From: an uncultured Salinisphaerales bacterium
GTDB lineage: Bacteria > Pseudomonadota > Gammaproteobacteria > Nevskiales > CAJXLF01
Assembly (NCBI GenBank): GCA_913055805.1
Contig: CAJXLF010000002.1
Coordinates: forward strand, 62,001-126,000
Direction of reading: 5' to 3'
Length of the DNA stretch: 64,000 bases
Part shown: positions 1 through 64,000 of the stretch, piece by piece
How the letters are laid out: every line of letters starts with the position of its first letter
Position numbering within the stretch: position 1 is the stretch's first letter
Notes under the pieces: generated by a model
Database searches by the model: none
Told to the model about the DNA's origin: nothing
What the model saw: only the letters and a program-made list of their open reading frames with translations
Made by a program: the position numbers and the translations under genes

Positions 1-743
1 TCAGAAAGCTCCGAAGCATGGTCTAAGGCGTCATACGGAGTTTGAAATCTTTCGAAGAAACTATCGGCCTGGCCTGGTGTGATGTTTACTCGATTTTTAG
101 GGTGAGTAATAAGTGAAAACTGATCCAACAGAAAAAAGGAGGTGCGAGATTGCGCCAACTGTATGTAATGCTTGAATTCTCTCTTCTTCTCTATTTTCCA
201 ATAGTAAGAAGCAAGGTAGCACCAATCCTTCCTGACCCATGAGTTGACAGCCAAATCAGCGTCTGGCGTTACAAGCCTCAGAATTCCTCCTGACTTAAGG
301 ACTCTGCAAACCTCCCTTAATAAATGACGCACATCGTTATTCCAAATATGCTCAATAACGTGGCTGCAATAGACCAATTCGATACTGTTATCAGCCAAAG
401 GGAGTTCACCTCCCTGCAGAATGTCCCAATCAATATCAATTGAGCTACTGTATTGGTGACTTCTGGACTCTGCCCAAGTTTTGTTATCAAGAAATTTCTT
501 GTCGGAGTTCGTCCAATACTTGTGCCTGAAACTTCCCGGGCCAATATTCAAAAATCGTTTGTTCTCAAGAGAATCAGAAGGATACAGCTCTCTGTATACA
601 TGCTCATAAAATCGAGACTGTTTGGTCGAATACACCGAGTTAGCTGCTTCCTTCCTCGCTATTTTTTCTAATAAATCTTTATCGTTCATTATCTTCTTAT
701 ATTTTTCCTCCTCCATAACCTCATATGTTTTTTTGTCAGACAT
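1..743 (-). CDS. SAM-dependent methyltransferase, partial (cut by window edge)
   Basis: Reading from ATG at 743 to the left edge gives about 247 codons with no stop, so the gene continues outside the window. A strong AGGTGA ribosome binding site lies just before the ATG. The protein has a class I methyltransferase core of the Methyltransf_11 kind: a degenerate glycine loop (FLNIGPGSF), an acidic strand end (SSIDIDWD), then LPLADNSIELVYCSHVIEHI and VLKSGGILRLVTPD, the usual post-motif regions. The substrate cannot be told; in this position, last of a run of surface-polysaccharide genes, a sugar or polysaccharide is the natural guess. The gene is visibly more AT-rich than the rest of the window, a common mark of recently acquired polysaccharide genes. 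Family assignment is fairly sure; substrate is unknown. Confidence 0.75.
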   Translation of the reverse strand, partial: MSDKKTYEVMEEEKYKKIMNDKDLLEKIARKEAANSVYSTKQSRFYEHVYRELYPSDSLENKRFLNIGPGSFRHKYWTNSDKKFLDNKTWAESRSHQYSSSIDIDWDILQGGELPLADNSIELVYCSHVIEHIWNNDVRHLLREVCRVLKSGGILRLVTPDADLAVNSWVRKDWCYLASYYWKIEKKREFKHYIQLAQSRTSFFLLDQFSLITHPKNRVNITPGQADSFFERFQTPYDALDHASELS

Positions 744-785
744 AAATATCACCTGAAATATAGAATTGTCAGCCAAGCTCTACTC

Positions 786-2246
786 TTAGCCCTTGGCCAG
801 AAATTTCCCTAATTTTTGTATCGGCTTGAATCGGGTATCAACCATGGATTGCACTGGTGTCCTCTTGAACTTTAAAAATTTTCTCACCGTCTTCTCGGGG
901 ACTACGCGTAGCAAAAACGCGATCAATGAGATTTTAAGTTGTTGTATAAAACCCGTATCAAATCTAATAGGCCGTAAAGCATATTCAGCTGCCTTTTCAG
1001 ACTCCAGTTGGTTGATTTCCAGATCGAGAATTCTAAAGTGAGCTTCCCAAGACGGTAACTCAGGCACTTCTTTGGTTGAAATAGATTCGTGAGCTGCTTG
1101 AAGAATTGTTTTCTTCCAGCTATTGGCGTCCAGAGGATCAATGAATGTGGGCAGATCTTTGCCGCTTTCCCTGAACACATCAAGATCACTGCATATAACT
1201 GGTACTTTTAGCGAGAGGGCTTCAATCAGCGGCATCCCCCACCCTTCGACAAAACTTGGAAAAAGTAGTCCCTTACTGCCTTTCAGCAACTGAACAAGCT
1301 GATGGTCACTGATATCCGATAACTCAACAACGTGTGGCTTTGTTTTTTCACAGCGATCCAGCATGTCGATGATGTTCTCGTTGCACCAGCCACGCTTGCC
1401 GATAACAACCAACTTGGGAATATTCTCAATGCCCTCCTCCACAAAGCTTCGCCAGATATTCAACAACAACAGGTGGTTCTTGCGAGGCTCAATGGTACCC
1501 AGCACCACGAAATAATCCTGTCCCGCTAAGTTGATGTCGTAAGGCTCATTTTCGGCACCGGATAAGTCTAATGGCTCTACGCCGATGTACAAAGGAATCA
1601 CCTTGGGCTGGGGTAACCCTTTCTCCCTTGCGTATTGCAATACTTCTTTTTGCGTATGATTCGAATTAACAATCACCAGCTTGGAAAAATTCAGAGCCCC
1701 ATTGATACGGTCAACGTGCCTTGCGGTCTCTCCCTCACGCGTATATTCCGGGTGAGTAATCGGGATCAGGTCATGAATGAAAGAAATAACCTCGCATCCC
1801 AGATTGTGTTTCAGTGCCCATAGAAATGCCTCATCGTTGATGCCCTGGTGAGCCACATTGATATAGATGTATCTCTCTTGCCTGTTTTTCGCCAGCTCAA
1901 GAAAATGGCCGGTAAACAAAGTTCTGCCTACCGGACTTTTCGACACGTAGAGCTTTTCGTTTTTCTGCAGGCTGACGTAATTGCTAATTGACTGTTTTTC
2001 GGCGGCCCAGATATTGTTTGGCTGCCACATGGCGGCCAGTTTGTGCAGCAGGTCGCCAACTGTATTCTCATCCAGACAGCGAGCGTTACCCTTTTTCAGC
2101 GCGATGCAGATCAGCCGATATTCGGGGTTATTGATGAAGTGCAGCAGGTAATTGAGGTTTACCCGATCAATACCGGTCGGCGTGTTGGCTGTAGCACGCG
2201 ATAACAGTCGAGAAGCGTCGTAAACGATGGTTTTTTCTGCCGGCAC
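786..2246 (-). CDS. GT4-family glycosyltransferase of a surface polysaccharide locus
   Basis: A 486-residue glycosyltransferase. The N-terminal part carries TPTGIDRVN near residue 25, a motif common in capsule and O-antigen GT4 enzymes. The C-terminal nucleotide-sugar domain shows GTIEPRKNH near 255 and FVEGWGMPLIEAL near 335, the E-x7-E signature of family GT4, so a retaining GT-B transferase acting in the cytoplasm is expected. The start is a GTG placed one codon after the TAA stop of the upstream gene, implying translational coupling. A roughly 90-residue tail beyond the GT4 domain ends in a basic amphipathic stretch that could attach to the membrane (inference). Donor and acceptor sugars cannot be predicted. 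Confidence 0.85.
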   Translation of the reverse strand: MPAEKTIVYDASRLLSRATANTPTGIDRVNLNYLLHFINNPEYRLICIALKKGNARCLDENTVGDLLHKLAAMWQPNNIWAAEKQSISNYVSLQKNEKLYVSKSPVGRTLFTGHFLELAKNRQERYIYINVAHQGINDEAFLWALKHNLGCEVISFIHDLIPITHPEYTREGETARHVDRINGALNFSKLVIVNSNHTQKEVLQYAREKGLPQPKVIPLYIGVEPLDLSGAENEPYDINLAGQDYFVVLGTIEPRKNHLLLLNIWRSFVEEGIENIPKLVVIGKRGWCNENIIDMLDRCEKTKPHVVELSDISDHQLVQLLKGSKGLLFPSFVEGWGMPLIEALSLKVPVICSDLDVFRESGKDLPTFIDPLDANSWKKTILQAAHESISTKEVPELPSWEAHFRILDLEINQLESEKAAEYALRPIRFDTGFIQQLKISLIAFLLRVVPEKTVRKFLKFKRTPVQSMVDTRFKPIQKLGKFLAKG

Positions 2247-2249
2247 GTA

Positions 2250-3428
2250 TTACCTGCCCCACACGATGTTCAATGATGATTTGAGCAATTCGCCCTGGTA
2301 TTGATAGCTGTAATCTGCCGGCTCGGCAGATTTGCACTGCAGGACATCCTCCCATAGGCGGGATTTCAAAGGGTGTTCATATATCGGCATGTATAAATCC
2401 GGCGCGGGCTGACCGTTCTCTTCCAGGTGTTGCGAGCTTTCCAGCAGTCTGATTGTCTTCTTGCTGAAGTATCGGGCCTCTACCAGTCCTCCAGAAGATA
2501 ATGCGGCAACAGTGGTAAATTGCGGAGCACCCAGAGCATCGTAGATATTGGCTTCCAGCCATGTGCAGTTCTTGATGTTGTCTATCAGACTACGCAGCCT
2601 TTTTTCAGCTTTCGGCTCAAGGTGTGGGTGCTTCTTGTAGTACACATGCCGATGCTGCATGCATAGATTTATCAGATTGGCTTCCAGGTCGTTGTAACGC
2701 ATCATGCGCTTGCCGGCTATGAGTGAAGCATCGGTGGATGTCTGCCCCAGGAAGAGCACACTGCCGTTTTCGATGGGCTCGAAAAACACCCTGGCCGATC
2801 TGGCCTTGAGAATATCCGCATGCTCATACATGAAGGATTCCGGCAATCTGACTGTATTCAATAGCTCCGCTATCGCCCTCACGTTGGTTCGTATACCGAA
2901 CATGTAATCCGGCAAGAACCTGACGGGATGCACATGCAGATCAATGTAGGGGATTTTTCCCGCGTTCAGATATTTCAGCAGGTACGGCGGTATTTCATAG
3001 CCAATGACCAGGGTATCCTGAAACAGCCCCTTCATTGCTTCGGCGACTGCATCAAAGTTTTGCTCGCCTGAATACAACTTGGCCCAGCTATCCGTATTCA
3101 TTTCAAGTGACAGGCGCTCGTAGAGCTTGACTCTGAGAGACTGCCAACACTCTTCATCGCCCAAGACTGATTCGGCTTGCAGTGATGAATTATTCGCCGC
3201 GAGAAATCTTTCCAGTTTCGGCCAGATCAGACTGTGGATCCAGTCCACATTCATTCGCTGGGGATTGGGTATAACGTCCCGCTCACGATCGTCAATTCTC
3301 AGCAAATCGGAGGTGAAGATGATTTTGCCGAGATTTCTGTAGTCGATTTCTTCTATGGGGAAGTCAGTGATCAACTGTATCTCCGGGCCTGTTCCATGCT
3401 GTGTCAAACAATAATGCCGATCCTGCAA
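2250..3428 (-). CDS. Unassigned protein with KpsS/KpsC-like C-terminal motifs
   Basis: A 392-residue protein between two polysaccharide genes. I do not recognise the N-terminal half, which begins with a poorly conserved TTG-start region; the true start is uncertain, and the next in-frame ATG is at residue 58. The C-terminal half has VYYKKHPHLEPKAEKRL near residue 265 followed by TTVAALSSGGLVEARYF near 310. A lysine-x-HP segment followed some 40 residues later by a serine pair and a glutamate resembles the capsule-polysaccharide (KpsS/KpsC, PF05159) GT-B fold. The likely role is a transferase or accessory enzyme of the same glycan. It could instead be a polysaccharide-locus protein of another family; there is no catalytic proof in the sequence. 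Confidence 0.6.
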   Translation of the reverse strand: MQDRHYCLTQHGTGPEIQLITDFPIEEIDYRNLGKIIFTSDLLRIDDRERDVIPNPQRMNVDWIHSLIWPKLERFLAANNSSLQAESVLGDEECWQSLRVKLYERLSLEMNTDSWAKLYSGEQNFDAVAEAMKGLFQDTLVIGYEIPPYLLKYLNAGKIPYIDLHVHPVRFLPDYMFGIRTNVRAIAELLNTVRLPESFMYEHADILKARSARVFFEPIENGSVLFLGQTSTDASLIAGKRMMRYNDLEANLINLCMQHRHVYYKKHPHLEPKAEKRLRSLIDNIKNCTWLEANIYDALGAPQFTTVAALSSGGLVEARYFSKKTIRLLESSQHLEENGQPAPDLYMPIYEHPLKSRLWEDVLQCKSAEPADYSYQYQGELLKSSLNIVWGR

Positions 3429-3472
3429 CCTGTGAAGATCACATGGAGGCTATATTAAGGCTATGGCGTGTT

Positions 3473-4729
3473 CTAGCCGCTGGTGACGTGTTTGAGCTGT
3501 GGATTCTCTACAAGCTCGTACATAGATCTGGCTTCCAGCCAGGGCCTTTCCCGCCAGGAGATACCCGTATTGACTGAGTCCGCATTCAGCCGTTTATAGA
3601 AATTGCCGTTGAGCTGATTGGTAGCGAGCAGGTGGCTTCGGTATTGCTCATAAAGCTGCTTGTCTACGGGGCTGGGAGCGTGCCAAAAATCATTGAGACA
3701 AGTCTTGGTGCTCAGGCCCTCAAAATTGTAGACCGCATTGCCCATCACCTTTACCGGCGTGCCATGGTGAATGGAGGACATGCCTACTGTGCTGTTCACC
3801 ACAACTGTTCCTTTGGCATTCTTCAGCAACATGGGCACAGACATGTGGTGAATGTAGATGACCCGCTCCCCGAGCTCATACATTTCCTTGAGTTCACGGA
3901 TGAGCTTGGCGTAGCCACGGAAGCTGGTATCGAAGGGATGATGCTTGATCACCAGGAAGTCTTTCTTGTCCGCATGCTCGGCAAACGATTTCACCGCCTC
4001 CTTGATGAAGCATGAAACCGTTTTGTACTCGGAATTTTGCAGAATAGTGGCATCGTCTCTTACCTGCAGGGCCACAAAGAAGTAGCGGCCGGACAACCAG
4101 GTGCTGAAGATGTGTTCCTTACGGCGATCCCAGAAGCGGTCCCATACATAAAGACCGCCCTTGACCAGGAGAATGGGCCCCTGCTTCAACGTGTTGAAAC
4201 CGCGGTGATGCTGGTAATACGGGTACAGAAAGCTCAGCAGGTTGCTGTATACGTAATATATGGCGCCATACACCACGGCCCGGCCGATCCATTTGCCTAT
4301 CGGCTTCGGTGCCGGCGGCTCAGGCAGATCCAGATTGCGGTAGAAGTCGGGATCCCGTGGCATGCGCGAATTGCAGTGCATGCCGCCCTCTTCCATGGTG
4401 ATGTAGTCCGGCCGCAGGTAGCCTTCCTCGAAGACGTACACCGGGATGCCTTTTTCCTCGGCCAGTCGGATGGCCAGCTTGTGATAGACCCGATAGTCGC
4501 CAAACAGATAAATCTGCTGGATGTCACGTGCTTCCAGCAGCTCGTTCAGAAAATCCAGCCAGTCTTCTACCTTGCCCCGGTAGCTGACAGCGTTTGGATG
4601 ACGAAAAAATAATGCATCCCCTGCATTGAAGTTCACCTTGTGAACCGTGACACCGTCGGCTTCCATGTCGCGTGCCAATCGCCTGAAGAACGGCCCGAAG
4701 GGACCTTGTAATAGTAGGACGTTTGCCAC
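3473..4729 (-). CDS. kpsS: Capsule polysaccharide protein, KpsS/LipB family (Kdo transferase)
   Basis: A 418-residue protein matching the KpsS family throughout: VLLLQGPFGPFFRRLA at the N-terminus, IYLFGDYRVYHKLA near 75, VFEEGYLRPDYITMEEGG near 100, RMPRDPDFYR near 122, VIKHHPFDTSFRG near 265 and VVVNSTVGMSSIHHGTPV near 310. Family members add the first beta-Kdo residue to lysophosphatidylglycerol, beginning the lipid anchor of group 2-type capsules, or related export-linked glycans. CMP-Kdo would come from KdsB, encoded at 37.7 kb. The start is GTG. It is the first gene of the minus-strand polysaccharide run and overlaps no neighbour. KpsC, KpsM, KpsT and KpsD partners are not in the window. 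The gene symbol follows the family; orthology to E. coli kpsS is likely but not proven. Confidence 0.85.
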   Translation of the reverse strand: MANVLLLQGPFGPFFRRLARDMEADGVTVHKVNFNAGDALFFRHPNAVSYRGKVEDWLDFLNELLEARDIQQIYLFGDYRVYHKLAIRLAEEKGIPVYVFEEGYLRPDYITMEEGGMHCNSRMPRDPDFYRNLDLPEPPAPKPIGKWIGRAVVYGAIYYVYSNLLSFLYPYYQHHRGFNTLKQGPILLVKGGLYVWDRFWDRRKEHIFSTWLSGRYFFVALQVRDDATILQNSEYKTVSCFIKEAVKSFAEHADKKDFLVIKHHPFDTSFRGYAKLIRELKEMYELGERVIYIHHMSVPMLLKNAKGTVVVNSTVGMSSIHHGTPVKVMGNAVYNFEGLSTKTCLNDFWHAPSPVDKQLYEQYRSHLLATNQLNGNFYKRLNADSVNTGISWRERPWLEARSMYELVENPQLKHVTSG

Positions 4730-4910
4730 TTAGATTTGCCTTGTGTTTCCTGTGGTCATTGTAACCGCTGCACTAAAACAATGCAGAACTTGTGCCAATT
4801 TCGGTTCGCAATATTCTGACAATATTATGAATTCTAGATGAATATAGGCTGAATGACAGGGGAAATTTTCGGGTTTGGGTGTAGGAATGAGCTGATTGCG
4901 CCCTCTTTGA
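4730..4910 (-). promoter_or_regulatory. AT-rich leader upstream of the polysaccharide genes
   Basis: This 181-base gap separates hepT from kpsS and is AT-rich in its middle (about 4800-4850), with two AATATT boxes at 4810-4827 separated by CTGAC. It is the obvious place for the promoter of the minus-strand polysaccharide run, but no convincing -35/-10 pair and no ops/JUMPstart element was found. Confidence 0.3.
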
Positions 4911-5327
4911 TCATTTCTTATTCAGTTCTGCCCGAATCGTTTCTGCAAAGTCCAGCAACACACCCAAGTCTTTTTCGATCAAGCTCTCGACTATGGCCAG
5001 ATTGATGTCCTGATACTGGTGCACGGCCAGGTTCCTGAACCCCACCATGGCGCACATTTTGTCTGCTCTCTCAGCCGTGATTATATTTTCCCGCTGCAGT
5101 ATCCGGAACGAATCCCGACTTTCTGTGGGAATACCCATACGCCGCAGCCGAATAAGCATATTGGCGAGATCGATAGCCTGCTCACAGGCGCGGAGTATGT
5201 TGAGGATGGCGGCATCCTGCAGGTCGAAGTCGCTCTTGAAGTTTTCACCTGCCTGCTCATGAGTTTGGCGTGCGCGGCTTACGCAACGTTGAAGCGACGT
5301 GATTTTCTGAGCAGTCGGCTCGGTCAT
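4911..5327 (-). CDS. hepT: HepT-like HEPN ribonuclease toxin
   Basis: A 138-residue, mostly helical HEPN-family protein (DUF86). The catalytic motif R-x4-H-x-Y is intact: Arg98, His103 and Tyr105 in FRNLAVHQY. In characterised members this site cleaves RNA, and the partner MntA silences it by attaching AMP groups to the motif tyrosine; that mechanism is established for Shewanella HepT/MntA and is inferred here. The ATG overlaps the stop of the upstream mntA gene in an ATGA arrangement, so the two are translated together with the antitoxin first. Nothing suggests decay. The symbol is given by family resemblance. Confidence 0.88.
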   Translation of the reverse strand: MTEPTAQKITSLQRCVSRARQTHEQAGENFKSDFDLQDAAILNILRACEQAIDLANMLIRLRRMGIPTESRDSFRILQRENIITAERADKMCAMVGFRNLAVHQYQDINLAIVESLIEKDLGVLLDFAETIRAELNKK

Positions 5328-5743
5328 GAGGCATAGCCTATGCCGGTTTTGTCAAAATCCTCACGTATGGCCCGCGTAGCGGTGCAGTAATCCGCATAGT
5401 CGGTCATGCTGATCGCTTCCCATTCCAGCGTTTTGGCCGGCTCTGACAGATGCAATATCTTGCCGTCGCTGAGTACTGCATTCCTCAGCACATTACCAGC
5501 CTGCCGGATATCAACCAGATCGAGTTCATGGCCAACTTGGCTGGAAATTTTCGCCACGACGGAAAGCTTATCGTGCAAGGTTTCACCAGGTGGCAGCAGC
5601 AAGGCGATATCCAGATCGCTGGAAGGCCATGCCTGCCCTTTGGCAAAACTACCGAAAAGATAGATTGCCCACACATCCGGATAGGCCTCAAGGAGCGCTT
5701 CTCGGAGCATAGTCAGTTGATTTTCCGATAGTTCCGTACTCAT
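5324..5743 (-). CDS. mntA: MntA-like nucleotidyltransferase antitoxin
   Basis: A 139-residue minimal nucleotidyltransferase. The signature GS-x10-D-x-D is complete: Gly31-Ser32 followed by Asp43 and Asp45 in LFGSFAKGQAWPSSDLDIALLL, so catalytic activity is expected. In the HepT/MntA system this enzyme adds AMP to the toxin's tyrosine, neutralising it. It is the first gene of the pair and overlaps hepT by four bases. An AGGT ribosome binding site precedes the ATG, and a 7-bp perfect inverted repeat sits directly upstream, which could serve self-regulation. The C-terminal third is less conserved and ends at the ATGA junction. Confidence 0.88.
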   Translation of the reverse strand: MSTELSENQLTMLREALLEAYPDVWAIYLFGSFAKGQAWPSSDLDIALLLPPGETLHDKLSVVAKISSQVGHELDLVDIRQAGNVLRNAVLSDGKILHLSEPAKTLEWEAISMTDYADYCTATRAIREDFDKTGIGYAS

Positions 5744-5750
5744 GCTGACC

Positions 5751-5777
5751 TAGTGTACCGGACATCGCTTTACACTA
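5751..5777. promoter_or_regulatory. Candidate operator of mntA-hepT
   Basis: TAGTGTA at 5751-5757 and TACACTA at 5771-5777 form a perfect 7-bp inverted repeat with a 13-base spacer. Its edge lies seven bases before the mntA start codon, next to the AGGT ribosome binding site, and within the 82-base divergent gap to the gene at 5826. The symmetry and position fit a self-regulating operator or a hairpin over the start. No binding protein is identified. Confidence 0.45.
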
Positions 5778-5825
5778 ACCAGCATTAAACCTTTAAGATG
5801 TGCCCTCACTTTTCAGGAATGCCCC

Positions 5826-6278
5826 ATGCTTGCCGGCAACCCCAACAACATTTCCCGCGTTTTCATGGTCATTGGCGCTGTTCTGCTCGCCTGGGGCCTG
5901 CAGAAATACAACGAAGTCGGCAATCCCGGTGAGTTTGAGATCGATTCCCGTGTTGAGATGGCCTACAAGCAGGAAATAGCCCGTATGGAACAGGCCAATC
6001 TGAATCGCCTGGGCAAGCACAAGGATGATTTTGAGAGCCTGAGCCAGGAAGAGCAGGCGCTGCTGCTGATGCAGGCTTCCGAGCCTGTAGTACTCAGCGA
6101 GGAGCAGGAAGCCAAGCACAAGACGGCTATTCGCTATGAGATCACTGAATCGATCGCTTACAAACGCAAGAAAGCAGCCTCGCTGATCTTCGCCGGCAGC
6201 GCCTTATTGTTTCTGATGGTGTCGCCCATTATCAGCGGCTGGATCACGCGCGTGTTGATGGGCAGACAGAAAGGCTGA
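5826..6278 (+). CDS. Two-pass membrane protein of unknown function
   Basis: I do not recognise this 150-residue protein. It has one hydrophobic segment near the N-terminus (VFMVIGAVLLAWGL, residues 12-25) and one near the C-terminus (AASLIFAGSALLFLMVSPIISGWI, about 117-140). They flank a highly charged, probably helical middle rich in Glu, Lys and Gln, so a hairpin topology with an approximately 90-residue soluble loop is likely. It ends one base before the stop of the convergent ppsR gene. Upstream it shares the divergent gap with mntA. There is no basis for a function. Confidence 0.7.
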   Translation: MLAGNPNNISRVFMVIGAVLLAWGLQKYNEVGNPGEFEIDSRVEMAYKQEIARMEQANLNRLGKHKDDFESLSQEEQALLLMQASEPVVLSEEQEAKHKTAIRYEITESIAYKRKKAASLIFAGSALLFLMVSPIISGWITRVLMGRQKG

Positions 6279-6279
6279 T

Positions 6280-7110
6280 CTAGAAACTCTGCCGACGCAG
6301 GCCCTTGTCCTGCATGATCACGGTGGCAATCTCTTCAATGGAGTGATTGGTGGAGTCCATGAAGGGAATACCGTTGCTCTGATACAACTGCTTGGCCTGG
6401 CGGATTTCGTAGTTGGTCTGGGCCAGTGAGGCGTATTTGCTGCCCGGACGGCGCTCATTACGTACCTGGTGCAGGCGTTCCGCGTCGCTGATGAGTCCAT
6501 ACAGCTTGCCCTTCTGCTCCTGTAACACCCTGGGCAGGCGGTGGTTCTCCAGATCTTCCTCGGTCAGCGGATAATTCGCGGCATACAGGCCGTGTTGCAT
6601 GGCCATATAGATGCAAGTGGGCGTCTTTCCGCACCTGGATGGTGCGATAAGAATGACGTCGGCCTTGTCGAATTCCCGGATGCTGCTGCCGTCATCGTGC
6701 TGCAGGGCAAAATGCATGGCATCGATACGGGAGTTGTACTCCTGGCTGCCCACGACACCGTGTGCCTTGCCCTCAACATGCGCGGATTTCTGCTGCAGCT
6801 CCGACTCAATCTGCCCCAGATAACTGTCAAAAAGGTCTAAAAACAGGGAGTTAGCTTGCCTGAGAATGCTGCGAATCTCGTCATTCACGGTCGTGCTAAA
6901 TATAATAGGCCGCTTTCCGCTCTCCTTTGCGGCCATATTGATGTATTCAACGGTGGCATGCGCCTTGTCGACCGAATTGATGAAAGGCAGTGTCATCTGC
7001 TTGAACTCAGACAGGTCGAACTGCGTCATGAGAGAGTGACCGAGGTTTTCGGCCGTAATACCCGTGCGGTCGGACAAGTAGAACACGGTGCGCTTTTCGT
7101 TGAGCGACAT
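6280..7110 (-). CDS. ppsR: PEP synthase regulatory protein (kinase/pyrophosphorylase)
   Basis: A 276-residue DUF299-family protein. The start chosen is ATG at 7110 ([21 protein letters not shown]), which gives the usual family length; a longer frame upstream adds thirteen implausible residues. Visible family features are [16 protein letters not shown] at the N-terminus and the P-loop-like [18 protein letters not shown] near residue 150. PpsR both phosphorylates (using ADP) and dephosphorylates PEP synthase on a threonine next to its catalytic histidine, switching gluconeogenesis off and on. It is divergent from ppsA with a gap of 61 bases, the common arrangement for this regulator and its target. 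Confidence 0.95.
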
Positions 7111-7171
7111 GCTGAAACCAGTGGTTGGTGATGGCGCACAGTGTAGCAACTCATCCGCTCAGGGGAAGATA

Positions 7172-9553
7172 GTGAGCAGCAAGAACGTTATTTGGTTCAA
7201 CCAGTTGGGCATGGGCGATGTCGAGAAGGTAGGCGGCAAGAATGCCTCCCTCGGCGAAATGATCAGCAATCTGGCCGATGCCGGCGTGAGCGTACCCAAC
7301 GGCTTTGCCACTACCGCTGAAGCCTATCGCGAATTCCTCAAGCACGAGAATCTGGCCGAGCGCATCAACGAAGCGCTGAATGCCCTGGATGTAGACGATG
7401 TGGAAGCCCTGGCCCGTACCGGCGCACAGATCCGCCAGTGGGTGGTTGAAGCCCCCTTCCCCGCCGGTCTGCAGGAAGAGATTGTCGAAGCCTATAACCA
7501 GCTGGTGGAAGAGTCCGGCGCCGAAATTTCCGTGGCCGTACGCTCTTCGGCCACCGCCGAAGACCTGCCGGATGCCTCCTTCGCCGGCCAGCAGGAAACC
7601 TTCCTGAACGTGCAGGGCCTGGACAGCGTGATGCTGGCCATCAAGGACGTGTTTGCCTCCCTGTTCAACGACCGCGCCATTTCCTACCGCGACCACCACG
7701 GCTTCGAGCACAGCCAGGTGGCACTGTCCGCCGGCATTCAGCGCATGGTGCGCTCGGACAAGGGCGCCTCGGGCGTGATGTTCACCATCGATACCGAATC
7801 CGGATTCAAGGACGTGGTGTTCATTACCGCCGCCTACGGCCTGGGCGAAGGCGTGGTGCAGGGTGCGGTGAATCCCGACGAATTCTATGTCTTCAAGCCC
7901 AACCTGGAAGCGAACCGCCCCGCGGTACTGCGCCGTAACGTGGGCGCCAAGGCCACGCAGATGATCTATACCGGCGACAAGACGTTGGGCAAGACCGTGC
8001 ACTTCGTGGATGTCCCCGAGGAAGACCGCATTCGTTTCTGCCTGAATGATGAAGATGTCGAGGCACTCGCCCGCCAGGCCGTGATTATCGAGAAGCACTA
8101 TGGTCGCCCGATGGATATCGAATGGGGCAAGGACGGTATCGACGGCAAGCTGTATATCCTGCAGGCACGCCCGGAAACCGTGAAGTCACGTTCCTCGGCC
8201 AACACCCTGCAGCGCTACAAGCTGAACGGCAGCAGCAATGTGCTGACCGAAGGCCGCGCCATTGGTCAGAAGATCGGCGCCGGTCCTGTACGCGTGCTGG
8301 ACGATATTTCGCAGATGAGCAAGGTGCAGGAAGGCGATGTGCTGGTCACCGACATGACCGACCCGGACTGGGAACCGGTCATGAAGCGCGCCAGCGCCAT
8401 TGTGACCAACCGTGGCGGCCGCACCTGCCATGCCGCCATCATCGCGCGTGAGCTGGGTATTCCGGCGGTTGTGGGCTGTGGCGATGCCACCGACAATCTC
8501 AAGGACGGGCAACAGGTTACGGTGTCCTGTGCCGAAGGCGACACCGGCATGATTTACGAAGGCAATATCGACTTTCAGGTGGATGAAGTCGAACTGGATA
8601 ACATGCCGGATGTGCCGCTGAAGATCATGATGAATGTCGGCAACCCCGACCGCGCCTTCGACTTTGCCGGTATTCCTCACAAGGGTGTCGGGCTGGCGCG
8701 CCTGGAGTTCATCATCAATCGCATGATCGGTATTCATCCGATGGCGCTGCTGGAGCTCGACAAGCAGCCGGCTGATATCCAGAAAACCATCAAGCACCAT
8801 ATTGCCGGCTATGCCAGCCCGCGTGATTATTTCGTCAAGCGTCTGGCCGAAGGTATTTCCACCATTGCCGCCGCTTTTGCTCCGGAACCGGTGATCGTAC
8901 GCATGTCCGACTTCAAGTCGAATGAATACGCCAACCTCATCGGTGGCCGTGCCTATGAACCGCATGAGGAAAACCCCATGATCGGTTTCCGTGGCGCATC
9001 GCGTTATATCGCCGAATCCTTCCGCCCCTGCTTCGAAATGGAATGCGAAGCCCTGCGTTACGTACGCGAGGAAATGGGGCTGAAGAACGTGAAGGTGATG
9101 ATTCCGTTCGTGCGCACCCTGGGTGAAGCCGAACAGGTGACCAAACTGCTGGCGGAAAACGGCCTGGAACGTGGCAAGGAAGACCTGCAGCTGATCATGA
9201 TGTGCGAACTGCCCTCCAATGCCGTACTGGCGGATCAGTTCCTGGAATACTTCGACGGCTTTTCCATCGGCTCCAACGATATGACCCAGCTTTCCCTGGG
9301 TCTGGACCGGGATTCCGGCCTTATTGCGCATCTGTTTGACGAGCGCGACCCGGCCGTCAAGGTGATGCTGCATCTGGCCATTCAGGCCTGCCGCAAGGCC
9401 GGTAAATATATCGGCATCTGTGGTCAGGGCCCTTCGGACCATCCGGATCTCGCCCAATGGTTGCTGGATGAAGGCATAGAAAGCGTTTCGCTGAATCCGG
9501 ATACGGTGATCGAAACCTGGATGTATCTGGCTGGCCAGACCGCTGGCGAATAA
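7172..9553 (+). CDS. ppsA: Phosphoenolpyruvate synthase
   Basis: Makes PEP, AMP and phosphate from pyruvate, ATP and water, the entry step of gluconeogenesis. The start chosen is GTG at 7172 with AGGGGA five bases before it; the protein then has 793 residues, close to the E. coli enzyme, and begins [25 protein letters not shown]. The N-terminal ATP-grasp domain is followed by the phosphohistidine domain with [21 protein letters not shown] (His in TCHAA, near residue 420; the preceding Thr is the expected PpsR target) and the C-terminal PEP/pyruvate barrel with [15 protein letters not shown] and the catalytic-Cys segment [13 protein letters not shown]. It is followed by a strong terminator. 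Confidence 0.97.
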
Positions 9554-9557
9554 TCCG

Positions 9558-10265
9558 GTGCCCATCAAGATGCTGCCAGCGAGAACTGCATCCCGGGCGA
9601 TAACTACAAGGCAGGCCATCATGGCCTGCCTTTTGTTTTGCCTGTCCTTATCCGGATTCGAGACCCAGGCCGCCGGCTGCGAAGAAGGGCAAACCCAAAA
9701 AGGGGCATTGTGTGTCGAGGTGACGGGCGCCGCGCCCAATCCCAATTCACCCGAGGCCCGCTGGGCGCGCGGCGAAATCACCCGACCCATGTCCCGCGCC
9801 CGTTACTGGGATTTCATTGGCCCGCAAGGCACGCATATTCTTTCCGGTGAATGCTGGGCTGTGTCACCCACGGTATATATTGGAAGGCTCAATCAGCTTT
9901 TCTTCTTTGCCTCGGTCAGTGTGGGCGGCACCTGGGACAAGCCCCGCGTGATTGTGCAGAGCGAAGCCGGACTGGAAAAGGCACCGACCAAGTTCCATGC
10001 CTACAAACAGAATCTTGGATTGTGGGATGAACGGCTGAAGTTCCAGACCATCGACCGCCAGCTCGGCGAACACGACATACTGCTGGGCTTCGGCCCGGAA
10101 CGCAGCAAACGTATTGTCGACAGCTTTGCCGACGTTCTGAGTTTCCGCCTGCGCCTGCGGTTTGCCCCTGTGGATGGCGCCTTCGACAGTCCCAGTGTCA
10201 CCCTGAATGGATTCTACGAAGCCTTCAAGCAGGTGCATGCCTGCAACCGCGCACTTTATAAATAG
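9558..10265 (+). CDS. Exported protein of unknown function
   Basis: Unrecognised 235-residue protein. From GTG at 9558 it starts with a basic stretch (two Lys/Arg clusters), then the hydrophobic core AIMACLLFCLSLSG and a likely cleavage after TQAAG, so export to the periplasm is expected. Alternative starts are ATG 9570 and ATG 9621; the last would give a signal without the basic region. The mature part has a cysteine pair near the N-terminus (GCEEGQTQKGALCVEV) and two more later (GECWAV and HACNRA), which suggests disulfides. Its first codons are laid over the ppsA terminator, so either it is expressed by read-through or from a promoter inside the hairpin region. The sulfurtransferase follows ten bases later. 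Confidence 0.6.
   Translation: MPIKMLPARTASRAITTRQAIMACLLFCLSLSGFETQAAGCEEGQTQKGALCVEVTGAAPNPNSPEARWARGEITRPMSRARYWDFIGPQGTHILSGECWAVSPTVYIGRLNQLFFFASVSVGGTWDKPRVIVQSEAGLEKAPTKFHAYKQNLGLWDERLKFQTIDRQLGEHDILLGFGPERSKRIVDSFADVLSFRLRLRFAPVDGAFDSPSVTLNGFYEAFKQVHACNRALYK
9608..9640 (+). terminator. Rho-independent terminator after ppsA
   Basis: AAGGCAGGCC (9608-9617) pairs perfectly with GGCCTGCCTT (9623-9632) around a five-base loop, followed by TTGTTTTG. It lies about 55 bases after the ppsA stop and fits a factor-independent terminator very well. It overlaps the region that encodes the signal peptide of the next gene. Confidence 0.85.
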
Positions 10266-10275
10266 GATTGATCAT

Positions 10276-11091
10276 ATGGCTACGGATCTGACACCCGTTA
10301 TCAGCGCCGAAACCCTGCACAAGCAGCTCGCCAATCCTGATCTTCTGATTGTTGATGTCAGTTCGGCGGAGGACTACGAGGCCGCTCATGTTCCGGGGGC
10401 TGTACATATAGATTACGCGGATTTCGTTACGGCTGAGCCGCCGGTTATGGGGCTGGTTCCGGACGCAGCAAGCTTGAGTCAGGCGTTTTCTGCCATGGGA
10501 CTCAGCGAAGGCCTGCATGTAGTGGCTTATGACCGTGAAGGCGGCGGCAAGGCCGGACGCCTGCTCTTTACACTGGATGCCGCCGGACACAGTGCCGGCT
10601 CATTACTGGATGGCGGACTCGGCGCCTGGATGAATGCCGGTTTTGAAATTTCCAGCGGCGGCGCTCAGTCTACGCCTACGGGTTATCAGACCCCACGCCC
10701 CGGGAACAACCTGGCCGACAAGGCGTATATCCAATCCCGCCTGGGTGCGCCCGATCTCGCCCTGCTCGACTGCCGTACACCGGCCGAATACAACGGAACC
10801 GATGTACGCGCACAGCGCGGCGGTCACATACCCGGTGCAGTCAACTTCAACTGGACTGACGCCATGGACCCCGACAACCCGCCCAGCCTGCGCCCTGAGG
10901 CCGAGCTACGCGGCATGCTGGAAGCCATCGGCGTCACACCGGACAAGGAAGTGATCGCCTACTGCCAGACCCACCACCGCTCTTCGCACACCTACATGGT
11001 GCTCAAGCAGTTAGGTTACAAGAACGTCAAAGGCTATCCCGGCGCCTGGTCGGACTGGGGCAATGACCCGGATATGCCGGTTGAAAGCTGA
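10276..11091 (+). CDS. Two-domain rhodanese-type sulfurtransferase
   Basis: A 271-residue tandem rhodanese starting at ATG 10276. The N-terminal domain (about 1-125) keeps the fold signatures LLIVDVSSAEDYEAAHVPGA but has Asp86 in YDREGGG where an active site would have Cys, so it is structural. The C-terminal domain has LALLDCRTPAEYNG and the active loop CQTHHRSS with Cys230. That arrangement is typical of thiosulfate and 3-mercaptopyruvate sulfurtransferases; the loop does not decide firmly between them. No signal peptide, so cytoplasmic. It lies ten bases after the exported unknown and ends three bases before the convergent fic gene. Confidence 0.88.
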   Translation: MATDLTPVISAETLHKQLANPDLLIVDVSSAEDYEAAHVPGAVHIDYADFVTAEPPVMGLVPDAASLSQAFSAMGLSEGLHVVAYDREGGGKAGRLLFTLDAAGHSAGSLLDGGLGAWMNAGFEISSGGAQSTPTGYQTPRPGNNLADKAYIQSRLGAPDLALLDCRTPAEYNGTDVRAQRGGHIPGAVNFNWTDAMDPDNPPSLRPEAELRGMLEAIGVTPDKEVIAYCQTHHRSSHTYMVLKQLGYKNVKGYPGAWSDWGNDPDMPVES

Positions 11092-11094
11092 TAT

Positions 11095-12192
11095 TCAGAT
11101 ATTCAATCGATAACGGGCGCTGCGCCCCGCCCCGACGGGATTGAACACACCGAGTGAAACCAGGTCTGTCAGATCCCGGGTGGCGGTTGCCTTGGATGTG
11201 TGTGTAATCGCTATGTATTTTTTAGCGCTCATGCCGCCTTCGAAACCGCCTGGTCCTTCGTCCAGCATACGCTGAACCACCCGTTTCTGACGTGCATTCA
11301 TGGCCTCTTGGTAGCGATCAAAAAACTTCGCTTTTTTGAGAGTAAAACCAATCTGCTCCTCAGCTTCGATTTGTGCGGCAAGGACCGTGTTAGCAAAGTA
11401 TTCGAGCCATGGAGTCACTTCATTTGCTCGCTGCGCTGTCTGCAGCGATTGATAATAGGCCTTCTTATTGGCCTCAATCGTTCTGGACAAGCTGAGCATA
11501 ACGGGGCGACCAATCCCCTGTGACAAGGCCTTTTCAGACAAAGCGCGCCCTATTCGGCCGTTACCGTCCTCGAAGGGATGAATGGATTCAAAATACAGAT
11601 GTGCGATGGCTGAGCGAATTACGGGTTGCTGCATCACCCGCCGGCCTCCGGGCCCGGTTTCATTGAACCACGTTAGAAAGTGTTTCATTTCAGAGGGAAT
11701 CCTGTCAGAGGGCGGCGCTTCGAAATGTATTTTCTCTTTGCCTGCCGGCCCCGAAATAACCTGCATGGCTTCCCTGTGTGTTCTCCACGCACCACATTTA
11801 ACCCGGTTGTTACCTTTCATCAGCAAACGGTGCCACTGGAAAAGCTTGTTTTGAGTGAGTTTTCGATCAAATGTGTCGCGCACATCAAGCATGAGCTGGG
11901 CCGCCCCCTGAGCCCGCTTGTCAGCCACCTTTACTCTATGCAGGCCCAGATTGTTTCTTATGGATGAAACGACATCTTCACGTTTTAGATGCTCACCTTC
12001 GATCTCGGAAGTTTTAATGGCCTCAACTACCATCAGTTCAATGACCGTATCGACCTTCAGGTTCTCTGGCAGTCCTTCCAACAAGCCACTGATACGGCCC
12101 ATTCTCTCGGCAATAGCCAACAAAACGCCATCTACAACTGAGGAGTCATAAATAAATTTCGGCCAATCCGGCTGCTGCCAATTGTATTTCAT
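11095..12192 (-). CDS. Fic-family AMP transferase with C-terminal winged helix
   Basis: A 365-residue Fic protein. Residues 1-60 look like the DUF4172 N-terminal domain (YNWQQPDWPKFIYD). The inhibitory helix motif TSEIEG (61-66) fits S/T-x3-E-G, placing it in class II, where the inhibitory helix is at the N-terminus of the same chain. The catalytic motif HPFEDGNGRIGR (205-216) is complete, with His205 as base. The C-terminal 90 residues include HTSKATATRDLTDLVSLGVF, a winged-helix segment that could bind DNA. Activity is thus expected to be AMP transfer (or another nucleotide transfer) to a protein hydroxyl, held in check by the helix. Its start codon lies inside one of two large palindromes, consistent with self-regulation. 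The target protein is unknown. Confidence 0.93.
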   Translation of the reverse strand: MKYNWQQPDWPKFIYDSSVVDGVLLAIAERMGRISGLLEGLPENLKVDTVIELMVVEAIKTSEIEGEHLKREDVVSSIRNNLGLHRVKVADKRAQGAAQLMLDVRDTFDRKLTQNKLFQWHRLLMKGNNRVKCGAWRTHREAMQVISGPAGKEKIHFEAPPSDRIPSEMKHFLTWFNETGPGGRRVMQQPVIRSAIAHLYFESIHPFEDGNGRIGRALSEKALSQGIGRPVMLSLSRTIEANKKAYYQSLQTAQRANEVTPWLEYFANTVLAAQIEAEEQIGFTLKKAKFFDRYQEAMNARQKRVVQRMLDEGPGGFEGGMSAKKYIAITHTSKATATRDLTDLVSLGVFNPVGAGRSARYRLNI

Positions 12193-12220
12193 GAGCCGAT
12201 TGTAGCATGTAATCGGCTCA
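12192..12220. promoter_or_regulatory. Fic operator candidate 1 (overlaps start codon)
   Basis: TGAGCCGATT (12192-12201) and AATCGGCTCA (12211-12220) are a perfect 10-bp inverted repeat around a nine-base spacer. The fic ATG (12190-12192 in reverse) touches its edge, so a protein bound here would block initiation. TGCTACAAT in the spacer on the minus strand could be an extended -10 box, which would imply a very short or absent leader; no Shine-Dalgarno is visible. Confidence 0.65.
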
Positions 12221-12235
12221 TTTTTTGATTTATTT

Positions 12236-12263
12236 TGAGCCGATTAAGAGCATGATCGGCTCA
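12236..12263. promoter_or_regulatory. Fic operator candidate 2
   Basis: TGAGCCGAT (12236-12244) and ATCGGCTCA (12255-12263) repeat the same half-sites with a ten-base spacer. Both spacers contain AGCATG. The left arm starts 44 bases from the equivalent base of copy 1, and a 15-base A/T tract lies between the two copies. Four identical 9-bp half-sites in 72 bases argue for a sequence-specific regulator, most simply the winged helix of Fic. Confidence 0.65.
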
Positions 12264-12274
12264 CAGACCGGTAT

Positions 12275-13561
<1,287 letters not shown>

Positions 13562-13605
13562 TCATCTTTGTTGGAAACGAGGCGCGAATTATAGAGGATG
13601 TGCCG

Positions 13606-13908
13606 TCAAGCGGCAGTGCCATCTCCGGGAGCAAGGCCGGTGACGCGCCAGCAAAGCATATGCCCCGGCTCTGTTTTCTGCAGCAGCTCGGGAATAACTG
13701 CTTCGACTTTGGCGGCGTCATCGACGAATTCCAGCAACAAGGGCAGATCACCGGACAGGTCGAGCCAGTCCGCCCTGTGCAAGGTGCCGGATGCACCATA
13801 ACCGCTGATACCACGCAGCAGGCTCGCGCCCATGACGCCGGATTCCCGCAGAAACTCCAATAATTGATGTGCCTTGTGTTCTGACTCGGTCAGATAAATT
13901 CGCACCAT
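13606..13908 (-). CDS. DUF190 family protein
   Basis: A 100-residue small cytoplasmic protein of the DUF190 family: VRIYLTESEHKAHQLLEFLRESGVMGASLLRGISGYG at the start and WLDLSGDLPLLLEFVDDAAKVEAVIPEL in the middle, giving a ferredoxin-like/PII-like beta-alpha pattern. A GTG at 13929 that overlaps the crcB stop as GTGA is an equally possible start and would add seven residues. DUF190 genes are often adjacent to crcB; a role in fluoride handling or as a regulator of the channel is inference only. The biochemical function is not established. Confidence 0.85.
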   Translation of the reverse strand: MVRIYLTESEHKAHQLLEFLRESGVMGASLLRGISGYGASGTLHRADWLDLSGDLPLLLEFVDDAAKVEAVIPELLQKTEPGHMLCWRVTGLAPGDGTAA

Positions 13909-13925
13909 CAGCAATTCAGTTTGAA

Positions 13926-14303
13926 TCACAGGTATTGCCTCCCAAACCAGAGTCCGAGCCAGCAGGCGGCCAGGCATAACGTCACATTCAGGAATACGTT
14001 CAAAAGCGCCGGACCGGCGCCAGACTGCTCCATCAGCTGCAGCGTTTCCAGGGAAAAACTGGAGAAGGTGGTAAACGAACCCAATACGCCCACCAGCAAG
14101 CCGAGACGCCACTCGGCTGATAACGCCCAACGGTCCACCAGCAGGACATAAAGCAGGCCGATCAACAGGCTGCCAATCACATTGACGCTCAAGGTACCCA
14201 GCGGAAAGCTGCGGCCGAAAAGCTGATAAGCCATATTGGCCATGCCGTAACGCATCAACGCACCGACAGCACCGCCGCCTGCAATCGCCAGCCATGCGGT
14301 CAT
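13926..14303 (-). CDS. crcB: Fluoride ion channel/exporter CrcB (Fluc)
   Basis: A 125-residue, four-helix membrane protein of the Fluc family, which works as an antiparallel dimer to let fluoride out of the cell. Characteristic segments are GGAVGALMRYG (pore-lining Arg/Gly region), LGTLSVNVIGSLLIGLLY with the conserved Asn, and VLGSFTTFSSFSLE holding the phenylalanine box and sodium-site region. The ATG overlaps the rarA stop by four bases (ATGA), and its stop overlaps a possible GTG start of the DUF190 gene. No separate crcB-type fluoride riboswitch was seen, as expected for a gene inside an operon. Confidence 0.95.
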   Translation of the reverse strand: MTAWLAIAGGGAVGALMRYGMANMAYQLFGRSFPLGTLSVNVIGSLLIGLLYVLLVDRWALSAEWRLGLLVGVLGSFTTFSSFSLETLQLMEQSGAGPALLNVFLNVTLCLAACWLGLWFGRQYL

Positions 14304-15616
14304 GACTTGCGGCCGCCCTTGCCTGCTTTCACTGCGTCGTTGTCCATTTGCCGCAGGCGTGAAAGTTTTTCGCCAATCTGTATCTCCAGACCTCGGTCTA
14401 CCGGTTCATAGTAGCGCCTGTTTTCCAGCCCTTGCGGAAAATAGTTCTCACCGGCGGCATAACCCTGAGCCTCGTCATGGGCATAACGGTAGTCCTTGCC
14501 GTAATCCAGCGACTTCATGAGCCCGGTGGGTGCGTTACGCAAATGCAAGGGGACGTCTTTACTGCCTGTTTTCCGCACATCCGCAAGCGCTGCGTTATAA
14601 GCCGAATAGACTGCATTGCTCTTGGCCGCACAGGCGAGATAAACCACCGCCTGGGCAATGGCCAGTTCACCTTCGGGGCTGCCCAGGCGCTCGTACACTT
14701 CCCAGCCCTGCAGGGCCAGTTCCTGCCCGCGCGGATCGGCCAGGCCGATATCTTCGCTGGCCATGCGCAGCACCCGCCGCGCGATATAACGCGGATCACA
14801 ACCGCCATCAATCATGCGCGCAAACCAGTACAGCGCCGCATCCGGATTCGAGCCCCGCACTGACTTGTGCAGCGCTGATATCTGGTCATAGAAGTATTCG
14901 CCGCCCTTGTCGAAACGGCGCATACCCCCGCTGATGACGGCTGCCACATCGTCATCGGTAAGCTCATCTGCTTCCGACAGATCCGCAGCGATCTCAAGCA
15001 GGTTCAGCGCCCGGCGCGCATCACCGTCAGCCGCCTGGGCGATCTGCATCAGCTGCTTATCGCTGGCTGCCAGATTGCGTGCTGACAAACCTTCCGGGGA
15101 AGTCAGTGCATGCTTCAGCAGTCCTGCGATTACGCCCTCTTCCAGATTCTTGAGTACGTAGACACGCGCGCGCGACAACAGCGCGTTATTCAGTTCAAAG
15201 GAGGGATTTTCGGTGGTAGCGCCTATCAGTATGACGGTGCCGTCTTCAACATAAGGCAGCAACGCATCCTGCTGTGACTTATTGAAACGGTGAACCTCGT
15301 CAATAAACAGCACCGTGCCCCGCTCTTCGTTCTGTCGAACATCCTGCGCCTGTTGTACGGCGGCGCGAATATCCTTGACCCCGCCCATGACGGCCGAGAT
15401 GGCGAGGAACTGCATGGTGCTCAGGTCCGCCAGCAGTCGTGCCAACGTGGTTTTACCGGTACCTGGCGGCCCCCAAAGGATCATGGAATGCAGATGACCG
15501 GCCTCGATGGCCTTGCGCAAGGGTTTGCCGGGACCAAGGATATGTGCCTGCCCCTGATATTCATCCAGCGTAACCGGCCGCATCCGGTCTGCAAGCGGGC
15601 GTTCGACAGACTGCAT
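14300..15616 (-). CDS. rarA: Replication-associated recombination protein A (AAA+ ATPase)
   Basis: A 438-residue AAA+ clamp-loader-like ATPase (RarA/MgsA, related to eukaryotic Mgs1/WRNIP1) that acts at stalled forks and at ssDNA ends. The sequence shows Walker A GPPGTGKTTLARLL near residue 50, Walker B VLFIDEVHRFNKSQQD near 105, sensor 1 GATTENPSFELN near 133, and the C-terminal tetramerisation region RGSNPDAALYWFARMIDGGCDPRYIARR and YFPQGLENRRYYEP. Length is typical. It starts four bases after the stop of the vanZ-like gene and overlaps crcB at its end, so it belongs to the lolA run. Confidence 0.96.
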   Translation of the reverse strand: MQSVERPLADRMRPVTLDEYQGQAHILGPGKPLRKAIEAGHLHSMILWGPPGTGKTTLARLLADLSTMQFLAISAVMGGVKDIRAAVQQAQDVRQNEERGTVLFIDEVHRFNKSQQDALLPYVEDGTVILIGATTENPSFELNNALLSRARVYVLKNLEEGVIAGLLKHALTSPEGLSARNLAASDKQLMQIAQAADGDARRALNLLEIAADLSEADELTDDDVAAVISGGMRRFDKGGEYFYDQISALHKSVRGSNPDAALYWFARMIDGGCDPRYIARRVLRMASEDIGLADPRGQELALQGWEVYERLGSPEGELAIAQAVVYLACAAKSNAVYSAYNAALADVRKTGSKDVPLHLRNAPTGLMKSLDYGKDYRYAHDEAQGYAAGENYFPQGLENRRYYEPVDRGLEIQIGEKLSRLRQMDNDAVKAGKGGRKS

Positions 15617-15619
15617 GAC

Positions 15620-15973
15620 TCAGCCGGTGGTGGCTTGACGCCGTTTCATCAGGAAAAGCAGATAGGCGGCCGCAACCCCGAGCAGGCTGCCAATGGCATT
15701 GGCCAGTCCGTCACCCAGACTCGGCTGACGGTCGAAGGTATAACCCTGCAGCCCTTCCAGCATCAGTCCATAGGCCACACAACCCAGCAGCACCCAACCA
15801 ATGAAGCGCGGAAACTGCAAGGCGAATATCAGAGCTATGCCGCCATACACCACCAGGTGCAGCCACTTGTCGGAGGCGCTAAAAACCTGCGGAGGCGGTG
15901 GCAGAAAAATGGAACTGTAGGCCAGTACCAGCAGCAGCAATATGCTTATTGCCAGCATGCCCACACGCAGCAT
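15620..15973 (-). CDS. VanZ-like small membrane protein
   Basis: A 117-residue protein with four hydrophobic segments and the VanZ-family marks SDKWLHLVVYGGIALIFAL and EGLQGYTFDRQPSLGDGLANAIGSLLG. Such proteins are common in gammaproteobacterial genomes; no reaction is known for the stand-alone form, and the teicoplanin link applies to a distant member. It overlaps lolA by one base (TGATG) and is followed after three bases by rarA, so it is co-transcribed with them. Family assignment is good; function unknown. Confidence 0.85.
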   Translation of the reverse strand: MLRVGMLAISILLLLVLAYSSIFLPPPPQVFSASDKWLHLVVYGGIALIFALQFPRFIGWVLLGCVAYGLMLEGLQGYTFDRQPSLGDGLANAIGSLLGVAAAYLLFLMKRRQATTG

Positions 15974-16593
15974 CAGCCTTCAACCACTTCCACCCCTTTG
16001 GGCGGCGTGAAGCGGAAACGCTCGGCAGGTATGACGAGGTTGTGACTCATATCCTGGAAAGTAATCACAGTGCGCTGACCCAGGGCATCGGTCAGTTCCA
16101 ACACCTGCGGCAGACCCTGGCTGAGTCCCATACGCGCCAGACGAAAATCCCCTTCCTCGCTTTTGGGAATCATGCGCACCCAGTTCAGGCCGTCCTTCTG
16201 CCCTTCGTCCTGCAGGCTGAATTGTTCATCCAGCGCCGGGCCGCCATTCAAAAGCCAGACCGGCGCGCCCGCCAGAGCCTGTTCGGCGGCCCGTACGGTT
16301 ACCTGATCGAGGTCGACGTCATACATCCAAAGCCGTTTGCCGTCATTGACGATGACCTGTTCATAGGGCTGACGGTATTCCCAGCGGAAACTGTCGGGCC
16401 GGGATAGCCACAGCTGTCCGCTCATGCGCTCGGTCACCTTGCCCTTTTCGTCAAAAACTTCCTGGCTGAAGGCACTCTGCAGGGTAGTGGTCCGGGCATA
16501 GAACTGCCGCAGACTGTCTACGTTATCCGCCATTGCAGGTCCGCATGCCAGCAGCAGGCTGAGGAATAGCAGGCGTAAGGCGTATTGAAACAT
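15973..16593 (-). CDS. lolA: Periplasmic lipoprotein carrier LolA
   Basis: Takes lipoproteins from the LolCDE complex and carries them across the periplasm to LolB. The start is ATG 16593 (MFQYALRLLF), giving 206 residues; a frame upstream exists but adds no signal. The signal peptide ends AMA-DN near residue 22, and the mature protein begins VDSLRQFYARTTTLQSAFSQ, followed by FSQEVFDEKGKVTERMSGQLWLSRPDSFRWEYRQPYEQVIVNDGKRLWMYD-type family sequence. A cysteine within the signal core (LLLACGPA) loosely resembles a lipobox but sits before a better signal-peptidase I site. The lolC/E and lolD genes are at 43.7-45.7 kb. Confidence 0.94.
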   Translation of the reverse strand: MFQYALRLLFLSLLLACGPAMADNVDSLRQFYARTTTLQSAFSQEVFDEKGKVTERMSGQLWLSRPDSFRWEYRQPYEQVIVNDGKRLWMYDVDLDQVTVRAAEQALAGAPVWLLNGGPALDEQFSLQDEGQKDGLNWVRMIPKSEEGDFRLARMGLSQGLPQVLELTDALGQRTVITFQDMSHNLVIPAERFRFTPPKGVEVVEG

Positions 16594-16634
16594 TATTGAT
16601 TCCGGTTGATGGTCCTGACCCGCTGGCGACGAAA

Positions 16635-18950
16635 TCAAACTTCCGGCGGTGGAGGCGCCAGCACCTCACGCGCACCGTTCGATTCCAGAGGACCTACGAC
16701 ACCGGCCGCTTCCATCTGTTCCACCAGCCTTGCGGCGCGGTTGTAGCCGACACGCAGACGGCGCTGTACCCAGGAAATGGAGGCCTTGCGGCTTTCAGTG
16801 ACAATCTGCACGGCCTCGTCGTAAAGCGGGTCGGCTTCCGCATCGCTTTCCAGGCCAGGCACACCGCCGCCGTCGCCGTCGGATGTGCCGGCCAGGATTT
16901 CGTCATGGTAATCGGGCTCGCCTACCTGCTTGAGCCAGGCAGCTACCTTGTGCACCTCGTGATCATCCACAAAGGCGCCATGCACGCGGCGTGGCAAGGC
17001 CGTGCCGGGCGGCAGGAACAGCATGTCACCATGTCCCAGCAGACTTTCGGCGCCTATCTGATCCAGGATGGTGCGCGAGTCCACACGCGAAGCCACCTGG
17101 AAAGCAATGCGGGTGGGAATATTCGCCTTGATGAGACCGGTAATCACATCGACCGACGGGCGTTGTGTCGCCAGGATAAGGTGAATACCCGCTGCGCGCG
17201 CCTTCTGGGCAATACGGGCAATCAGCTCTTCAACCTTCTTGCCCACCACCATCATCAGGTCTGCCAGTTCGTCCACAATCACCACCAGGTGTGGCAGCGC
17301 TTCCAGTGTTGGCGGCTCGTAATGATCCAGCATTTCCTCAGGGGTCTCAGCCAGCGGGTCGACTATGGGTTCGCCCTTGTCGATGGCTTCCTGCACCTTG
17401 CGATTGAAGCCCGCGAGATTTCGCACGCCGACCGCAGCCATTAACTTGTAACGGCGTTCCATTTCGGCCACCGACCAGCGCAGCGCATTGGCGGCCTCTT
17501 TCATGTCGGTGACCACGGGCGCCAACAGATGAGGAATACCCTCGTAAACGGACAGCTCCAGCATCTTGGGGTCGATCATGATCAGACGGACCTGTTCCGG
17601 CGTGGTGCGGAACAGCAGACTCAGAATCATGACGTTAATGGCTACCGACTTACCGGAGCCGGTGGTACCCGCCACCAGCAGATGCGGCATGCGCGCCAGG
17701 TCGGCGACCACCGGATTGCCGGAGATATCCTTACCCAGTGCCAGGGTCAGTGCGGAAGACGCATTGCTGTAATCAGAGTTCTCGAAGATCTCGCGCAACG
17801 CGACCAGTTCCCGTTCCTGGTTGGGTATTTCCAGACCGATATAGGACTTGCCCGGTATGACCTCAACCACACGCACGCTAATGGTAGAAAGCGCACGCGC
17901 GATGTCCTTGGCCAGATTGCTGATCTGGCTGACCTTCACACCCGGCGCCGGATCCAGTTCGAAACGGGTAATGACCGGGCCGGGCTCAACCGCTACCACA
18001 GTAATCGTGACGCCAAAGTCGGCCAGCGTCTGCTCCAGCTGACGGGACATGTTCTGTAACTCTTCCTGGCTGTAGGCCCGGCCACCGGCACGCGGTGGAT
18101 CGAGTAAATCCAGGGACGGCAACGGACTGTCCTTGCCCGGCTTGAAGGCCGGTACTTCAGCGGCCTCTTCTTCCATCGGCAGCGTCAGCTGGGCAGAGCG
18201 ATTCTCCAGCGAGGGTTCCCTGCGTGATTTCCGCTTCTTCTCCGCCTTGGGAGCCTCCGGCACGTTGATGGGTACCGGTTTGGCTTTCTGCCGCTCACGC
18301 CGCGTATCCATGTAAAGGCCGATACGATACTCAAGCCACGCATAGCACCGCAGAGTCAGGTCGCCTAGCTTGTCCACCAGGCCGAGCCATGAAAAGCCGA
18401 TGCCCACGGACAACGCCACTACGAACAGGGCGCAAAGCAACCAGGCCGCGCCGGTAGCATTGAAGATGCTCTTGAGCATGCTGGCCATGACGCCGCCCAA
18501 GGCGCCACCGTAGGCCTGCGGCAGACTGCTGGTCAGGCCCTCAAGCGCAAGACCCAGCAGGGAACAACCAGCCACCAGCACCAATACCAGGGCACCGCTG
18601 CGGATGCCGAGCATGGCGCCGCGCAGGGATTCGTCACGGCCACCGCGGTAAACCATCCAGCCCGCGTAAAACAGCAACCAGGGAAAGACAAAGCCCATCA
18701 GGCCAAACAGGCTCAGCAGTACGTCGGCAAACCAGGCGCCTACCCGGCCGCCCAGATTCTCCACCGCGGCGCCACTGCCCAGGTCTGACCAGCCGGGATC
18801 GGCCGGTGAGTAGCTGAACAGGGCCATCAGAAGAAAAATAGTCAGCGCTGCAGACAGCAACAGAACCGCTTCGCGCATCCAGTGATGGAGGCGGTCTGCA
18901 TAGGCATTTTCCTGTTTTTTACTGGAGGCTTTCGATTGCGCCTTGGCCAT
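16635..18950 (-). CDS. ftsK: DNA translocase FtsK
   Basis: A 771-residue septal DNA pump that moves chromosome dimers and activates XerCD at dif. The N-terminal part has the transmembrane helices (about residues 27-190), then a short charged linker rather than the long Pro/Gln linker of E. coli, then the motor domain with Walker [14 protein letters not shown] near 415 and [36 protein letters not shown], and the gamma winged helix (about 700-765, [25 protein letters not shown]) that reads KOPS sequences. It starts the minus-strand run and is 41 bases before lolA. Confidence 0.97.
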
Positions 18951-19142
18951 TTAAGAGCGTCGTCCGGAAGGGTCGTGAATCAAGGGTGTTTTATTTGCAG
19001 CCCAAAGTATACATGAGCACCTGCAGCTGCTTGGAACAGTTGCTGGAAAATTGTGTCCGGGGTCTTGAAATACGCGCTCAAACCCCACATATTGGGATTG
19101 TAGCCAGTTAACACCACTATTGAGGGCAAAACAGGTCACGAT
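18951..19142. promoter_or_regulatory. Divergent gap between ftsK and an unknown gene
   Basis: The 192 bases between ftsK and the plus-strand gene at 19143 should hold both promoters. I could not pick a convincing -35/-10 pair or any palindrome for either direction. Confidence 0.3.
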
Positions 19143-19496
19143 ATGCTAATCAAACACTATGTGCTTACTGATGATGGTCGCATCCGCGAATATTCCTCGG
19201 AAGAAGCCTTTGGTGCAGCAAGTGGCATGGGCCGTATTCCTGAACTGGCCGACCGCAAGGTTCGTTACCTGCAAGTGCGCTTCGATGACGAAGTGGATAC
19301 TGACAGTTTACAGGTGGTGACTGCCGGCGTTGCGCTGCGTTTCGACGGCGATGGCCGCATCTGTGAAGCCGACAACATTGAAATTGCCCCGAAAATCGAA
19401 CACGGCGCACCGATTACCGCATTCGAACAGGAAACCTGCGTACAACTGGCGCTGGAGAACGTGGGCGCGGATTACAGCTACCAGCGTGTACACTGA
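19143..19496 (+). CDS. Small soluble protein of unknown function
   Basis: An unrecognised 117-residue protein without signal or membrane segment. It starts MLIKHYVLTDDGRIREYSSEEA, has a predicted beta-rich middle (VRYLQVRFDDEVDTDSLQVVTAGVALRFDGDGRIC) and two cysteines. It is acidic, its codon use looks like that of its neighbours, and it is followed 46 bases later by aat in the same direction, so it is very likely a real gene. No function is offered. Confidence 0.65.
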   Translation: MLIKHYVLTDDGRIREYSSEEAFGAASGMGRIPELADRKVRYLQVRFDDEVDTDSLQVVTAGVALRFDGDGRICEADNIEIAPKIEHGAPITAFEQETCVQLALENVGADYSYQRVH

Positions 19497-19542
19497 GTTT
19501 TCCGGCTTCTGACAGCCATGACCTGACGGGGCCGCCCTCGCT

Positions 19543-20292
19543 GTGACCTTCAAGCTGCAGCACATCCTGCCGGGTGACCCGCCCGACGCATTCCCCGCCA
19601 CGCATACGGCACTGCGCCAGCCCAATGGTTTGCTCGCGGTTGGTGGAGATCTGAGTACAGAACGCCTGATCAGTGCATACAGCCGCGGCATATTCCCCTG
19701 GTTCAGTGAAGGTGAACCCATACTCTGGTGGACACCCGACCCGCGCACGGTATTCCGGCCGGGCGAGGTTCATGTGTCGAAAAAGCTGCAGCGTTTGCTC
19801 AAACGCGGCGAATTCGCGGTCACGCTTGATGGGGCATTTGCCGATGTCATGCTTCATTGCGCTCAACCCCGACGCCGGGACAGCGGCACCTGGTTACTGC
19901 CTAACATGCGCGCGGCTTATCAGGCGTTACATGAAAAAGGCTTTGCGCACTCAGTAGAAGTCTGGCAACACGGCCAGCTGGTGGGCGGCTTATACGGCAT
20001 TGCCCTGGGCCGCGCTTTTTTTGGCGAATCCATGTTCAGCCGCCGCAGCGACATGTCCAAGGTTGCCCTGGTGATGCTGTCACGTCAGCTAAAGGAATGG
20101 GGTTTTCTGTTGTTTGACGGCCAGGTGGGCTCCGCCCACCTTTACCGCATGGGCGCCGTTGACATTCCAAGGGCCGAGTTTGAAAAGCTGTTGTGTCGCG
20201 CCGTACCTACCGTGCCCCGCCCTGCCCGCTGGGAGAATACACCCCTGCTGCCGGCGCCGGCAGAACACCTACCCGCGTTTCTGCAAAACTGA
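19543..20292 (+). CDS. aat: Leucyl/phenylalanyl-tRNA-protein transferase
   Basis: A 249-residue L/F transferase, moving Leu or Phe from tRNA to proteins whose N-terminus is Arg or Lys, so that ClpS-ClpAP degrades them. Recognised by ALRQPNGLLAVGGDLSTERLISAYSRGIFPWFSEGEPILWWTPDPRTVF and GGLYGIALGRAFFGESMFSRRSDMSKVAL. The GTG start at 19543 gives family length. It is 73 bases upstream of infA, and clpA/clpS are just beyond in reverse, so the whole N-degron pathway of the Leu/Phe branch is clustered here. Confidence 0.96.
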   Translation: MTFKLQHILPGDPPDAFPATHTALRQPNGLLAVGGDLSTERLISAYSRGIFPWFSEGEPILWWTPDPRTVFRPGEVHVSKKLQRLLKRGEFAVTLDGAFADVMLHCAQPRRRDSGTWLLPNMRAAYQALHEKGFAHSVEVWQHGQLVGGLYGIALGRAFFGESMFSRRSDMSKVALVMLSRQLKEWGFLLFDGQVGSAHLYRMGAVDIPRAEFEKLLCRAVPTVPRPARWENTPLLPAPAEHLPAFLQN

Positions 20293-20306
20293 GTTATTGT
20301 CAGGAA

Positions 20307-20335
20307 TTGCGTCATGAGCGTGCTTTCGTGATAAT
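20307..20335 (+). promoter_or_regulatory. Candidate infA promoter
   Basis: TTGCGT (20307-20312) and GATAAT (20330-20335) with a 17-base spacer lie about 30 bases before infA. The -10 box matches 5 of 6, the -35 box only 3 of 6. Confidence 0.4.
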
Positions 20336-20365
20336 GCGCGCCTTATTTATTCGTACTCGGTATTA

Positions 20366-20584
20366 ATGGCCAAACAAGACGTAATTGAAATGGAAGGCAC
20401 GGTGATGGATGCATTGCCGAACACGACCTTCCGGGTAAAGCTGGAAAACGGGCATATCATCACCGCCCATATTTCCGGACGCATGCGCAAGCACTACATT
20501 CGTATTCTGCGAGGTGACAAGGTGACCGTGCAGCTGACGCCCTACGACCTGACCAAAGGCCGCATTTCCTACCGCGACCGCTGA
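20366..20584 (+). CDS. infA: Translation initiation factor IF-1
   Basis: A 72-residue S1/OB-fold protein that fills the ribosomal A site during initiation. The sequence [19 protein letters not shown] and [42 protein letters not shown] is the classical IF-1 pattern, full length. It stands alone between aat (same strand) and clpA (opposite strand); the 104 bases after it hold only a weak AGCGCT...AGCGCT pairing and no tRNA gene. Confidence 0.98.
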
Positions 20585-20688
20585 AGCGCTTACGACGAGC
20601 GCTGTATGCGCTCAAGTTCTACCAGATACAACCGCTGCCTGGCATATCGGCATGCCCGGAAGCCGGTCGGCTATGCGCCTGCCATTGA

Positions 20689-22965
20689 CTAGGCTTCTGC
20701 CGCCGCCTTCCTCTTGGCACTCTTGAACTTCAGCTGCAGACCCTCACCCGCAACATCTACCCGGACTTCACCGCCGTCCTGCAACTTGCCGAACAGCAGC
20801 TCTTCCGCCAGCGGCTTCTTGATCTGTTCCTGAATAACCCGGGCCATGGGCCGCGCGCCCATCTTGCTGTCATAGCCATGTTCCGCCAGCCAGTCGCGCG
20901 CAGCATCGCCCACGGTGATGTGCACACCCCGCTCTTCCAGCTGGGATTCAAGCTGCAGCATGAACTTGTCCACCACATGGCGGATGGTGTTCCCATTCAA
21001 CGGAGCGAACTGGATAATCGCATCGAGACGGTTGCGGAACTCGGGCGCAAAGAATTTCTCGATGGCCTTCATGCCATCGCTGGAATGATCCTGCTCCGTA
21101 AAGCCAATGGTGCTGCGGGCGAGATCCTCCGCACCGGCATTGGTCGTCATGACCAGAATCACATTGCGGAAATCGGCATGCCGGCCGTTATTGTCAGTCA
21201 GACGGCCGTGATCCATCACCTGCAGCAACAGGTTGAAAACGTCGGGGTGCGCTTTTTCGATCTCATCCAGCAGTACGACGGCATGCGGATGCTTGATGAC
21301 CGCTTCGGTCAACAGGCCACCCTGGTCATAACCGACATAGCCCGGCGGCGCGCCGATCAGGCGCGAGACCGTATGCCGTTCCATGTATTCGGACATGTCG
21401 AAACGGATTAATTCGATGCCCATGTGTGAGGCCAGCTGGCGCGTCACCTCGGTCTTGCCCACACCGGTAGGACCGGCAAACAGGAAGCTGCCGATGGGCT
21501 TGTCCGGCTGTCCCAGCCCGGAACGCGACATGCGAATGGAAGACACCAGACCTTCGATGGCGACATCCTGACCGAATATGACCCGCTTGAGATCGCGGTC
21601 CAGATTGCGCAGGGCGTCACGATCGGAGGTGGTCACATGATTGGCCGGAATACGGGCAATGCGGGCAACCGTTTCCTCGATGTCCCGGACGCGCACGGAC
21701 TTGCGGCGCCGCTGGCCGGTCATCAGCCGCAGCCTCGCAGCCGCTTCGTCGATAACATCAATCGCCTTGTCCGGCAGGAAGCGCTCATTGATATGCCGGG
21801 CAGAGAGTTTCACCGCCGCTTCCAGCGCCGCGGGTGTGTACTTGATACCGTGATGGCTCTCGAAACGCTCACGCAGGCCGCGGAGAATCTGCAGCGTTTC
21901 CTCTTCCGTGGGCTCAGGCACGTCGATCTTCTGGAAACGCCGCGTCAGTGCGTGATCTTTTTCGAACACGCCGCGGAACTCGTTATAAGTGGTCGAGCCA
22001 ATGCAGCGCAGCTCGCCCGAGGCCAGCATGGGCTTGATCAGGTTGGAGGCGTCCATGACGCCGCCCGAGGCCGCGCCCGCCCCGATGATGGTATGAATTT
22101 CATCGATGAACAGAATCGCGTGCTTCTCGTCCTGCAGTTGCTTGAGGACAGACTTCAGGCGTTTTTCGAAATCACCCCGGTATTTAGTACCGGCAATCAG
22201 CGCACCCAGATCCAGTGCATAGATAGTGCTGCCGGAAATTGCCGATGGCACTTCCTTTTGCACGATCTTGCGCGCCAGGCCTTCCACGATCGCGGTCTTG
22301 CCGACACCGGCCTCGCCCACCAGCAGGGGGTTGTTCTTGCGGCGGCGACACAGTGTCTGCACCACGCGCTCCACCTCCAGACTGCGGCCGATCAGGGGGT
22401 CGATCATGCCCTTGGCAGCGCGCGCATTCAGGTTGGTAGCGAACTGTTCCAGCGGTTTGGGCGAATCACCCAGTTCCTTGCCGGGGTCTTCCTCGATTTC
22501 GGACTCATGGCCGAGCGATTCGTCTCCGCTTTCCGGCGTGATGCCATGCGAAATATAGTTGATTACTTCCAGGCGGGTGACGCCCTGCTCGCCCAGCAGG
22601 AACACCGCCTGGGTATCCTTTTCGCTGAAGATGGCGACCAGCACATTCAACGGGCCGACTTCCTGACGTTCGGAGGCCTGCACCTGGTAAACGGCTCTTT
22701 GCAGAACCCGCTGGAAACCGAGTGTGGGCTGCACTTCCTGGCTGCCGCCCTCCTCGCTCACCACCGGCACGTTGTCGGCAAGATAGTTACGCAGTTCAGA
22801 CGCCAGCCGCGGCAGTTCCACTCCGCAGGCCCGCAGCACCTCGATGACACTGTCGTGCTCAATCAGGGCAAGCAGCAGATGTTCCACCGTAAGGAATTCA
22901 TGGCTGCTTCTGCGCGCTTCCATGAAGGCGGCATCTAGGGCAGTTTGCAGGTCGCGGCTCAACAT
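20689..22965 (-). CDS. clpA: ATP-dependent Clp protease ATPase subunit ClpA
   Basis: A 758-residue Hsp100 unfoldase that feeds ClpP. It has the Clp_N repeats (residues about 1-140), first AAA+ module with [15 protein letters not shown] near 215 and [18 protein letters not shown], second module with [15 protein letters not shown] near 495 and [16 protein letters not shown]. Sensor 2 and the C-terminal D2-small domain are intact. It lies 15 bases after clpS, its adaptor, in one operon. The length matches E. coli ClpA. Confidence 0.98.
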
Positions 22966-22980
22966 AACTGATCCTCTGGC

Positions 22981-23298
22981 TTATACCCGTTCCAATGTAC
23001 ACAACAGCGGATGCTGATGCTCACGCGCATGGTTGTTCACCTGGGCGGCCTTGGTCTCGGCGATTTCCGCCGCGTAGGTACCCGCCACAGCCTTGCCACG
23101 TGTATGCACTTCCAGCATCGTTTGCACCGCCCGCTCGTGGGTCATGCTGAAAAACGTTCTCAGCACCAGCACGACGTAATCCATGGGCGTGTAGTCATCA
23201 TTATTCAGCACCACCTGATACATGGGTGGCGGCTGAAGCCTGGGCTTCGCCGGAGCCAGCGCAAGATCGTTGTCACGTTCATGTTGTCTCTCGGTCAT
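22981..23298 (-). CDS. clpS: ClpAP adaptor protein ClpS
   Basis: A 105-residue adaptor that binds N-terminal Leu, Phe, Trp or Tyr and hands the substrate to ClpA. Family marks are [25 protein letters not shown], with the NDD that binds the substrate's amino group, and [31 protein letters not shown], and the ClpA-binding surface. The flexible N-terminal arm is present. First gene of the clpS-clpA operon, divergent from gspC. Confidence 0.97.
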
Positions 23299-23467
23299 AC
23301 CTCACATTCTAGCCCATGGCAGGCTCGATTCCGGTGACACTCTTCTCTGAGACCAGCACCGGCATATAAATATCCCGACTCTCATGGTAATGACTTCTTG
23401 GCGGATTGGAATCAGAAGAAAGCGCATGGGTTTGTGGACATTGGCTGACAGGGCTATCATGCGTTGG

Positions 23468-23496
23468 TTGACATCCAATACCTTCTTTAATCAATA
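23468..23496 (+). promoter_or_regulatory. Possible gspC promoter
   Basis: A perfect TTGACA -35 box at 23468-23473 is followed after 16-17 bases by ATCAAT/TCAATA, a poor -10. It lies about 30 bases before the gspC start in the 228-base gap to clpS, the expected place for the secretion-operon promoter. No other clear signal was seen in that gap. Confidence 0.3.
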
Positions 23497-23526
23497 ACTA
23501 ACGGTAGATACCGGAGCTTCTGTTCG

Positions 23527-24447
23527 ATGGGCACATCCCCGACTGCGTTGATGCAAAAATTGCCGGGCGGCCAGGATAAATGGCTGCGTTTGAGTCAGCG
23601 TGGCGCCAATCTTCTGCTGATTGTGCTCTGTGCGGTTTCACTGGCACGCATTATCTGGGCGTTATGGCCCGCAGAAATACAGACGTCCCAACTACCCGTG
23701 CTGAACACCGGTACTGACCAGCAGGCCAGCCAACAGGTCAATCTGAGCGTCATCTATAACAACCACCTGTTCGGGCGCGCTGAAATCAAAAAAGAGCAGA
23801 GTCCCGAATCCGCCCCGGTCGATGCGCCTGAAACGCGGCTGAATCTCGTACTGACCGGCATCATGTCTGCCAGCGACGGACAACATTCCCGCGCGCTGAT
23901 CAAGGATGGTTCCGGCAAGCAGCGCCCTTATGGCATCGGCGACGACCTGCCCGGCAACGCCAAGCTTTCTGCCATTCACAGCGACCGGGTCATCCTGGAA
24001 CGGGCCGGTCGCTACGAAACCCTGAGGATGGAGCAGAAAGACGGCAAGACCACGCCGAGCAGTTCCCGCCGCACTTCCTCCCGCACCGCCTCTGCCCCTC
24101 TGCCTGGCGAGGCAGGCATTTCCGCCGAGACTGCTGCCAAGCTGAGTGAGGCGCGTAACGAGATCCTGCAGGACCCGACCAAGGCAAGCCAATACATACG
24201 TGTACAGCCTGTGTACAATCAGGGACAACTACAGGGATATCGGGTTTACCCGGGCAGGGATAGAGCACTGTTTAAGGACATGGGGTTGCGAGCAGGGGAG
24301 TTGCTCACAAGCGTCAACGGCATTCAGCTGGATGATCCGACCAAGGCATTGCAGATGCTGACTGACCTCAGCCAGGCGAGCGATATCGCTGTCACCCTGG
24401 AACGTGCCGGCCAGAGCCGCACACTGAACATCAACTTGAACCAATAA
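23527..24447 (+). CDS. gspC: Type II secretion inner-membrane clamp protein GspC
   Basis: A 306-residue protein with one transmembrane helix (LLIVLCAVSLARIIWALW, about 30-47), a homology region (about 70-165: VIYNNHLFGRAE and NLVLTGIMSASDGQHSRALIKD) and a C-terminal PDZ-like domain (about 225-306: VQPVYNQGQLQGYRVYPGRDRALFKDMGLRAGELLTSVNGIQLDDP). GspC links the inner-membrane platform to the outer-membrane secretin. It is the first gene of gspC-D-E-F, in the canonical order, 22 bases before gspD. Confidence 0.93.
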   Translation: MGTSPTALMQKLPGGQDKWLRLSQRGANLLLIVLCAVSLARIIWALWPAEIQTSQLPVLNTGTDQQASQQVNLSVIYNNHLFGRAEIKKEQSPESAPVDAPETRLNLVLTGIMSASDGQHSRALIKDGSGKQRPYGIGDDLPGNAKLSAIHSDRVILERAGRYETLRMEQKDGKTTPSSSRRTSSRTASAPLPGEAGISAETAAKLSEARNEILQDPTKASQYIRVQPVYNQGQLQGYRVYPGRDRALFKDMGLRAGELLTSVNGIQLDDPTKALQMLTDLSQASDIAVTLERAGQSRTLNINLNQ

Positions 24448-24469
24448 TCCGGTAGCCGGTAGCGCTTAT

Positions 24470-26464
24470 ATGAACAGAATGAACCGTTATCTGACGAAAT
24501 TCGGCGGCCTGTTACTGATCATCGCCCTGCTCCAGGGTCCGGTCAGCGCGCAGGAAGACTTCACCCTGAACTTCCAGGATGCCGATATCGGGACTCTGAT
24601 CGCGACCATCAGCGAACTCACTGGCAAGAACTTTGTTATCGACCCGCGGGTGAAGGGTAATGTGACGGTGCTTTCCTCGGAACCCATGGATGCGGATGGC
24701 GTTTACGCCACCTTCCTGTCCATTCTGCAGGTACATGGCTTTGCTGCCGTGCCTGCCGGTGATGTGATCAAGATTGTGCCCGAAGTTGTTGCCAAACAGG
24801 CAGGCGGGCCCAGTGTCGGCACCACGCGCATACGCGGTATTGGTGAAGAAGTGGTGACCCAGGTTGTCGAGGTTCAAAATGTACCTGCCGCCCAGCTGGT
24901 GGCCATTCTGCGCCCCCTGGTGCCACAGTACGGGCATCTCGCCGCCTATACACCCTCCAACATGCTCATTCTCTCGGACCGCGCCGACAACGTTGCGCGT
25001 CTGATGCAGATCATTGCCCGCATTGACCAGACCGGCGACTCCGAAATCGAGGTGGTTCGCCTCGAGCACGCAACTGCCACAGAGGTAGCCCGCCTGGTCA
25101 ACAGCCTTAACCTGTCCCAGGAAGCCAAGAAGGCCGACCCCACCTCGGCGGGTGTCACCATCGTGCCGGACGAACGCACCAACAGCATTCTCATCAGTGG
25201 CGACAAATCCGAACGTCTGCGCATCAAGGCCATTGTGACCAACCTGGATACCCCGGTAGACAGCGGCGGTGATACCCAGGTGGTTTACCTGCGATATGCC
25301 AAGGCTGAAACCCTGGCGCCGATTCTGGAAGGTTATGCCGAGGAAGCCCAGGCGCAGGCCGGAGAAAAAGGCGCGGAAAGCAGCTCTGCTTCCAATCGCC
25401 CGGGAGTACGTATTCTGCCCGAACCCGATATCAATGCCCTGGTGATTACCGCACCGCCGAAAACCATGCGCGCGATCCGCAATGTGATCACGCAGCTGGA
25501 TATCCGCCGCGCCCAGGTGCTGGTGGAAGCGATTATTGCCGAGGTCAGCCTCAACAAGACGCGCGAACTGGGTGTTGACTGGGCCCTGCTGGATGACGAT
25601 GAAGTCGCTGCTGCCGGCCTGTTGAGTCTGGACCCGGCTGACCTGGCCTCGGCTGTCGCCCAGGGTAATGCCGTGGGCCTGCTGCGCTCCGGCCTGAATA
25701 TCGGCGGCGGCACGTCAGATGACGGACGGGATTTCGCGATTCTGATCCGTGCCCTGCGTGGCGACGGCAATACCAATATCCTGTCCACGCCAAACCTGGT
25801 GACCCTGGATAACGAAGAAGCCGAGATCACCGTCGGCCAGGAAGTGCCTTTTCTGACGGGCTCGTTCAGCAATACCGGCGCAACCAATGGCAGCGTGAAT
25901 CCCTTCCAGACGGTAGAACGCCGCGATGTGGGGCTGACACTGAAAATTACGCCCCAGATCAATGAAGGCAAGTCTGTCCAGCTCAAGATCGAGCAGGAGA
26001 CCTCGGGCATCAGTGCGGGCTCCGACTCTGCCGTTGACCTGATTACCAACAAGCGGACTCTGACCACTTCGGTCCTCGTCGACAGCGGCGACATTCTGGT
26101 GCTCGGTGGCCTGATTGATGACCAGTTAATTGAAACCGAAACGGCTGTGCCCCTGCTCAGTCGCATTCCGCTGCTAGGCGAATTGTTCCGCTCGCGCAGC
26201 GTTACCAAGGACAAGCGTAATCTGATGATTTTCATCCGTCCCGTCATCCTGCGCGATGGCGGCCAGGCCAACTACTACACACGTCAGAAATACGATTTCA
26301 TGCGGCAACGTTTTGCCGAAGAGTACAAGGCCGGCTCCTACCTGATCGACCGTGATTCCCGTCCTGTCATGCCGGAAATCAGCATCTACGACACACCACC
26401 GCTGACAGGCAATGGCGCTGCCCAGACGACAACAACGAATCAGACATCGACCGACACTCCATGA
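24470..26464 (+). CDS. gspD: Type II secretion secretin GspD
   Basis: A 664-residue outer-membrane channel. A signal peptide (ends VSAQ-ED near residue 28) is followed by N0 ([37 protein letters not shown]), three N domains (to about residue 340) and the secretin core with [35 protein letters not shown] and [10 protein letters not shown]. The core carries [33 protein letters not shown] in the usual place. The stop overlaps gspE by four bases. It secretes folded periplasmic proteins in complex with GspC. Confidence 0.97.
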
Positions 26465-27939
26465 GCGCCAATCCAGCTCAACTACCGTTTGCCTTTGCCA
26501 AGCGTCACGGGGTATTGCCCGGTGATGACCATGGCGATTATCTGGAAATTCTCTGCCGGCCGGATGTGAGGCTGACGGTGGCAACCGAAGTCCGTCGCGT
26601 ACTCGGGCGCCCCATCCGCCTGAGCAAGATCAGCCAGGAGGACTTTGACCGCCTCTTGCAACAACGCTATTCCGAACAGTCATCGGAAGCCATGCAGGCC
26701 ATGGAAGGATTCGACGACGAATTCGACCTGTCCAGCGCCGCGCAGGCCCTGTCCGAACCTGAAGACTTGCTGGAAAGCGAGGACGACGCGCCAATCATTC
26801 GTCTGATCAATGCCCTGCTGACCGAGGCCATCAAGATGAATGTTTCGGACATTCACATCGAGCCTTTCGAACAGCGCCTGATCGTGCGTTTCCGCGTGGA
26901 TGGCGTGCTACGGGAAATGCTGGCGCCCTCACGCTCCCTGGCGCCGCTGATTGTGTCGCGCATCAAGGTGCTGGCCAAGCTCGACATTGCCGAGAAACGC
27001 CTGCCGCAGGATGGCCGCATCTCCCTGCGTCTTGCCGGGCGCGCTGTTGATGTACGTGTTTCCACCATTCCCTCGGGTCATGGCGAGCGCGTAGTGCTGC
27101 GTCTGCTGGACAAGCAGGCCGGCCGCCTCGATCTGGAACAGCTGGGCATGGAGAAGAATACGCTGAACAGCATTGATCAGCTGATCCACAAACCTCATGG
27201 CATCATCCTGGTCACCGGCCCTACCGGTTCGGGCAAGACCACCACGTTGTACGCCGCTCTGGCGCGCATCAACTCCAAGACGCGCAACATCATGACGGTT
27301 GAGGATCCGATCGAATACTATATCGACGGCGTCGGCCAGACCCAGGTCAACACCAAGGTCAACATGACCTTCGCACGAGGTCTGCGCGCCATACTGCGCC
27401 AGGACCCTGATGTGGTGATGGTGGGTGAAATTCGTGACCTGGAGACCGCGGAAATCGCCGTGCAGGCCTCTTTAACAGGTCACCTGGTGATGTCTACCCT
27501 GCATACCAACTCTGCCGTGGGCGCCGTAGCCCGTCTGCGCGACATGGGCGTTGAACCGTTCCTGCTGTCCTCCAGTCTGATCGGCCTGATGGCTCAGCGC
27601 CTGGTGCGCACCCTCTGCAAGCAATGCCGCGAACCTTACAGCCCGAATGACTGGGAACGCAGTTTCCTCAAATTGAGCGAAAAAGACGATGTCACGCTGT
27701 ATCACGCGCGCGGCTGCGAGCAGTGCAGCCAGTCAGGTTACCGTGGCCGTACCGGCATCTACGAGCTGATCCTGGTAAACGACGAAATGCGCCGTCTGAT
27801 TCATGATGGCGCTTCCGAACAGGCGTTGGAGAAGCATGCCCGCCAGACCACGGCGAGCATCAACGATGACGGACGCCGTCGTGTCCTCGCTGGCGACACG
27901 ACGCTGGAAGAAGTTCTGCGCGTAACGCGCGAAGACTAG
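26461..27939 (+). CDS. gspE: Type II secretion ATPase GspE
   Basis: A 492-residue cytoplasmic hexameric ATPase powering pseudopilus assembly. It has the N-terminal T2SSE_N region (first 130 residues), Walker [16 protein letters not shown] near 255, Asp box DPIEYYIDG, Walker [22 protein letters not shown], His box and the C-terminal zinc module with four cysteines (CKQCREPY near 386 and [12 protein letters not shown] near 425), as in GspE rather than PilB. It follows gspD with a 4-base overlap and is ten bases before gspF. Confidence 0.97.
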
Positions 27940-27949
27940 GCGGCAAGGC

Positions 27950-29170
27950 ATGGGCGCATTCGAATACACAGCCCTGGACAGCCGCGGCAAACAGCAGCGT
28001 GGCGTGCTGGAAGGCGACGCTCCACGCCAGATTCGGCAGCAATTACGCGAACGCGGCCTCACCCCGCTGGATGTTCAGGAAGTCAGTGAGCGCAAACGCG
28101 GCGGCGGACGCAGCCGGCTATCCCTTACGCGCAACCGCATCAGCGTTACCGAACTGGCCTTGTTCACGCGCCAGCTGGCGACCCTGGTCAAGGCCGGCCT
28201 ACCCCTCGAGGCAGCGCTGCAGGCGGTTGCACAGCAAACTGATAACCAACGCACGCAACGAGTGACACTGGGCATTCGTTCCAAGGTGCTTGAAGGCCAT
28301 GCGCTGGCCGATGCGCTGAGCGACTTTCCCCAGGTTTTCCCTGAAATTTACCGCGCCACGGTGGCTGCAGGTGAACAATCCGGCCATCTTGACGGAGTAC
28401 TGGAAAGGCTTGCCGAGTACGTCGAAAACCAGCAGGTCATGCGCCAGAAAGTGCAACTCGCCCTGCTCTACCCTGTCATTCTGACTTTCGTCGCGATCGG
28501 CGTGGTCATTGTGTTGCTGGCCAAGGTCGTCCCCGACGTTGTTGGCGTTTTCGACAGCATTGACGCTGAACTGCCTGCCCTGACCAAGGGCCTGATAGCG
28601 ACCAGTGACTTTCTGAGGGACTATGGCCTGATCCTGCTGGTTTTGCTCGGGGCAGGCCTGTTTCTGTGGCGGTTGGCGTTGACCAGACCCCATATACGTC
28701 GCGCCTACCATCTCTGGCTCCTGCGTCTGCCGCTGGTCGGGCGCCTGGTGCTCGGAACCAATACCGGACGTTTCACACGCACACTGAGTATTCTGGTCAA
28801 CAGTGGCGTACCGGTGCTGGACGCACTGCAGATCAGCAGCGAAGTCATTGGCAATGTCCCCATGCGTGAAGCCATTGAAGAAACTGCGCAACGTGTACGT
28901 GAGGGCAGCAGTATCCACGATGCCCTGGCCAAACACCGGCTGTTCCCCGCCATCACCCTGCATCTGATTGCCAATGGTGAGGCTTCGGGTGATCTGGGCG
29001 GCATGCTGGAACGTGCCGCGATTCACCAGGAGCGCGAGGTGGAAACCCTTGTAGGGGCGCTGATGGGGCTGTTTGAACCCCTGCTCATCCTGGTAATGGG
29101 TGGCGTGGTGCTGCTCATCGTACTGGCCATCCTGCTGCCGATTTTCGAGATTAACCAGCTCGTTCAATAA
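27950..29170 (+). CDS. gspF: Type II secretion platform protein GspF
   Basis: A 406-residue inner-membrane protein with two copies of the T2SSF cytoplasmic domain (about 70-195 and 275-395) and three hydrophobic helices (near 170-195, 220-240, 375-400). MGAFEYTALDSRGKQQRGVLEGDAPRQIRQQLRERGLTPLDV is the usual N-terminus, and SLPLEAALQAVAQQ-type motifs repeat. It completes the C-D-E-F block; gspG and the rest of the operon do not follow in this window. Confidence 0.96.
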   Translation: MGAFEYTALDSRGKQQRGVLEGDAPRQIRQQLRERGLTPLDVQEVSERKRGGGRSRLSLTRNRISVTELALFTRQLATLVKAGLPLEAALQAVAQQTDNQRTQRVTLGIRSKVLEGHALADALSDFPQVFPEIYRATVAAGEQSGHLDGVLERLAEYVENQQVMRQKVQLALLYPVILTFVAIGVVIVLLAKVVPDVVGVFDSIDAELPALTKGLIATSDFLRDYGLILLVLLGAGLFLWRLALTRPHIRRAYHLWLLRLPLVGRLVLGTNTGRFTRTLSILVNSGVPVLDALQISSEVIGNVPMREAIEETAQRVREGSSIHDALAKHRLFPAITLHLIANGEASGDLGGMLERAAIHQEREVETLVGALMGLFEPLLILVMGGVVLLIVLAILLPIFEINQLVQ

Positions 29171-29179
29171 CTTTGAGTC

Positions 29180-29251
29180 TCAGGACGTCTTTCCCGGAAC
29201 ATCGGCAGAGTTGGCCGGGTGATAACCTTTTCCGCGCACCGTATGCAGTAT
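29180..29251 (-). pseudogene. Vestige of an OmpR-family response regulator C-terminus
   Basis: Right behind plsX, reading in the same direction but in another frame, lie about 23 codons whose product is ILHTVRGKGYHPANSADVPGKTS, ending in TGA at 29180. ILHTVRGKGYHP matches the last strands of the winged helix of OmpR/PhoB-type response regulators (consensus I-x-TVRG-x-GY). The rest of such a gene is not present; plsX sits where it should be. I read this as the stump left by a deletion or rearrangement. It could be chance, since it is short. Confidence 0.5.
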
Positions 29252-29258
29252 CGACGGA

Positions 29259-30281
29259 TCAGCCAGCCTGGGCCAGCGCCTGCTCCAGAAGATGACTGAT
29301 TTTTGCAGGCACGGCCTTTTCAACTTCATGCATGCAGATGCTGATGGCATTGCCGAAGGCCTGTACATCTGCACTACCGTGACTCTTGATGACGATACCG
29401 TTCAGACCCAGCAGGCTTGCGCCATTGTAATTGCGCGGGTCCACACGCCGCTTGAAGGCCTTGAGCACCGGCAAAGCCATCAGGGCTGCCAGTTTGGTCA
29501 GCGGGTTGCGCGAAAATTCCTCGCGCATGAACTCGCCAATCAGTTTGGCCACACCCTCACTGGTTTTCAGCGCAACATTACCGACAAAACCATCGCAAAC
29601 CACTACGTCGACGTCACCCAGGAAGATGTCGTTCCCTTCGACAAACCCGACGTAGTTGAGGCCGCTTAGTTCCAGAAGTTTGGCGGCGCTCTGAATGGCG
29701 TCGTTACCCTTGATCTCTTCCTCGCCGATATTCAGCAGAGCAACGCTCGGACGGTTGATGCCTTCCATCTCGGTGACAAGCACCGAACCCATGACGGCGA
29801 ACTGGAAAAGATGCTCCGGGCTACATTCTGCGTTGGCGCCCAGATCCAGCATGAACGTATAGCCCCGGCGGGAAGGAATGGCGGAAATAATGGCGGGTCG
29901 GTCAATGCCAGGCAGGGTTTTCAGCACAAAACGCGAAGTCGCCATGAGGGCGCCGGTGTTACCGGCACTGACACAGGCATCCGCTTCACCCGACTTGACG
30001 AGGTTGATCGCAACGCGCATGGAGGAATCACGCTTGCCCCGCAAGGCTTTGGAGGGCAGTTCGTCCATGCCCACCACCTGACTGGCATGCTGCACGGACA
30101 GCCGCCCGGCATGACGCCTGAGCTCTGCGCCTGCAGCCTGCTCGAGCACAGACTGATCACCAACCAGTATCAGCTTAAGATGAGGGTAGGCCTTCAACGC
30201 ATTCAAGGCAGCTGGCAGCACCACGGTATGCCCATGGTCTCCGCTCATTGCGTCAAGGGCCAGAGTGACCGTACGGGTCAT
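29259..30281 (-). CDS. plsX: Acyl-ACP:phosphate acyltransferase PlsX
   Basis: A 340-residue enzyme that turns acyl-ACP and phosphate into acyl phosphate for PlsY, the first step of phospholipid synthesis. It begins [25 protein letters not shown] and has [60 protein letters not shown] and [19 protein letters not shown], all typical. It is third in yceD-rpmF-plsX. Its stop abuts the response-regulator remnant. Confidence 0.97.
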
Positions 30282-30314
30282 CTCGGCATCCCTTTAGAGA
30301 GAGAGTTGAGGAAC

Positions 30315-30506
30315 TTAGTCCTGCTCGAAATCGCTGGCGGCCTTGAGCACCTGGCGGCCACGGTAGTAACCGTCTTTGGTCACATGGTGACGCAGGTGGG
30401 TTTCTCCGCTGGTCGGATCAATGGAAACCGTTGCGCCACTCAAAGCATCATGGGAACGACGCTTGTCGCGCTTGGAACGGGTCTTGCGATTCTGTTGTAC
30501 GGCCAT
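30315..30506 (-). CDS. rpmF: Ribosomal protein bL32
   Basis: A 63-residue basic large-subunit protein: [24 protein letters not shown], then [19 protein letters not shown]. No zinc-binding cysteines are present, as in many proteobacterial bL32 proteins. It sits four bases after the yceD stop and 33 bases before plsX. Confidence 0.97.
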
Positions 30507-30510
30507 GTTC

Positions 30511-31032
30511 TCACCTGGTCGATGGTTTGTTCAGTTTCAAGTCTTTCAACGCGGCAAAGGGGTTAGCCTTTTCCACCTCGCCATTTTGCAGAAGATATTT
30601 CTGCGGCGCTTCGCCCTGCCTGCAATCCTGCGTCTCACTGTGAGCCGCCACCGCAGGCAGAGCCAATAACAATTCGTCTTCAATCAGGTCGTGCAGCAAC
30701 AGCTCGTCGTCGCAAAGCTCAATGCCATCAAAGACATCCTCCTGGCTCGACCCCGTCAGCAATACCGTGTCGATTTCGACCGCCAAAGGCAGTGACAATG
30801 GCCCCAGACAACGCTGGCATTGCAAAACCAGATCCGCTGACAGCTCTCCGCCAAGACGGACACGCCCGTCGAGCCCGCGCTCAACCAGTAAATCCACTTC
30901 AACATCACCTGTTTTCCGGGCCAGTACAGCCTGTAAACGCGGCAAATGTGACATGTCCAGAACGCCTTTTATCGGCATTGCTGCCACAAGAGCTTTCTGA
31001 ACCTGGATTCGAACGGGTATACCCGAAGACAT
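30511..31032 (-). CDS. yceD: YceD/DUF177 family protein
   Basis: A 173-residue protein of the DUF177 family (YceD, linked to 23S rRNA and large-subunit accumulation), typically next to rpmF. The start at ATG 31032 ([15 protein letters not shown]) is chosen because the frame upstream has no family likeness. Marks are the C-x2-C pair [13 protein letters not shown] near residue 72 and [28 protein letters not shown] near 110, the latter being the conserved DUF177 acidic/C region. The stop is four bases before rpmF. Confidence 0.93.
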
Positions 31033-31193
31033 AGCGGCGGCGATAATAGTGGCGAACGCCTTTAAAGTCAAAGATTTTGCACCAGGCGACGCATCCAATT
31101 GTGCGCCTGTTCGCCCTGCTGTCATGAGCAATTTCGTCTTTCGGCACACAATCAAGCAGAATACGCAGCCGTAATGACCCAAAAAGCACGCGT

Positions 31194-31778
31194 ATGTCCC
31201 AAACAGCCACTCTGATACTCGCCTCGGGCTCAAGCTATCGCAGGCAGCTGCTTGAACGTCTTGGCATTCCTTTCGAGGTTCAGGCCGCCGATATCGACGA
31301 ATCGCGCAAGCCGGGAGAGCCCGCCAGGGAACTGGCCCTGCGCCTGGCGAGGGAGAAAGCAGCTGCTATCGCCGCGAAAAACCCGGATGCCTGGGTTATC
31401 GGTTCTGACCAGACTCTCGCGCTCGGCGAAGATATTCTCGGCAAGCCCGGCAATCATGAAAACGCCGTGGCTCAGTTACAAAGACTCTCGGGCCAGAAGG
31501 TACGCTTCTACACCAGTTTATGTCTGATCATCCCTGGCGGCAGCCCGCAACTGGAACTGACCGAAATTGCAGTCAGCTTCCGGCAGCTGTCGGACCAGGA
31601 AATCGAGAATTATCTGCAACAGGAGCCCGCGTATGATTGCGCGGGTAGCTGCAAAGCCGAAGGTTTGGGCATTACCCTGGTCGAGTCGATCTCAAGCGAT
31701 GACCCAACAGCCCTCATCGGTTTGCCCCTGATTCAGTTGCGCCGCTTGCTGGCCCAGGCCGGACTCGCCTTGCCCTAG
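31194..31778 (+). CDS. Maf-family nucleotide pyrophosphatase (YceF type)
   Basis: A 194-residue Maf protein that hydrolyses nucleoside triphosphates to monophosphates; the YceF branch prefers 7-methyl-GTP. Marks are LILASGSSYRRQLLERLGIPFE, the P-loop-like ASxSxxR segment; DAWVIGSDQTLALGEDILGKPG with the catalytic Asp; and YDCAGSCKAEGLGITLVESISSDDPTALIGLPL. The CAGSCKAEG sequence favours YceF over YhdE (dTTP/UTP), but substrate is an inference. Divergent from yceD with a gap of 161 bases. Confidence 0.93.
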   Translation: MSQTATLILASGSSYRRQLLERLGIPFEVQAADIDESRKPGEPARELALRLAREKAAAIAAKNPDAWVIGSDQTLALGEDILGKPGNHENAVAQLQRLSGQKVRFYTSLCLIIPGGSPQLELTEIAVSFRQLSDQEIENYLQQEPAYDCAGSCKAEGLGITLVESISSDDPTALIGLPLIQLRRLLAQAGLALP

Positions 31779-31812
31779 ACTGCCTTGTCTTTCGCTGTTC
31801 AGACGGAAACAG

Positions 31813-32706
31813 CTACATCTGCTCCGGATCGAAGCCTGCGTTTTCCAGCAACTGCAACAACCCATGATCACCGGGCAGATGCATGGCGCCCACGACCACC
31901 AGACTGTTCTTGTCGCGCTTGAGCAAGTCCAGCACGACTGGCAGCCACTTCTGATTACGTTCGCGTATGAAGCGATTGTAAAGGGCTGGATAGTCATCCT
32001 GGGCCAACTCCAGGAGATCTTCCATATCCCCGTCATCACCATCAGCCCAGATTTCATACAGCTCATTCGGGTCGTAGTCTATTTCGTCAAGACTCTCCAG
32101 CGTCATCCGCAGATAATCCTGCTGCATGGCCGAATCCATGGCAGTGAAAAATTCGCCCTGCTCCTCTACGGTTTCCAGAGTAATGATTTCCTTGTTCGCG
32201 GGCACTGCCTTCTGGTAGAAATGCCGGTCAACACCCAGCTCCGCCTTGAAATGATGCTTCGCGTAAACACTCATCTCGATGGTTAGCGCCGCCAGCCAGG
32301 GGCGATAACGGTTGAGCATGGACACGGGCAACTGCAGCTTCTGTACCGTCTCGGCGTAGGGCCCCAGCACTCCTGTGTTCAGCTCATTCATCAGAGTCTG
32401 ACCTTCGGGATACATGCCGGCGTTGAGCAAACCCATTTGCGTCTCTTCCTGCCCTACAGCCCCGATATCAGTCTCGAATACCAGCACATCACTCAGGCGG
32501 TAGGCCTGCTCCATGGCGTCCGGCAACGGATAGGCGGAAGCCGGCAGCAAGTGCATGGAACCCAGCAGGTACACAGAACCACCTGCCCCTTTGACATGCC
32601 AGAGAAAACTTTCGGCCGTCGCCGGCCCGGCGACTGCAAATAGCAGAAAACCTGCGATCAACGCGCCTGCGATTCTGTTCATCAATTTCCTGAAAACTGT
32701 CAACAT
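31813..32706 (-). CDS. TraB/GumN family protein, exported
   Basis: A 297-residue TraB/GumN-fold protein. From ATG 32706 it has a signal peptide (IAGALIAGFLLFAVAGPATA-ES near residue 33). The conserved pieces are LLGSMHLLPASAYPLP near residue 45, with a GxxH motif, and NSLVVVGAMHLPGDHGLLQLLENAGF at the end, with a second GxxH; TIKI/TraB-type metalloprotease or hydrolase activity has been proposed for the family, but no substrate is known here. ATG 32682 is an alternative start. It shares a convergent end with maf (gap of 34) and is 97 bases downstream of the HAD gene. Confidence 0.85.
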   Translation of the reverse strand: MLTVFRKLMNRIAGALIAGFLLFAVAGPATAESFLWHVKGAGGSVYLLGSMHLLPASAYPLPDAMEQAYRLSDVLVFETDIGAVGQEETQMGLLNAGMYPEGQTLMNELNTGVLGPYAETVQKLQLPVSMLNRYRPWLAALTIEMSVYAKHHFKAELGVDRHFYQKAVPANKEIITLETVEEQGEFFTAMDSAMQQDYLRMTLESLDEIDYDPNELYEIWADGDDGDMEDLLELAQDDYPALYNRFIRERNQKWLPVVLDLLKRDKNSLVVVGAMHLPGDHGLLQLLENAGFDPEQM

Positions 32707-32803
32707 TCCTGTCCTTCCGTTATCCCGCAACCGGCACCGGCCCGCACTGTACGCATTATTCACCACCCGACGGCCGTTGCCTATGCATGCCAGGTATTCT
32801 GTC

Positions 32804-33463
32804 TCATTGCGCCAACCATAGGGGAAGGTCGGCCACGGAATCCAGCACAGCCAGCGCTCCCGACCGATGCAAGCGGTCATGATCATGTACGCCGCAGCCA
32901 ACCGCCAGCGCCGGCACTTCAGCCGTGCCGGCCATCACCATATCGAATTCGGTATCACCGATCATGAGCGCCCTGCCCGGCTCGGTAGCGGTTCTCAGAA
33001 GAATATCGTGCAGCATGCGCGGATCGGGCTTGTTGGCCGATTCGTCGGCACAGCGGCTGATGGCGAAGTAATCCTGCAGCCCGCTCTCCCGTAAAGCGCG
33101 ATCCAGCCCGCGGCGGCTTTTCCCGGTAGCTATAGCCAGCGCGTAGCCCTCCTGACGCAAATGCTCCAGCGTTTCCTGCACCCCCTCGAACAAACTCGCA
33201 GGTTCGTGCGTAACCCCCGAGAACCGTTGGCCGTATTCACGCAACAAGCCATCCATTTCCGTGGGCGTCAGTTCCGGATACAGGCTGCAAAAGGCGTCCC
33301 GCAACCCGAGGCCGATTAACTCGCTGATCTGCTTGGGCGCCCTTGCCGGCAAGCCCATCATTTCAATAGCGTGAGTCGCACTGGCTACTATGTGGCTGGC
33401 GGAATCCATCAGGGTGCCATCCCAGTCGAAGATGAGCAGCTCGTAGCTATCGACCGTACTCAT
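32804..33463 (-). CDS. HAD-superfamily phosphatase (phosphoglycolate phosphatase-like)
   Basis: A 219-residue HAD hydrolase: motif I FDWDGTLMDSASHI at residues 11-24, with nucleophile Asp and acid Asp; motif II IATGKSRRGLDRA; motif III KPDPRMLHDIL; motif IV ALMIGDTEFDMVMA. The helical cap is of the small C1 type. In many gammaproteobacteria a gene of this kind follows rluC; substrate is not settled (phosphoglycolate or another small phosphate ester). It overlaps rluC by four bases (ATGA), a clear sign of an operon. Confidence 0.92.
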   Translation of the reverse strand: MSTVDSYELLIFDWDGTLMDSASHIVASATHAIEMMGLPARAPKQISELIGLGLRDAFCSLYPELTPTEMDGLLREYGQRFSGVTHEPASLFEGVQETLEHLRQEGYALAIATGKSRRGLDRALRESGLQDYFAISRCADESANKPDPRMLHDILLRTATEPGRALMIGDTEFDMVMAGTAEVPALAVGCGVHDHDRLHRSGALAVLDSVADLPLWLAQ

Positions 33464-34404
33464 GCGGCCGCCTTTTCAATGTTTTCCAGCACCAGGTTCA
33501 ACTCCTCGGGTAAATCAGCGCATACCTCGATCACGTGTCCGTTCATATCCAGATTCAGGCGCCAGGCGTGCAGAAACATGCGACGCAATCCGAAAGCCTT
33601 CATCCTGCGAATGGCGCCCTGATCACCGTATTTATCGTCACCCGCCACCGGATGCCCGCATTCGCTTGCATGAACGCGAATCTGGTGCATTCTACCGGTA
33701 CCGATCTGCACCTCCATCAGACTGGCCTGCGGCCAGATGCGCAACGGCCGGAAATGGCTGATGGCATCACGCCCTTCGGCATCATGTTCCACGATGCGCT
33801 CACCCCCCCTTTGTCGTTGTGCCTGCAAGGCCAGACAGACGTCCTTTTCCCCCTGCTGCCATTGACCCACCACCAGGGCCTGATAAAGCTTCACATGTTT
33901 GCCGCTGCGAAAGCCCTCGTGCAAGACGCCCAGCGCTTCACGTGACTTGGCCAGCACCAGACAACCGCTGGTGCCGCGATCCAGACGATGCGCAAGTTCC
34001 AGAAAGTCCAGGTCGCTGCGGGCAAAGCTCATTGCCTCAATCAGTCCGAATTTGAGACCGCTGCCACCATGCACAGCCAATCCCGCGGGTTTGTTGATAA
34101 CCAGCAGATCGCTGTCCTCATGCAGAATCCGGCCCAGCAGGCGTTCACAAAGCGCATCCGGCGGACGAATCTCCCCGGCCTCCGGCTGGCGTACCGGCGG
34201 CACCCTGACCTGGTCGCCGTGCCGCAGACGGTAGGTGGGCTTGATTCTCCCCTTGTTGACCCGCACCTGCCCGCTCCTGAGCAGGCGGTAGACATGCGAG
34301 CGGGGCACGTTTTTCAGTATCTTGAGCAGGAAGTTATCTATGCGCTGGCCGGCTTCGGCAGACCCAACCTCGAAATAACGCACAGCGTGAAAATTCTGTG
34401 GCAA
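33460..34404 (-). CDS. rluC: 23S rRNA pseudouridine synthase RluC
   Basis: A 314-residue RluA-family enzyme that modifies U955, U2504 and U2580 of 23S rRNA. The best start is TTG at 34404 with GGTGAGG upstream: it gives the family length and the N-terminus NFHAVRYFEVGSAEAGQRIDNFLL. An S4 domain (about 20-80) leads to the catalytic part ELAHRLDRGTSGCLVLAKS near 155, with Asp in RLDRxTSG, and IGTGRMHQIRVHASECGHPVAGDDKYGD. A longer reading frame runs to 34608 but has no homology. Divergent from rne, as usual. Confidence 0.95.
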   Translation of the reverse strand: MPQNFHAVRYFEVGSAEAGQRIDNFLLKILKNVPRSHVYRLLRSGQVRVNKGRIKPTYRLRHGDQVRVPPVRQPEAGEIRPPDALCERLLGRILHEDSDLLVINKPAGLAVHGGSGLKFGLIEAMSFARSDLDFLELAHRLDRGTSGCLVLAKSREALGVLHEGFRSGKHVKLYQALVVGQWQQGEKDVCLALQAQRQRGGERIVEHDAEGRDAISHFRPLRIWPQASLMEVQIGTGRMHQIRVHASECGHPVAGDDKYGDQGAIRRMKAFGLRRMFLHAWRLNLDMNGHVIEVCADLPEELNLVLENIEKAAA

Positions 34405-34803
34405 AATAGCCTCACCAAGAGATTTAAGAAGCTTGGAATGGTTTACCCTTGACCCTGCCTGCGGGAACCGGGTTCCCCGGCAAGAGTCAAGATTACCGGC
34501 CGCACAAGCACTGCATGCAGTGTGGCGGTAGATGAAAAGTCTAAAGCATAGCGTTGCTGCCGTCTGTTTTTGGAATAATTCCCGGTCGGCAACACGCCAT
34601 CTACCCACTGTGCGGCAATACGCAACCCGTTAACCCGCGCTCCCGACGCGTTTCGGAGTGGCAAGCACAGGAGAGACCGTTGCTTTTGATATCAACGGCT
34701 TATGTCCTAGCATCGATGCTGCGCCGACTGTCTGACAGTCTGGTGCAGTATTCGCGTGTCTGCCCATCCGACACCGGTCGAGCGCTAGTCGAGATACCTA
34801 TAA
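34405..34803 (+). promoter_or_regulatory. rluC-rne gap; probable rne leader with palindromes
   Basis: This 399-base gap is the largest without a gene. It is where the long self-regulatory leader of rne is expected (in E. coli the rne 5' UTR is about 360 bases and is bound by RNase E). I see four symmetrical elements on the way to the ATG: GGGAACC-G-GGTTCCC (34463-34477), the perfect 14-bp palindrome CACTGCATGCAGTG (34509-34522) flanked by CCGC/GCGG, AGCATCGATGCT (34709-34720), and GACTGT-CTG-ACAGTC (34726-34740). A weaker CCGTTG/CAACGG hairpin is at 34677-34698. Transcription start is not visible. Confidence 0.55.
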
Positions 34804-37419
34804 ATGAAACGTATTCTGATCAACGCATCGCAGCCGGAAGAGCTGCGTGTGGCCATCGTGGATGGCCAGAAACTCAACGACCTGGACATTGAGGTCCCCA
34901 GTAGCAAACAGCGCAAGGCCAACGTATACAAGGGGAAAATTACCCGCGTCGAGCCCAGTCTCGAGGCTGCCTTTGTAGATTACGGCTCCGAGCGGCATGG
35001 CTTCCTGCCTCTGAAGGAAGTTGCCCGCAGTTACTTCAAACAGGACCCTGGCGGCGGACGCGTCAACATCGCGAACGTGTTGGAAGAAGGCCAGGAAGTC
35101 ATCGTCCAGGTCGACAAGGAAGAACGCGGCAATAAAGGCGCTGCTCTGACCACCTTTCTGAGTCTGGCGGGCCGTTACCTGGTGCTGATGCCCAACAACC
35201 CCCGGGCTGGCGGCGTTTCCCGCCGCATCGAAGGCGACGATCGCAGTGAACTGCGCGAAGCCATGGCTGACCTGGAAATTCCGCAGGGCGTGGGCGTTAT
35301 TGCGCGCACAGCCGGCGTCGGCCGTAGCGCCGAAGAACTGCAATGGGATCTGGATTATCTGTTGCAGGTATGGAAAGCCATTGAAACTGCCGCCAGCGAG
35401 CGCGCCGCGCCTTTCCTGATTTACCAGGAAAGCAACGTGGTCATCCGCGCACTGCGTGATTATCTGCGCAAGGATATCGGTGAAATCATCATTGATGATG
35501 AGAAAGTGCATCAACAGGCGCATGATTTCATGCAGCAGATCATGCCTAATAACCTGCGCAAGCTGAAACTTTACAGCGATACCATTCCCCTCTTCTCGCG
35601 CTTCCAGATTGAAAGCCAGATCGAATCGGCATTCAGGCGTACGGTGCAGCTGCCATCCGGCGGCTCTCTGGTGATTGACCACACTGAAGCACTGGTCTCT
35701 ATCGACATCAACTCCTCACGCGCCACCGGTGGCGCTGATATTGAGGAAACCGCACTCAATACCAACCTGGAAGCCGCTGACGAAATCGCCCGTCAGCTGC
35801 GCCTGCGTGACATGGGCGGACTCATCGTGATCGATTTCATCGACATGAGTTCCAACAAGGCTCAACGTGATGTGGAAGAACGGTTGCGTGAAGCCGTCAG
35901 CATCGACCGCGCCCGTATCCAGATCGGACGTATTTCCCGTTTCGGCCTGTTGGAAATGTCACGTCAACGTCTGCGCCCCTCGCTGGGAGAGCACAGTCAT
36001 GAGGTCTGCCCGCGCTGTAACGGCCAGGGCACCATTCGCAACATAGAATCACTTGCACTGTCGGTTTTACGCCTGGTCGAGGAAGAAGCCCTCAAGGACC
36101 GCACTGCAAGAGTGATTGCCCTGGTACCGGTGTCGGTAGGCAGTTTCCTGCTGAACGAAAAGCGCCTGCTACTGAGTGAACTGGAAGCACGCTGCAAGAC
36201 GCAACTTACTGTCGTGCCCAACGAGCACATGGAAACCCCGCATTACGAGGTACGCCGCATACGCGACGACCAGATGCAGGAAGACGACAATAGCGCGGAA
36301 AGTCACGAGTTGGTGGCAGGTACCGCCTCCCCGGGAGACGTAGAGATCATTACCGACCGTTCCCGCCCGGTGATTATTGAAGAACCCGCCGTGCGCCAGG
36401 TCATGCCGACCACGCCAGCACCCGGCGCCGCCGCGCCCGAACAGGAAGAAACCAGCACACAACGCCCAGGCCTGCTGCAGCGCCTGGCGCTCTGGTTCAA
36501 GACACTGTTTGCCAGCGCCGAAGAACCCGCCAGACGCAGCACCCAGTCCAGCGAACAGACTCAGCGCAGCCGCCAATCCCAGAGCGGCCAGCAACGTCGT
36601 GGCAACGGCCGCAACCAGCAACAAGGCAATCGCCGCAGGAATCAGCAACGCCGTGGAGATAGCGAGAATCGCTCACGCGGCAACAGACAAGGCGCCAGTG
36701 GTCAGAAACGTGATCAGTCGGGCGCAGCAAAGAAGCCTACCGGCAATGAAGGGCGCCCGTCACAGCAACGCAACCAAGCCAAACCTGCAGCGTCGGGTAG
36801 CGAGGCTGGTGGTGACAACCAGACCCAGGATGCCGATAGCCAGCAGACTGCTGAACAGAAGAACCGTGACGAAGGCAGTAATGCCAATCGCCGCCGACGC
36901 GGGCGTCGCGGCGGCCGCCGGAATCGTCGTGGCGCTCAGGGCGAAGGCCAGAGCACACAGGCCGGCACCTCTTCAGGTCCACAGGACGAAGCACAGGAAT
37001 CCAAAACACAGAGCCGTGACAGCGGTCGGGACAAGGTCGAAGCGGATAACAAACCAGCTGTAAAAGACTCACAGCCAGAGAGACCGCCCTCATCCCCCGC
37101 TACGCCTGCTGAAAGCAAGACGGCAAAACCCCGGGACGACAGTAGCAATATCACAGCTGCAACACCGTCTGCGGCCACACCGCCGGCAACAAGAAGCGAT
37201 AAGCCGGACGTGCCCAGGACCCAGCCCGAGACGAACACAGTGACAGCGCCGAGCACGCCCACCCGCGCCGCAGCACCCGCAGCACCCGCAGCACCCGCAG
37301 CCAAGCCTGAATCCACTCAGGCATCGAGCCTGGTGCAGGTGGAAACCCGGCGTGCCCCGGGCAATGACAATAGTGACGCCGGCAGCCGTTCACAGGAAAG
37401 CACTTCCAAAACGGAATAG
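34804..37419 (+). CDS. rne: Ribonuclease E
   Basis: An 871-residue endonuclease, organiser of the degradosome. The catalytic half begins [30 protein letters not shown] and includes the S1 domain (about 38-120), 5' sensor, DNase I-like part (SIDINSSR near 300 and [11 protein letters not shown] near 340 with the two metal-binding Asp residues) and the Zn link CPRC at 402-405. The C-terminal half is disordered: amphipathic membrane anchor [16 protein letters not shown] near 555, an Arg-rich RNA-binding stretch [17 protein letters not shown] near 695, and low-complexity Pro/Ala/Gln tracts. The end has a nonamer DNA repeat coding Ala-Ala-Pro. Confidence 0.98.
37271..37301 (+). repeat. 9-bp tandem repeat in rne tail
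   Basis: CAGCACCCG is present three times in a row from 37271, followed by a partial fourth unit, coding Ala-Ala-Pro repeats in the disordered RNase E tail. A replication-slippage site; copy number may differ between strains without breaking the frame. Confidence 0.8.
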
Positions 37420-37421
37420 TC

Positions 37422-37694
37422 TTGTCACTGCAATCCCTGCCTCTTTCCAGGCTGCGCCAATGTATCGGGCGCAGTCTGGAAATTCAGGGACGCCGATGTC
37501 AGGTCATCGATATTCTCGAAGATGGTCCGCAAATGGTGATCCAGGTTATTGGTGAGGTCAGCATTCAGGCAGACCAATGGGGTGAGGCGCACCGTCGCAC
37601 GCCTGAAACCTTCTCTATGGTGGTCTACGATGAAGCGACAGGCCGAATCAACCCGCTGCTAAGCAAACTGCTGGAAGAACAAACAGGAAACTAG
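37422..37694 (+). CDS. Small unknown protein downstream of rne
   Basis: A 90-residue unrecognised protein starting at TTG 37422, two bases after the rne stop. Sequence LRQCIGRSLEIQGRRCQVIDILEDGPQMVIQVI and WGEAHRRTPETFSMVVYDEATGRINPLLSKLLEEQ suggests a small beta-rich domain with an amphipathic C-terminus; no signal or membrane segment. Its stop TAG shares the CTAG tetranucleotide with the kdsB stop on the other strand. It is probably expressed with rne. Confidence 0.6.
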   Translation: MSLQSLPLSRLRQCIGRSLEIQGRRCQVIDILEDGPQMVIQVIGEVSIQADQWGEAHRRTPETFSMVVYDEATGRINPLLSKLLEEQTGN

Positions 37695-38452
37695 TTGTGC
37701 CGGAAGCGTTGCTCAAGGCATTGTGCGGCACGCAGCAGATCCGCCTCTGTATCCACGCCAGGACCGGGTTCGGCTGTCGCCTCATGAACGAATATGCACA
37801 TGCCATTTTCCAGCGCACGTAACTGCTCGAGCGCCTCGCTGTTTTCCAGAAGTCCGGCGGGCAGACTGCTGAAGCGGCGCAACGCTCCCACACGATAGCC
37901 GTAAATCCCTAGATGCCCGAAAGCGCCGGCTGACGGCAGTGTACCGGAGGCATCCCGGTTGTATGGAATGGCAGAGCGGCTGAAATACAGCGCCTTGCCT
38001 TCGTTGTCGAAAACCACCTTCACAAGGTTCGGATTCTGCCAATCCTCATAGCTGCTTATGCGATGACAAAGGGTGGAAATATCTGCCTCGGGATGTTCAT
38101 TGAACATATCGGCAACCTGCTGAATGACCTGCGGCGGCATACAAGGCTCGTCACCCTGCAGATTGACGACGATATCTTCATCCTGCCAACCCATACGCCC
38201 TGCCACTTCATTGATGCGGTCAGTACCGGAAGCATGTCCTGGATCTGTCAGACAAACACCCGCGCCCAGCGCAGTGGCCACATCTGCTATAGCCTGATCG
38301 TCTACGGCAATAACAATTTCTTCCGCACCGCTTTCCCGGGCGCGCTCATATACGTGCGCCAGCATGGGGCGGCCGGCAATTTCACGCAGCACCTTGCCCG
38401 GCAACCGGGTGGAACCCATTCTGGCCGGAATCACGACCCGGAAACTGCTCAT
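37691..38452 (-). CDS. kdsB: CMP-Kdo synthetase (3-deoxy-manno-octulosonate cytidylyltransferase)
   Basis: A 253-residue enzyme that activates Kdo as CMP-Kdo. It begins [35 protein letters not shown], the CTP-binding loop, and has [23 protein letters not shown] and [30 protein letters not shown] follows. Product feeds LpxL-type Kdo transfer to lipid A and, plausibly, KpsS at 3.5 kb. It overlaps the Trm112-like gene by four bases at its start and shares the CTAG stop with the convergent gene. Confidence 0.97.
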
Positions 38453-38637
38453 TCGACGACCTCGTCGTCCTGCAATACACGGGCTTCCTCGGCCAGCATG
38501 ACCGGCACCTTGTCGCGCACCGGATATGCCAGTCGCTCATGCCGGCATACCAGTTCTTCCGCGTCTTCGAATTGATGCAGCACCAGCGGTCCCTTGCATT
38601 CAGGGCAAACCAGTATCTCAAGCAGCTTTTTATCCAT
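38449..38637 (-). CDS. Trm112/YcaR family small protein
   Basis: A 62-residue zinc-ribbon-like protein: [48 protein letters not shown], the UPF0434/Trm112 pattern with CPEC and a later Cys. In bacteria its role is unknown; in eukaryotes Trm112 activates methyltransferases. Between lpxK and kdsB, overlapping both by a few bases, as in many gammaproteobacteria. Confidence 0.93.
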
Positions 38638-39622
38638 CGGATTTCCGTATTGTGTTCAGTCTTTCCAGCAGGCTCGCCAGCGCATTCTCTGCCCGCGCGT
38701 TGAATATGGCCTCAACCGGCACATACCAACTGTCGGGCGGCGCAATACCGCGGCATTTTACCGCGTCCTTCTCCGTCATCAGCACTACCGAACCCCGGAA
38801 ATTTTCCAGTTCCGGGCCAGTGAAAGCATGGTGATCAGCAAAGGCATGCTCGGCTACTTCCAGCCCGGCTGCTCTCAGCTGATCAAAGAATCGCTGTGGA
38901 TTACCTATAGCCGCAATGGCGTGGATGGTCTTGCCGGCAAAAAACGCCAGCGGCCGTTTCCCGCCATCAGCCAGATTGACCGCTTCTGTCTGGATCAACT
39001 GCATGGCGGCTTCGTCGTCACGGCCTCCGTTCACGATCACCGCATCAACTTTCTGCAGACGCCAGGCGGATTCGCGTAACGGGCCCGCGGGCAAAAGCCA
39101 GCCATTACCGAGGCGGCGTTGCGCGTCGATGACGGCGATCTCGATATCCCTGCCCATGGCGTAATGCTGCATACCATCATCACTGATGACGACATTGACG
39201 TCTGTCTGCGCCAGCAAATAACGCACAGCGCGCACCCGATCAGGATCGACAACCACGGGACAAGTGCTGCGGGCAGCCAATAAACAGGGTTCGTCCCCGG
39301 CTTCTGCCGCCGTAGTGCCAGCCGCCACCAACAAAGGATAGCCGGCTGTTCCTCCATAACCTCGACTGACCACACCCGGCTTCCAGCCAGCGGCCTGCAG
39401 CCGGGCCAGCAGCGCCAGCGTCATGGGCGTTTTCCCGGTGCCACCCACAGAAATATTGCCCACTACAATCACCGGCACGGGAAAGGAGTGACGTTTAAGC
39501 AGCCCGCAGCGATAAGCCAGCCGCCGGAGAGCAGACAACAGCGCAAATAGCAGGCTTAATGGCGACAGGCAGGCCGCTGCCAAGCCAAAACGCCGGTACC
39601 AGATATTTTCAGGAAAATTCAC
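38630..39622 (-). CDS. lpxK: Tetraacyldisaccharide 4'-kinase LpxK
   Basis: A 330-residue membrane-bound kinase adding the 4' phosphate to the lipid A precursor. The N-terminal hydrophobic helix (about 10-32: [26 protein letters not shown]) is followed by the P-loop [22 protein letters not shown] near 50 and [59 protein letters not shown], with the conserved DDGxQH. Follows msbA with a five-base gap and overlaps the Trm112-like gene. Confidence 0.96.
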
Positions 39623-39627
39623 AATAC

Positions 39628-41385
39628 TCAGTGAGGCTTGGATGCCTCAAGCTGCACCCGGTAAAGCGCAGAATAAGGTCCATCCCGAGCCAACAGTTCT
39701 TCATGCGTACCCGTTTCCAGGATTCTGCCGTCGTCCATAACCACGATCAGGTCAGCGTTCTGCACGGTTGACAGGCGATGAGCGATCACCAGCGTGGTGC
39801 GGTCGCGCATCAAGTTCTCCAGGGCATCCTGAATCTTGCGTTCTGATTCGGTATCCAGTGCAGAAGTGGCTTCGTCGAGAATCAGAATGGGGGCGTTCTT
39901 CAGCAACGCCCTGGCAATCGCCAGACGTTGCCGCTGACCGCCAGACAGAAGCACGCCATGCTGCCCTACACGGGTATCCAGTCCCTGTGGCAACTGCTGG
40001 ATAAAGTCCCAGGCATTGGCCGCCTTGGCCGCTTCGATAACTGCCTCGCGTGGGATATTCTGCAAACCACCGTATCCGATATTACGAGCCACAGTATCGT
40101 TGAAGAGCACCACATTCTGGTCCACCAGGGCTATATGACTGCGCAGGTTATCCAACGCATATTCATGGATATCGTGCCCATCGATCAGGATACGTCCGCC
40201 GGTCGCATCATAAAAACGGGGAATAAGACCCAGCAGGGTGCTTTTCCCGCTACCTGATCGTCCCACGAAGGCAATCATCTGACCGGCCTGAATATCCAGA
40301 TTGATATCCTGTAATACCAGCTTGTCACCCTGTGGATAGCGGAAGCTGAGATTTTCAAAATGCAGGCGCCCTTCTACGCGGTCGACCCTGTGCTCGCCGC
40401 CGACAGGTTCAGGCGACTCCTCCAGCATTTCGAAAATACTGTTGGCTGCGGCAATGCCGTTCTGAATCTTGGCGTTGACGATACTCAGCCGGCGCAAGGG
40501 GCCCATCAGAGCAATCATGGCGCCAAAAAAGGAAATGAATGAACCGGGTGAGAGCGCGTCTTCGCCTGTAGCTGAAGTCGCCAGGTAAATAACCGTCGCA
40601 ATCGCCACAGCAGCGATGATCTGGATAACCGGCGTCGCCAGATTGCTCACCCGCGCCATGCGGTTGTGCAGCACGCGGTTCAGCTCGTTGACCTTGTCGA
40701 AATGGAGACGTTCGTAATCCTGACCTCCGAAAACCTTGATCACACGATGGCCATTGATGGTTTCCTCGGCGACATGCGTCACATCCCCGACCGAGCCCTG
40801 GATACGGCTGCTATAACTGCGGAAACGCTTGCTGACCACCAACAAAATAGCCGCGATAATGGGTCCGCCGATGACCGCAAAAAAGGCCAGCCGGGGACTC
40901 AGATAGAACATGAGAACCAGTAATCCGAGCACTGTCAGGCCATCCTTGACCACAGTGATGAAGGCATCGGTGACCGATCCGGCCACCTGCTCGACATGAT
41001 AGGTCAGCTTGGCGATCAGTGTGCCCGAGGTGCTGTGATCAAAGTAGGCGGTTGGCAGTTCCAGATATTTCTCGAACACTTCACCACGCAGGCGCTTGAT
41101 AACTGACCTGCCGACCCACTGCAGGGAGTAATTCATCGTGTAACTGGCGACACCGCGCCCCAGAAAAATGCCCAGCAGCGCAATGGGCATCCAGCGTATA
41201 AAAACCGGGTCACGATTCACAAAGCCTTCATCCATCAACGGCTTGATCAGCCAGGCCAGTGTTGTGTCAGACGCGGCGAACGCCACCATGCCCAGTATCC
41301 CCAGCAGGAAAACCTTCCAGTGCTCGAATGTATAGCCCAGCAGTCGTTTGTAGATTTCGGAAGGGGTAAACTTTTCTTCTGTCAT
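39628..41385 (-). CDS. msbA: Lipid A flippase MsbA
   Basis: A 585-residue ABC half-transporter that flips lipid A-core across the inner membrane. Starting at ATG 41385 (MTEEKFTPSEIYKRLLGYTFEHWKVFLLGILGMVAFAASDTTLAWLIKPLMDEGF) matches the family size; the open frame to 41808 is not used. The N-terminal six helices (about 20-310) lead to the ATPase domain with [19 protein letters not shown], signature LSGGQRQRLAIARALLK and Walker B ILILDEATSALD. Likely in one operon with lpxK, which it precedes. Confidence 0.97.
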   Translation of the reverse strand: MTEEKFTPSEIYKRLLGYTFEHWKVFLLGILGMVAFAASDTTLAWLIKPLMDEGFVNRDPVFIRWMPIALLGIFLGRGVASYTMNYSLQWVGRSVIKRLRGEVFEKYLELPTAYFDHSTSGTLIAKLTYHVEQVAGSVTDAFITVVKDGLTVLGLLVLMFYLSPRLAFFAVIGGPIIAAILLVVSKRFRSYSSRIQGSVGDVTHVAEETINGHRVIKVFGGQDYERLHFDKVNELNRVLHNRMARVSNLATPVIQIIAAVAIATVIYLATSATGEDALSPGSFISFFGAMIALMGPLRRLSIVNAKIQNGIAAANSIFEMLEESPEPVGGEHRVDRVEGRLHFENLSFRYPQGDKLVLQDINLDIQAGQMIAFVGRSGSGKSTLLGLIPRFYDATGGRILIDGHDIHEYALDNLRSHIALVDQNVVLFNDTVARNIGYGGLQNIPREAVIEAAKAANAWDFIQQLPQGLDTRVGQHGVLLSGGQRQRLAIARALLKNAPILILDEATSALDTESERKIQDALENLMRDRTTLVIAHRLSTVQNADLIVVMDDGRILETGTHEELLARDGPYSALYRVQLEASKPH

Positions 41386-41476
41386 GAGTGCTTGTACTGA
41401 GTGCCTGATCCTGTCGCGCGATGTCTTAAACGGCGATGATAGAGGGGCGCTGTGCTCACGGCTAGTGGCAGCCCGT

Positions 41477-43783
41477 CTAACGCCAGCCCGGATCCGCCCC
41501 GGCACGCCATAACCGCATTGACTGCTGACGTTGTTTGCGAATATTCCGGATACCCTCGTCTGCCGAGATATCCAGCTGCACAGCCCCATGCTGCGCCGTG
41601 GAAAGCCACTGGCTCTTGCGGTAGCGCTCCAGAACCTCGGACTTCGGAAATGACCACCGATTGCGCCAGCCAGCGGAAAAAATGGCGACCTGGGGGGAAA
41701 CGGCCTCGACAAAACCCCTGGATGAGGAACTGGCGCTGCCGTGATGGGGCACAACCAGGACATCGGCATCCAGCGCTTCACCCTGGTTAGCCAGCAGATG
41801 CCTTTCAACCGGCATTTCTATATCGCCTGTAAGCAGAATGCTGAACTCGCCCACCGTCACCTTCAGTACGCAAGAACCGTTATTCCCGCTCCAGTGACGA
41901 TCATCCGGATGCAGAAATTCAAACTGCGCGGCATCCCATTGCCATTTCATGCCCCTGCGGCACTGTGATCGTTCGTCAAACCCATAGCGCTTTTCCACCT
42001 TCATCGCCTGCTCTATCGCCGGCATGCCGCCACGATGGTCGAGGTCGGTATGACTTTGCACCAGCACGTTCACGCTACCGTGCCCACGCGAGCGCAAATA
42101 CGGCACGACGACCATGGCACCGGCATCAAAACCGCCGTCATAGGCCGGTCCGGCGTCAAAGACCAGTACGTGATTCACAGTTTCCACGACCGCGGACAGA
42201 CCCTGGCCGACATCCAGTATCGTCAAGCGCAAATTACCTGTCTGCGGCGTCGATGCCGCTGGCATAACCAGAGGAATGCAAAACACCAGCCCCAGATACC
42301 TGGCTGGCCAGCCACGGGGCGCAGTCAGCCAGAGCAAGCCCAGAAACCCGGAAATCACTGCCCAGACGGAAACAGCACCCACAGCAAACACCGGTGATGC
42401 CAGCTGTGCAAACTGCTCCAGCCCCACCCAGACCCAGGTCAGGACATCCGCACAGAAAGTTAACAGCAGCGTCGCGGCGGCCGGCCAGAATCCCGCTAGA
42501 ACGGTGCCTAGCAGAATGACCGGCACCAGACAGGTAAAGAGTGGAATCAGCAGCAGGTTGGCCAATGGCGCGACCCAGGAGGCTTCGCCGAACCAGAACA
42601 AGGTCAACGGTACCAGCGTCAAACCCAGCAAAGCTTGCAGACGCAGATAAACGCTAATCCTGCCCGGCAACTGCCAACGGTTCCTCAGGAGGTAGAAGAT
42701 CCACCCTACTGCAGCGAAAGACAGCCAGAAGCCGGCGCTGCCTGCCGCAAAAGGGTCCAGCAACAGTACCAGCAACATTGCCAGTGCCAGCAGATGTGCA
42801 GGTGAAATACGCCGGCCACGAAACAGCGCAATGTAAAAAGCCAGCAACATGATGAGCGCCCTTTGCGCAGGCAGCTCAAAACCCGATAACAGCGCGTAGA
42901 CAATAGCGCCGGCGGCACTGAAAACTATGGCGGCCCGGGGAGCCGGCAAACGGCGCATAAGCCCGGGGCTGGCGCGCCAGCCCCATGCACCCAGGAAATA
43001 CAGCCAGCCTGCGGCAATACCGATATGCAAACCGGAGATCGCCATGAGATGACTGGTTCCGGTATGACGCAGGAGCGTCCAGTCCGCCTGGCTGAACCGG
43101 TCGCGGATGCCGAGTGACAGGGCCAGCACCTGAGCTGTTCTGGCATGACCGTCCAGAAGCTGTGTCACCTGCTCGGCCCAGCGTTGACGCAGCTTCGAAA
43201 GGCGGCCACTCATAAGCGGCGTTGTGGCACAGGGTTCGGCTTTTCGCACATAGGCCGTGGCGATAATTCGGCTCGCAAACAACCAGCCTTCATAATCAAA
43301 TCCGCCTGGATTCACGCTGCCCCTTGGCGCGCGCATGCGCAGCCGTAAACGCCAGCACTGGCCGGCCTCGAGCCTTGCCTGACCACGGTACCAACTGACC
43401 CGTATCAGACCATCAGGCTGTTCCGCGTTAAAAAGGAAACGCCAGTGACCATCGCGCCGCTGCGGCATGTCGGCCACCACGCCCTGCACCCAGACATCCT
43501 CAGCATGCCGTTCGGCGGGCCACCGGGCATCCAGCAGATGACTCGCTACCAGACTCAGCCAGAGCGCGCCCAGCCAGAAGGCCAGGCACAGCCCTGCTGC
43601 AGCGGGTTGCCTGCGCCAGATCAGATAAATAGCAACAAGCGTCGCGGGCCAGATCGGCCAGGCAGGCAATGCGGGAGAAACATACACAGCCAGCAGGCCA
43701 AGCAAAAACGCCAGGCCATGCAGGGGATGAAAACCGTTCAGGAAACGGGATCTGTGCGCAGCCTTCCGTCTTCCAGTGTCCAT
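41477..43783 (-). CDS. comEC: DNA internalisation competence protein ComEC/Rec2
   Basis: A 768-residue inner-membrane protein proposed to form the channel through which transformed DNA strands enter. It has a hydrophobic N-terminal cluster, an OB/ComEC middle ([18 protein letters not shown] near 245, the competence domain) and a C-terminal metallo-beta-lactamase domain with [13 protein letters not shown] near 565 and [10 protein letters not shown]. Start ATG 43783 makes a 46-base overlap with lolD; a later start would cut the N-terminal helix. It is 91 bases upstream of msbA. Presence does not show natural competence by itself. Confidence 0.94.
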
Positions 43784-44427
43784 ACCCGGTGCATTCGCCG
43801 GGCCAGCCCCGTATCGTGTGTAACGACAACAAAGCTGGCTCCGCTTTCTTCTTGTAGCTCTAACATCAGTTCGAATATTTGTTCGGCGTTCTTGCGATCA
43901 AGATTACCGGTTGGCTCATCGGCCAGCACACAGGCGGGCCGGGTTACCAGGGCGCGCGCCACCGCCGCCCGTTGCCGCTCACCGCCCGATAGCTCACCCG
44001 GCTTGTGCTCAAGCCGGGCGCCCAGCCCCACCCTGTTCAGCATGGCGCTAGCGACCTCATAGGCCTGGTCGGGCTTCTGACGCCTGATCAGCAACGGCAT
44101 GGCGACATTTTCCACTGCCGTAAATTCAGGCAGCAGATGATGAAACTGGTAAATGAAACCCAGATTGTGGTTGCGCAGCCGCCCCCGCTCTGCCTCGCCG
44201 AGCGCAGACATGCTGCGTCCAAGTATGCGCACCTCTCCTGCACTGGGTCTGTCCAGGCCACCGAGAATATGCAGGAGCGTACTTTTGCCTGAGCCGGAAG
44301 CACCCACAATAGCAACCGATTCGGCACGGGAGACTGTGAAATCAACGTCCTGCAAAACAGCCACAGGCGCTGGTCCCTCGTGATAGGTGCGCGCCAGTTG
44401 CCGGCATTCCAGTACCCAATCACTCAT
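43738..44427 (-). CDS. lolD: Lipoprotein-releasing ATPase LolD
   Basis: A 229-residue ABC ATPase of LolCDE, which lifts lipoproteins from the inner membrane for LolA. Start ATG 44427 ([18 protein letters not shown]). Walker [21 protein letters not shown] at about 40, Q-loop [21 protein letters not shown], signature [15 protein letters not shown] and [11 protein letters not shown] all present. It overlaps lolC/E by eight bases and comEC by 46. Confidence 0.96.
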
Positions 44428-45670
44428 AACGCAAGGCCTCCGCCGGCTGAACCCTGGCGGCACGCCAGGCGGGGTACAGTGTGGAGAGCAGGCTCAGCAA
44501 CAGGGACATGCAGCCGATCTTGAAGACATCTAGGTAATCCACTTCACCCTTGAGTTCATTGATGTAGTAAACGTCCGCGGACAACAGGTCCTGACCCACC
44601 AGCGATTCCACGAAGGGCACAATGTTTTCCACATTGATAGCCAGCAAGACGCCGCCGATCACGCCGAAAAACGTACCGACCACGCCAATCAGGCTGCCCT
44701 GCACAATGAACATCGACAGAATACTGCCAGGACTGCTTCCCAGGGTACGCAAAATGGCGATATCCGCCTGCTTGTCGGTCACCACCATCACCAGGGTGGA
44801 AACAATATTGAAGGCCGCCACGGCCACGATCAGGCTAAGGATAATAAACATGACCGTTTTTTCGGTGCGTATGGCACGAAAGAAGTTGGCATGCTGACGT
44901 GTCCAGTCGGTGACATGGATTTCCGGCGGCAGCTCGGCTGACAGACGGCGGCTGACATTGCGCGCCTGATATACGTCATCCAGCTTGAAACGCACCCCCG
45001 TTACCGTATCGCCCATGCGATAAAGCGCTGCCGCATCTTCCAGGTGCACGATCACCAGTCCGCGGTCGTACTCGTACATACCCACTTCAAAGACGCCAGC
45101 GAGGGTAAAGCGCCGGAAACGTGGTAACAGCCCCGCCGGCGACACGGTGGCCTGGGGAATCATCAAATCGATCTTGTCGCCCGGCTGCACTCCCAGAGAG
45201 CGTGCCAGTTCCGCGCCCAGCAGTATCCTGAATTCACCGGGCACCAGCTGATCCAGCCCGCCGTCAATGAAATGCTCACCGACATCCGACACCCTGGCTT
45301 CGTAATCCGGCAAAACACCACGAATCATGGTGCCGCTGAGACGTTTGCCCAGTTTGAGCATGCCTTCGCCCTGAATGTAGGGCGCGGCGGCCAGCACATG
45401 CTTGTCCAACTGCTGCCCTTCCTCGAGCACGTCCTGCCAGTTACTCAGCGGGGCAGCGAAACCCGAGACTGAAACATGCGAGGCCATGCCGAGAATACGG
45501 GTGCGTAACTCCTTTTCGAAACCGTTCATGACAGACAGAACAGTAATGAGCGCCGTGACGCCCAGGGCTATGCCTGCCATCGAAATCAGGGAGATAAAGG
45601 AGATGAAATGGTTACGTCGTTTGGCCCGTGTGTAACGGAGCCCGACAAACAATTCGAATGGTTGAAACAT
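44420..45670 (-). CDS. Lipoprotein-releasing permease LolC/LolE
   Basis: A 416-residue permease with four transmembrane helices and a large periplasmic MacB-like domain. The start ATG at 45670 gives [66 protein letters not shown], which is the LolC/LolE N-terminus; C-terminal helices span about residues 270-400. Only one permease gene is here, so either LolE/LolC is elsewhere or, as in many species, a single protein (LolF) serves as a homodimer. The sequence does not decide between them. Confidence 0.93.
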
Positions 45671-45799
45671 GGGCGGCATTAAAGCATAGACAGCTTTTTC
45701 TGTCCCATCTGTCTATACTGAGGACAAGGGCCATGGAAGCGCTTAGCTAAAGAAATCTTGCGAAATTGCCGATGAAAAAAACAGTTGCGGGAGACAAGC

Positions 45800-46018
45800 A
45801 TGAATCCGATTGTCATTAATTTTATGTATGCTGCCGGCGGTGGTCTGCTGGCCATATTTTTCAGCTGGTTCGCAGTCAAGGTATTCAGTCACTTCATGCC
45901 TTTCAGCGTGTCCGAACAGCTGGGAAAGGGCAATCTGGCTGTAGGCGTAACGGTGATGGGTATTTTTATCGGCGTAGGCATCGCCATGGGCCTGGTCATA
46001 GGACTGGGTCTCAACTAG
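45800..46018 (+). CDS. DUF350 family small membrane protein
   Basis: A 72-residue protein starting at ATG 45800. Two hydrophobic helices (YAAGGGLLAIFFSWFAVKVF, about 10-29, and VGVTVMGIFIGVGIAMGLVIGLG, about 48-70) with SEQLGKGNLAVGVTV between them, the DUF350/UPF0719 mark. Function unknown; relatives occur near polyamine- or potassium-linked membrane proteins in other genomes. Eight bases before the first transglycosylase gene. Confidence 0.8.
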   Translation: MNPIVINFMYAAGGGLLAIFFSWFAVKVFSHFMPFSVSEQLGKGNLAVGVTVMGIFIGVGIAMGLVIGLGLN

Positions 46019-46026
46019 GCTGCCAC

Positions 46027-46659
46027 ATGTCTGCCCGCACGCTTTGCTGCCTGTTACTCCTGGGCCTGGCGCTGGGGCAGGTTCAGGCGGAGGAACTGCC
46101 TCCGGTAGACAGCGAACACTGGACGGATGAATACGATGCCTACTTTCGTAAATACAGCAAGCGCTACTTCGGCGCTCATTTTGACTGGCGCTGGTTCAAG
46201 GCCCAGGCCATCGCCGAATCGCATCTCAAACCCGCGGCGGAGAGTCCTGTAGGCGCCCAGGGCATCATGCAGATCATGCCCGGCACCTTTTACGAGATAA
46301 AAGAGGCCAATCCTCACTTCATGTCGATCAAGGAGCCCCGCTGGAACATTGCGGCTGGCATTTACTACGACCGTATGCTGTTCAGAAAATGGCAGAGACA
46401 GCTTTCCGAACAGGAACGGCTGCTTATGGCCTTTGCCAGTTACAATGCCGGCCTGGGAAGCATTCGCAAGGCCTACAAACGCTCGCCTGAGCCCATACGT
46501 GGATGGCAGGATGTAGCCGCTCACGCGCCGAAAGAAACACGGGGCTATGTGTCCAGAATTCAAATCCTCAGAGGCAAGGACTTGCGCAGGAAGGGACCGG
46601 CAAGCAAGGGAATCTGGCAGACCCTGAGCGACAAATTGGTCGGAGATGAAGCCTCCTGA
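46027..46659 (+). CDS. Lytic transglycosylase, SLT domain (copy 1)
   Basis: A 210-residue secreted transglycosylase. A signal peptide (ends VQA-EE near residue 21) is followed by the SLT domain: YDAYFRKYSKRYFGAHFDWRWFKAQAIAESHLKPAAESPVGAQGIMQIMPGTF, with catalytic Glu in AIAES near residue 63, then RWNIAAGIYYDRMLFRKW and LMAFASYNAGLGSIRKA. It should cleave glycan strands with formation of 1,6-anhydro ends. It is a close paralog of the gene at 47430 and faces a Sel1-SH3 gene; together these form a repeated module. Confidence 0.92.
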   Translation: MSARTLCCLLLLGLALGQVQAEELPPVDSEHWTDEYDAYFRKYSKRYFGAHFDWRWFKAQAIAESHLKPAAESPVGAQGIMQIMPGTFYEIKEANPHFMSIKEPRWNIAAGIYYDRMLFRKWQRQLSEQERLLMAFASYNAGLGSIRKAYKRSPEPIRGWQDVAAHAPKETRGYVSRIQILRGKDLRRKGPASKGIWQTLSDKLVGDEAS

Positions 46660-46664
46660 GGCTT
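46649..46664 (+). terminator. Hairpin at the end of transglycosylase copy 1
   Basis: AAGCCT (46649-46654) pairs with AGGCTT (46659-46664) around CCTG, overlapping the TGA stop of the transglycosylase; TATTCC follows. It lies between two converging genes. The U-run is weak. Confidence 0.35.
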
Positions 46665-47329
46665 TATTCCTCTTGCGTCACCCCGACCAGATCACCGTGC
46701 ACCCAGACTATTTTCTTCCTCGCCAGATACACCACATGCGCCCATTGATTGCGAACCGCAATCAAGCTTAGTTTTTCACCTTTTCTGACAGTGTCCACCA
46801 CCCTGGCGTTACTGCCGGGTTTGATTCGAAGATTAGCCTTGTCCGTACGGGTATAAGCGGCCACTCCGAGGGATTCCGGCTTCCGTTCAAGGATACGTTC
46901 AATACGTTTCTGTAATTCCTCATCCGGCTCATCGAGGAAAACACTCAACAACAGCCGCGCATCCTCCTCACCGGATTCCACCGCCTCCAGCAGATAGTGC
47001 GCTGCCCTGGCAGGATTCTTGTCCACCCCAACCCCGCCCTCGCGGTAAAGCATCGCCAGGGCTATCTGGGCATCCACGATCTTCTTGCCCGCTGCGCGTG
47101 CCCACCAGTTGGCCGCCTTTTCATCGTTCAGGGCGAGACCATAGCCATTGTGGTACATCCATCCGAGCTGATACTGCGCTTCGGAGTTACCCTTCTTCGC
47201 CAACGGTACAAGCTGGCAATAAGCTTCCGCGTAATCGCCGCGCATGATGGCCTGCTGCGCCGACTGCATATCGTCGGCCCAAACGGGTGCTGACACCAGC
47301 AAGCAGAGAAACAGACTTACTCTGAACAT
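46664..47329 (-). CDS. Sel1-repeat and SH3-domain exported protein (copy 1)
   Basis: A 221-residue exported protein starting at ATG 47329 (MFRVSLFLCLLVSAPVWA-DD signal). Residues about 20-145 hold Sel1-like (TPR-like) repeats: QYQLGWMYHNGYGLALNDEKAANWWARAA, then DAQIALAMLYREGGVGVDKNPARAAHYLLEA. The C-terminal 60 residues are an SH3-type domain (KANLRIKPGSNARVVDTVRKGEKLSLIAVRNQWAHVVYL), usually binding cell wall or protein. It converges on transglycosylase copy 1 (gap of four bases). A paralog is at 47999. The partner of the repeats is unknown; recruitment or control of the transglycosylase is a guess. Confidence 0.85.
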   Translation of the reverse strand: MFRVSLFLCLLVSAPVWADDMQSAQQAIMRGDYAEAYCQLVPLAKKGNSEAQYQLGWMYHNGYGLALNDEKAANWWARAAGKKIVDAQIALAMLYREGGVGVDKNPARAAHYLLEAVESGEEDARLLLSVFLDEPDEELQKRIERILERKPESLGVAAYTRTDKANLRIKPGSNARVVDTVRKGEKLSLIAVRNQWAHVVYLARKKIVWVHGDLVGVTQEE

Positions 47330-47429
47330 GAACACATCATAGAAACAGCTTTGTAAATTACGCAATACATCCTGCAAGAGATGTTCCACTGGAGGATAAT
47401 CAGGGCATCACAAACCTGACATTGACTCA

Positions 47430-48026
47430 ATGCGCGCAACCCTCACTGCCGTTTTATTGCTTGTCGCAGGGCTGAGCCTGCAGGCCTTGCCTGCAGCGGC
47501 CAGCGAACTGAACGAGCATGCGATTGCCGGCTATGACGAGTATTTCCGCAAATACAGCCGCCGCTACTTTGGCCCCTACTTTGACTGGCGCTGGTTCAAG
47601 GCTCAGGCCATCGCCGAATCCGGCCTGGACCCCCAGGCACGTAGCCATATGGGTGCGCTGGGCTTGATGCAGATCCTGCCTTCGACCTTCGATGAAATCC
47701 GGCATAGCCGGCCTCACTTCAGTGATATCGAAGACCCACGCTGGAACATCGCCGCGGGTATCTATTACTGCCGCCTGCTCTATGAAAAATGGGCGGCATA
47801 CCCGCAGGAAGAACGCCTGGCGTTCACCTTCGCCAGTTATAACGCCGGCTATAACCGGGTGTTACAGGCGACCAGTTCCCAGTCGGCCGACACTCCGGAC
47901 TGGGTAGCGGCAAGCTCGCAGTTACCGGGGCAAACACGGGCCTACGTGGCGCGCATACGTGAAATCATGGGTATCGAGCCACTGCTGGCCCATGAGCGTC
48001 AGGGCGGACTCACCGCGGAGGAGTGA
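47430..48026 (+). CDS. Lytic transglycosylase, SLT domain (copy 2)
   Basis: A 198-residue paralog of the protein at 46027. Signal peptide to about residue 25 (LQALPAAAS), then YDEYFRKYSRRYFGPYFDWRWFKAQAIAESGLDPQARSHMGALGLMQILPSTF, with catalytic Glu in AIAES near residue 70, RWNIAAGIYYCRLLYEKW and FTFASYNAGYNRVL. The SLT core is nearly the same as in copy 1, while the tail diverges. Its 3' end overlaps the converging Sel1-SH3 gene by 28 bases, closer than in copy 1. Confidence 0.92.
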   Translation: MRATLTAVLLLVAGLSLQALPAAASELNEHAIAGYDEYFRKYSRRYFGPYFDWRWFKAQAIAESGLDPQARSHMGALGLMQILPSTFDEIRHSRPHFSDIEDPRWNIAAGIYYCRLLYEKWAAYPQEERLAFTFASYNAGYNRVLQATSSQSADTPDWVAASSQLPGQTRAYVARIREIMGIEPLLAHERQGGLTAEE

Positions 48027-48688
48027 ATCCAGGCAAGCTTGCGTTTGGCCGGCAACCCGACGTAGAGCCAGTCACCCTGCCTGGCGATGCTGACCATTTG
48101 CGTACCCTTGATCATGGTAGCCACCACCTCTGCGCTATGGCGCGGAAACTCGCGGGCGCTGGCGTACTGAATAGCGACTTCGGTCATGTCGCCCAGTACT
48201 TCAGGTTCACTACGCAGAATACGGCGGATGCGCCGGATGGCAGGAATGTCACCGCGCAATAACAAGGCTGCAATATTCAGCCGCGCATCTTCTTCTCCCG
48301 CCGCTGCTGCCAGCAGAAAGTATTCCACCGCCCTGTCTGTATCCGCGTCCACCTTAACGCCGCCCTTTTGATACAGCAGACCCAGGGCCATCAGTGCTTC
48401 TATATGATCTTCCTGTGCCGCCGTCTCCCACCACTGAACGGCTTTCAGGTCATCGGCTTGCAACCCCTTGCCTTCGTGATACATCCAGCCCAGGTAATAA
48501 GCGGCTTCTGTATCACCGTCCTCCGCCAGTCTGCGCATCAGAAAATAGGCTTCGGCGGGGTCTCCGGCGTGCATCGCCCGATTGGCCATTTCGAAATCGC
48601 TCTCCGCCCCGGCCTTAAGGGGCACGACCAGCACTGGCAGAATCAGAATAAGAAGCAACTTCCCTCGAGACATGATCATTTTCGGCAT
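47999..48688 (-). CDS. Sel1-repeat and SH3-like exported protein (copy 2)
   Basis: A 229-residue paralog of the protein at 46664. Start at 48688; ATG 48673 is an alternative that still leaves the signal (LLLILILPVLVVPLKAGAES). Sel1 repeats: AAYYLGWMYHEGKGLQADDLKAVQWWETAAQEDHIEALMALGLLYQKGG; then VDADTDRAVEYFLLAAAAGEEDARLNIAALLL. The C-terminal domain (ASAREFPRHSAEVVATMIKGTQMVSIARQGDWLYVGLPAKRKLAWIH) is the same SH3-like fold, more diverged. Overlaps transglycosylase copy 2 at the tail. Confidence 0.84.
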   Translation of the reverse strand: MPKMIMSRGKLLLILILPVLVVPLKAGAESDFEMANRAMHAGDPAEAYFLMRRLAEDGDTEAAYYLGWMYHEGKGLQADDLKAVQWWETAAQEDHIEALMALGLLYQKGGVKVDADTDRAVEYFLLAAAAGEEDARLNIAALLLRGDIPAIRRIRRILRSEPEVLGDMTEVAIQYASAREFPRHSAEVVATMIKGTQMVSIARQGDWLYVGLPAKRKLAWIHSSAVSPP

Positions 48689-48800
48689 GACGCAATCATA
48701 GGCTGCTTTGCCTTCTACGAGTATCCCCGGATGACTTATCCGCCGCCGGAACTGATGCTATAGTGATCCTTGTATTCAACTGGATTAAAGCTTCCGCATC

Positions 48801-49190
48801 ATGTTTAAAATCAGAACCTTGCAGATTCGAACTCGCGCAGCTGCAAAGACAGTTTGCGGCTTGATACTGCCCCTGATTTTGCTGCTGCCGGCCACGCCCG
48901 CAGCGGCTGATGTACTCAGCATTCCCGACGAGAATCCTGCCATGGAAGCAACGCCGGCTCCTGAGCTGCCCCTGCGCGGGAGCACAATGGCCGCTGTGCG
49001 CGCACGCTTTGGCGAACCTAAATCCATAAGCGGCCCGGTAGGAGGTGATCATCCGCAACGGCCGCCGATTACGCGCTGGGAATACGACAGCTTTTCAGTC
49101 TTCTTTGAACATGACCATGTGGTGCATAGTGTCATCCCGGACAAACCCAAACCGATTTATCACAAAGAAGAACTGAACTCCGGTTACTGA
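48801..49190 (+). CDS. Small exported protein, SmpA/BamE-like pattern
   Basis: A 129-residue protein with a long signal region (to about residue 36, TPAAA-DV) and a C-terminal domain: LPLRGSTMAAVRARFGEPKSISGPVGGDHPQRPPITRWEYDSFSVFFEHDHVVHSVIPDKP. The order G-x-T-x3-V-x4-G-x-P, then a tryptophan-tyrosine pair and a strand followed by VVHSV, is like the SmpA/BamE fold of other small envelope proteins, though it is not BamE itself. It is nine bases before aguA, on the same strand. Function unknown. Confidence 0.65.
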   Translation: MFKIRTLQIRTRAAAKTVCGLILPLILLLPATPAAADVLSIPDENPAMEATPAPELPLRGSTMAAVRARFGEPKSISGPVGGDHPQRPPITRWEYDSFSVFFEHDHVVHSVIPDKPKPIYHKEELNSGY

Positions 49191-49197
49191 AGACCCC

Positions 49198-50280
49198 ATG
49201 CAAAGCGCACGACTTCTGCCCGCCGAATGGGCGCCGCAGGCTGCTGTCCTGCTTACCTGGCCACATGATGCCGGTGACTGGGGCACACACCTGCCGGAAG
49301 TTGAAGATAACTTCTTCACGCTGGCCCGCACGATTGCGCGTTTCCAACCCCTGCTCATCAATTGCCGGGATCAATTCCTGGCCAACCGGGTTCGGCAACA
49401 ATTACTGGACGATGGTGTAGAAGCTGAAAAGCTGCACATGACTGTCGCCCCCAGCAATGATGTATGGGCACGTGATCACGGCCCGATCACAGTGCTCGAC
49501 AATGGCCAGCCCCGCCTGTTCAACTTTTGCTTCAATGGCTGGGGAGGCAAGTTCGAGGCCGGCCTGGATAACCGCATCAGCGAGCACTTGCATGCACAGG
49601 GCTGCTTCGGCAGCAGCCCGATCGAAACTGTCGACTGGGTGCTTGAAGGTGGGGCCATAGAAACCGACGGTCACGGCGTGATGTTAACCACCACGCATTG
49701 CCTGCCTTTGCCGACCCGTAATCCCGGCAAAAGTCTTGAAGAATTCGAGCAGTTATTTCACAGGATCTTCGGCATACAGACCACGCACTGGCTGAATCAT
49801 GGCCACCTGACTGGCGATGACACCGATGGCCATATAGACACCCTGGCCCGGTTTGCCAGTACGGACAGCATTGTCTATCAAGGCTGCAATGATCCACAGG
49901 ATGAGGATTTCCCGGCGCTTGACGCCATGCGTGAGGAACTCGAGGCCCTGAGGCAGCCAGACGGCAAGCCCTACCGGCTACATGCCCTGCCCCTGCCCGC
50001 GCCCATACACGATGAAGACGGTCAAAGGCTGCCAGCGAGTTATGCGAATTTCCTGATCATCAACGGCGCCGTGCTGTTGCCGGTTTACAACGACCCTGCC
50101 GATACGCAGGCAACCGAAACGCTTCGCCGCTGCTTTCCCGATCGGGAAATCATTTGCGTGGATTGCCGCGCGCTCATCCGGCAGTACGGCAGCCTGCACT
50201 GCGTGACCATGCAGATACCGGCAGGCGTCACAGTCTCGTCACCCGCAAACCCTGCCCTGACGGCCGCGACTCAGGCATAA
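49198..50280 (+). CDS. aguA: Agmatine deiminase
   Basis: A 360-residue penta-propeller enzyme that turns agmatine into N-carbamoylputrescine and ammonia. The family marks are PAEWAPQAAVLLTWPHDAGDWG, NDVWARDHGPITV with the conserved Trp-Ala-Arg-Asp, FNFCFNGWGGKFEAGLDN, WLNHGHLTGDDTDGHIDTLARF, and the catalytic Cys in YGSLHCVTMQIP near residue 330. Eight bases after the small exported gene and 58 before aguB, the next enzyme, so aguA-aguB form the agmatine route to putrescine. Confidence 0.96.
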   Translation: MQSARLLPAEWAPQAAVLLTWPHDAGDWGTHLPEVEDNFFTLARTIARFQPLLINCRDQFLANRVRQQLLDDGVEAEKLHMTVAPSNDVWARDHGPITVLDNGQPRLFNFCFNGWGGKFEAGLDNRISEHLHAQGCFGSSPIETVDWVLEGGAIETDGHGVMLTTTHCLPLPTRNPGKSLEEFEQLFHRIFGIQTTHWLNHGHLTGDDTDGHIDTLARFASTDSIVYQGCNDPQDEDFPALDAMREELEALRQPDGKPYRLHALPLPAPIHDEDGQRLPASYANFLIINGAVLLPVYNDPADTQATETLRRCFPDREIICVDCRALIRQYGSLHCVTMQIPAGVTVSSPANPALTAATQA

Positions 50281-50338
50281 TGCGCCCGTTTCCGCCATGT
50301 CGTGGCGGCCATGCTCCTACCCGCATGTCTGAGATGCC

Positions 50339-51226
50339 ATGAGTCAGCGCCGTTTGAAAGTTGCCCTCCTTCAGCACGCCTGCAGCGACGAGCCTGCTGT
50401 CAATCGCAAGCATATTGAAGCGCTTGTGCGCGAGGCTGCAGGCAACGGCGCGCAACTCATTCTTCTGCAGGAACTGCATAACAGCCGTTACTTCTGTCAG
50501 CACGAAGACAGCCATCTTTTTGATCTGGCCGAACCGATTCCGGGCCCTTCTACAGAATGGCTGGCCGCACTGGCTGGTGAACTCGGCTGCGTCATTGTCG
50601 GCTCCCTGTTCGAGAAGCGGGCGCCCGGCATCTATCACAATACGGCCGTAGTGCTGGACAGTGACGGCAGCCTGGCCGGCCGTTACCGCAAAATGCACAT
50701 TCCCGATGATCCCGGCTATTACGAAAAGTTCTATTTCACACCGGGGGATCTGGGTTTCGAACCCATTGATACTTCAGTGGGACGCCTGGGCGTACTGGTC
50801 TGCTGGGATCAGTGGTTTCCCGAAGGGGCCCGCCTGATGAGCCTGGCCGGCGCCGAATTGCTGCTCTACCCCACCGCCATAGGCTGGGATTCGCGTGATA
50901 CGCAAGATGAGCAACAGCGCCAGCTGCAGGCCTGGCAGTTGAGTCAGCGCGCGCATGCGGTACACAACGGCCTGCCGGTCCTCAGCTGTAATCGTACGGG
51001 ACTGGAGCCTGACCCCAGCGGCGCCAGCCCCGGCGCACATTTCTGGGGCCATAGTTTTGTATGCGGACCCCAGGGCGAACTGCTGGCCGAAGCGGGCGAG
51101 GATGCCGGGATCCTGTATGCCGAAATCAGCCTCGAGCGTGCTGAGCAGGTACGTCGCATCTGGCCTTATCTGCGGGATCGCCGCATTGATGCCTACGCTG
51201 AAATTCTGAAACGCTTCCGTGACTGA
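50339..51226 (+). CDS. aguB: N-carbamoylputrescine amidase
   Basis: A 295-residue nitrilase-superfamily enzyme that splits N-carbamoylputrescine into putrescine, ammonia and carbon dioxide. The catalytic triad segments are LLQELHNSRYF (Glu), RKMHIPDDPGYYEKFYFTPGD (Lys) and VLVCWDQWFPEGARLM (Cys, near residue 155). Completes the route begun by aguA. The stop overlaps the GTG start of mfd by eight bases. Confidence 0.96.
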   Translation: MSQRRLKVALLQHACSDEPAVNRKHIEALVREAAGNGAQLILLQELHNSRYFCQHEDSHLFDLAEPIPGPSTEWLAALAGELGCVIVGSLFEKRAPGIYHNTAVVLDSDGSLAGRYRKMHIPDDPGYYEKFYFTPGDLGFEPIDTSVGRLGVLVCWDQWFPEGARLMSLAGAELLLYPTAIGWDSRDTQDEQQRQLQAWQLSQRAHAVHNGLPVLSCNRTGLEPDPSGASPGAHFWGHSFVCGPQGELLAEAGEDAGILYAEISLERAEQVRRIWPYLRDRRIDAYAEILKRFRD

Positions 51227-54200
51227 CTTCGATCCACTGCACCCGCCGCTACCCGCGGCGGAGTCCTCCGCTATTGTCTGGCCATCTCTCACCGCCGGCG
51301 TCATGCCGCTGGCCATAGCATCGGCGGCAGGCCTGGCCAACCGTCCCTTACTGGTTATCGCCCCGGATGAACACAGCGCCTATCGGCTGGAACAGGAACT
51401 GCAGTTCTTCGTAGACGACAAAGACAGCCTGCCGGTCCTGCATTTCCCCGATTGGGAGACGCTACCCTACGATCTGCTGTCCCCGCACCAGGATATAATC
51501 TCCTCGCGCCTGGCCATGCTTTACCACTTGCCCAGACTGGCACGGGGTATTGTGGTCGTGGCGGCGGATACATTGCTGCAGCGGCTGCCACCGACCCACT
51601 ATGTCAATGCGCATACCTTCCTGCTGAAAGCGGGCGACCGCCTTGACCCCCAGATGCTGCGCAATCAACTGGAGGCCTCGGGTTACAGTCATGTCAGTGA
51701 GGTTCACAGCCATGGCGAGTTCGCGCAGCGAGGCGGCTTGCTCGACCTGTTCCCCATGGGCAGTGACCAGGCCTACCGCATTGAGCTGTTCGATAACGAA
51801 ATCGAATCCCTGCGCTTTATCGACACGGAAAGCCAGCGCTCGGTCGAAAAAATCACCGAAATCCGCATCCTGCCCGCGCGCGAGTTCCCGCTGGACAAGA
51901 CCGGCATCGAGAGTTTTCGCGCCCGTTACCGTGCTCGCTTCACCGGCGACCTGAGCCGCCACCGTATCTACCAGGATGTGAGTCACGGCCTGGCCCCACC
52001 CGGCATCGAAGCCTTTCTGCCGCTTTTTTATGAGGATACCAACAGCCTTTTTGACTACCTGCCTGACAACAGCATCATGGTGGAAGCCGGTGACATCCAC
52101 TCTGCGCTGAAGGTGGCTGATGATCAGATCCGGCACCGCCATGAGCAGTACGGAAGTGATATCGAACGTCCCATTCTGACGCCGGAGGAAGCCTTTCTGC
52201 CCCTGCAGGAAATCGAGCAGATACTGGTCTCCCGGCGCGATATCCAGATACCGGCCGGGCTGGATGATGCTGCAGAGCAACTGCCCTCGGATCTGTCAGT
52301 GGACCAGCTGACCACTCAATTGAAGACGTTCCTGGATACTTATCAAGGGCGGGTCCTGCTCACGGCGGATTCGGCGGGCCGGCGTGAACTGCTCCTTGAA
52401 CGCCTGCGGCCAGCCGGCCTGCGGCCCGGAATATTCGATCACTGGACCGACTTTCTCAGCGCCGATGTGGCCCTGGGCATCTGCATCGCCCCCCTGGAAA
52501 AAGCCCTCGTGCTGAGCGCGCCCGCATTGGCGGTCCTGCCGGAAGCCCGCCTGCTGGGCGCGCGCGCGCCGGCGCAGCGCAAACGCCGCGCAACCCGTGA
52601 CGCTGCGGCGGTGCTGCGCGACCTGACCGATCTCACCATTGGCGCTCCGATTGTGCACCAGGATCATGGCATTGGCCGCTATACCGGTCTTCAGCATCTC
52701 AGTATTCACGGTCAGCAAACCGAGTTTCTGACTCTGGAATACGGCGACGGCGCCAAACTCTATGTCCCGGTCTCCTCACTGCATCTGGTACACCGTTATA
52801 CCGGTGCCGAGGGCGATGCTGTGCCCCTGCACCGGCTGGGGTCTGACCAATGGGAAAAAGCCCGCAAGCGCGCAGCCAAACGGGCCCGCGATGCCGCCGC
52901 CGAACTCCTGGAAATCCAGGCGCGCCGCGCCGCCCATGCGGGCCAGGCCATGCCGGTACCGGCCGAAGATTACCAGCGATTCTGTGATCAGTTTCCCTTC
53001 GAAGAAACACCGGATCAGGCCCAGGCCATTGAGCAGGTCATTGCGGACCTCTCCGAGCCAACGCCAGCCGATCGCGTGGTCTGCGGCGACGTGGGTTTCG
53101 GCAAGACTGAAGTGGCCATGCGGGCTGCGTTCGTCGCTGCGCAGAATGGCCGCCAGGTGGCCGTACTTGTTCCCACCACGCTGCTGGCGCAGCAGCACTA
53201 TCAGAATTTTGCCGACCGTTTTGCCGACTGGCCGGTACGTGTGGGGTCTTTATCACGCCTGGGAGGCGCCAAGGCCCAGCAACAGACGCTGGATGACATC
53301 GCCAGCGGCAAGCTGGACATTGTCATCGGCACGCATCGCCTTCTGCAGCAGGACATTCGCTTCAAGGATCTCGGACTGGTCATTGTTGATGAGGAGCATC
53401 GTTTCGGTGTACGCCACAAGGAGCAACTGAAAAAACTGCGCGCCAATGTCGATCTGCTGACGCTCACCGCCACTCCCATACCCCGCACGCTAAACATGAG
53501 CCTGTCGGGATTGCGCGATCTGTCCATCATAGCCACCCCTCCAGTGGAACGCCTTGCCATCCAGACTCAGGTGGTTGAATGGAACGGCACCCTGGTACGT
53601 GAAGCGTGTTTGCGTGAAATCAAACGTGGCGGCCAGGTCTACTTCCTGCACAACCGGGTCGAGGACATCGAACGTATCGCCCGGGAACTGGGTGAACTGG
53701 TGCCGGAAGCGTCAGTCCGCATTGCGCACGGCCAGATGCGCGAACGGGAACTGGAACATGTGATGCTGGATTTCTATCACCAGCGTTTCAATATCCTGGT
53801 TTGCACCACCATTGTGGAAAGCGGTATCGATGTACCCAGCGCCAATACCATTCTCATCAACCGCGCCGACCGTCTGGGTCTGGCCCAGCTGCACCAGTTG
53901 CGTGGCCGCGTGGGCCGCTCCCATCACCGCGCCTATGCCTACCTGATCGTGCCGGACCGCAAGGCCCTCACCAAGGACGCCCGACAGAGACTGGAAGCCA
54001 TCGAATCTCTGGGCGAGCTGGGGGCCGGTTTCATGCTGGCCACACAGGACATGGAAATCCGCGGCGCCGGCGAATTGCTGGGTGAAGAGCAGAGTGGCCA
54101 GATTGAAGCCGTGGGTATCACGTTGTACACGCAACTGCTGGCAAGGGCCAAACGCGCCGTGGCCAGCGGGGAGTTGCCGGACGATGACCTCACAGATGAC

Positions 54201-54638
54201 TCCGGCTGCGAGGTGGACCTGGGCCTGACCGCGCTGTTGCCCGAAGCCTATGTGCCGGATATTCACAGCCGTCTGGTGCTCTACAAGCGGATCAGCAGCG
54301 CCGAAGATGAAGAGGCCCTGCGCGACCTGCAGGTGGAGCTGATTGATCGTTTCGGCCTGTTACCGGCCGAAACAGAGCAACTCTTCAACCTTACCCGCTT
54401 ACGCCTCAGGGCACAGCCGCTTGGCATACGCAAGCTGGAGGCCGGAGACAGCGGCGGACGCCTGATCTTCACTTCCCGCCCGAATATCGACCCGGCCAGT
54501 CTGATCAAGCTGATTCAGGGCGAGCCGGCCGTCTACAAGCTGGCGGGGACCGAAAAACTGCACTTCAACACCCCGTTGGGCGAAACGGAACAACGTTACC
54601 GTTTCGTCGAGACGCTACTGCAGAAACTTGCCGCCTGA
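51219..54638 (+). CDS. mfd: Transcription-repair coupling factor Mfd
   Basis: A 1139-residue DNA translocase that removes stalled RNA polymerase and recruits UvrA. Start GTG 51219 within aguB. Features: UvrB-like domains (about 1-350), RNA-polymerase-interacting domain near 470-545, RecG-like motor with CGDVGFGKTEVAMRAAFVAAQ and VIVDEEHRFGVRHKEQLKKLRANVDLLTLTATPIPRTLNMSL, TRG motif RADRLGLAQLHQLRGRVGRSHHRAYAYL, and C-terminal D7 domain (about 990-1139). Length is normal. Confidence 0.98.
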   Translation: MTDFDPLHPPLPAAESSAIVWPSLTAGVMPLAIASAAGLANRPLLVIAPDEHSAYRLEQELQFFVDDKDSLPVLHFPDWETLPYDLLSPHQDIISSRLAMLYHLPRLARGIVVVAADTLLQRLPPTHYVNAHTFLLKAGDRLDPQMLRNQLEASGYSHVSEVHSHGEFAQRGGLLDLFPMGSDQAYRIELFDNEIESLRFIDTESQRSVEKITEIRILPAREFPLDKTGIESFRARYRARFTGDLSRHRIYQDVSHGLAPPGIEAFLPLFYEDTNSLFDYLPDNSIMVEAGDIHSALKVADDQIRHRHEQYGSDIERPILTPEEAFLPLQEIEQILVSRRDIQIPAGLDDAAEQLPSDLSVDQLTTQLKTFLDTYQGRVLLTADSAGRRELLLERLRPAGLRPGIFDHWTDFLSADVALGICIAPLEKALVLSAPALAVLPEARLLGARAPAQRKRRATRDAAAVLRDLTDLTIGAPIVHQDHGIGRYTGLQHLSIHGQQTEFLTLEYGDGAKLYVPVSSLHLVHRYTGAEGDAVPLHRLGSDQWEKARKRAAKRARDAAAELLEIQARRAAHAGQAMPVPAEDYQRFCDQFPFEETPDQAQAIEQVIADLSEPTPADRVVCGDVGFGKTEVAMRAAFVAAQNGRQVAVLVPTTLLAQQHYQNFADRFADWPVRVGSLSRLGGAKAQQQTLDDIASGKLDIVIGTHRLLQQDIRFKDLGLVIVDEEHRFGVRHKEQLKKLRANVDLLTLTATPIPRTLNMSLSGLRDLSIIATPPVERLAIQTQVVEWNGTLVREACLREIKRGGQVYFLHNRVEDIERIARELGELVPEASVRIAHGQMRERELEHVMLDFYHQRFNILVCTTIVESGIDVPSANTILINRADRLGLAQLHQLRGRVGRSHHRAYAYLIVPDRKALTKDARQRLEAIESLGELGAGFMLATQDMEIRGAGELLGEEQSGQIEAVGITLYTQLLARAKRAVASGELPDDDLTDDSGCEVDLGLTALLPEAYVPDIHSRLVLYKRISSAEDEEALRDLQVELIDRFGLLPAETEQLFNLTRLRLRAQPLGIRKLEAGDSGGRLIFTSRPNIDPASLIKLIQGEPAVYKLAGTEKLHFNTPLGETEQRYRFVETLLQKLAA

Positions 54639-54645
54639 GTAATAT

Positions 54646-55410
54646 CTACTGCGCAGGCAGAAGCGCCTGCAGCAAGCGGTGGACGCGCCCCATGCCCTCA
54701 GCCAGTGACTCTTCGATCTGGTCGTGAATACCACCATCGGCCAGACCAGCTGCCCAATTGACCACAACTGCACAACAGGCATATTCCAGCCCGGCCTCCC
54801 GCGCCAGTGCCGTTTCCGGCATGCCGGTCATACCGACCAGATCGACGCCGTCTCTCTGCATGCGCCGGATTTCAGCCTCGGTTTCCAGCCGTGGGCCCTG
54901 GGTCGCTCCATAGACGCCCTCTTCAACAGCTTCCAGACCCGCCTGCGCTGCCACCCGAATGCATTCGTGGCGCAGCATCTCACTGTATGGCTGACCAAAT
55001 TCGATATGCTCGACGCCGCTGCCGGAACCGTCATGAAAACTGTGCGCCCGGCCCCAGGTATAGTCGATGAGCTGGTCGGGAAAGGCGATCACCCCCGGAC
55101 GCATATCGCGGCGGATACCGCCTACTGCAGCCACGGCCAGTACCTGCCGCACACCTGCCTCGCGCAAGGCATGGATATTGGCGCGATAATTGATGGCATG
55201 CGGCGGTATGTGATGCCCATCGCCGTGGCGGGCCAGAAACACCAGCCCCCGGCCATTGAAACGTCCGATTTTAAGCGCGGCCGAGGGTGCGCCATAAGGC
55301 GTCTCAATGCGCCGCTCCTCAAGCAATTCGAATTCCGCCAGCTGATTGAGGCCGGTGCCGCCAATCACAGCGAATTCAGGCTGACTGCTATCGCTCATCA
55401 AGCTCATCAA
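54646..55410 (-). CDS. S-methyl-5'-thioinosine phosphorylase-like MTAP/PNP family enzyme
   Basis: A 254-residue MTAP/PNP-family phosphorylase: FAVIGGTGLNQLAEFELLEERRIETPYGAPSAALK, LARHGDGHHIPPHAINYRANIHALREAGV, AVGGIRRDMRPGVIAFPDQLIDYTWGRAHSFHDG, and GATQGPRLETEAEIRRM. The base-recognition segment is CAVVVNWAAGL, with Asn where MTA phosphorylases have Asp residues (TDYDCW-like), so a 6-oxopurine such as methylthioinosine is the more likely substrate; this follows the pseudomonad MTIP enzyme. Overlaps hpt by four bases, forming a salvage pair. Substrate is an inference. Confidence 0.82.
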   Translation of the reverse strand: MMSLMSDSSQPEFAVIGGTGLNQLAEFELLEERRIETPYGAPSAALKIGRFNGRGLVFLARHGDGHHIPPHAINYRANIHALREAGVRQVLAVAAVGGIRRDMRPGVIAFPDQLIDYTWGRAHSFHDGSGSGVEHIEFGQPYSEMLRHECIRVAAQAGLEAVEEGVYGATQGPRLETEAEIRRMQRDGVDLVGMTGMPETALAREAGLEYACCAVVVNWAAGLADGGIHDQIEESLAEGMGRVHRLLQALLPAQ

Positions 55411-55961
55411 GCGCCCTTGACTGCATAAATAGCGGGAAACTGCCGCAGATAACCCTTGTAGTCCATACCGCAGCCAAACAGATAACGGTCTTCTGCTTCC
55501 AGGCCGATAAAATCCACCTCGACATTGGGATTACCCCGGTCATGCAGCTTCCTGACCAGAGCGACAGTAATCAGCTCTGCCGGCTCCTGGGCATGCAAGG
55601 CCCGCTGCACCGCCGCCAATGTATGGCCCTCGTCGAGAATGTCGTCGATGACCACCACCACCCGGCCGGCCAGATCAATACTGGGCATCACCTTCCAGAC
55701 CAGTTCGCCGCCATGGATATCACCGCGGTAGCGGCTGGCTTGCAGATAATCCATCTGAAAGGGAAATTCCAGGCGCCGCAGAATCTCTGATGCCGCGAAC
55801 AGTCCCCCCATCATCACCGGCATGATGACCGGGTTGCTGTTACGTATGCGCCGCGTCAGCTGCTCCGCGATGCGGTCATAGGCCGCACTGACAGCCGCGG
55901 CGTCATGAATAACGTCGGCCTCGGCCAGCACACGACTGCATTCCTCATGCAATACGCTCAT
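55407..55961 (-). CDS. hpt: Hypoxanthine-guanine phosphoribosyltransferase
   Basis: A 184-residue PRTase that makes IMP (or GMP) from hypoxanthine (or guanine) and PRPP. The PRPP loop is VVVVIDDILDEGHTLAAVQ near residue 105; NSNPVIMPVMMGGLFAASEI and VDFIGLEAEDRYLFGCGMDYKGYLRQFPAIYAV are also typical of the type I enzyme. It precedes the mtnP-like gene with a four-base overlap; together they could convert methylthioinosine to IMP. Confidence 0.95.
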   Translation of the reverse strand: MSVLHEECSRVLAEADVIHDAAAVSAAYDRIAEQLTRRIRNSNPVIMPVMMGGLFAASEILRRLEFPFQMDYLQASRYRGDIHGGELVWKVMPSIDLAGRVVVVIDDILDEGHTLAAVQRALHAQEPAELITVALVRKLHDRGNPNVEVDFIGLEAEDRYLFGCGMDYKGYLRQFPAIYAVKGA

Positions 55962-55992
55962 TCGATTCCTCAGAAAGGGTTGAAGTCAATAA

Positions 55993-57099
55993 TCAGGACT
56001 GCTGAACGGTCACCGGTTCTGGAACATGCAGGGTTGTGGTCGGGAACGCCATTTCCGCACCATGCTGCTCCACAATGTCGTGAACCTTCAGCAGGATATC
56101 CTGTTTAACCTGATGGTATTTCTCCCATTCGCAGGTGACCGTCATGCAATAGACGAAGAAATCCAGGGAATGCGCGCCGAATTCGTTGAAATAAACCAGC
56201 ACAATCTGGTTCTGGTCAATTTCCTCATGCGCCTTGATCATGCTGCGTATGTCATTCATGATCGGCAAAACCCTGCTGACGTCGTCATATCGCAGCCCCA
56301 TGGTTTCGTTGATGCGCCGGTGCGTCATACGCGAGGGGTTTTCGACCACGATATTGGTAAACACGGCATTGGGCACATACATCGGCCGCTTGTCAAAACG
56401 CCGTATCACGGTGCGGCGCCAACCGATATGTTCAACCGTGCCTTCGATATCCTTCTCGGGGGAACGAATCCAGTCCCCGCGAGCGAATGGCCGGTCCAGA
56501 TAGACAGTCAGGCCGCCAAAGACATTGGCCAGCAGATCCTTGGCCGCGAGGCCAACGGCCAGACCACCCACACCGCCAAACGCCAGCACACCGGAAATAC
56601 TGAAACCCAGACTTTGCAGAATCACCAGGGCGCCGGTGATAAAGATACTCAGGCGCAACAGCTTGGCAATTGCATCGACCGTGGTGTGATCGACTTCCTT
56701 GCCCCGGCGCAGGTTTTCGGCAACGATGTTCTTGCTGACCTCGTTGACCAGACGCAGTAAAAACCACACGATCAGGGCAATAACGCCCACGGTGCGGACC
56801 GGTGCGATCAACTGACCCAGCAGAGACTCAATATCGCCGGTAGCTGCCACTTCTGCCGCGAAGAGAATACCCAGCAGCCAGGTAAAGGCCCGTAACGGCG
56901 GGCTGATGGCCATGAACAGCGCGTCGTCCCAGACATTATGCGTTGCCTTGACCCGGCCCTGCAGGAACACCAGGAAATATTTCAGTACGAAATTGATGGT
57001 GACCACGGCCACCACCACCAGGAAAACCTCCAGCATCCAGTCCCAGCGCGCATGCGCTTCCTGAAACCAGGCCAGGGTTGTTTTAAACCATTCGCTCAT
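55993..57099 (-). CDS. MscS-family mechanosensitive channel
   Basis: A 368-residue channel. Hydrophobic helices lie at about 20-45, 65-90, 100-120, 155-175 and the pore-lining helix (VLAFGGVGGLAVGLAAKDLLANVFGGLTVYLDRPFARGDWI, near 180-215). The beta domain follows, with GTVEHIGWRRTVIRRFDKRPMYVPNAVFTNIVVENPSRMTHRR, and the alpha/beta C-terminal domain after it. It is expected to open under membrane tension; whether it resembles MscS, MscK or a YnaI type is not resolved. It lies between hpt and nagZ, with no overlap. Confidence 0.92.
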   Translation of the reverse strand: MSEWFKTTLAWFQEAHARWDWMLEVFLVVVAVVTINFVLKYFLVFLQGRVKATHNVWDDALFMAISPPLRAFTWLLGILFAAEVAATGDIESLLGQLIAPVRTVGVIALIVWFLLRLVNEVSKNIVAENLRRGKEVDHTTVDAIAKLLRLSIFITGALVILQSLGFSISGVLAFGGVGGLAVGLAAKDLLANVFGGLTVYLDRPFARGDWIRSPEKDIEGTVEHIGWRRTVIRRFDKRPMYVPNAVFTNIVVENPSRMTHRRINETMGLRYDDVSRVLPIMNDIRSMIKAHEEIDQNQIVLVYFNEFGAHSLDFFVYCMTVTCEWEKYHQVKQDILLKVHDIVEQHGAEMAFPTTTLHVPEPVTVQQS

Positions 57100-57133
57100 A
57101 GGTCAGGTCCGTTTAATCAATTCTCGGTCCGCC

Positions 57134-58162
57134 TCATGCGACCGTCAGACTGGCCAGTAGTGACTGGGCCGCCTGATAGCGGGAAAAATCCTGCGGCGTT
57201 TCCAGAGCCCTTGCTTTCAGGGCCATCAACCGCCGGCTCGCTTCCGGGGACGGCTGCCAGTCAAGTCCATCCAGTATTTCCACTACGCCTGCACGATTAT
57301 TGCAGACAGGTAGCATATCGCAGCCGGCATCCAAAGCCATTTCCGCACGTTCCAGATATCCCCCCATGCAGGCGGCCCCGCCCATGCTCAGGTCATCGCA
57401 AAACACGGCGCCATCGAAACCGTATTCGCCCCGCAGGCAATCCTGTATCCAGTAATGCGAGAGACTGGCCGGCAAATCATCGACAGCCGGATAACGGATA
57501 TGCGCCATCATCACGGAAGGCAGCCCCGCCTGCATCATCTGCAGAAAGGGCTCTATGTCCTCATCTTCAATTTCATCCATGCTGCGCTCGTCAACCGGCA
57601 GCTCGACGTGCGAATCCGGTGCTACATGGCCATGCCCCGGAAAATGCTTGCCGGTGGCCGCCATGCCGGCATCGCGCAGGCCGGCCATCAGGGACACTGC
57701 CAGGCTGGCAATGATGTCAGGATCCCGGTGAAAAGCCCGGTCGCCGATCACTTCGCTGACGCCGGTATCAATATCCAGCACTGGGGCAAACGGCAGATCG
57801 ATGTCAGCCTCACGCAGCTCCGCCGCCATGAGCCAGCCACAGGCCTGGGCCAGCGCGCGGCCACGGGCCGGGTTCTGCTCATAAGCCTCGCCCAGTGCGC
57901 GCATCGGCGGGATACGGGTAAAACCCTCCCGAAAACGCTGCACACGGCCACCTTCATAATCGGCGGCGATCAGGATATCCGGCCTTTCCTTTCTTATTTC
58001 AATAACTAATTCAGTTAGTTGTTTCTTATTTTTAAAGTTTCTTGTGAATAGAATAAAGCCGCCAATCAAAGGATGGCCCAGCAGCTCGCGGTCTTCCCCG
58101 GTCAGCGTCAGTCCCTCGATATCCATCATCAAGGGACCCAGCACCTGCACATCCTTACTCAC
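57134..58162 (-). CDS. nagZ: beta-N-acetylglucosaminidase NagZ
   Basis: A 342-residue GH3 enzyme of the cytoplasm that removes GlcNAc from anhydromuropeptides in peptidoglycan recycling. Marks are LGPLMMDIEGLTLTGEDRELLGHPLIGGFILFTRNF, DYEGGRVQRFREGFTRIPPM, TGKHFPGHGHVAPDSHVELPVDERS (the histidine-bearing loop) and GAVFCDDLSMGGA (nucleophile Asp). GTG start at 58162. A short AT-rich patch at about 57985-58045 codes residues 40-60. Follows the L,D-transpeptidase-like gene after 14 bases. Confidence 0.96.
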   Translation of the reverse strand: MSKDVQVLGPLMMDIEGLTLTGEDRELLGHPLIGGFILFTRNFKNKKQLTELVIEIRKERPDILIAADYEGGRVQRFREGFTRIPPMRALGEAYEQNPARGRALAQACGWLMAAELREADIDLPFAPVLDIDTGVSEVIGDRAFHRDPDIIASLAVSLMAGLRDAGMAATGKHFPGHGHVAPDSHVELPVDERSMDEIEDEDIEPFLQMMQAGLPSVMMAHIRYPAVDDLPASLSHYWIQDCLRGEYGFDGAVFCDDLSMGGAACMGGYLERAEMALDAGCDMLPVCNNRAGVVEILDGLDWQPSPEASRRLMALKARALETPQDFSRYQAAQSLLASLTVA

Positions 58163-58176
58163 GCCTGCTCCTCTAT

Positions 58177-58668
58177 TTATTCGTGTATCAAAACTGTCGT
58201 GCCGGACTGAACACGCTCAAACAAATCGATAATCTCGTCATTGCGCATGCGTATACAGCCTATTGATGCGGGCCGCCCCATCGGCTCGCTGTCCGGCGTG
58301 CCGTGGATGTAGATATAGCGTCGCTGGGAATCGACCTGTCCATAGCGATTCTTGCCGGGTTCGCAACCACCCAGCCACAGGATTCGGCTCAATATCCAGT
58401 CGCGATCAGGGTACTCCGCGGCCAGCTGCGGGCTATAGATCTCACCCGTCGGACGCCGTCCCCGGAAAACCGCTCCGCACGCGGCGCCCGCGCCGATCCT
58501 GGCGCGGATACGATGATGTCCGCGCGGAGTGCAGTGACTGCCCTCCTGCTCACCCGCACCGTATCTGGAGGTGGAAACCGAATATTCGTAACACTGGCCA
58601 TCGCCCGCCCGGAACACCAGGCGCTGGGCCGCCAGGTCAACGTCGATATGACCTTTATCCTCACTCAT
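58177..58668 (-). CDS. L,D-transpeptidase-like (YkuD) protein
   Basis: A 163-residue protein with the YkuD catalytic motif: YIYIHGTPDSEPMGRPASIGCIRMRNDEIIDLFERV, giving His near residue 125 and Cys near residue 142 in the conserved HGT...S-x-GC-x-R order. The N-terminal part (about 1-100) is a beta-rich YkuD core. The start is ATG 58668 (MSEDKGHID), and there is no obvious signal peptide, which is odd for an enzyme that usually works on the cell wall; so it may be cytoplasmic or exported by another route. Follows rlmD after one base. Confidence 0.82.
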   Translation of the reverse strand: MSEDKGHIDVDLAAQRLVFRAGDGQCYEYSVSTSRYGAGEQEGSHCTPRGHHRIRARIGAGAACGAVFRGRRPTGEIYSPQLAAEYPDRDWILSRILWLGGCEPGKNRYGQVDSQRRYIYIHGTPDSEPMGRPASIGCIRMRNDEIIDLFERVQSGTTVLIHE

Positions 58669-58669
58669 C

Positions 58670-60004
58670 CTAATCGCGCACCAGAAGAGCCATGGATTCC
58701 ACATGGCTAGTATGCGGGAACATATCCATCACGCCTGCACGTTGCAAACGAAAACCGTACTGCTTTACCAGAATTCCGGCGTCACGGGCCAGCGTGGCAG
58801 GATGACAGGAAACATAAACCAGACGCTCTATACCACTGCCGGCCAGCACGGGCAGCACCTCCTCCGCACCCGCTCGAGGCGGATCAATCAGGGCCTTGTG
58901 ATAACGCTTCTGCGCCCAGGCATCTCCGCTTTCACTGAACAGGTCAGCGGTGTGGAATTCAGCATTGCTGACGGCATTGCGCCGGGCATTATCGGCAGCG
59001 CGGGCCACCAGCGTAGACTCGCCCTCAATACCCACGACATGACCACTGCGGCGCGCAAGCGGCAATGAGAAATTACCCAGCCCGCAGAAAAGCTCCAGAA
59101 CCTGGTCTTGCGGTTGCGGCGCCAGCCAATCCAGCGCCTGATCCACCATCGCCGTATTGATCGCGCCATTGACCTGAATGAAATCGGTTGGCTCGAAGTA
59201 GAGGTCGGTCTGGTAGTTCTCCAGCCGGAAAAACAGCTCCGGCGTCTGCGGCAATAAAGGCGTAACGCTCTCGAGCCCGCCCGGCTGCAGATAGAACCAG
59301 ATATTTTCAGATTTCGAGAATGCTTCCAGCAACTCCAGATCAGTGGCGCTGGGCGGCTCGAGCACACGCAACACCATGGCCACCGCGTTGTCCGCCACCG
59401 CAACCTCGATTTGCGGCAGACGCTCTCGAATGGAAAGCTTTTCGATGAGCCCGGCCAGGGTCAGCAGGCGTTTGCCTACGGCAGGATCCAGTACTTCGCA
59501 GGATTCCAGAACAGCGACATAGGGCTTACCGCGCTCACGGAACCCGACCAGCACCCTTTCCTTGGCGGCCACGTACTTTACTGCGAGGCGCGCGCGCCGC
59601 CTGTACCCCCATAGCGGCCCGGTCAGTGGCGCCGCCAGTTCCGTCGGCTCCACACCGCCTATGCGGCGCAGGTTTTCAAGCATCTGCGCCTGCTTGAAAG
59701 TTATCTGGGCATCCGCCGCCAGATGCTGAAGACTGCAGCCTCCACAGAGACCAAAATGCGCACATCCCGGTTCCACGCGCTGTGGAGAAGGCCTCAGCAC
59801 ACTCTCCAGCTGCCCTTCATCGAAGCTGGAGCGTTTCCGGTGACGCATGTACTGCACGTCTTCACCCGGCAAGGCGTCGGTAATAAATACCACCTTGCCG
59901 TCCTTGCGTGCGATACCACGGGCATCGTGTGCGAGATCTTCTATATGGGCTTCATACGGTCCGTCCGGCACGTGGCGGCGTGCACGGCTGCGTCGCCTGG
60001 CCAT
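58670..60004 (-). CDS. rlmD: 23S rRNA (uracil-1939-C5)-methyltransferase RlmD
   Basis: A 444-residue TrmA/RumA-type methyltransferase. A TRAM domain (about 15-70), an iron-sulfur site with CAHFGLCGGCSLQHL (Cys at about 91, 97 and 100, with a fourth near 168), and a Rossmann fold with LELFCGLGNFSLPLA near 300 and the catalytic Cys in LVYVSCHPATLARD near 400. It methylates U1939 of 23S rRNA. It lies directly between the exonuclease and the L,D-transpeptidase-like gene. Confidence 0.96.
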   Translation of the reverse strand: MARRRSRARRHVPDGPYEAHIEDLAHDARGIARKDGKVVFITDALPGEDVQYMRHRKRSSFDEGQLESVLRPSPQRVEPGCAHFGLCGGCSLQHLAADAQITFKQAQMLENLRRIGGVEPTELAAPLTGPLWGYRRRARLAVKYVAAKERVLVGFRERGKPYVAVLESCEVLDPAVGKRLLTLAGLIEKLSIRERLPQIEVAVADNAVAMVLRVLEPPSATDLELLEAFSKSENIWFYLQPGGLESVTPLLPQTPELFFRLENYQTDLYFEPTDFIQVNGAINTAMVDQALDWLAPQPQDQVLELFCGLGNFSLPLARRSGHVVGIEGESTLVARAADNARRNAVSNAEFHTADLFSESGDAWAQKRYHKALIDPPRAGAEEVLPVLAGSGIERLVYVSCHPATLARDAGILVKQYGFRLQRAGVMDMFPHTSHVESMALLVRD

Positions 60005-60814
60005 TCAGTCTTCCCGGGAAATGTCAGCTTCGGCCCGCGCGCTCGACCAGGCCTCGTCGAAGGCCAGCAGGTGCGGTGCAGCAGAAGCCTGCAACGCCTC
60101 ATGAACGAGCGCTTCCTCGGCTGCCAGCCCCTCGGCGTCGAGCTGCCCACGCATCGCGCAGAAGCGCAGATAAACCAGATAGGTGTTCAGCGCATCGGTT
60201 TCGCAGTAATTGCGTATGGAGACGATATCACCCGCCAGATAGGCTTCCCAGACCTTGCTGCCGTGCATACCCATTTTGCCGGGCAGCCCCATCAGTACTG
60301 CAATATCCTCAAGCGGAGCATTGGCGCGCGGCTGATACATGGCCAGCACGTCCATCAGATCGATATGGCGGGTGTGATAACGGCCAAGATAGTTATTCCA
60401 CTTGAATTCGCGGTCGTCATCGCCCCAGTCCCAGTAGCGCCCGGCGTTCACAGCACCGATCAGGCCGCGATAATGCATCACCGGCAGATCGAAACCTCCC
60501 CCGTTCCAGGACACCAGTGTCGGCATATAGCGTTCTATACCGTCATAGAAGCGCTGGATCATCTGCGCCTCGGATTCATCCGGGTCGCCCAGCGTCCATA
60601 CCTTGATCTGGTTCTGATGCCGCAGAGTGACCGAAATAGCCACCGCACGATGCAGGTGCAGGGGCATGAAATCGGTGCCGCGTTCCTGCATGCGCTTGTG
60701 CGCCATCGCACGCGCCACGTCTTCATCGGACAAGCCATCCAGACCGTAGAGACGGCGCCCGCCCTCCACGTCCGGAACAGTTTCGATATCAAAGGCGAGA
60801 ACAGTACCCAGCAT
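60005..60814 (-). CDS. PolB-like 3'-5' exonuclease (DEDD superfamily)
   Basis: A 269-residue protein of the predicted exonuclease family PF10108. Exo I FDIETVPD (Asp9, Glu11), Exo II SWNGGGFDLPV and Exo III YCETDALNTY are all present, so the DEDD metal site is complete. No polymerase part is attached. Substrate (DNA or RNA) is unknown. It lies between cysM and rlmD, 15 bases after cysM and immediately before rlmD. Confidence 0.88.
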   Translation of the reverse strand: MLGTVLAFDIETVPDVEGGRRLYGLDGLSDEDVARAMAHKRMQERGTDFMPLHLHRAVAISVTLRHQNQIKVWTLGDPDESEAQMIQRFYDGIERYMPTLVSWNGGGFDLPVMHYRGLIGAVNAGRYWDWGDDDREFKWNNYLGRYHTRHIDLMDVLAMYQPRANAPLEDIAVLMGLPGKMGMHGSKVWEAYLAGDIVSIRNYCETDALNTYLVYLRFCAMRGQLDAEGLAAEEALVHEALQASAAPHLLAFDEAWSSARAEADISRED

Positions 60815-60829
60815 CAGAACGAATCCGCC

Positions 60830-61735
60830 TCAGGCAGGAAAAATACCGGTAGACAGATAACGGTCACCGCGATCGCAGATCACCACGACAATGGTGGCGT
60901 CTTCCAGCTCCCGGGAAAGCTGCAGGGCGCTGAACACCGCGCCGCCTGAAGACACACCGGCAAAGATGCCTTCTTCAGCCGCCAGACGCCGCGTCATTTC
61001 CTCGGCATCCGCCTGTGCCACATCAATGGTCCGGTCGACCCGTCGCGGATCATAGATCTTGGGCAAATAGGCTTCAGGCCAGCGCCGGATACCCGGAATG
61101 CTCGACTCGCCATCGGGTTGTACACCGATGATCTCGATCTCCGGGTTCTTTTCCTTGAGAAACATCGACACACCCATGATGGTGCCCGTGGTGCCCATGG
61201 AACTCACGAAATGCGTGACTTCTCCCTGGGTGTCACGCCAGATTTCCGGCCCGGTGCCCTCATAGTGCGCCCGCGGATTGTCCGGATTGGCGAACTGATT
61301 CAGAACCCTGCCCTTACCCTCGCGTTCCATGCTATCCGCCAGGTCACGCGCCTCTTCCATACCCCCCGCCTGCGACACGAGAATGATCTCGGCACCAAAG
61401 GCCCGCATGGCCTGTCGGCGTTCAATACTGAGATGTTCCGGCATGATCAGGGTCATGTGATAACCCTTCATGGCCGCAACCATTGCCAGCGCAATCCCGG
61501 TATTGCCGCTGGTGGCTTCTACGAGACGGTCACCGGGTTTGATTTCGCCACGCTCCTCGGCACAGCGAATCATGCTGTAGGCCGGGCGGTCCTTCACCGA
61601 ACCGGCGGGATTGTCTCCCTCCAGCTTGGCCAGGATGCTGTTACTGGTATCGCCGGGCAGACGCTGAAGGCGCACCAGCGGGGTATTGCCGACGCATTGT
61701 TCCAGCGTCGGATAATTGGATTCTTGGTTCGACAT
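60830..61735 (-). CDS. cysM: Cysteine synthase B (O-acetylserine sulfhydrylase)
   Basis: A 301-residue PLP enzyme. PLP lysine in NPAGSVKDRPAYSMI; the substrate loop TSGNTGIALAMVAAMKGY; the phosphate loop SMGTTGTIMGVSMFLK; and the CysM-like stretch IIGVQPDGESSIPGIRRWPEAYLP. It can use thiosulfate as well as sulfide; the sequence fits CysM more than CysK, the latter being usually longer. Divergent from the GacS-type kinase with a gap of 100 bases. Confidence 0.95.
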   Translation of the reverse strand: MSNQESNYPTLEQCVGNTPLVRLQRLPGDTSNSILAKLEGDNPAGSVKDRPAYSMIRCAEERGEIKPGDRLVEATSGNTGIALAMVAAMKGYHMTLIMPEHLSIERRQAMRAFGAEIILVSQAGGMEEARDLADSMEREGKGRVLNQFANPDNPRAHYEGTGPEIWRDTQGEVTHFVSSMGTTGTIMGVSMFLKEKNPEIEIIGVQPDGESSIPGIRRWPEAYLPKIYDPRRVDRTIDVAQADAEEMTRRLAAEEGIFAGVSSGGAVFSALQLSRELEDATIVVVICDRGDRYLSTGIFPA

Positions 61736-61835
61736 GGCAGGTAAGTCTATAGCAAGAGTCTTGCGACGACGACGGCCCTGCGCATATCCGCTTGCAGGCT
61801 GTCTAAAAGCACTTAATCGTCATACACTTAGGACT

Positions 61836-64000
61836 ATGCAAAATTGGAGCCTGCAAAAAAGGATCTACCTGCTCGCAGTGGTGCCCGCAATCCTCATCAC
61901 TGCACTGGCAGTCGGTGTCTCTACCGCGCGTCAGATTGAACGCCTGAACAGCGACCATCTGGCCTTCGCTTCTGCCCAGAGCAAGCAGATTGCACGGGCA
62001 GGCTACCTGGCGATGCTGACTGACAATGCACGGGAATTACGCCAGATCACCAATTCCGCCCTAGAGGGTGGCGAATTGATTCAGGGCATCGAGATCAAGC
62101 GCGCGGATGGCAATGTCGCCACGCGTGCCTTAGGCTCAGACAGCGGCCAGATCACCTGGGCCAGTCGCATCCTCGGACTGCCTGCCGGGCTGATCGCCGG
62201 TTACAGTCTGGCGGCCGATATCAGCATGAGCATCCCGCCAGAGGGTGAAGGCACCGTTTTCAGTCACTTCGGCACACCGGTAGCCAGCCTTGGCACGGTC
62301 ACACTCTACCTGTCGCAGAATTACCGCAAACAGGAAATCGCCGCCCTGCTCTCCCGCGGCGCACTGTCTTTCCTGCTGCTGGTCGCGCTGATACTCGCCA
62401 TGGCCCTGTTCGCCAGCCACCTGGCGCTACGGCCCATGCGGCGCATCAGTCGCACGATTGACGAACTGGCCCAGGGCAAGACCCCGAGCGGCAATCTCAG
62501 GGAAGATGCCGAAATGGGCAATGTCGCGCGTGGCCTGAGCGCCATTGGCAAGCAACTCAGCGACAGCAAGGAAGCTGTGGGACAGCTGCAGCACCTCAAC
62601 AAGGAGCTGGCCCGCGCGCAGCGCATAGCAGAACGATCAGCCCGCAGCAGCAGTTCGTTACTCGCCGGCATGAGTCATGAACTGCGCACGCCACTAACCG
62701 CCATACTCAGTCACGCCGACATGCTTGAAGCCACCGGCCTGACGGCCGAGCAGCAGGACATGCTGCAGACCATCCGCCGCTCAGGCAAGAACCTGCTCAA
62801 CCTCATTAACGATGTGATCGACTGGAGCGGCATCGAAGCCGGCAAGATTCCCATCAACGAAGTCGGCTTCGACCTTTATGAATGTGTTGAAGATACCGTC
62901 ACGCTGCTGGCCCCGCTGGCCTACGAGAAAGATCTCGAACTGACGCAGATTATTTACCGCGACGTGCCCACGCGCCTGCGCGGCGACCCGGTACGACTGC
63001 AGCAGATATTGACCAACCTGATCACCAACGGCATCAAGTTTACCGGCCAGGGCAGCGTTACCGTGCGTGTCATGCTGGAAAACGAGGAGGCCGACAAGAC
63101 TGCCCTGCGCTTCTCCGTCAGCGACACCGGCATGGGCATTGGCGTGGAGGAACAGCAAAAGCTGTTCAAGGAATTCAGCCAGATCACCACCGAGGAAATG
63201 CGCCAGCTCAATGCCCGTGGCAGTGGCCTGGGTCTGGCCATCAGCAAACGCCTGGTCGGACTCATGGGCGGCGATATCGAAGTCGACAGCGTACAGGGAC
63301 AGGGATCCAAATTCAGTTTTGTTTTGCCTTTCAACAAGAGCCGCCAGGGCGAAGCCGCGCCCATGCCCTGGATCGGGCTTTCCGGCCGACGCGTAAGGAT
63401 CATCGATAACAACAATATCGTGCGCACCGCGCTTGCCCATCATATGGAAACCTGGGGCATGACTATCGTCCAGCAAACGGGATTGTCGGCCATCCGGCAG
63501 AGCGGCATGCCAACCCCCGCCCACGACATCGTGATTCTTGGCCTGCTGAGCCATGACGTGGACAATCCCGAAGTGCACGACTTCCTGTCCAAGCACAAGC
63601 AGGCAGGGGTCCCCGTGCTCACTCTTGTGGCCTCAACACACGAAGATATACACCGGCGGCTGCGTGAAGACGGTGCTGCAGCCTGTCTGCCCAAAGTGAC
63701 CAACAGGCTCACGCTATACCGGGTTCTATGCCGACTGGCGGGCGTTTCGTCACATTCCGATGAACGCAAACTGCAGATCGAGGACCTGGAAGTCCTGGTT
63801 GCCGATGATGTCGAGGCCAATCGCCGCTATCTGAAAGCCCTGCTCGAACAGGTCGGGGCGCAACCCACCCTGGCCAGCGGCGGACAGGAAAGTGTAAAGC
63901 TGTGGCAGGAGCACGGCTTTCCACTGGTCCTGCTGGATGTACGCATGCCTGACCTCGACGGCGCAGCCGTTGCACGCCGCATACGCTCCCTGGAAGTCCC
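61836..64000 (+). CDS. GacS/BarA-type hybrid sensor kinase, partial (cut by window edge)
   Basis: From ATG 61836 an open frame of about 721 codons runs off the right edge. It has two membrane helices (about 11-30 and 177-196) around a periplasmic sensor region, a HAMP linker, HisKA with GMSHELRTPL (His281), HATPase N-box LQQILTNLITN near 390, G1 DTGMGIG and G2 GSGLGLAI. A first receiver-like segment (about 520-640) lacks the phospho-Asp; a second, starting LEVLVADDVEANRRYL, has Asp701 in LLDVRMPDLDG. A C-terminal Hpt domain would lie beyond the edge. Its place beside cysM-rlmD matches GacS/BarA loci, where it controls CsrA through small RNAs; that is inference from context. Confidence 0.9.
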   Translation, partial: MQNWSLQKRIYLLAVVPAILITALAVGVSTARQIERLNSDHLAFASAQSKQIARAGYLAMLTDNARELRQITNSALEGGELIQGIEIKRADGNVATRALGSDSGQITWASRILGLPAGLIAGYSLAADISMSIPPEGEGTVFSHFGTPVASLGTVTLYLSQNYRKQEIAALLSRGALSFLLLVALILAMALFASHLALRPMRRISRTIDELAQGKTPSGNLREDAEMGNVARGLSAIGKQLSDSKEAVGQLQHLNKELARAQRIAERSARSSSSLLAGMSHELRTPLTAILSHADMLEATGLTAEQQDMLQTIRRSGKNLLNLINDVIDWSGIEAGKIPINEVGFDLYECVEDTVTLLAPLAYEKDLELTQIIYRDVPTRLRGDPVRLQQILTNLITNGIKFTGQGSVTVRVMLENEEADKTALRFSVSDTGMGIGVEEQQKLFKEFSQITTEEMRQLNARGSGLGLAISKRLVGLMGGDIEVDSVQGQGSKFSFVLPFNKSRQGEAAPMPWIGLSGRRVRIIDNNNIVRTALAHHMETWGMTIVQQTGLSAIRQSGMPTPAHDIVILGLLSHDVDNPEVHDFLSKHKQAGVPVLTLVASTHEDIHRRLREDGAAACLPKVTNRLTLYRVLCRLAGVSSHSDERKLQIEDLEVLVADDVEANRRYLKALLEQVGAQPTLASGGQESVKLWQEHGFPLVLLDVRMPDLDGAAVARRIRSLEV

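Follow-up and report, generated by a model that had tools for sequence, protein, structure and literature searches.

According to the available part of its report, the Sel1-repeat protein IltA of Pseudomonas aeruginosa binds the catalytic domain of the lytic transglycosylase MltF and inhibits it in vitro; in 2023, inhibition of a lytic transglycosylase by a Sel1-type protein was presented there as a novel mechanism (PMC10746161). The same text describes three Sel1 repeats in IltA and nothing else, and gives iltA, mltF, and liiA as unlinked in Pseudomonas (PMC10746161). In Acinetobacter, Gcf was proposed to be an activator of MltD; in the accessible text, biochemistry is not part of that proposal (PMC6586353). 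NlpI of E. coli, as described in the accessible portion of a further paper, acts as a scaffold for hydrolases and has lytic transglycosylases among the proteins it binds (PMC7049810).

Here, we describe a locus in which stand-alone lytic transglycosylases (SLT1 and SLT2) face proteins that combine Sel1 repeats with an SH3-like domain (Sel1-SH3). It lies in a contig of an uncultured Salinisphaerales bacterium, within the 64,000 nucleotides of DNA that were analyzed as a whole (the window). Among the genomes sampled, none was seen to have the likely partner without the enzyme, and this suggests an uncharacterized control pair for cell-wall cutting.

Organization of the locus

The original prediction described two SLT lytic transglycosylases, each convergent with a gene for a Sel1 and SH3 protein, and the coordinates, strands, and Pfam matches bear this out (Table 1). 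Both pairs were also said to overlap, which is true of pair 2, where the 3' end of the protein B gene and SLT2 share 28 bp, but not of pair 1, where a 4-bp gap separates the genes. The block has a third member, a DUF350-like gene that had gone unmentioned. The six neighbors tested within 41477-54638 are all housekeeping genes: comEC, lolD, lolC/E, aguA, aguB, and mfd. For protein A, an alternative in-frame upstream start is possible, which would take the gene to 47389. When PADLOC anti-phage models were run against six proteins, the sole match was PtuA, to one Sel1 protein (E 0.0071). A promoter/terminator scan, of which no use was made, returned no promoter-like sites (2.1 expected) and seven terminator-like sites (3.1 expected).

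Table 1. Genes of the block, with window coordinates and the basis of each assignment
Feature	Coordinates	Strand	Basis
Mini-DUF350, 72-aa DUF350-like small membrane protein	45800..46018	+	Pfam DUF350; directly upstream of SLT1
SLT1, stand-alone lytic transglycosylase, copy 1	46027..46659	+	Pfam SLT 7.6e-18; signal sequence by eye
Sel1-SH3 protein A, copy 1	46664..47329	-	Pfam Sel1 and SH3_3 above cut-off; AlphaFold
SLT2, stand-alone lytic transglycosylase, copy 2	47430..48026	+	Pfam SLT 2e-18; signal sequence by eye
Sel1-SH3 protein B, copy 2	47999..48688	-	Pfam Sel1 above cut-off; SH3_3 just below

Domains and folds of the encoded proteins

Against a cut-off of 21.3 bits, the Pfam SLT model (PF01464) scores 64.6 bits in SLT1 and 66.5 bits in SLT2; SLT is the only domain that Pfam found in them, and neither has an SBP_bac_3 sensor domain by this search. 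The Glu and Ser of the ES motif, which we take to be the site of the catalytic glutamate in SLT-domain lytic transglycosylases, are invariant in 31/31 and 53/53 aligned rows, both window copies included. MltF is the best NCBIfam model for both copies, with 57.4 and 54.7 bits against a cut-off of 354. The fold of SLT2 gave its highest TM-scores (by query length) with the MltF catalytic domain (0.64-0.71; Slt70, 0.60-0.62; MltE, 0.52-0.65); Foldseek E-values, unlike the TM-scores, put Slt70 first, and the PDB sequence profile likewise ranks Slt70 first (52 versus 40 bits). By these comparisons, the SLT proteins resemble the MltF catalytic domain but lack the MltF sensor domain, and their scores place them outside the MltF family. 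Elsewhere, the same genome encodes a full MltF with SBP_bac_3 and SLT domains; the next-best SLT match in this genome has 34% identity (4e-11).

Sel1 repeats exceed the Pfam cut-off in proteins A and B. The SH3_3 model (cut-off, 27 bits) is passed by protein A with 31.2 bits and narrowly missed by protein B with 25.9 bits (1.1e-05). In the AlphaFold model of protein A (pLDDT 91.5), helical repeats are followed by an all-beta SH3-like domain. The next Sel1 match in the same genome is 38% identical over 90 residues. What the Sel1-SH3 proteins share with IltA-like proteins is the generic Sel1 repeat region (hhalign probability 98.4%, 92 columns, 27% identity), and in the two genomes compared another Sel1 protein outscored the IltA-like one against the Sel1-SH3 profile (66 and 64 versus 54 bits). 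We do not count the Sel1-SH3 proteins as members of the IltA family. Our literature search found no publication joining Sel1, lytic transglycosylase, and SH3.

The mini-DUF350 protein matches Pfam DUF350 with 30.7 bits (cut-off, 26) over profile positions 7-65 of 133, and it shares 60% identity with its positional counterpart in genome G003.

Age and origin of the two copies

The repeat is in register with a spacing of 1,400 bp; SLT1 and SLT2 are 50% identical over 182 columns, and proteins A and B are 42% identical. The transglycosylase cores had been called nearly alike, which an identity of 50% contradicts, whereas the claim that the Sel1-SH3 proteins had diverged more is confirmed. A recent duplication of the entire unit was considered but finds no support, the identities being just 50% and 42%; going by this divergence, the two module copies are old. 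Joint duplication of both genes is plausible, but the concatenated tree speaks neither for nor against the modules as sisters: a tree constrained to join them was as good as the free tree (AU p = 0.51). In the free tree, module 1 groups with G003 and L141 (support 88/37), and a grouping of module 1 with G003 alone was also not rejected (p = 0.352). This tree excludes five fragment rows of an earlier SLT tree (L114_685, L117_231, L120_4683, L121_1268, and L151_5568); the same fragments anchored their loci in the gene-order counts given below, where a check of coordinates left the flank calls unaffected.

Co-occurrence and gene order across the class

The sample comprised 369 genomes of the class. 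The SLT family was found in 32 of them and full-length Sel1-SH3 in 22, all within those 32, by a Sel1-SH3 profile built from SLT-linked members only, which could favor linked finds. None of the 337 genomes without the SLT family has Sel1-SH3 (Fisher p = 4.6e-28, uncorrected for kinship). The pairing holds beyond the window, but the dependence is one-way: 10 of the 32 carriers have no Sel1-SH3, and in family f139 one member carries SLT by itself; the partner is therefore not required by every SLT enzyme. A single SLT copy is present in 29 of the 32 carriers. In 8 of these 22 genomes, Sel1-SH3 and SLT are on different contigs, and the stretch retrieved contains no SLT, so the link to SLT exceeds shared position. 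Presence is patchy, and flanking genes vary between lineages. Seven families (f137, f130, f159, f142, f47, f48, and f139) have members with neither gene beside members with both; in genus g148, one of four genomes has both genes and three have neither, two of these three being less than 90% complete.

Sufficient downstream sequence was available for 87 distinct SLT loci; 26 of them, window included, have a convergent Sel1-SH3 gene within 400 bp, and the stops of tail-to-tail pairs are mostly within ~40 bp. Genes found apart in most relatives had been named as evidence against the original prediction, and for the SLT gene this is partly what these 26 loci and the 10 genomes without a partner show. 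The more constant neighbor of SLT is mini-DUF350, at 78 of 92 loci versus 26 of 87 for convergent Sel1-SH3. Its profile matched 28 of the 369 genomes, all of them among the 32 SLT carriers, and no further matches appeared in the 369 down to 1e-8.

A phylum search of 398 genomes gave a family-level match in the window's genome only, and among the matches listed all were from the same class. An order-level search around G171 comprised 4 genomes in all, and a first contig scan of 39 stretches with one SLT protein found no relative.

A proposed control module and alternative readings

We lean, if only slightly, toward an enzyme-plus-regulator module in which Sel1-SH3 controls, and most likely restrains, a stand-alone MltF-like SLT; the locus carries this module twice, in tandem. 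SLT would be a secreted MltF-type catalytic domain without the sensor, cutting the glycan strands of peptidoglycan, and the convergently encoded Sel1-SH3 protein would be its dedicated periplasmic partner. Much as IltA does with MltF, the Sel1 superhelix would bind the catalytic domain of SLT, and the SH3-like domain would bind peptidoglycan; the enzyme would thereby be restrained, or released, depending on place or wall state, with mini-DUF350 as a putative inner-membrane partner. What we observed is the sequence, the domains, the predicted folds, the nested co-occurrence in the sample, and the recurring gene order; physical contact between Sel1-SH3 and SLT, an inhibitory and not an activating effect, attachment to peptidoglycan, and two copies that act as specific pairs are what we infer. 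By analogy, the idea of enzyme control in the original prediction fits the published inhibition of an SLT-type enzyme by a Sel1 protein, as the available part of its report describes it (PMC10746161).

It is also conceivable, if rather unlikely, that Sel1-SH3 brings SLT to wall sites or complexes in the manner of NlpI, without switching its activity. The co-occurrence is equally compatible with such targeting, and the anatomy is similar to that of NlpI, helical repeats, here with an SH3-like domain in addition. However, NlpI serves many partners as a lipoprotein of the outer membrane, whereas the Sel1-SH3 proteins look soluble and secreted, going by a signal sequence recognized by eye. Moreover, the nearest published Sel1-SLT case that we found is, in the text available, an inhibitor (PMC10746161).

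We give less weight to activation, in which SLT activity would require Sel1-SH3, as proposed for Gcf and MltD. According to the accessible text, giant cells no longer formed when either gcf or mltD was deleted, and deleting both had no greater effect than deleting mltD (PMC6586353); in our sample, Sel1-SH3 never occurs without SLT. On the other hand, the enzymes of the 10 carriers without Sel1-SH3 must, under this reading, work alone, and the Sel1-SLT case backed by biochemistry is, in the available part of its report, one of inhibition (PMC10746161).

Improbable, in our judgment, is a joint movement of the genes as a block without joint function: the patchy presence and the lineage-varying flanking genes would suit it, but Sel1-SH3 genes on another contig still occur solely alongside SLT, and the seven families mix members with both genes and members with neither. 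Lytic transglycosylases can act as toxins. Even so, we regard it as most improbable that SLT serves as a toxin exported against other bacteria, with Sel1-SH3 as its periplasmic immunity protein, since the weak sequence and fold matches (E ~0.003) to a Sel1-like immunity protein of solved structure (PDB 5jjo, PA5088) stand against housekeeping roles for the six neighbors tested, a single SLT copy in nearly all carriers, and the carriers that have no partner.

The enzyme-plus-regulator reading has a broader form, which we offer tentatively as possible but doubtful: a portable three-part wall-remodeling module in which the MltF sensor is replaced by a separate, peptidoglycan-reading Sel1-SH3 protein plus mini-DUF350, doubled here into pairs that may be mutually specific.

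Significance and comparison with known systems

If the enzyme-plus-regulator reading is true, many little-studied gammaproteobacteria use the Sel1-inhibitor principle in a dedicated version that is often gene-linked and carries an extra SH3-like domain. In the sample, Sel1-SH3 and mini-DUF350 are seen only alongside SLT, which makes these uncharacterized genes candidate partners open to testing; with its tandem copies, the locus also permits a direct test of pair specificity.

An IltA-like profile gave 16 matches at 1e-20 in 360 genomes of the class, one of them full-length (G201, itself a profile member); neither SLT nor Sel1-SH3 gave a family-level match in G201, and none of the 360 genomes has a full-length IltA-like protein together with the SLT/Sel1-SH3 family. 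One IltA-like candidate, L222, has Sel1 alone. By eye, these putative IltA candidates lie close to hemL-like and miaB-like ORFs; a HemL text pattern had no match. The gene iltA is presumably flanked by hemL and miaB; at the locus described here, lolC/E, DUF350, and SLT stand in their place.

NlpI is not known to have an SH3 domain. Like the Sel1-SH3 proteins, it is a helical-repeat envelope protein, and it binds peptidoglycan hydrolases, as the accessible portion of the paper describes (PMC7049810). Gcf and MltD offer, in the accessible text, a likeness in that an exported Sel1 protein is tied genetically to a lytic transglycosylase, but MltD belongs to a different enzyme family from the window SLTs. 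Members of the DUF350/YjfL family are described, in the available text, as proteins with four or eight transmembrane segments, encoded in PspA/polyamine operons (PMC11237479); mini-DUF350 passes the Pfam DUF350 cut-off as they do, but its match spans roughly half the profile, and its genomic link is to SLT. The closest likeness is to IltA-MltF(-LiiA), in which a periplasmic Sel1-repeat protein is likewise joined with an MltF-type SLT domain, Sel1-SH3 control of SLT being what we propose here. Both IltA and Sel1-SH3 are secreted Sel1-repeat proteins (the signal of Sel1-SH3 being seen by eye), but Sel1-SH3 adds an SH3-like C-terminal domain that IltA lacks; MltF has an N-terminal sensor domain, which the window SLT copies lack; and at this locus the Sel1-SH3 gene converges with that of a stand-alone SLT, a DUF350 gene lying alongside.

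Layout of the tandem locus

The association between stand-alone SLT-domain lytic transglycosylases (SLT1 and SLT2 in the window) and their convergently encoded Sel1-SH3 partners (A and B) is real and recurring, and a control mechanism, which can be tested, is plausible. Our searches of open-licence papers yielded no description of this association. In pair 1 (SLT1/Sel1-SH3 A) the two genes are separated by 4 bp, in pair 2 (SLT2/Sel1-SH3 B) they overlap by 28 bp, and the register between the two copies is 1,400 bp. The SLT cores contain ungapped DNA repeats with 70-72% identity between copies; at the protein level, identity is 50% between SLT1 and SLT2 and 42% between Sel1-SH3 A and B. The N-termini of the SLT and Sel1-SH3 proteins are signal-like as judged by eye. 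The left-hand flank of the block consists of minus-strand lolC/E, lolD, and comEC, and the right-hand flank of a gene for a 129-aa protein followed by aguA, aguB, and mfd. The 129-aa protein also has a signal-like start and has no matches in Pfam or NCBIfam.

Features of the tandem locus and its right-hand neighbor (window positions)
Feature	Position	Strand	Remark
DUF350-like gene, 72 aa (mini-DUF350)	45800-46018	+	leftmost of block
SLT1	46027-46659	+	
Sel1-SH3 A	46664-47329	-	
SLT2	47430-48026	+	
Sel1-SH3 B	47999-48688	-	
129-aa protein	48801-49190	+	between module and aguA

Protein folds and family membership

The SLT2 model has a confident core (mean pLDDT 85.5). Its top TM-scores are with the MltF catalytic domain (0.64-0.71; Slt70, 0.60-0.62), while Foldseek E-values rank Slt70 first; the sequence ranking is mixed, with an MltF model as the best match in NCBIfam and Slt70 as the best match in the PDB profile search. 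A full MltF is encoded elsewhere in the same genome, and the window SLT proteins have no MltF sensor domain. Because this domain is missing and the score is far under the cut-off, we rejected the assignment of SLT to MltF. In the Sel1-SH3 model (pLDDT 91.5), a beta domain comes after a helical repeat; solved Sel1 proteins are its top fold matches, and bacterial SH3 domains rank lower, as weak matches (E about 0.003). Alignment with an IltA-like protein by hhalign gave a probability of 98.4% with 27% identity over 92 columns, and in the genomes compared, a different Sel1 protein outscored the IltA-like protein with the Sel1-SH3 profile. Identity with IltA was rejected because Sel1-SH3 has an additional domain and a different neighborhood, and the similarity is that of generic Sel1 repeats.

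Co-occurrence in the order and class

Among 41 genomes (the source genome and 40 from the same order), family-level matches to both proteins were found only in the source genome and in G003, which has a single module arranged as in the window: DUF350, SLT, convergent Sel1-SH3. In a sample of 369 class genomes, many of them drafts and each scored by its best candidates only, the SLT profile identified 32 genomes at E <=1.8e-47, and the next best match falls to 2e-26. The Sel1-SH3 profile, which was derived from SLT-linked members, had full-length matches in 22 genomes (E <=4.5e-53); below these, leaving aside a fragment at a contig end in G193, the matches resume with a partial one at 9e-30. 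The mini-DUF350 profile matched 28 genomes at E <=1.3e-30, with no further match down to 1e-8. All 22 Sel1-SH3 genomes and all 28 mini-DUF350 genomes belong to the SLT-positive set, and neither protein was detected in any of the 337 SLT-negative genomes at the thresholds used. Sel1-SH3 is absent from 10 of the 32 SLT genomes and mini-DUF350 from four (G073, G328, G292, and G403). The association of SLT with Sel1-SH3 has a Fisher p of 4.6e-28 over the 369 genomes, kinship ignored; counted by taxonomic family, SLT occurs in 22 and Sel1-SH3 in 15, nested. G193 carries an SLT/Sel1-SH3 module on each of two contigs (C2 and C16; loci L108 and L111), which may reflect a second copy or MAG redundancy.

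The two genes are adjacent in 14 of the 22 Sel1-SH3 genomes, counting G234, where a contig end splits the gene and leaves a fragment at that edge. In eight (G288, G225, G329, G327, G380, G387, G180, and G292), Sel1-SH3 is on a contig other than that of SLT, and no SLT was found in the 2.4-3.6 kb stretches inspected around the gene. Its neighbor is a methylthioinosine-phosphorylase-like gene in G387 and a PrxQ-like gene in G327. In family f146 (L201, L202, L203), the unlinked Sel1-SH3 adjoins a methylthioinosine/methylthioadenosine phosphorylase-like or phosphoribosyltransferase-like gene, as judged by eye, with the L201 neighbor tested. Genomes with both genes and with neither occur side by side in seven families (f137, f130, f159, f142, f47, f48, and f139), the last of which additionally has one genome with SLT alone. 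Of the four genomes in genus g148, a single one has both genes; the other three lack both, and two of these are <90% complete.

Gene order in wider collections

A contig-collection scan yielded 212 SLT relatives. Among the best 80 of the 212, most record titles name gammaproteobacterial MAGs or symbionts of animals (Thiodiazotropha, Solemya velum symbiont, tubeworm endosymbionts, Chromatiales), and a few name Desulfobacteraceae, Deltaproteobacteria, or Alphaproteobacteria. Adding 30 class-search loci to these 80 gave a set of 110, of which 96 are distinct by SLT stretch. DUF350 is encoded on the same strand within 1.5 kb upstream of SLT in 78 of the 92 distinct loci with sufficient upstream DNA. 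A convergent Sel1-SH3 lies within 400 bp of SLT in 26 of the 87 distinct loci with sufficient downstream DNA, window included, and in four more it is on the opposite strand but farther away. Of 36 opposite-strand loci, duplicates counted, 31 have a stop-to-stop spacing between a 34 bp overlap and a 90 bp gap. The window alone among the 96 loci has two SLT genes in its stretch; many of the stretches span only ~2-4 kb.

Other arrangements were also observed. In G136 (L095:1189-2542), DUF350 and SLT are followed on the same strand by a 143-aa protein that has Sel1 repeats only, with neither an evident signal sequence nor an SH3 domain. Thiodiazotropha and related symbionts have a DUF3530 protein, alpha/beta hydrolase-like, in place of the convergent Sel1-SH3 (L137:5598-6413, cluster in 14 further loci; Pfam was run on the L137 member only). 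Low-complexity proteins with signal-like starts, judged by eye, occupy the convergent slot in L110, L116, L134, L149, and L153, and in L128, L157, L158, and L169. MAGs labeled Desulfobacteraceae/Deltaproteobacteria (L165, L178, L181) also carry the SLT family, and their SLT sequences cluster in a single group that includes L177.

Origin of the tandem

In the SLT tree, SLT1 falls near G003 and L141 (support 96/68) and SLT2 is unplaced; in the Sel1-SH3 tree, the window copies pair with each other (support 91/72, with a long-branch warning). The tandem is possibly an old tandem duplication; alternatively, a second module was possibly captured, and the concatenated tree does not separate the two.

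Proposed mechanism and known systems

SH3-like domains of this type are frequent in wall-binding proteins. The SLT and Sel1-SH3 pair would be an enzyme plus its regulator, a reading we favor because it has the same part types as the precedents, a recurring gene order, joint occurrence, and an added SH3-like domain; inhibition would be the likeliest direction of the effect on SLT. Since the MltF sensor is absent from SLT and a wall-type domain is present in its partner, the architecture suggests that sensing has shifted from the enzyme to Sel1-SH3.

Previously described DUF350 proteins contain four or eight transmembrane helices, and their operons differ from the SLT-linked setting of mini-DUF350 (PMC11237479). 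The Acinetobacter Sel1 protein Gcf is described as genetically linked to MltD (PMC6586353); this precedent and the window pair share the combination of a Sel1 protein with a lytic transglycosylase, whereas the window partner adds an SH3-like domain. Control of a lytic transglycosylase by a Sel1 protein has been reported only recently, and the window pair would be a differing form of it, whose action may resemble that of IltA, the Pseudomonas aeruginosa Sel1 protein that binds and inhibits the MltF catalytic domain in vitro (PMC10746161).
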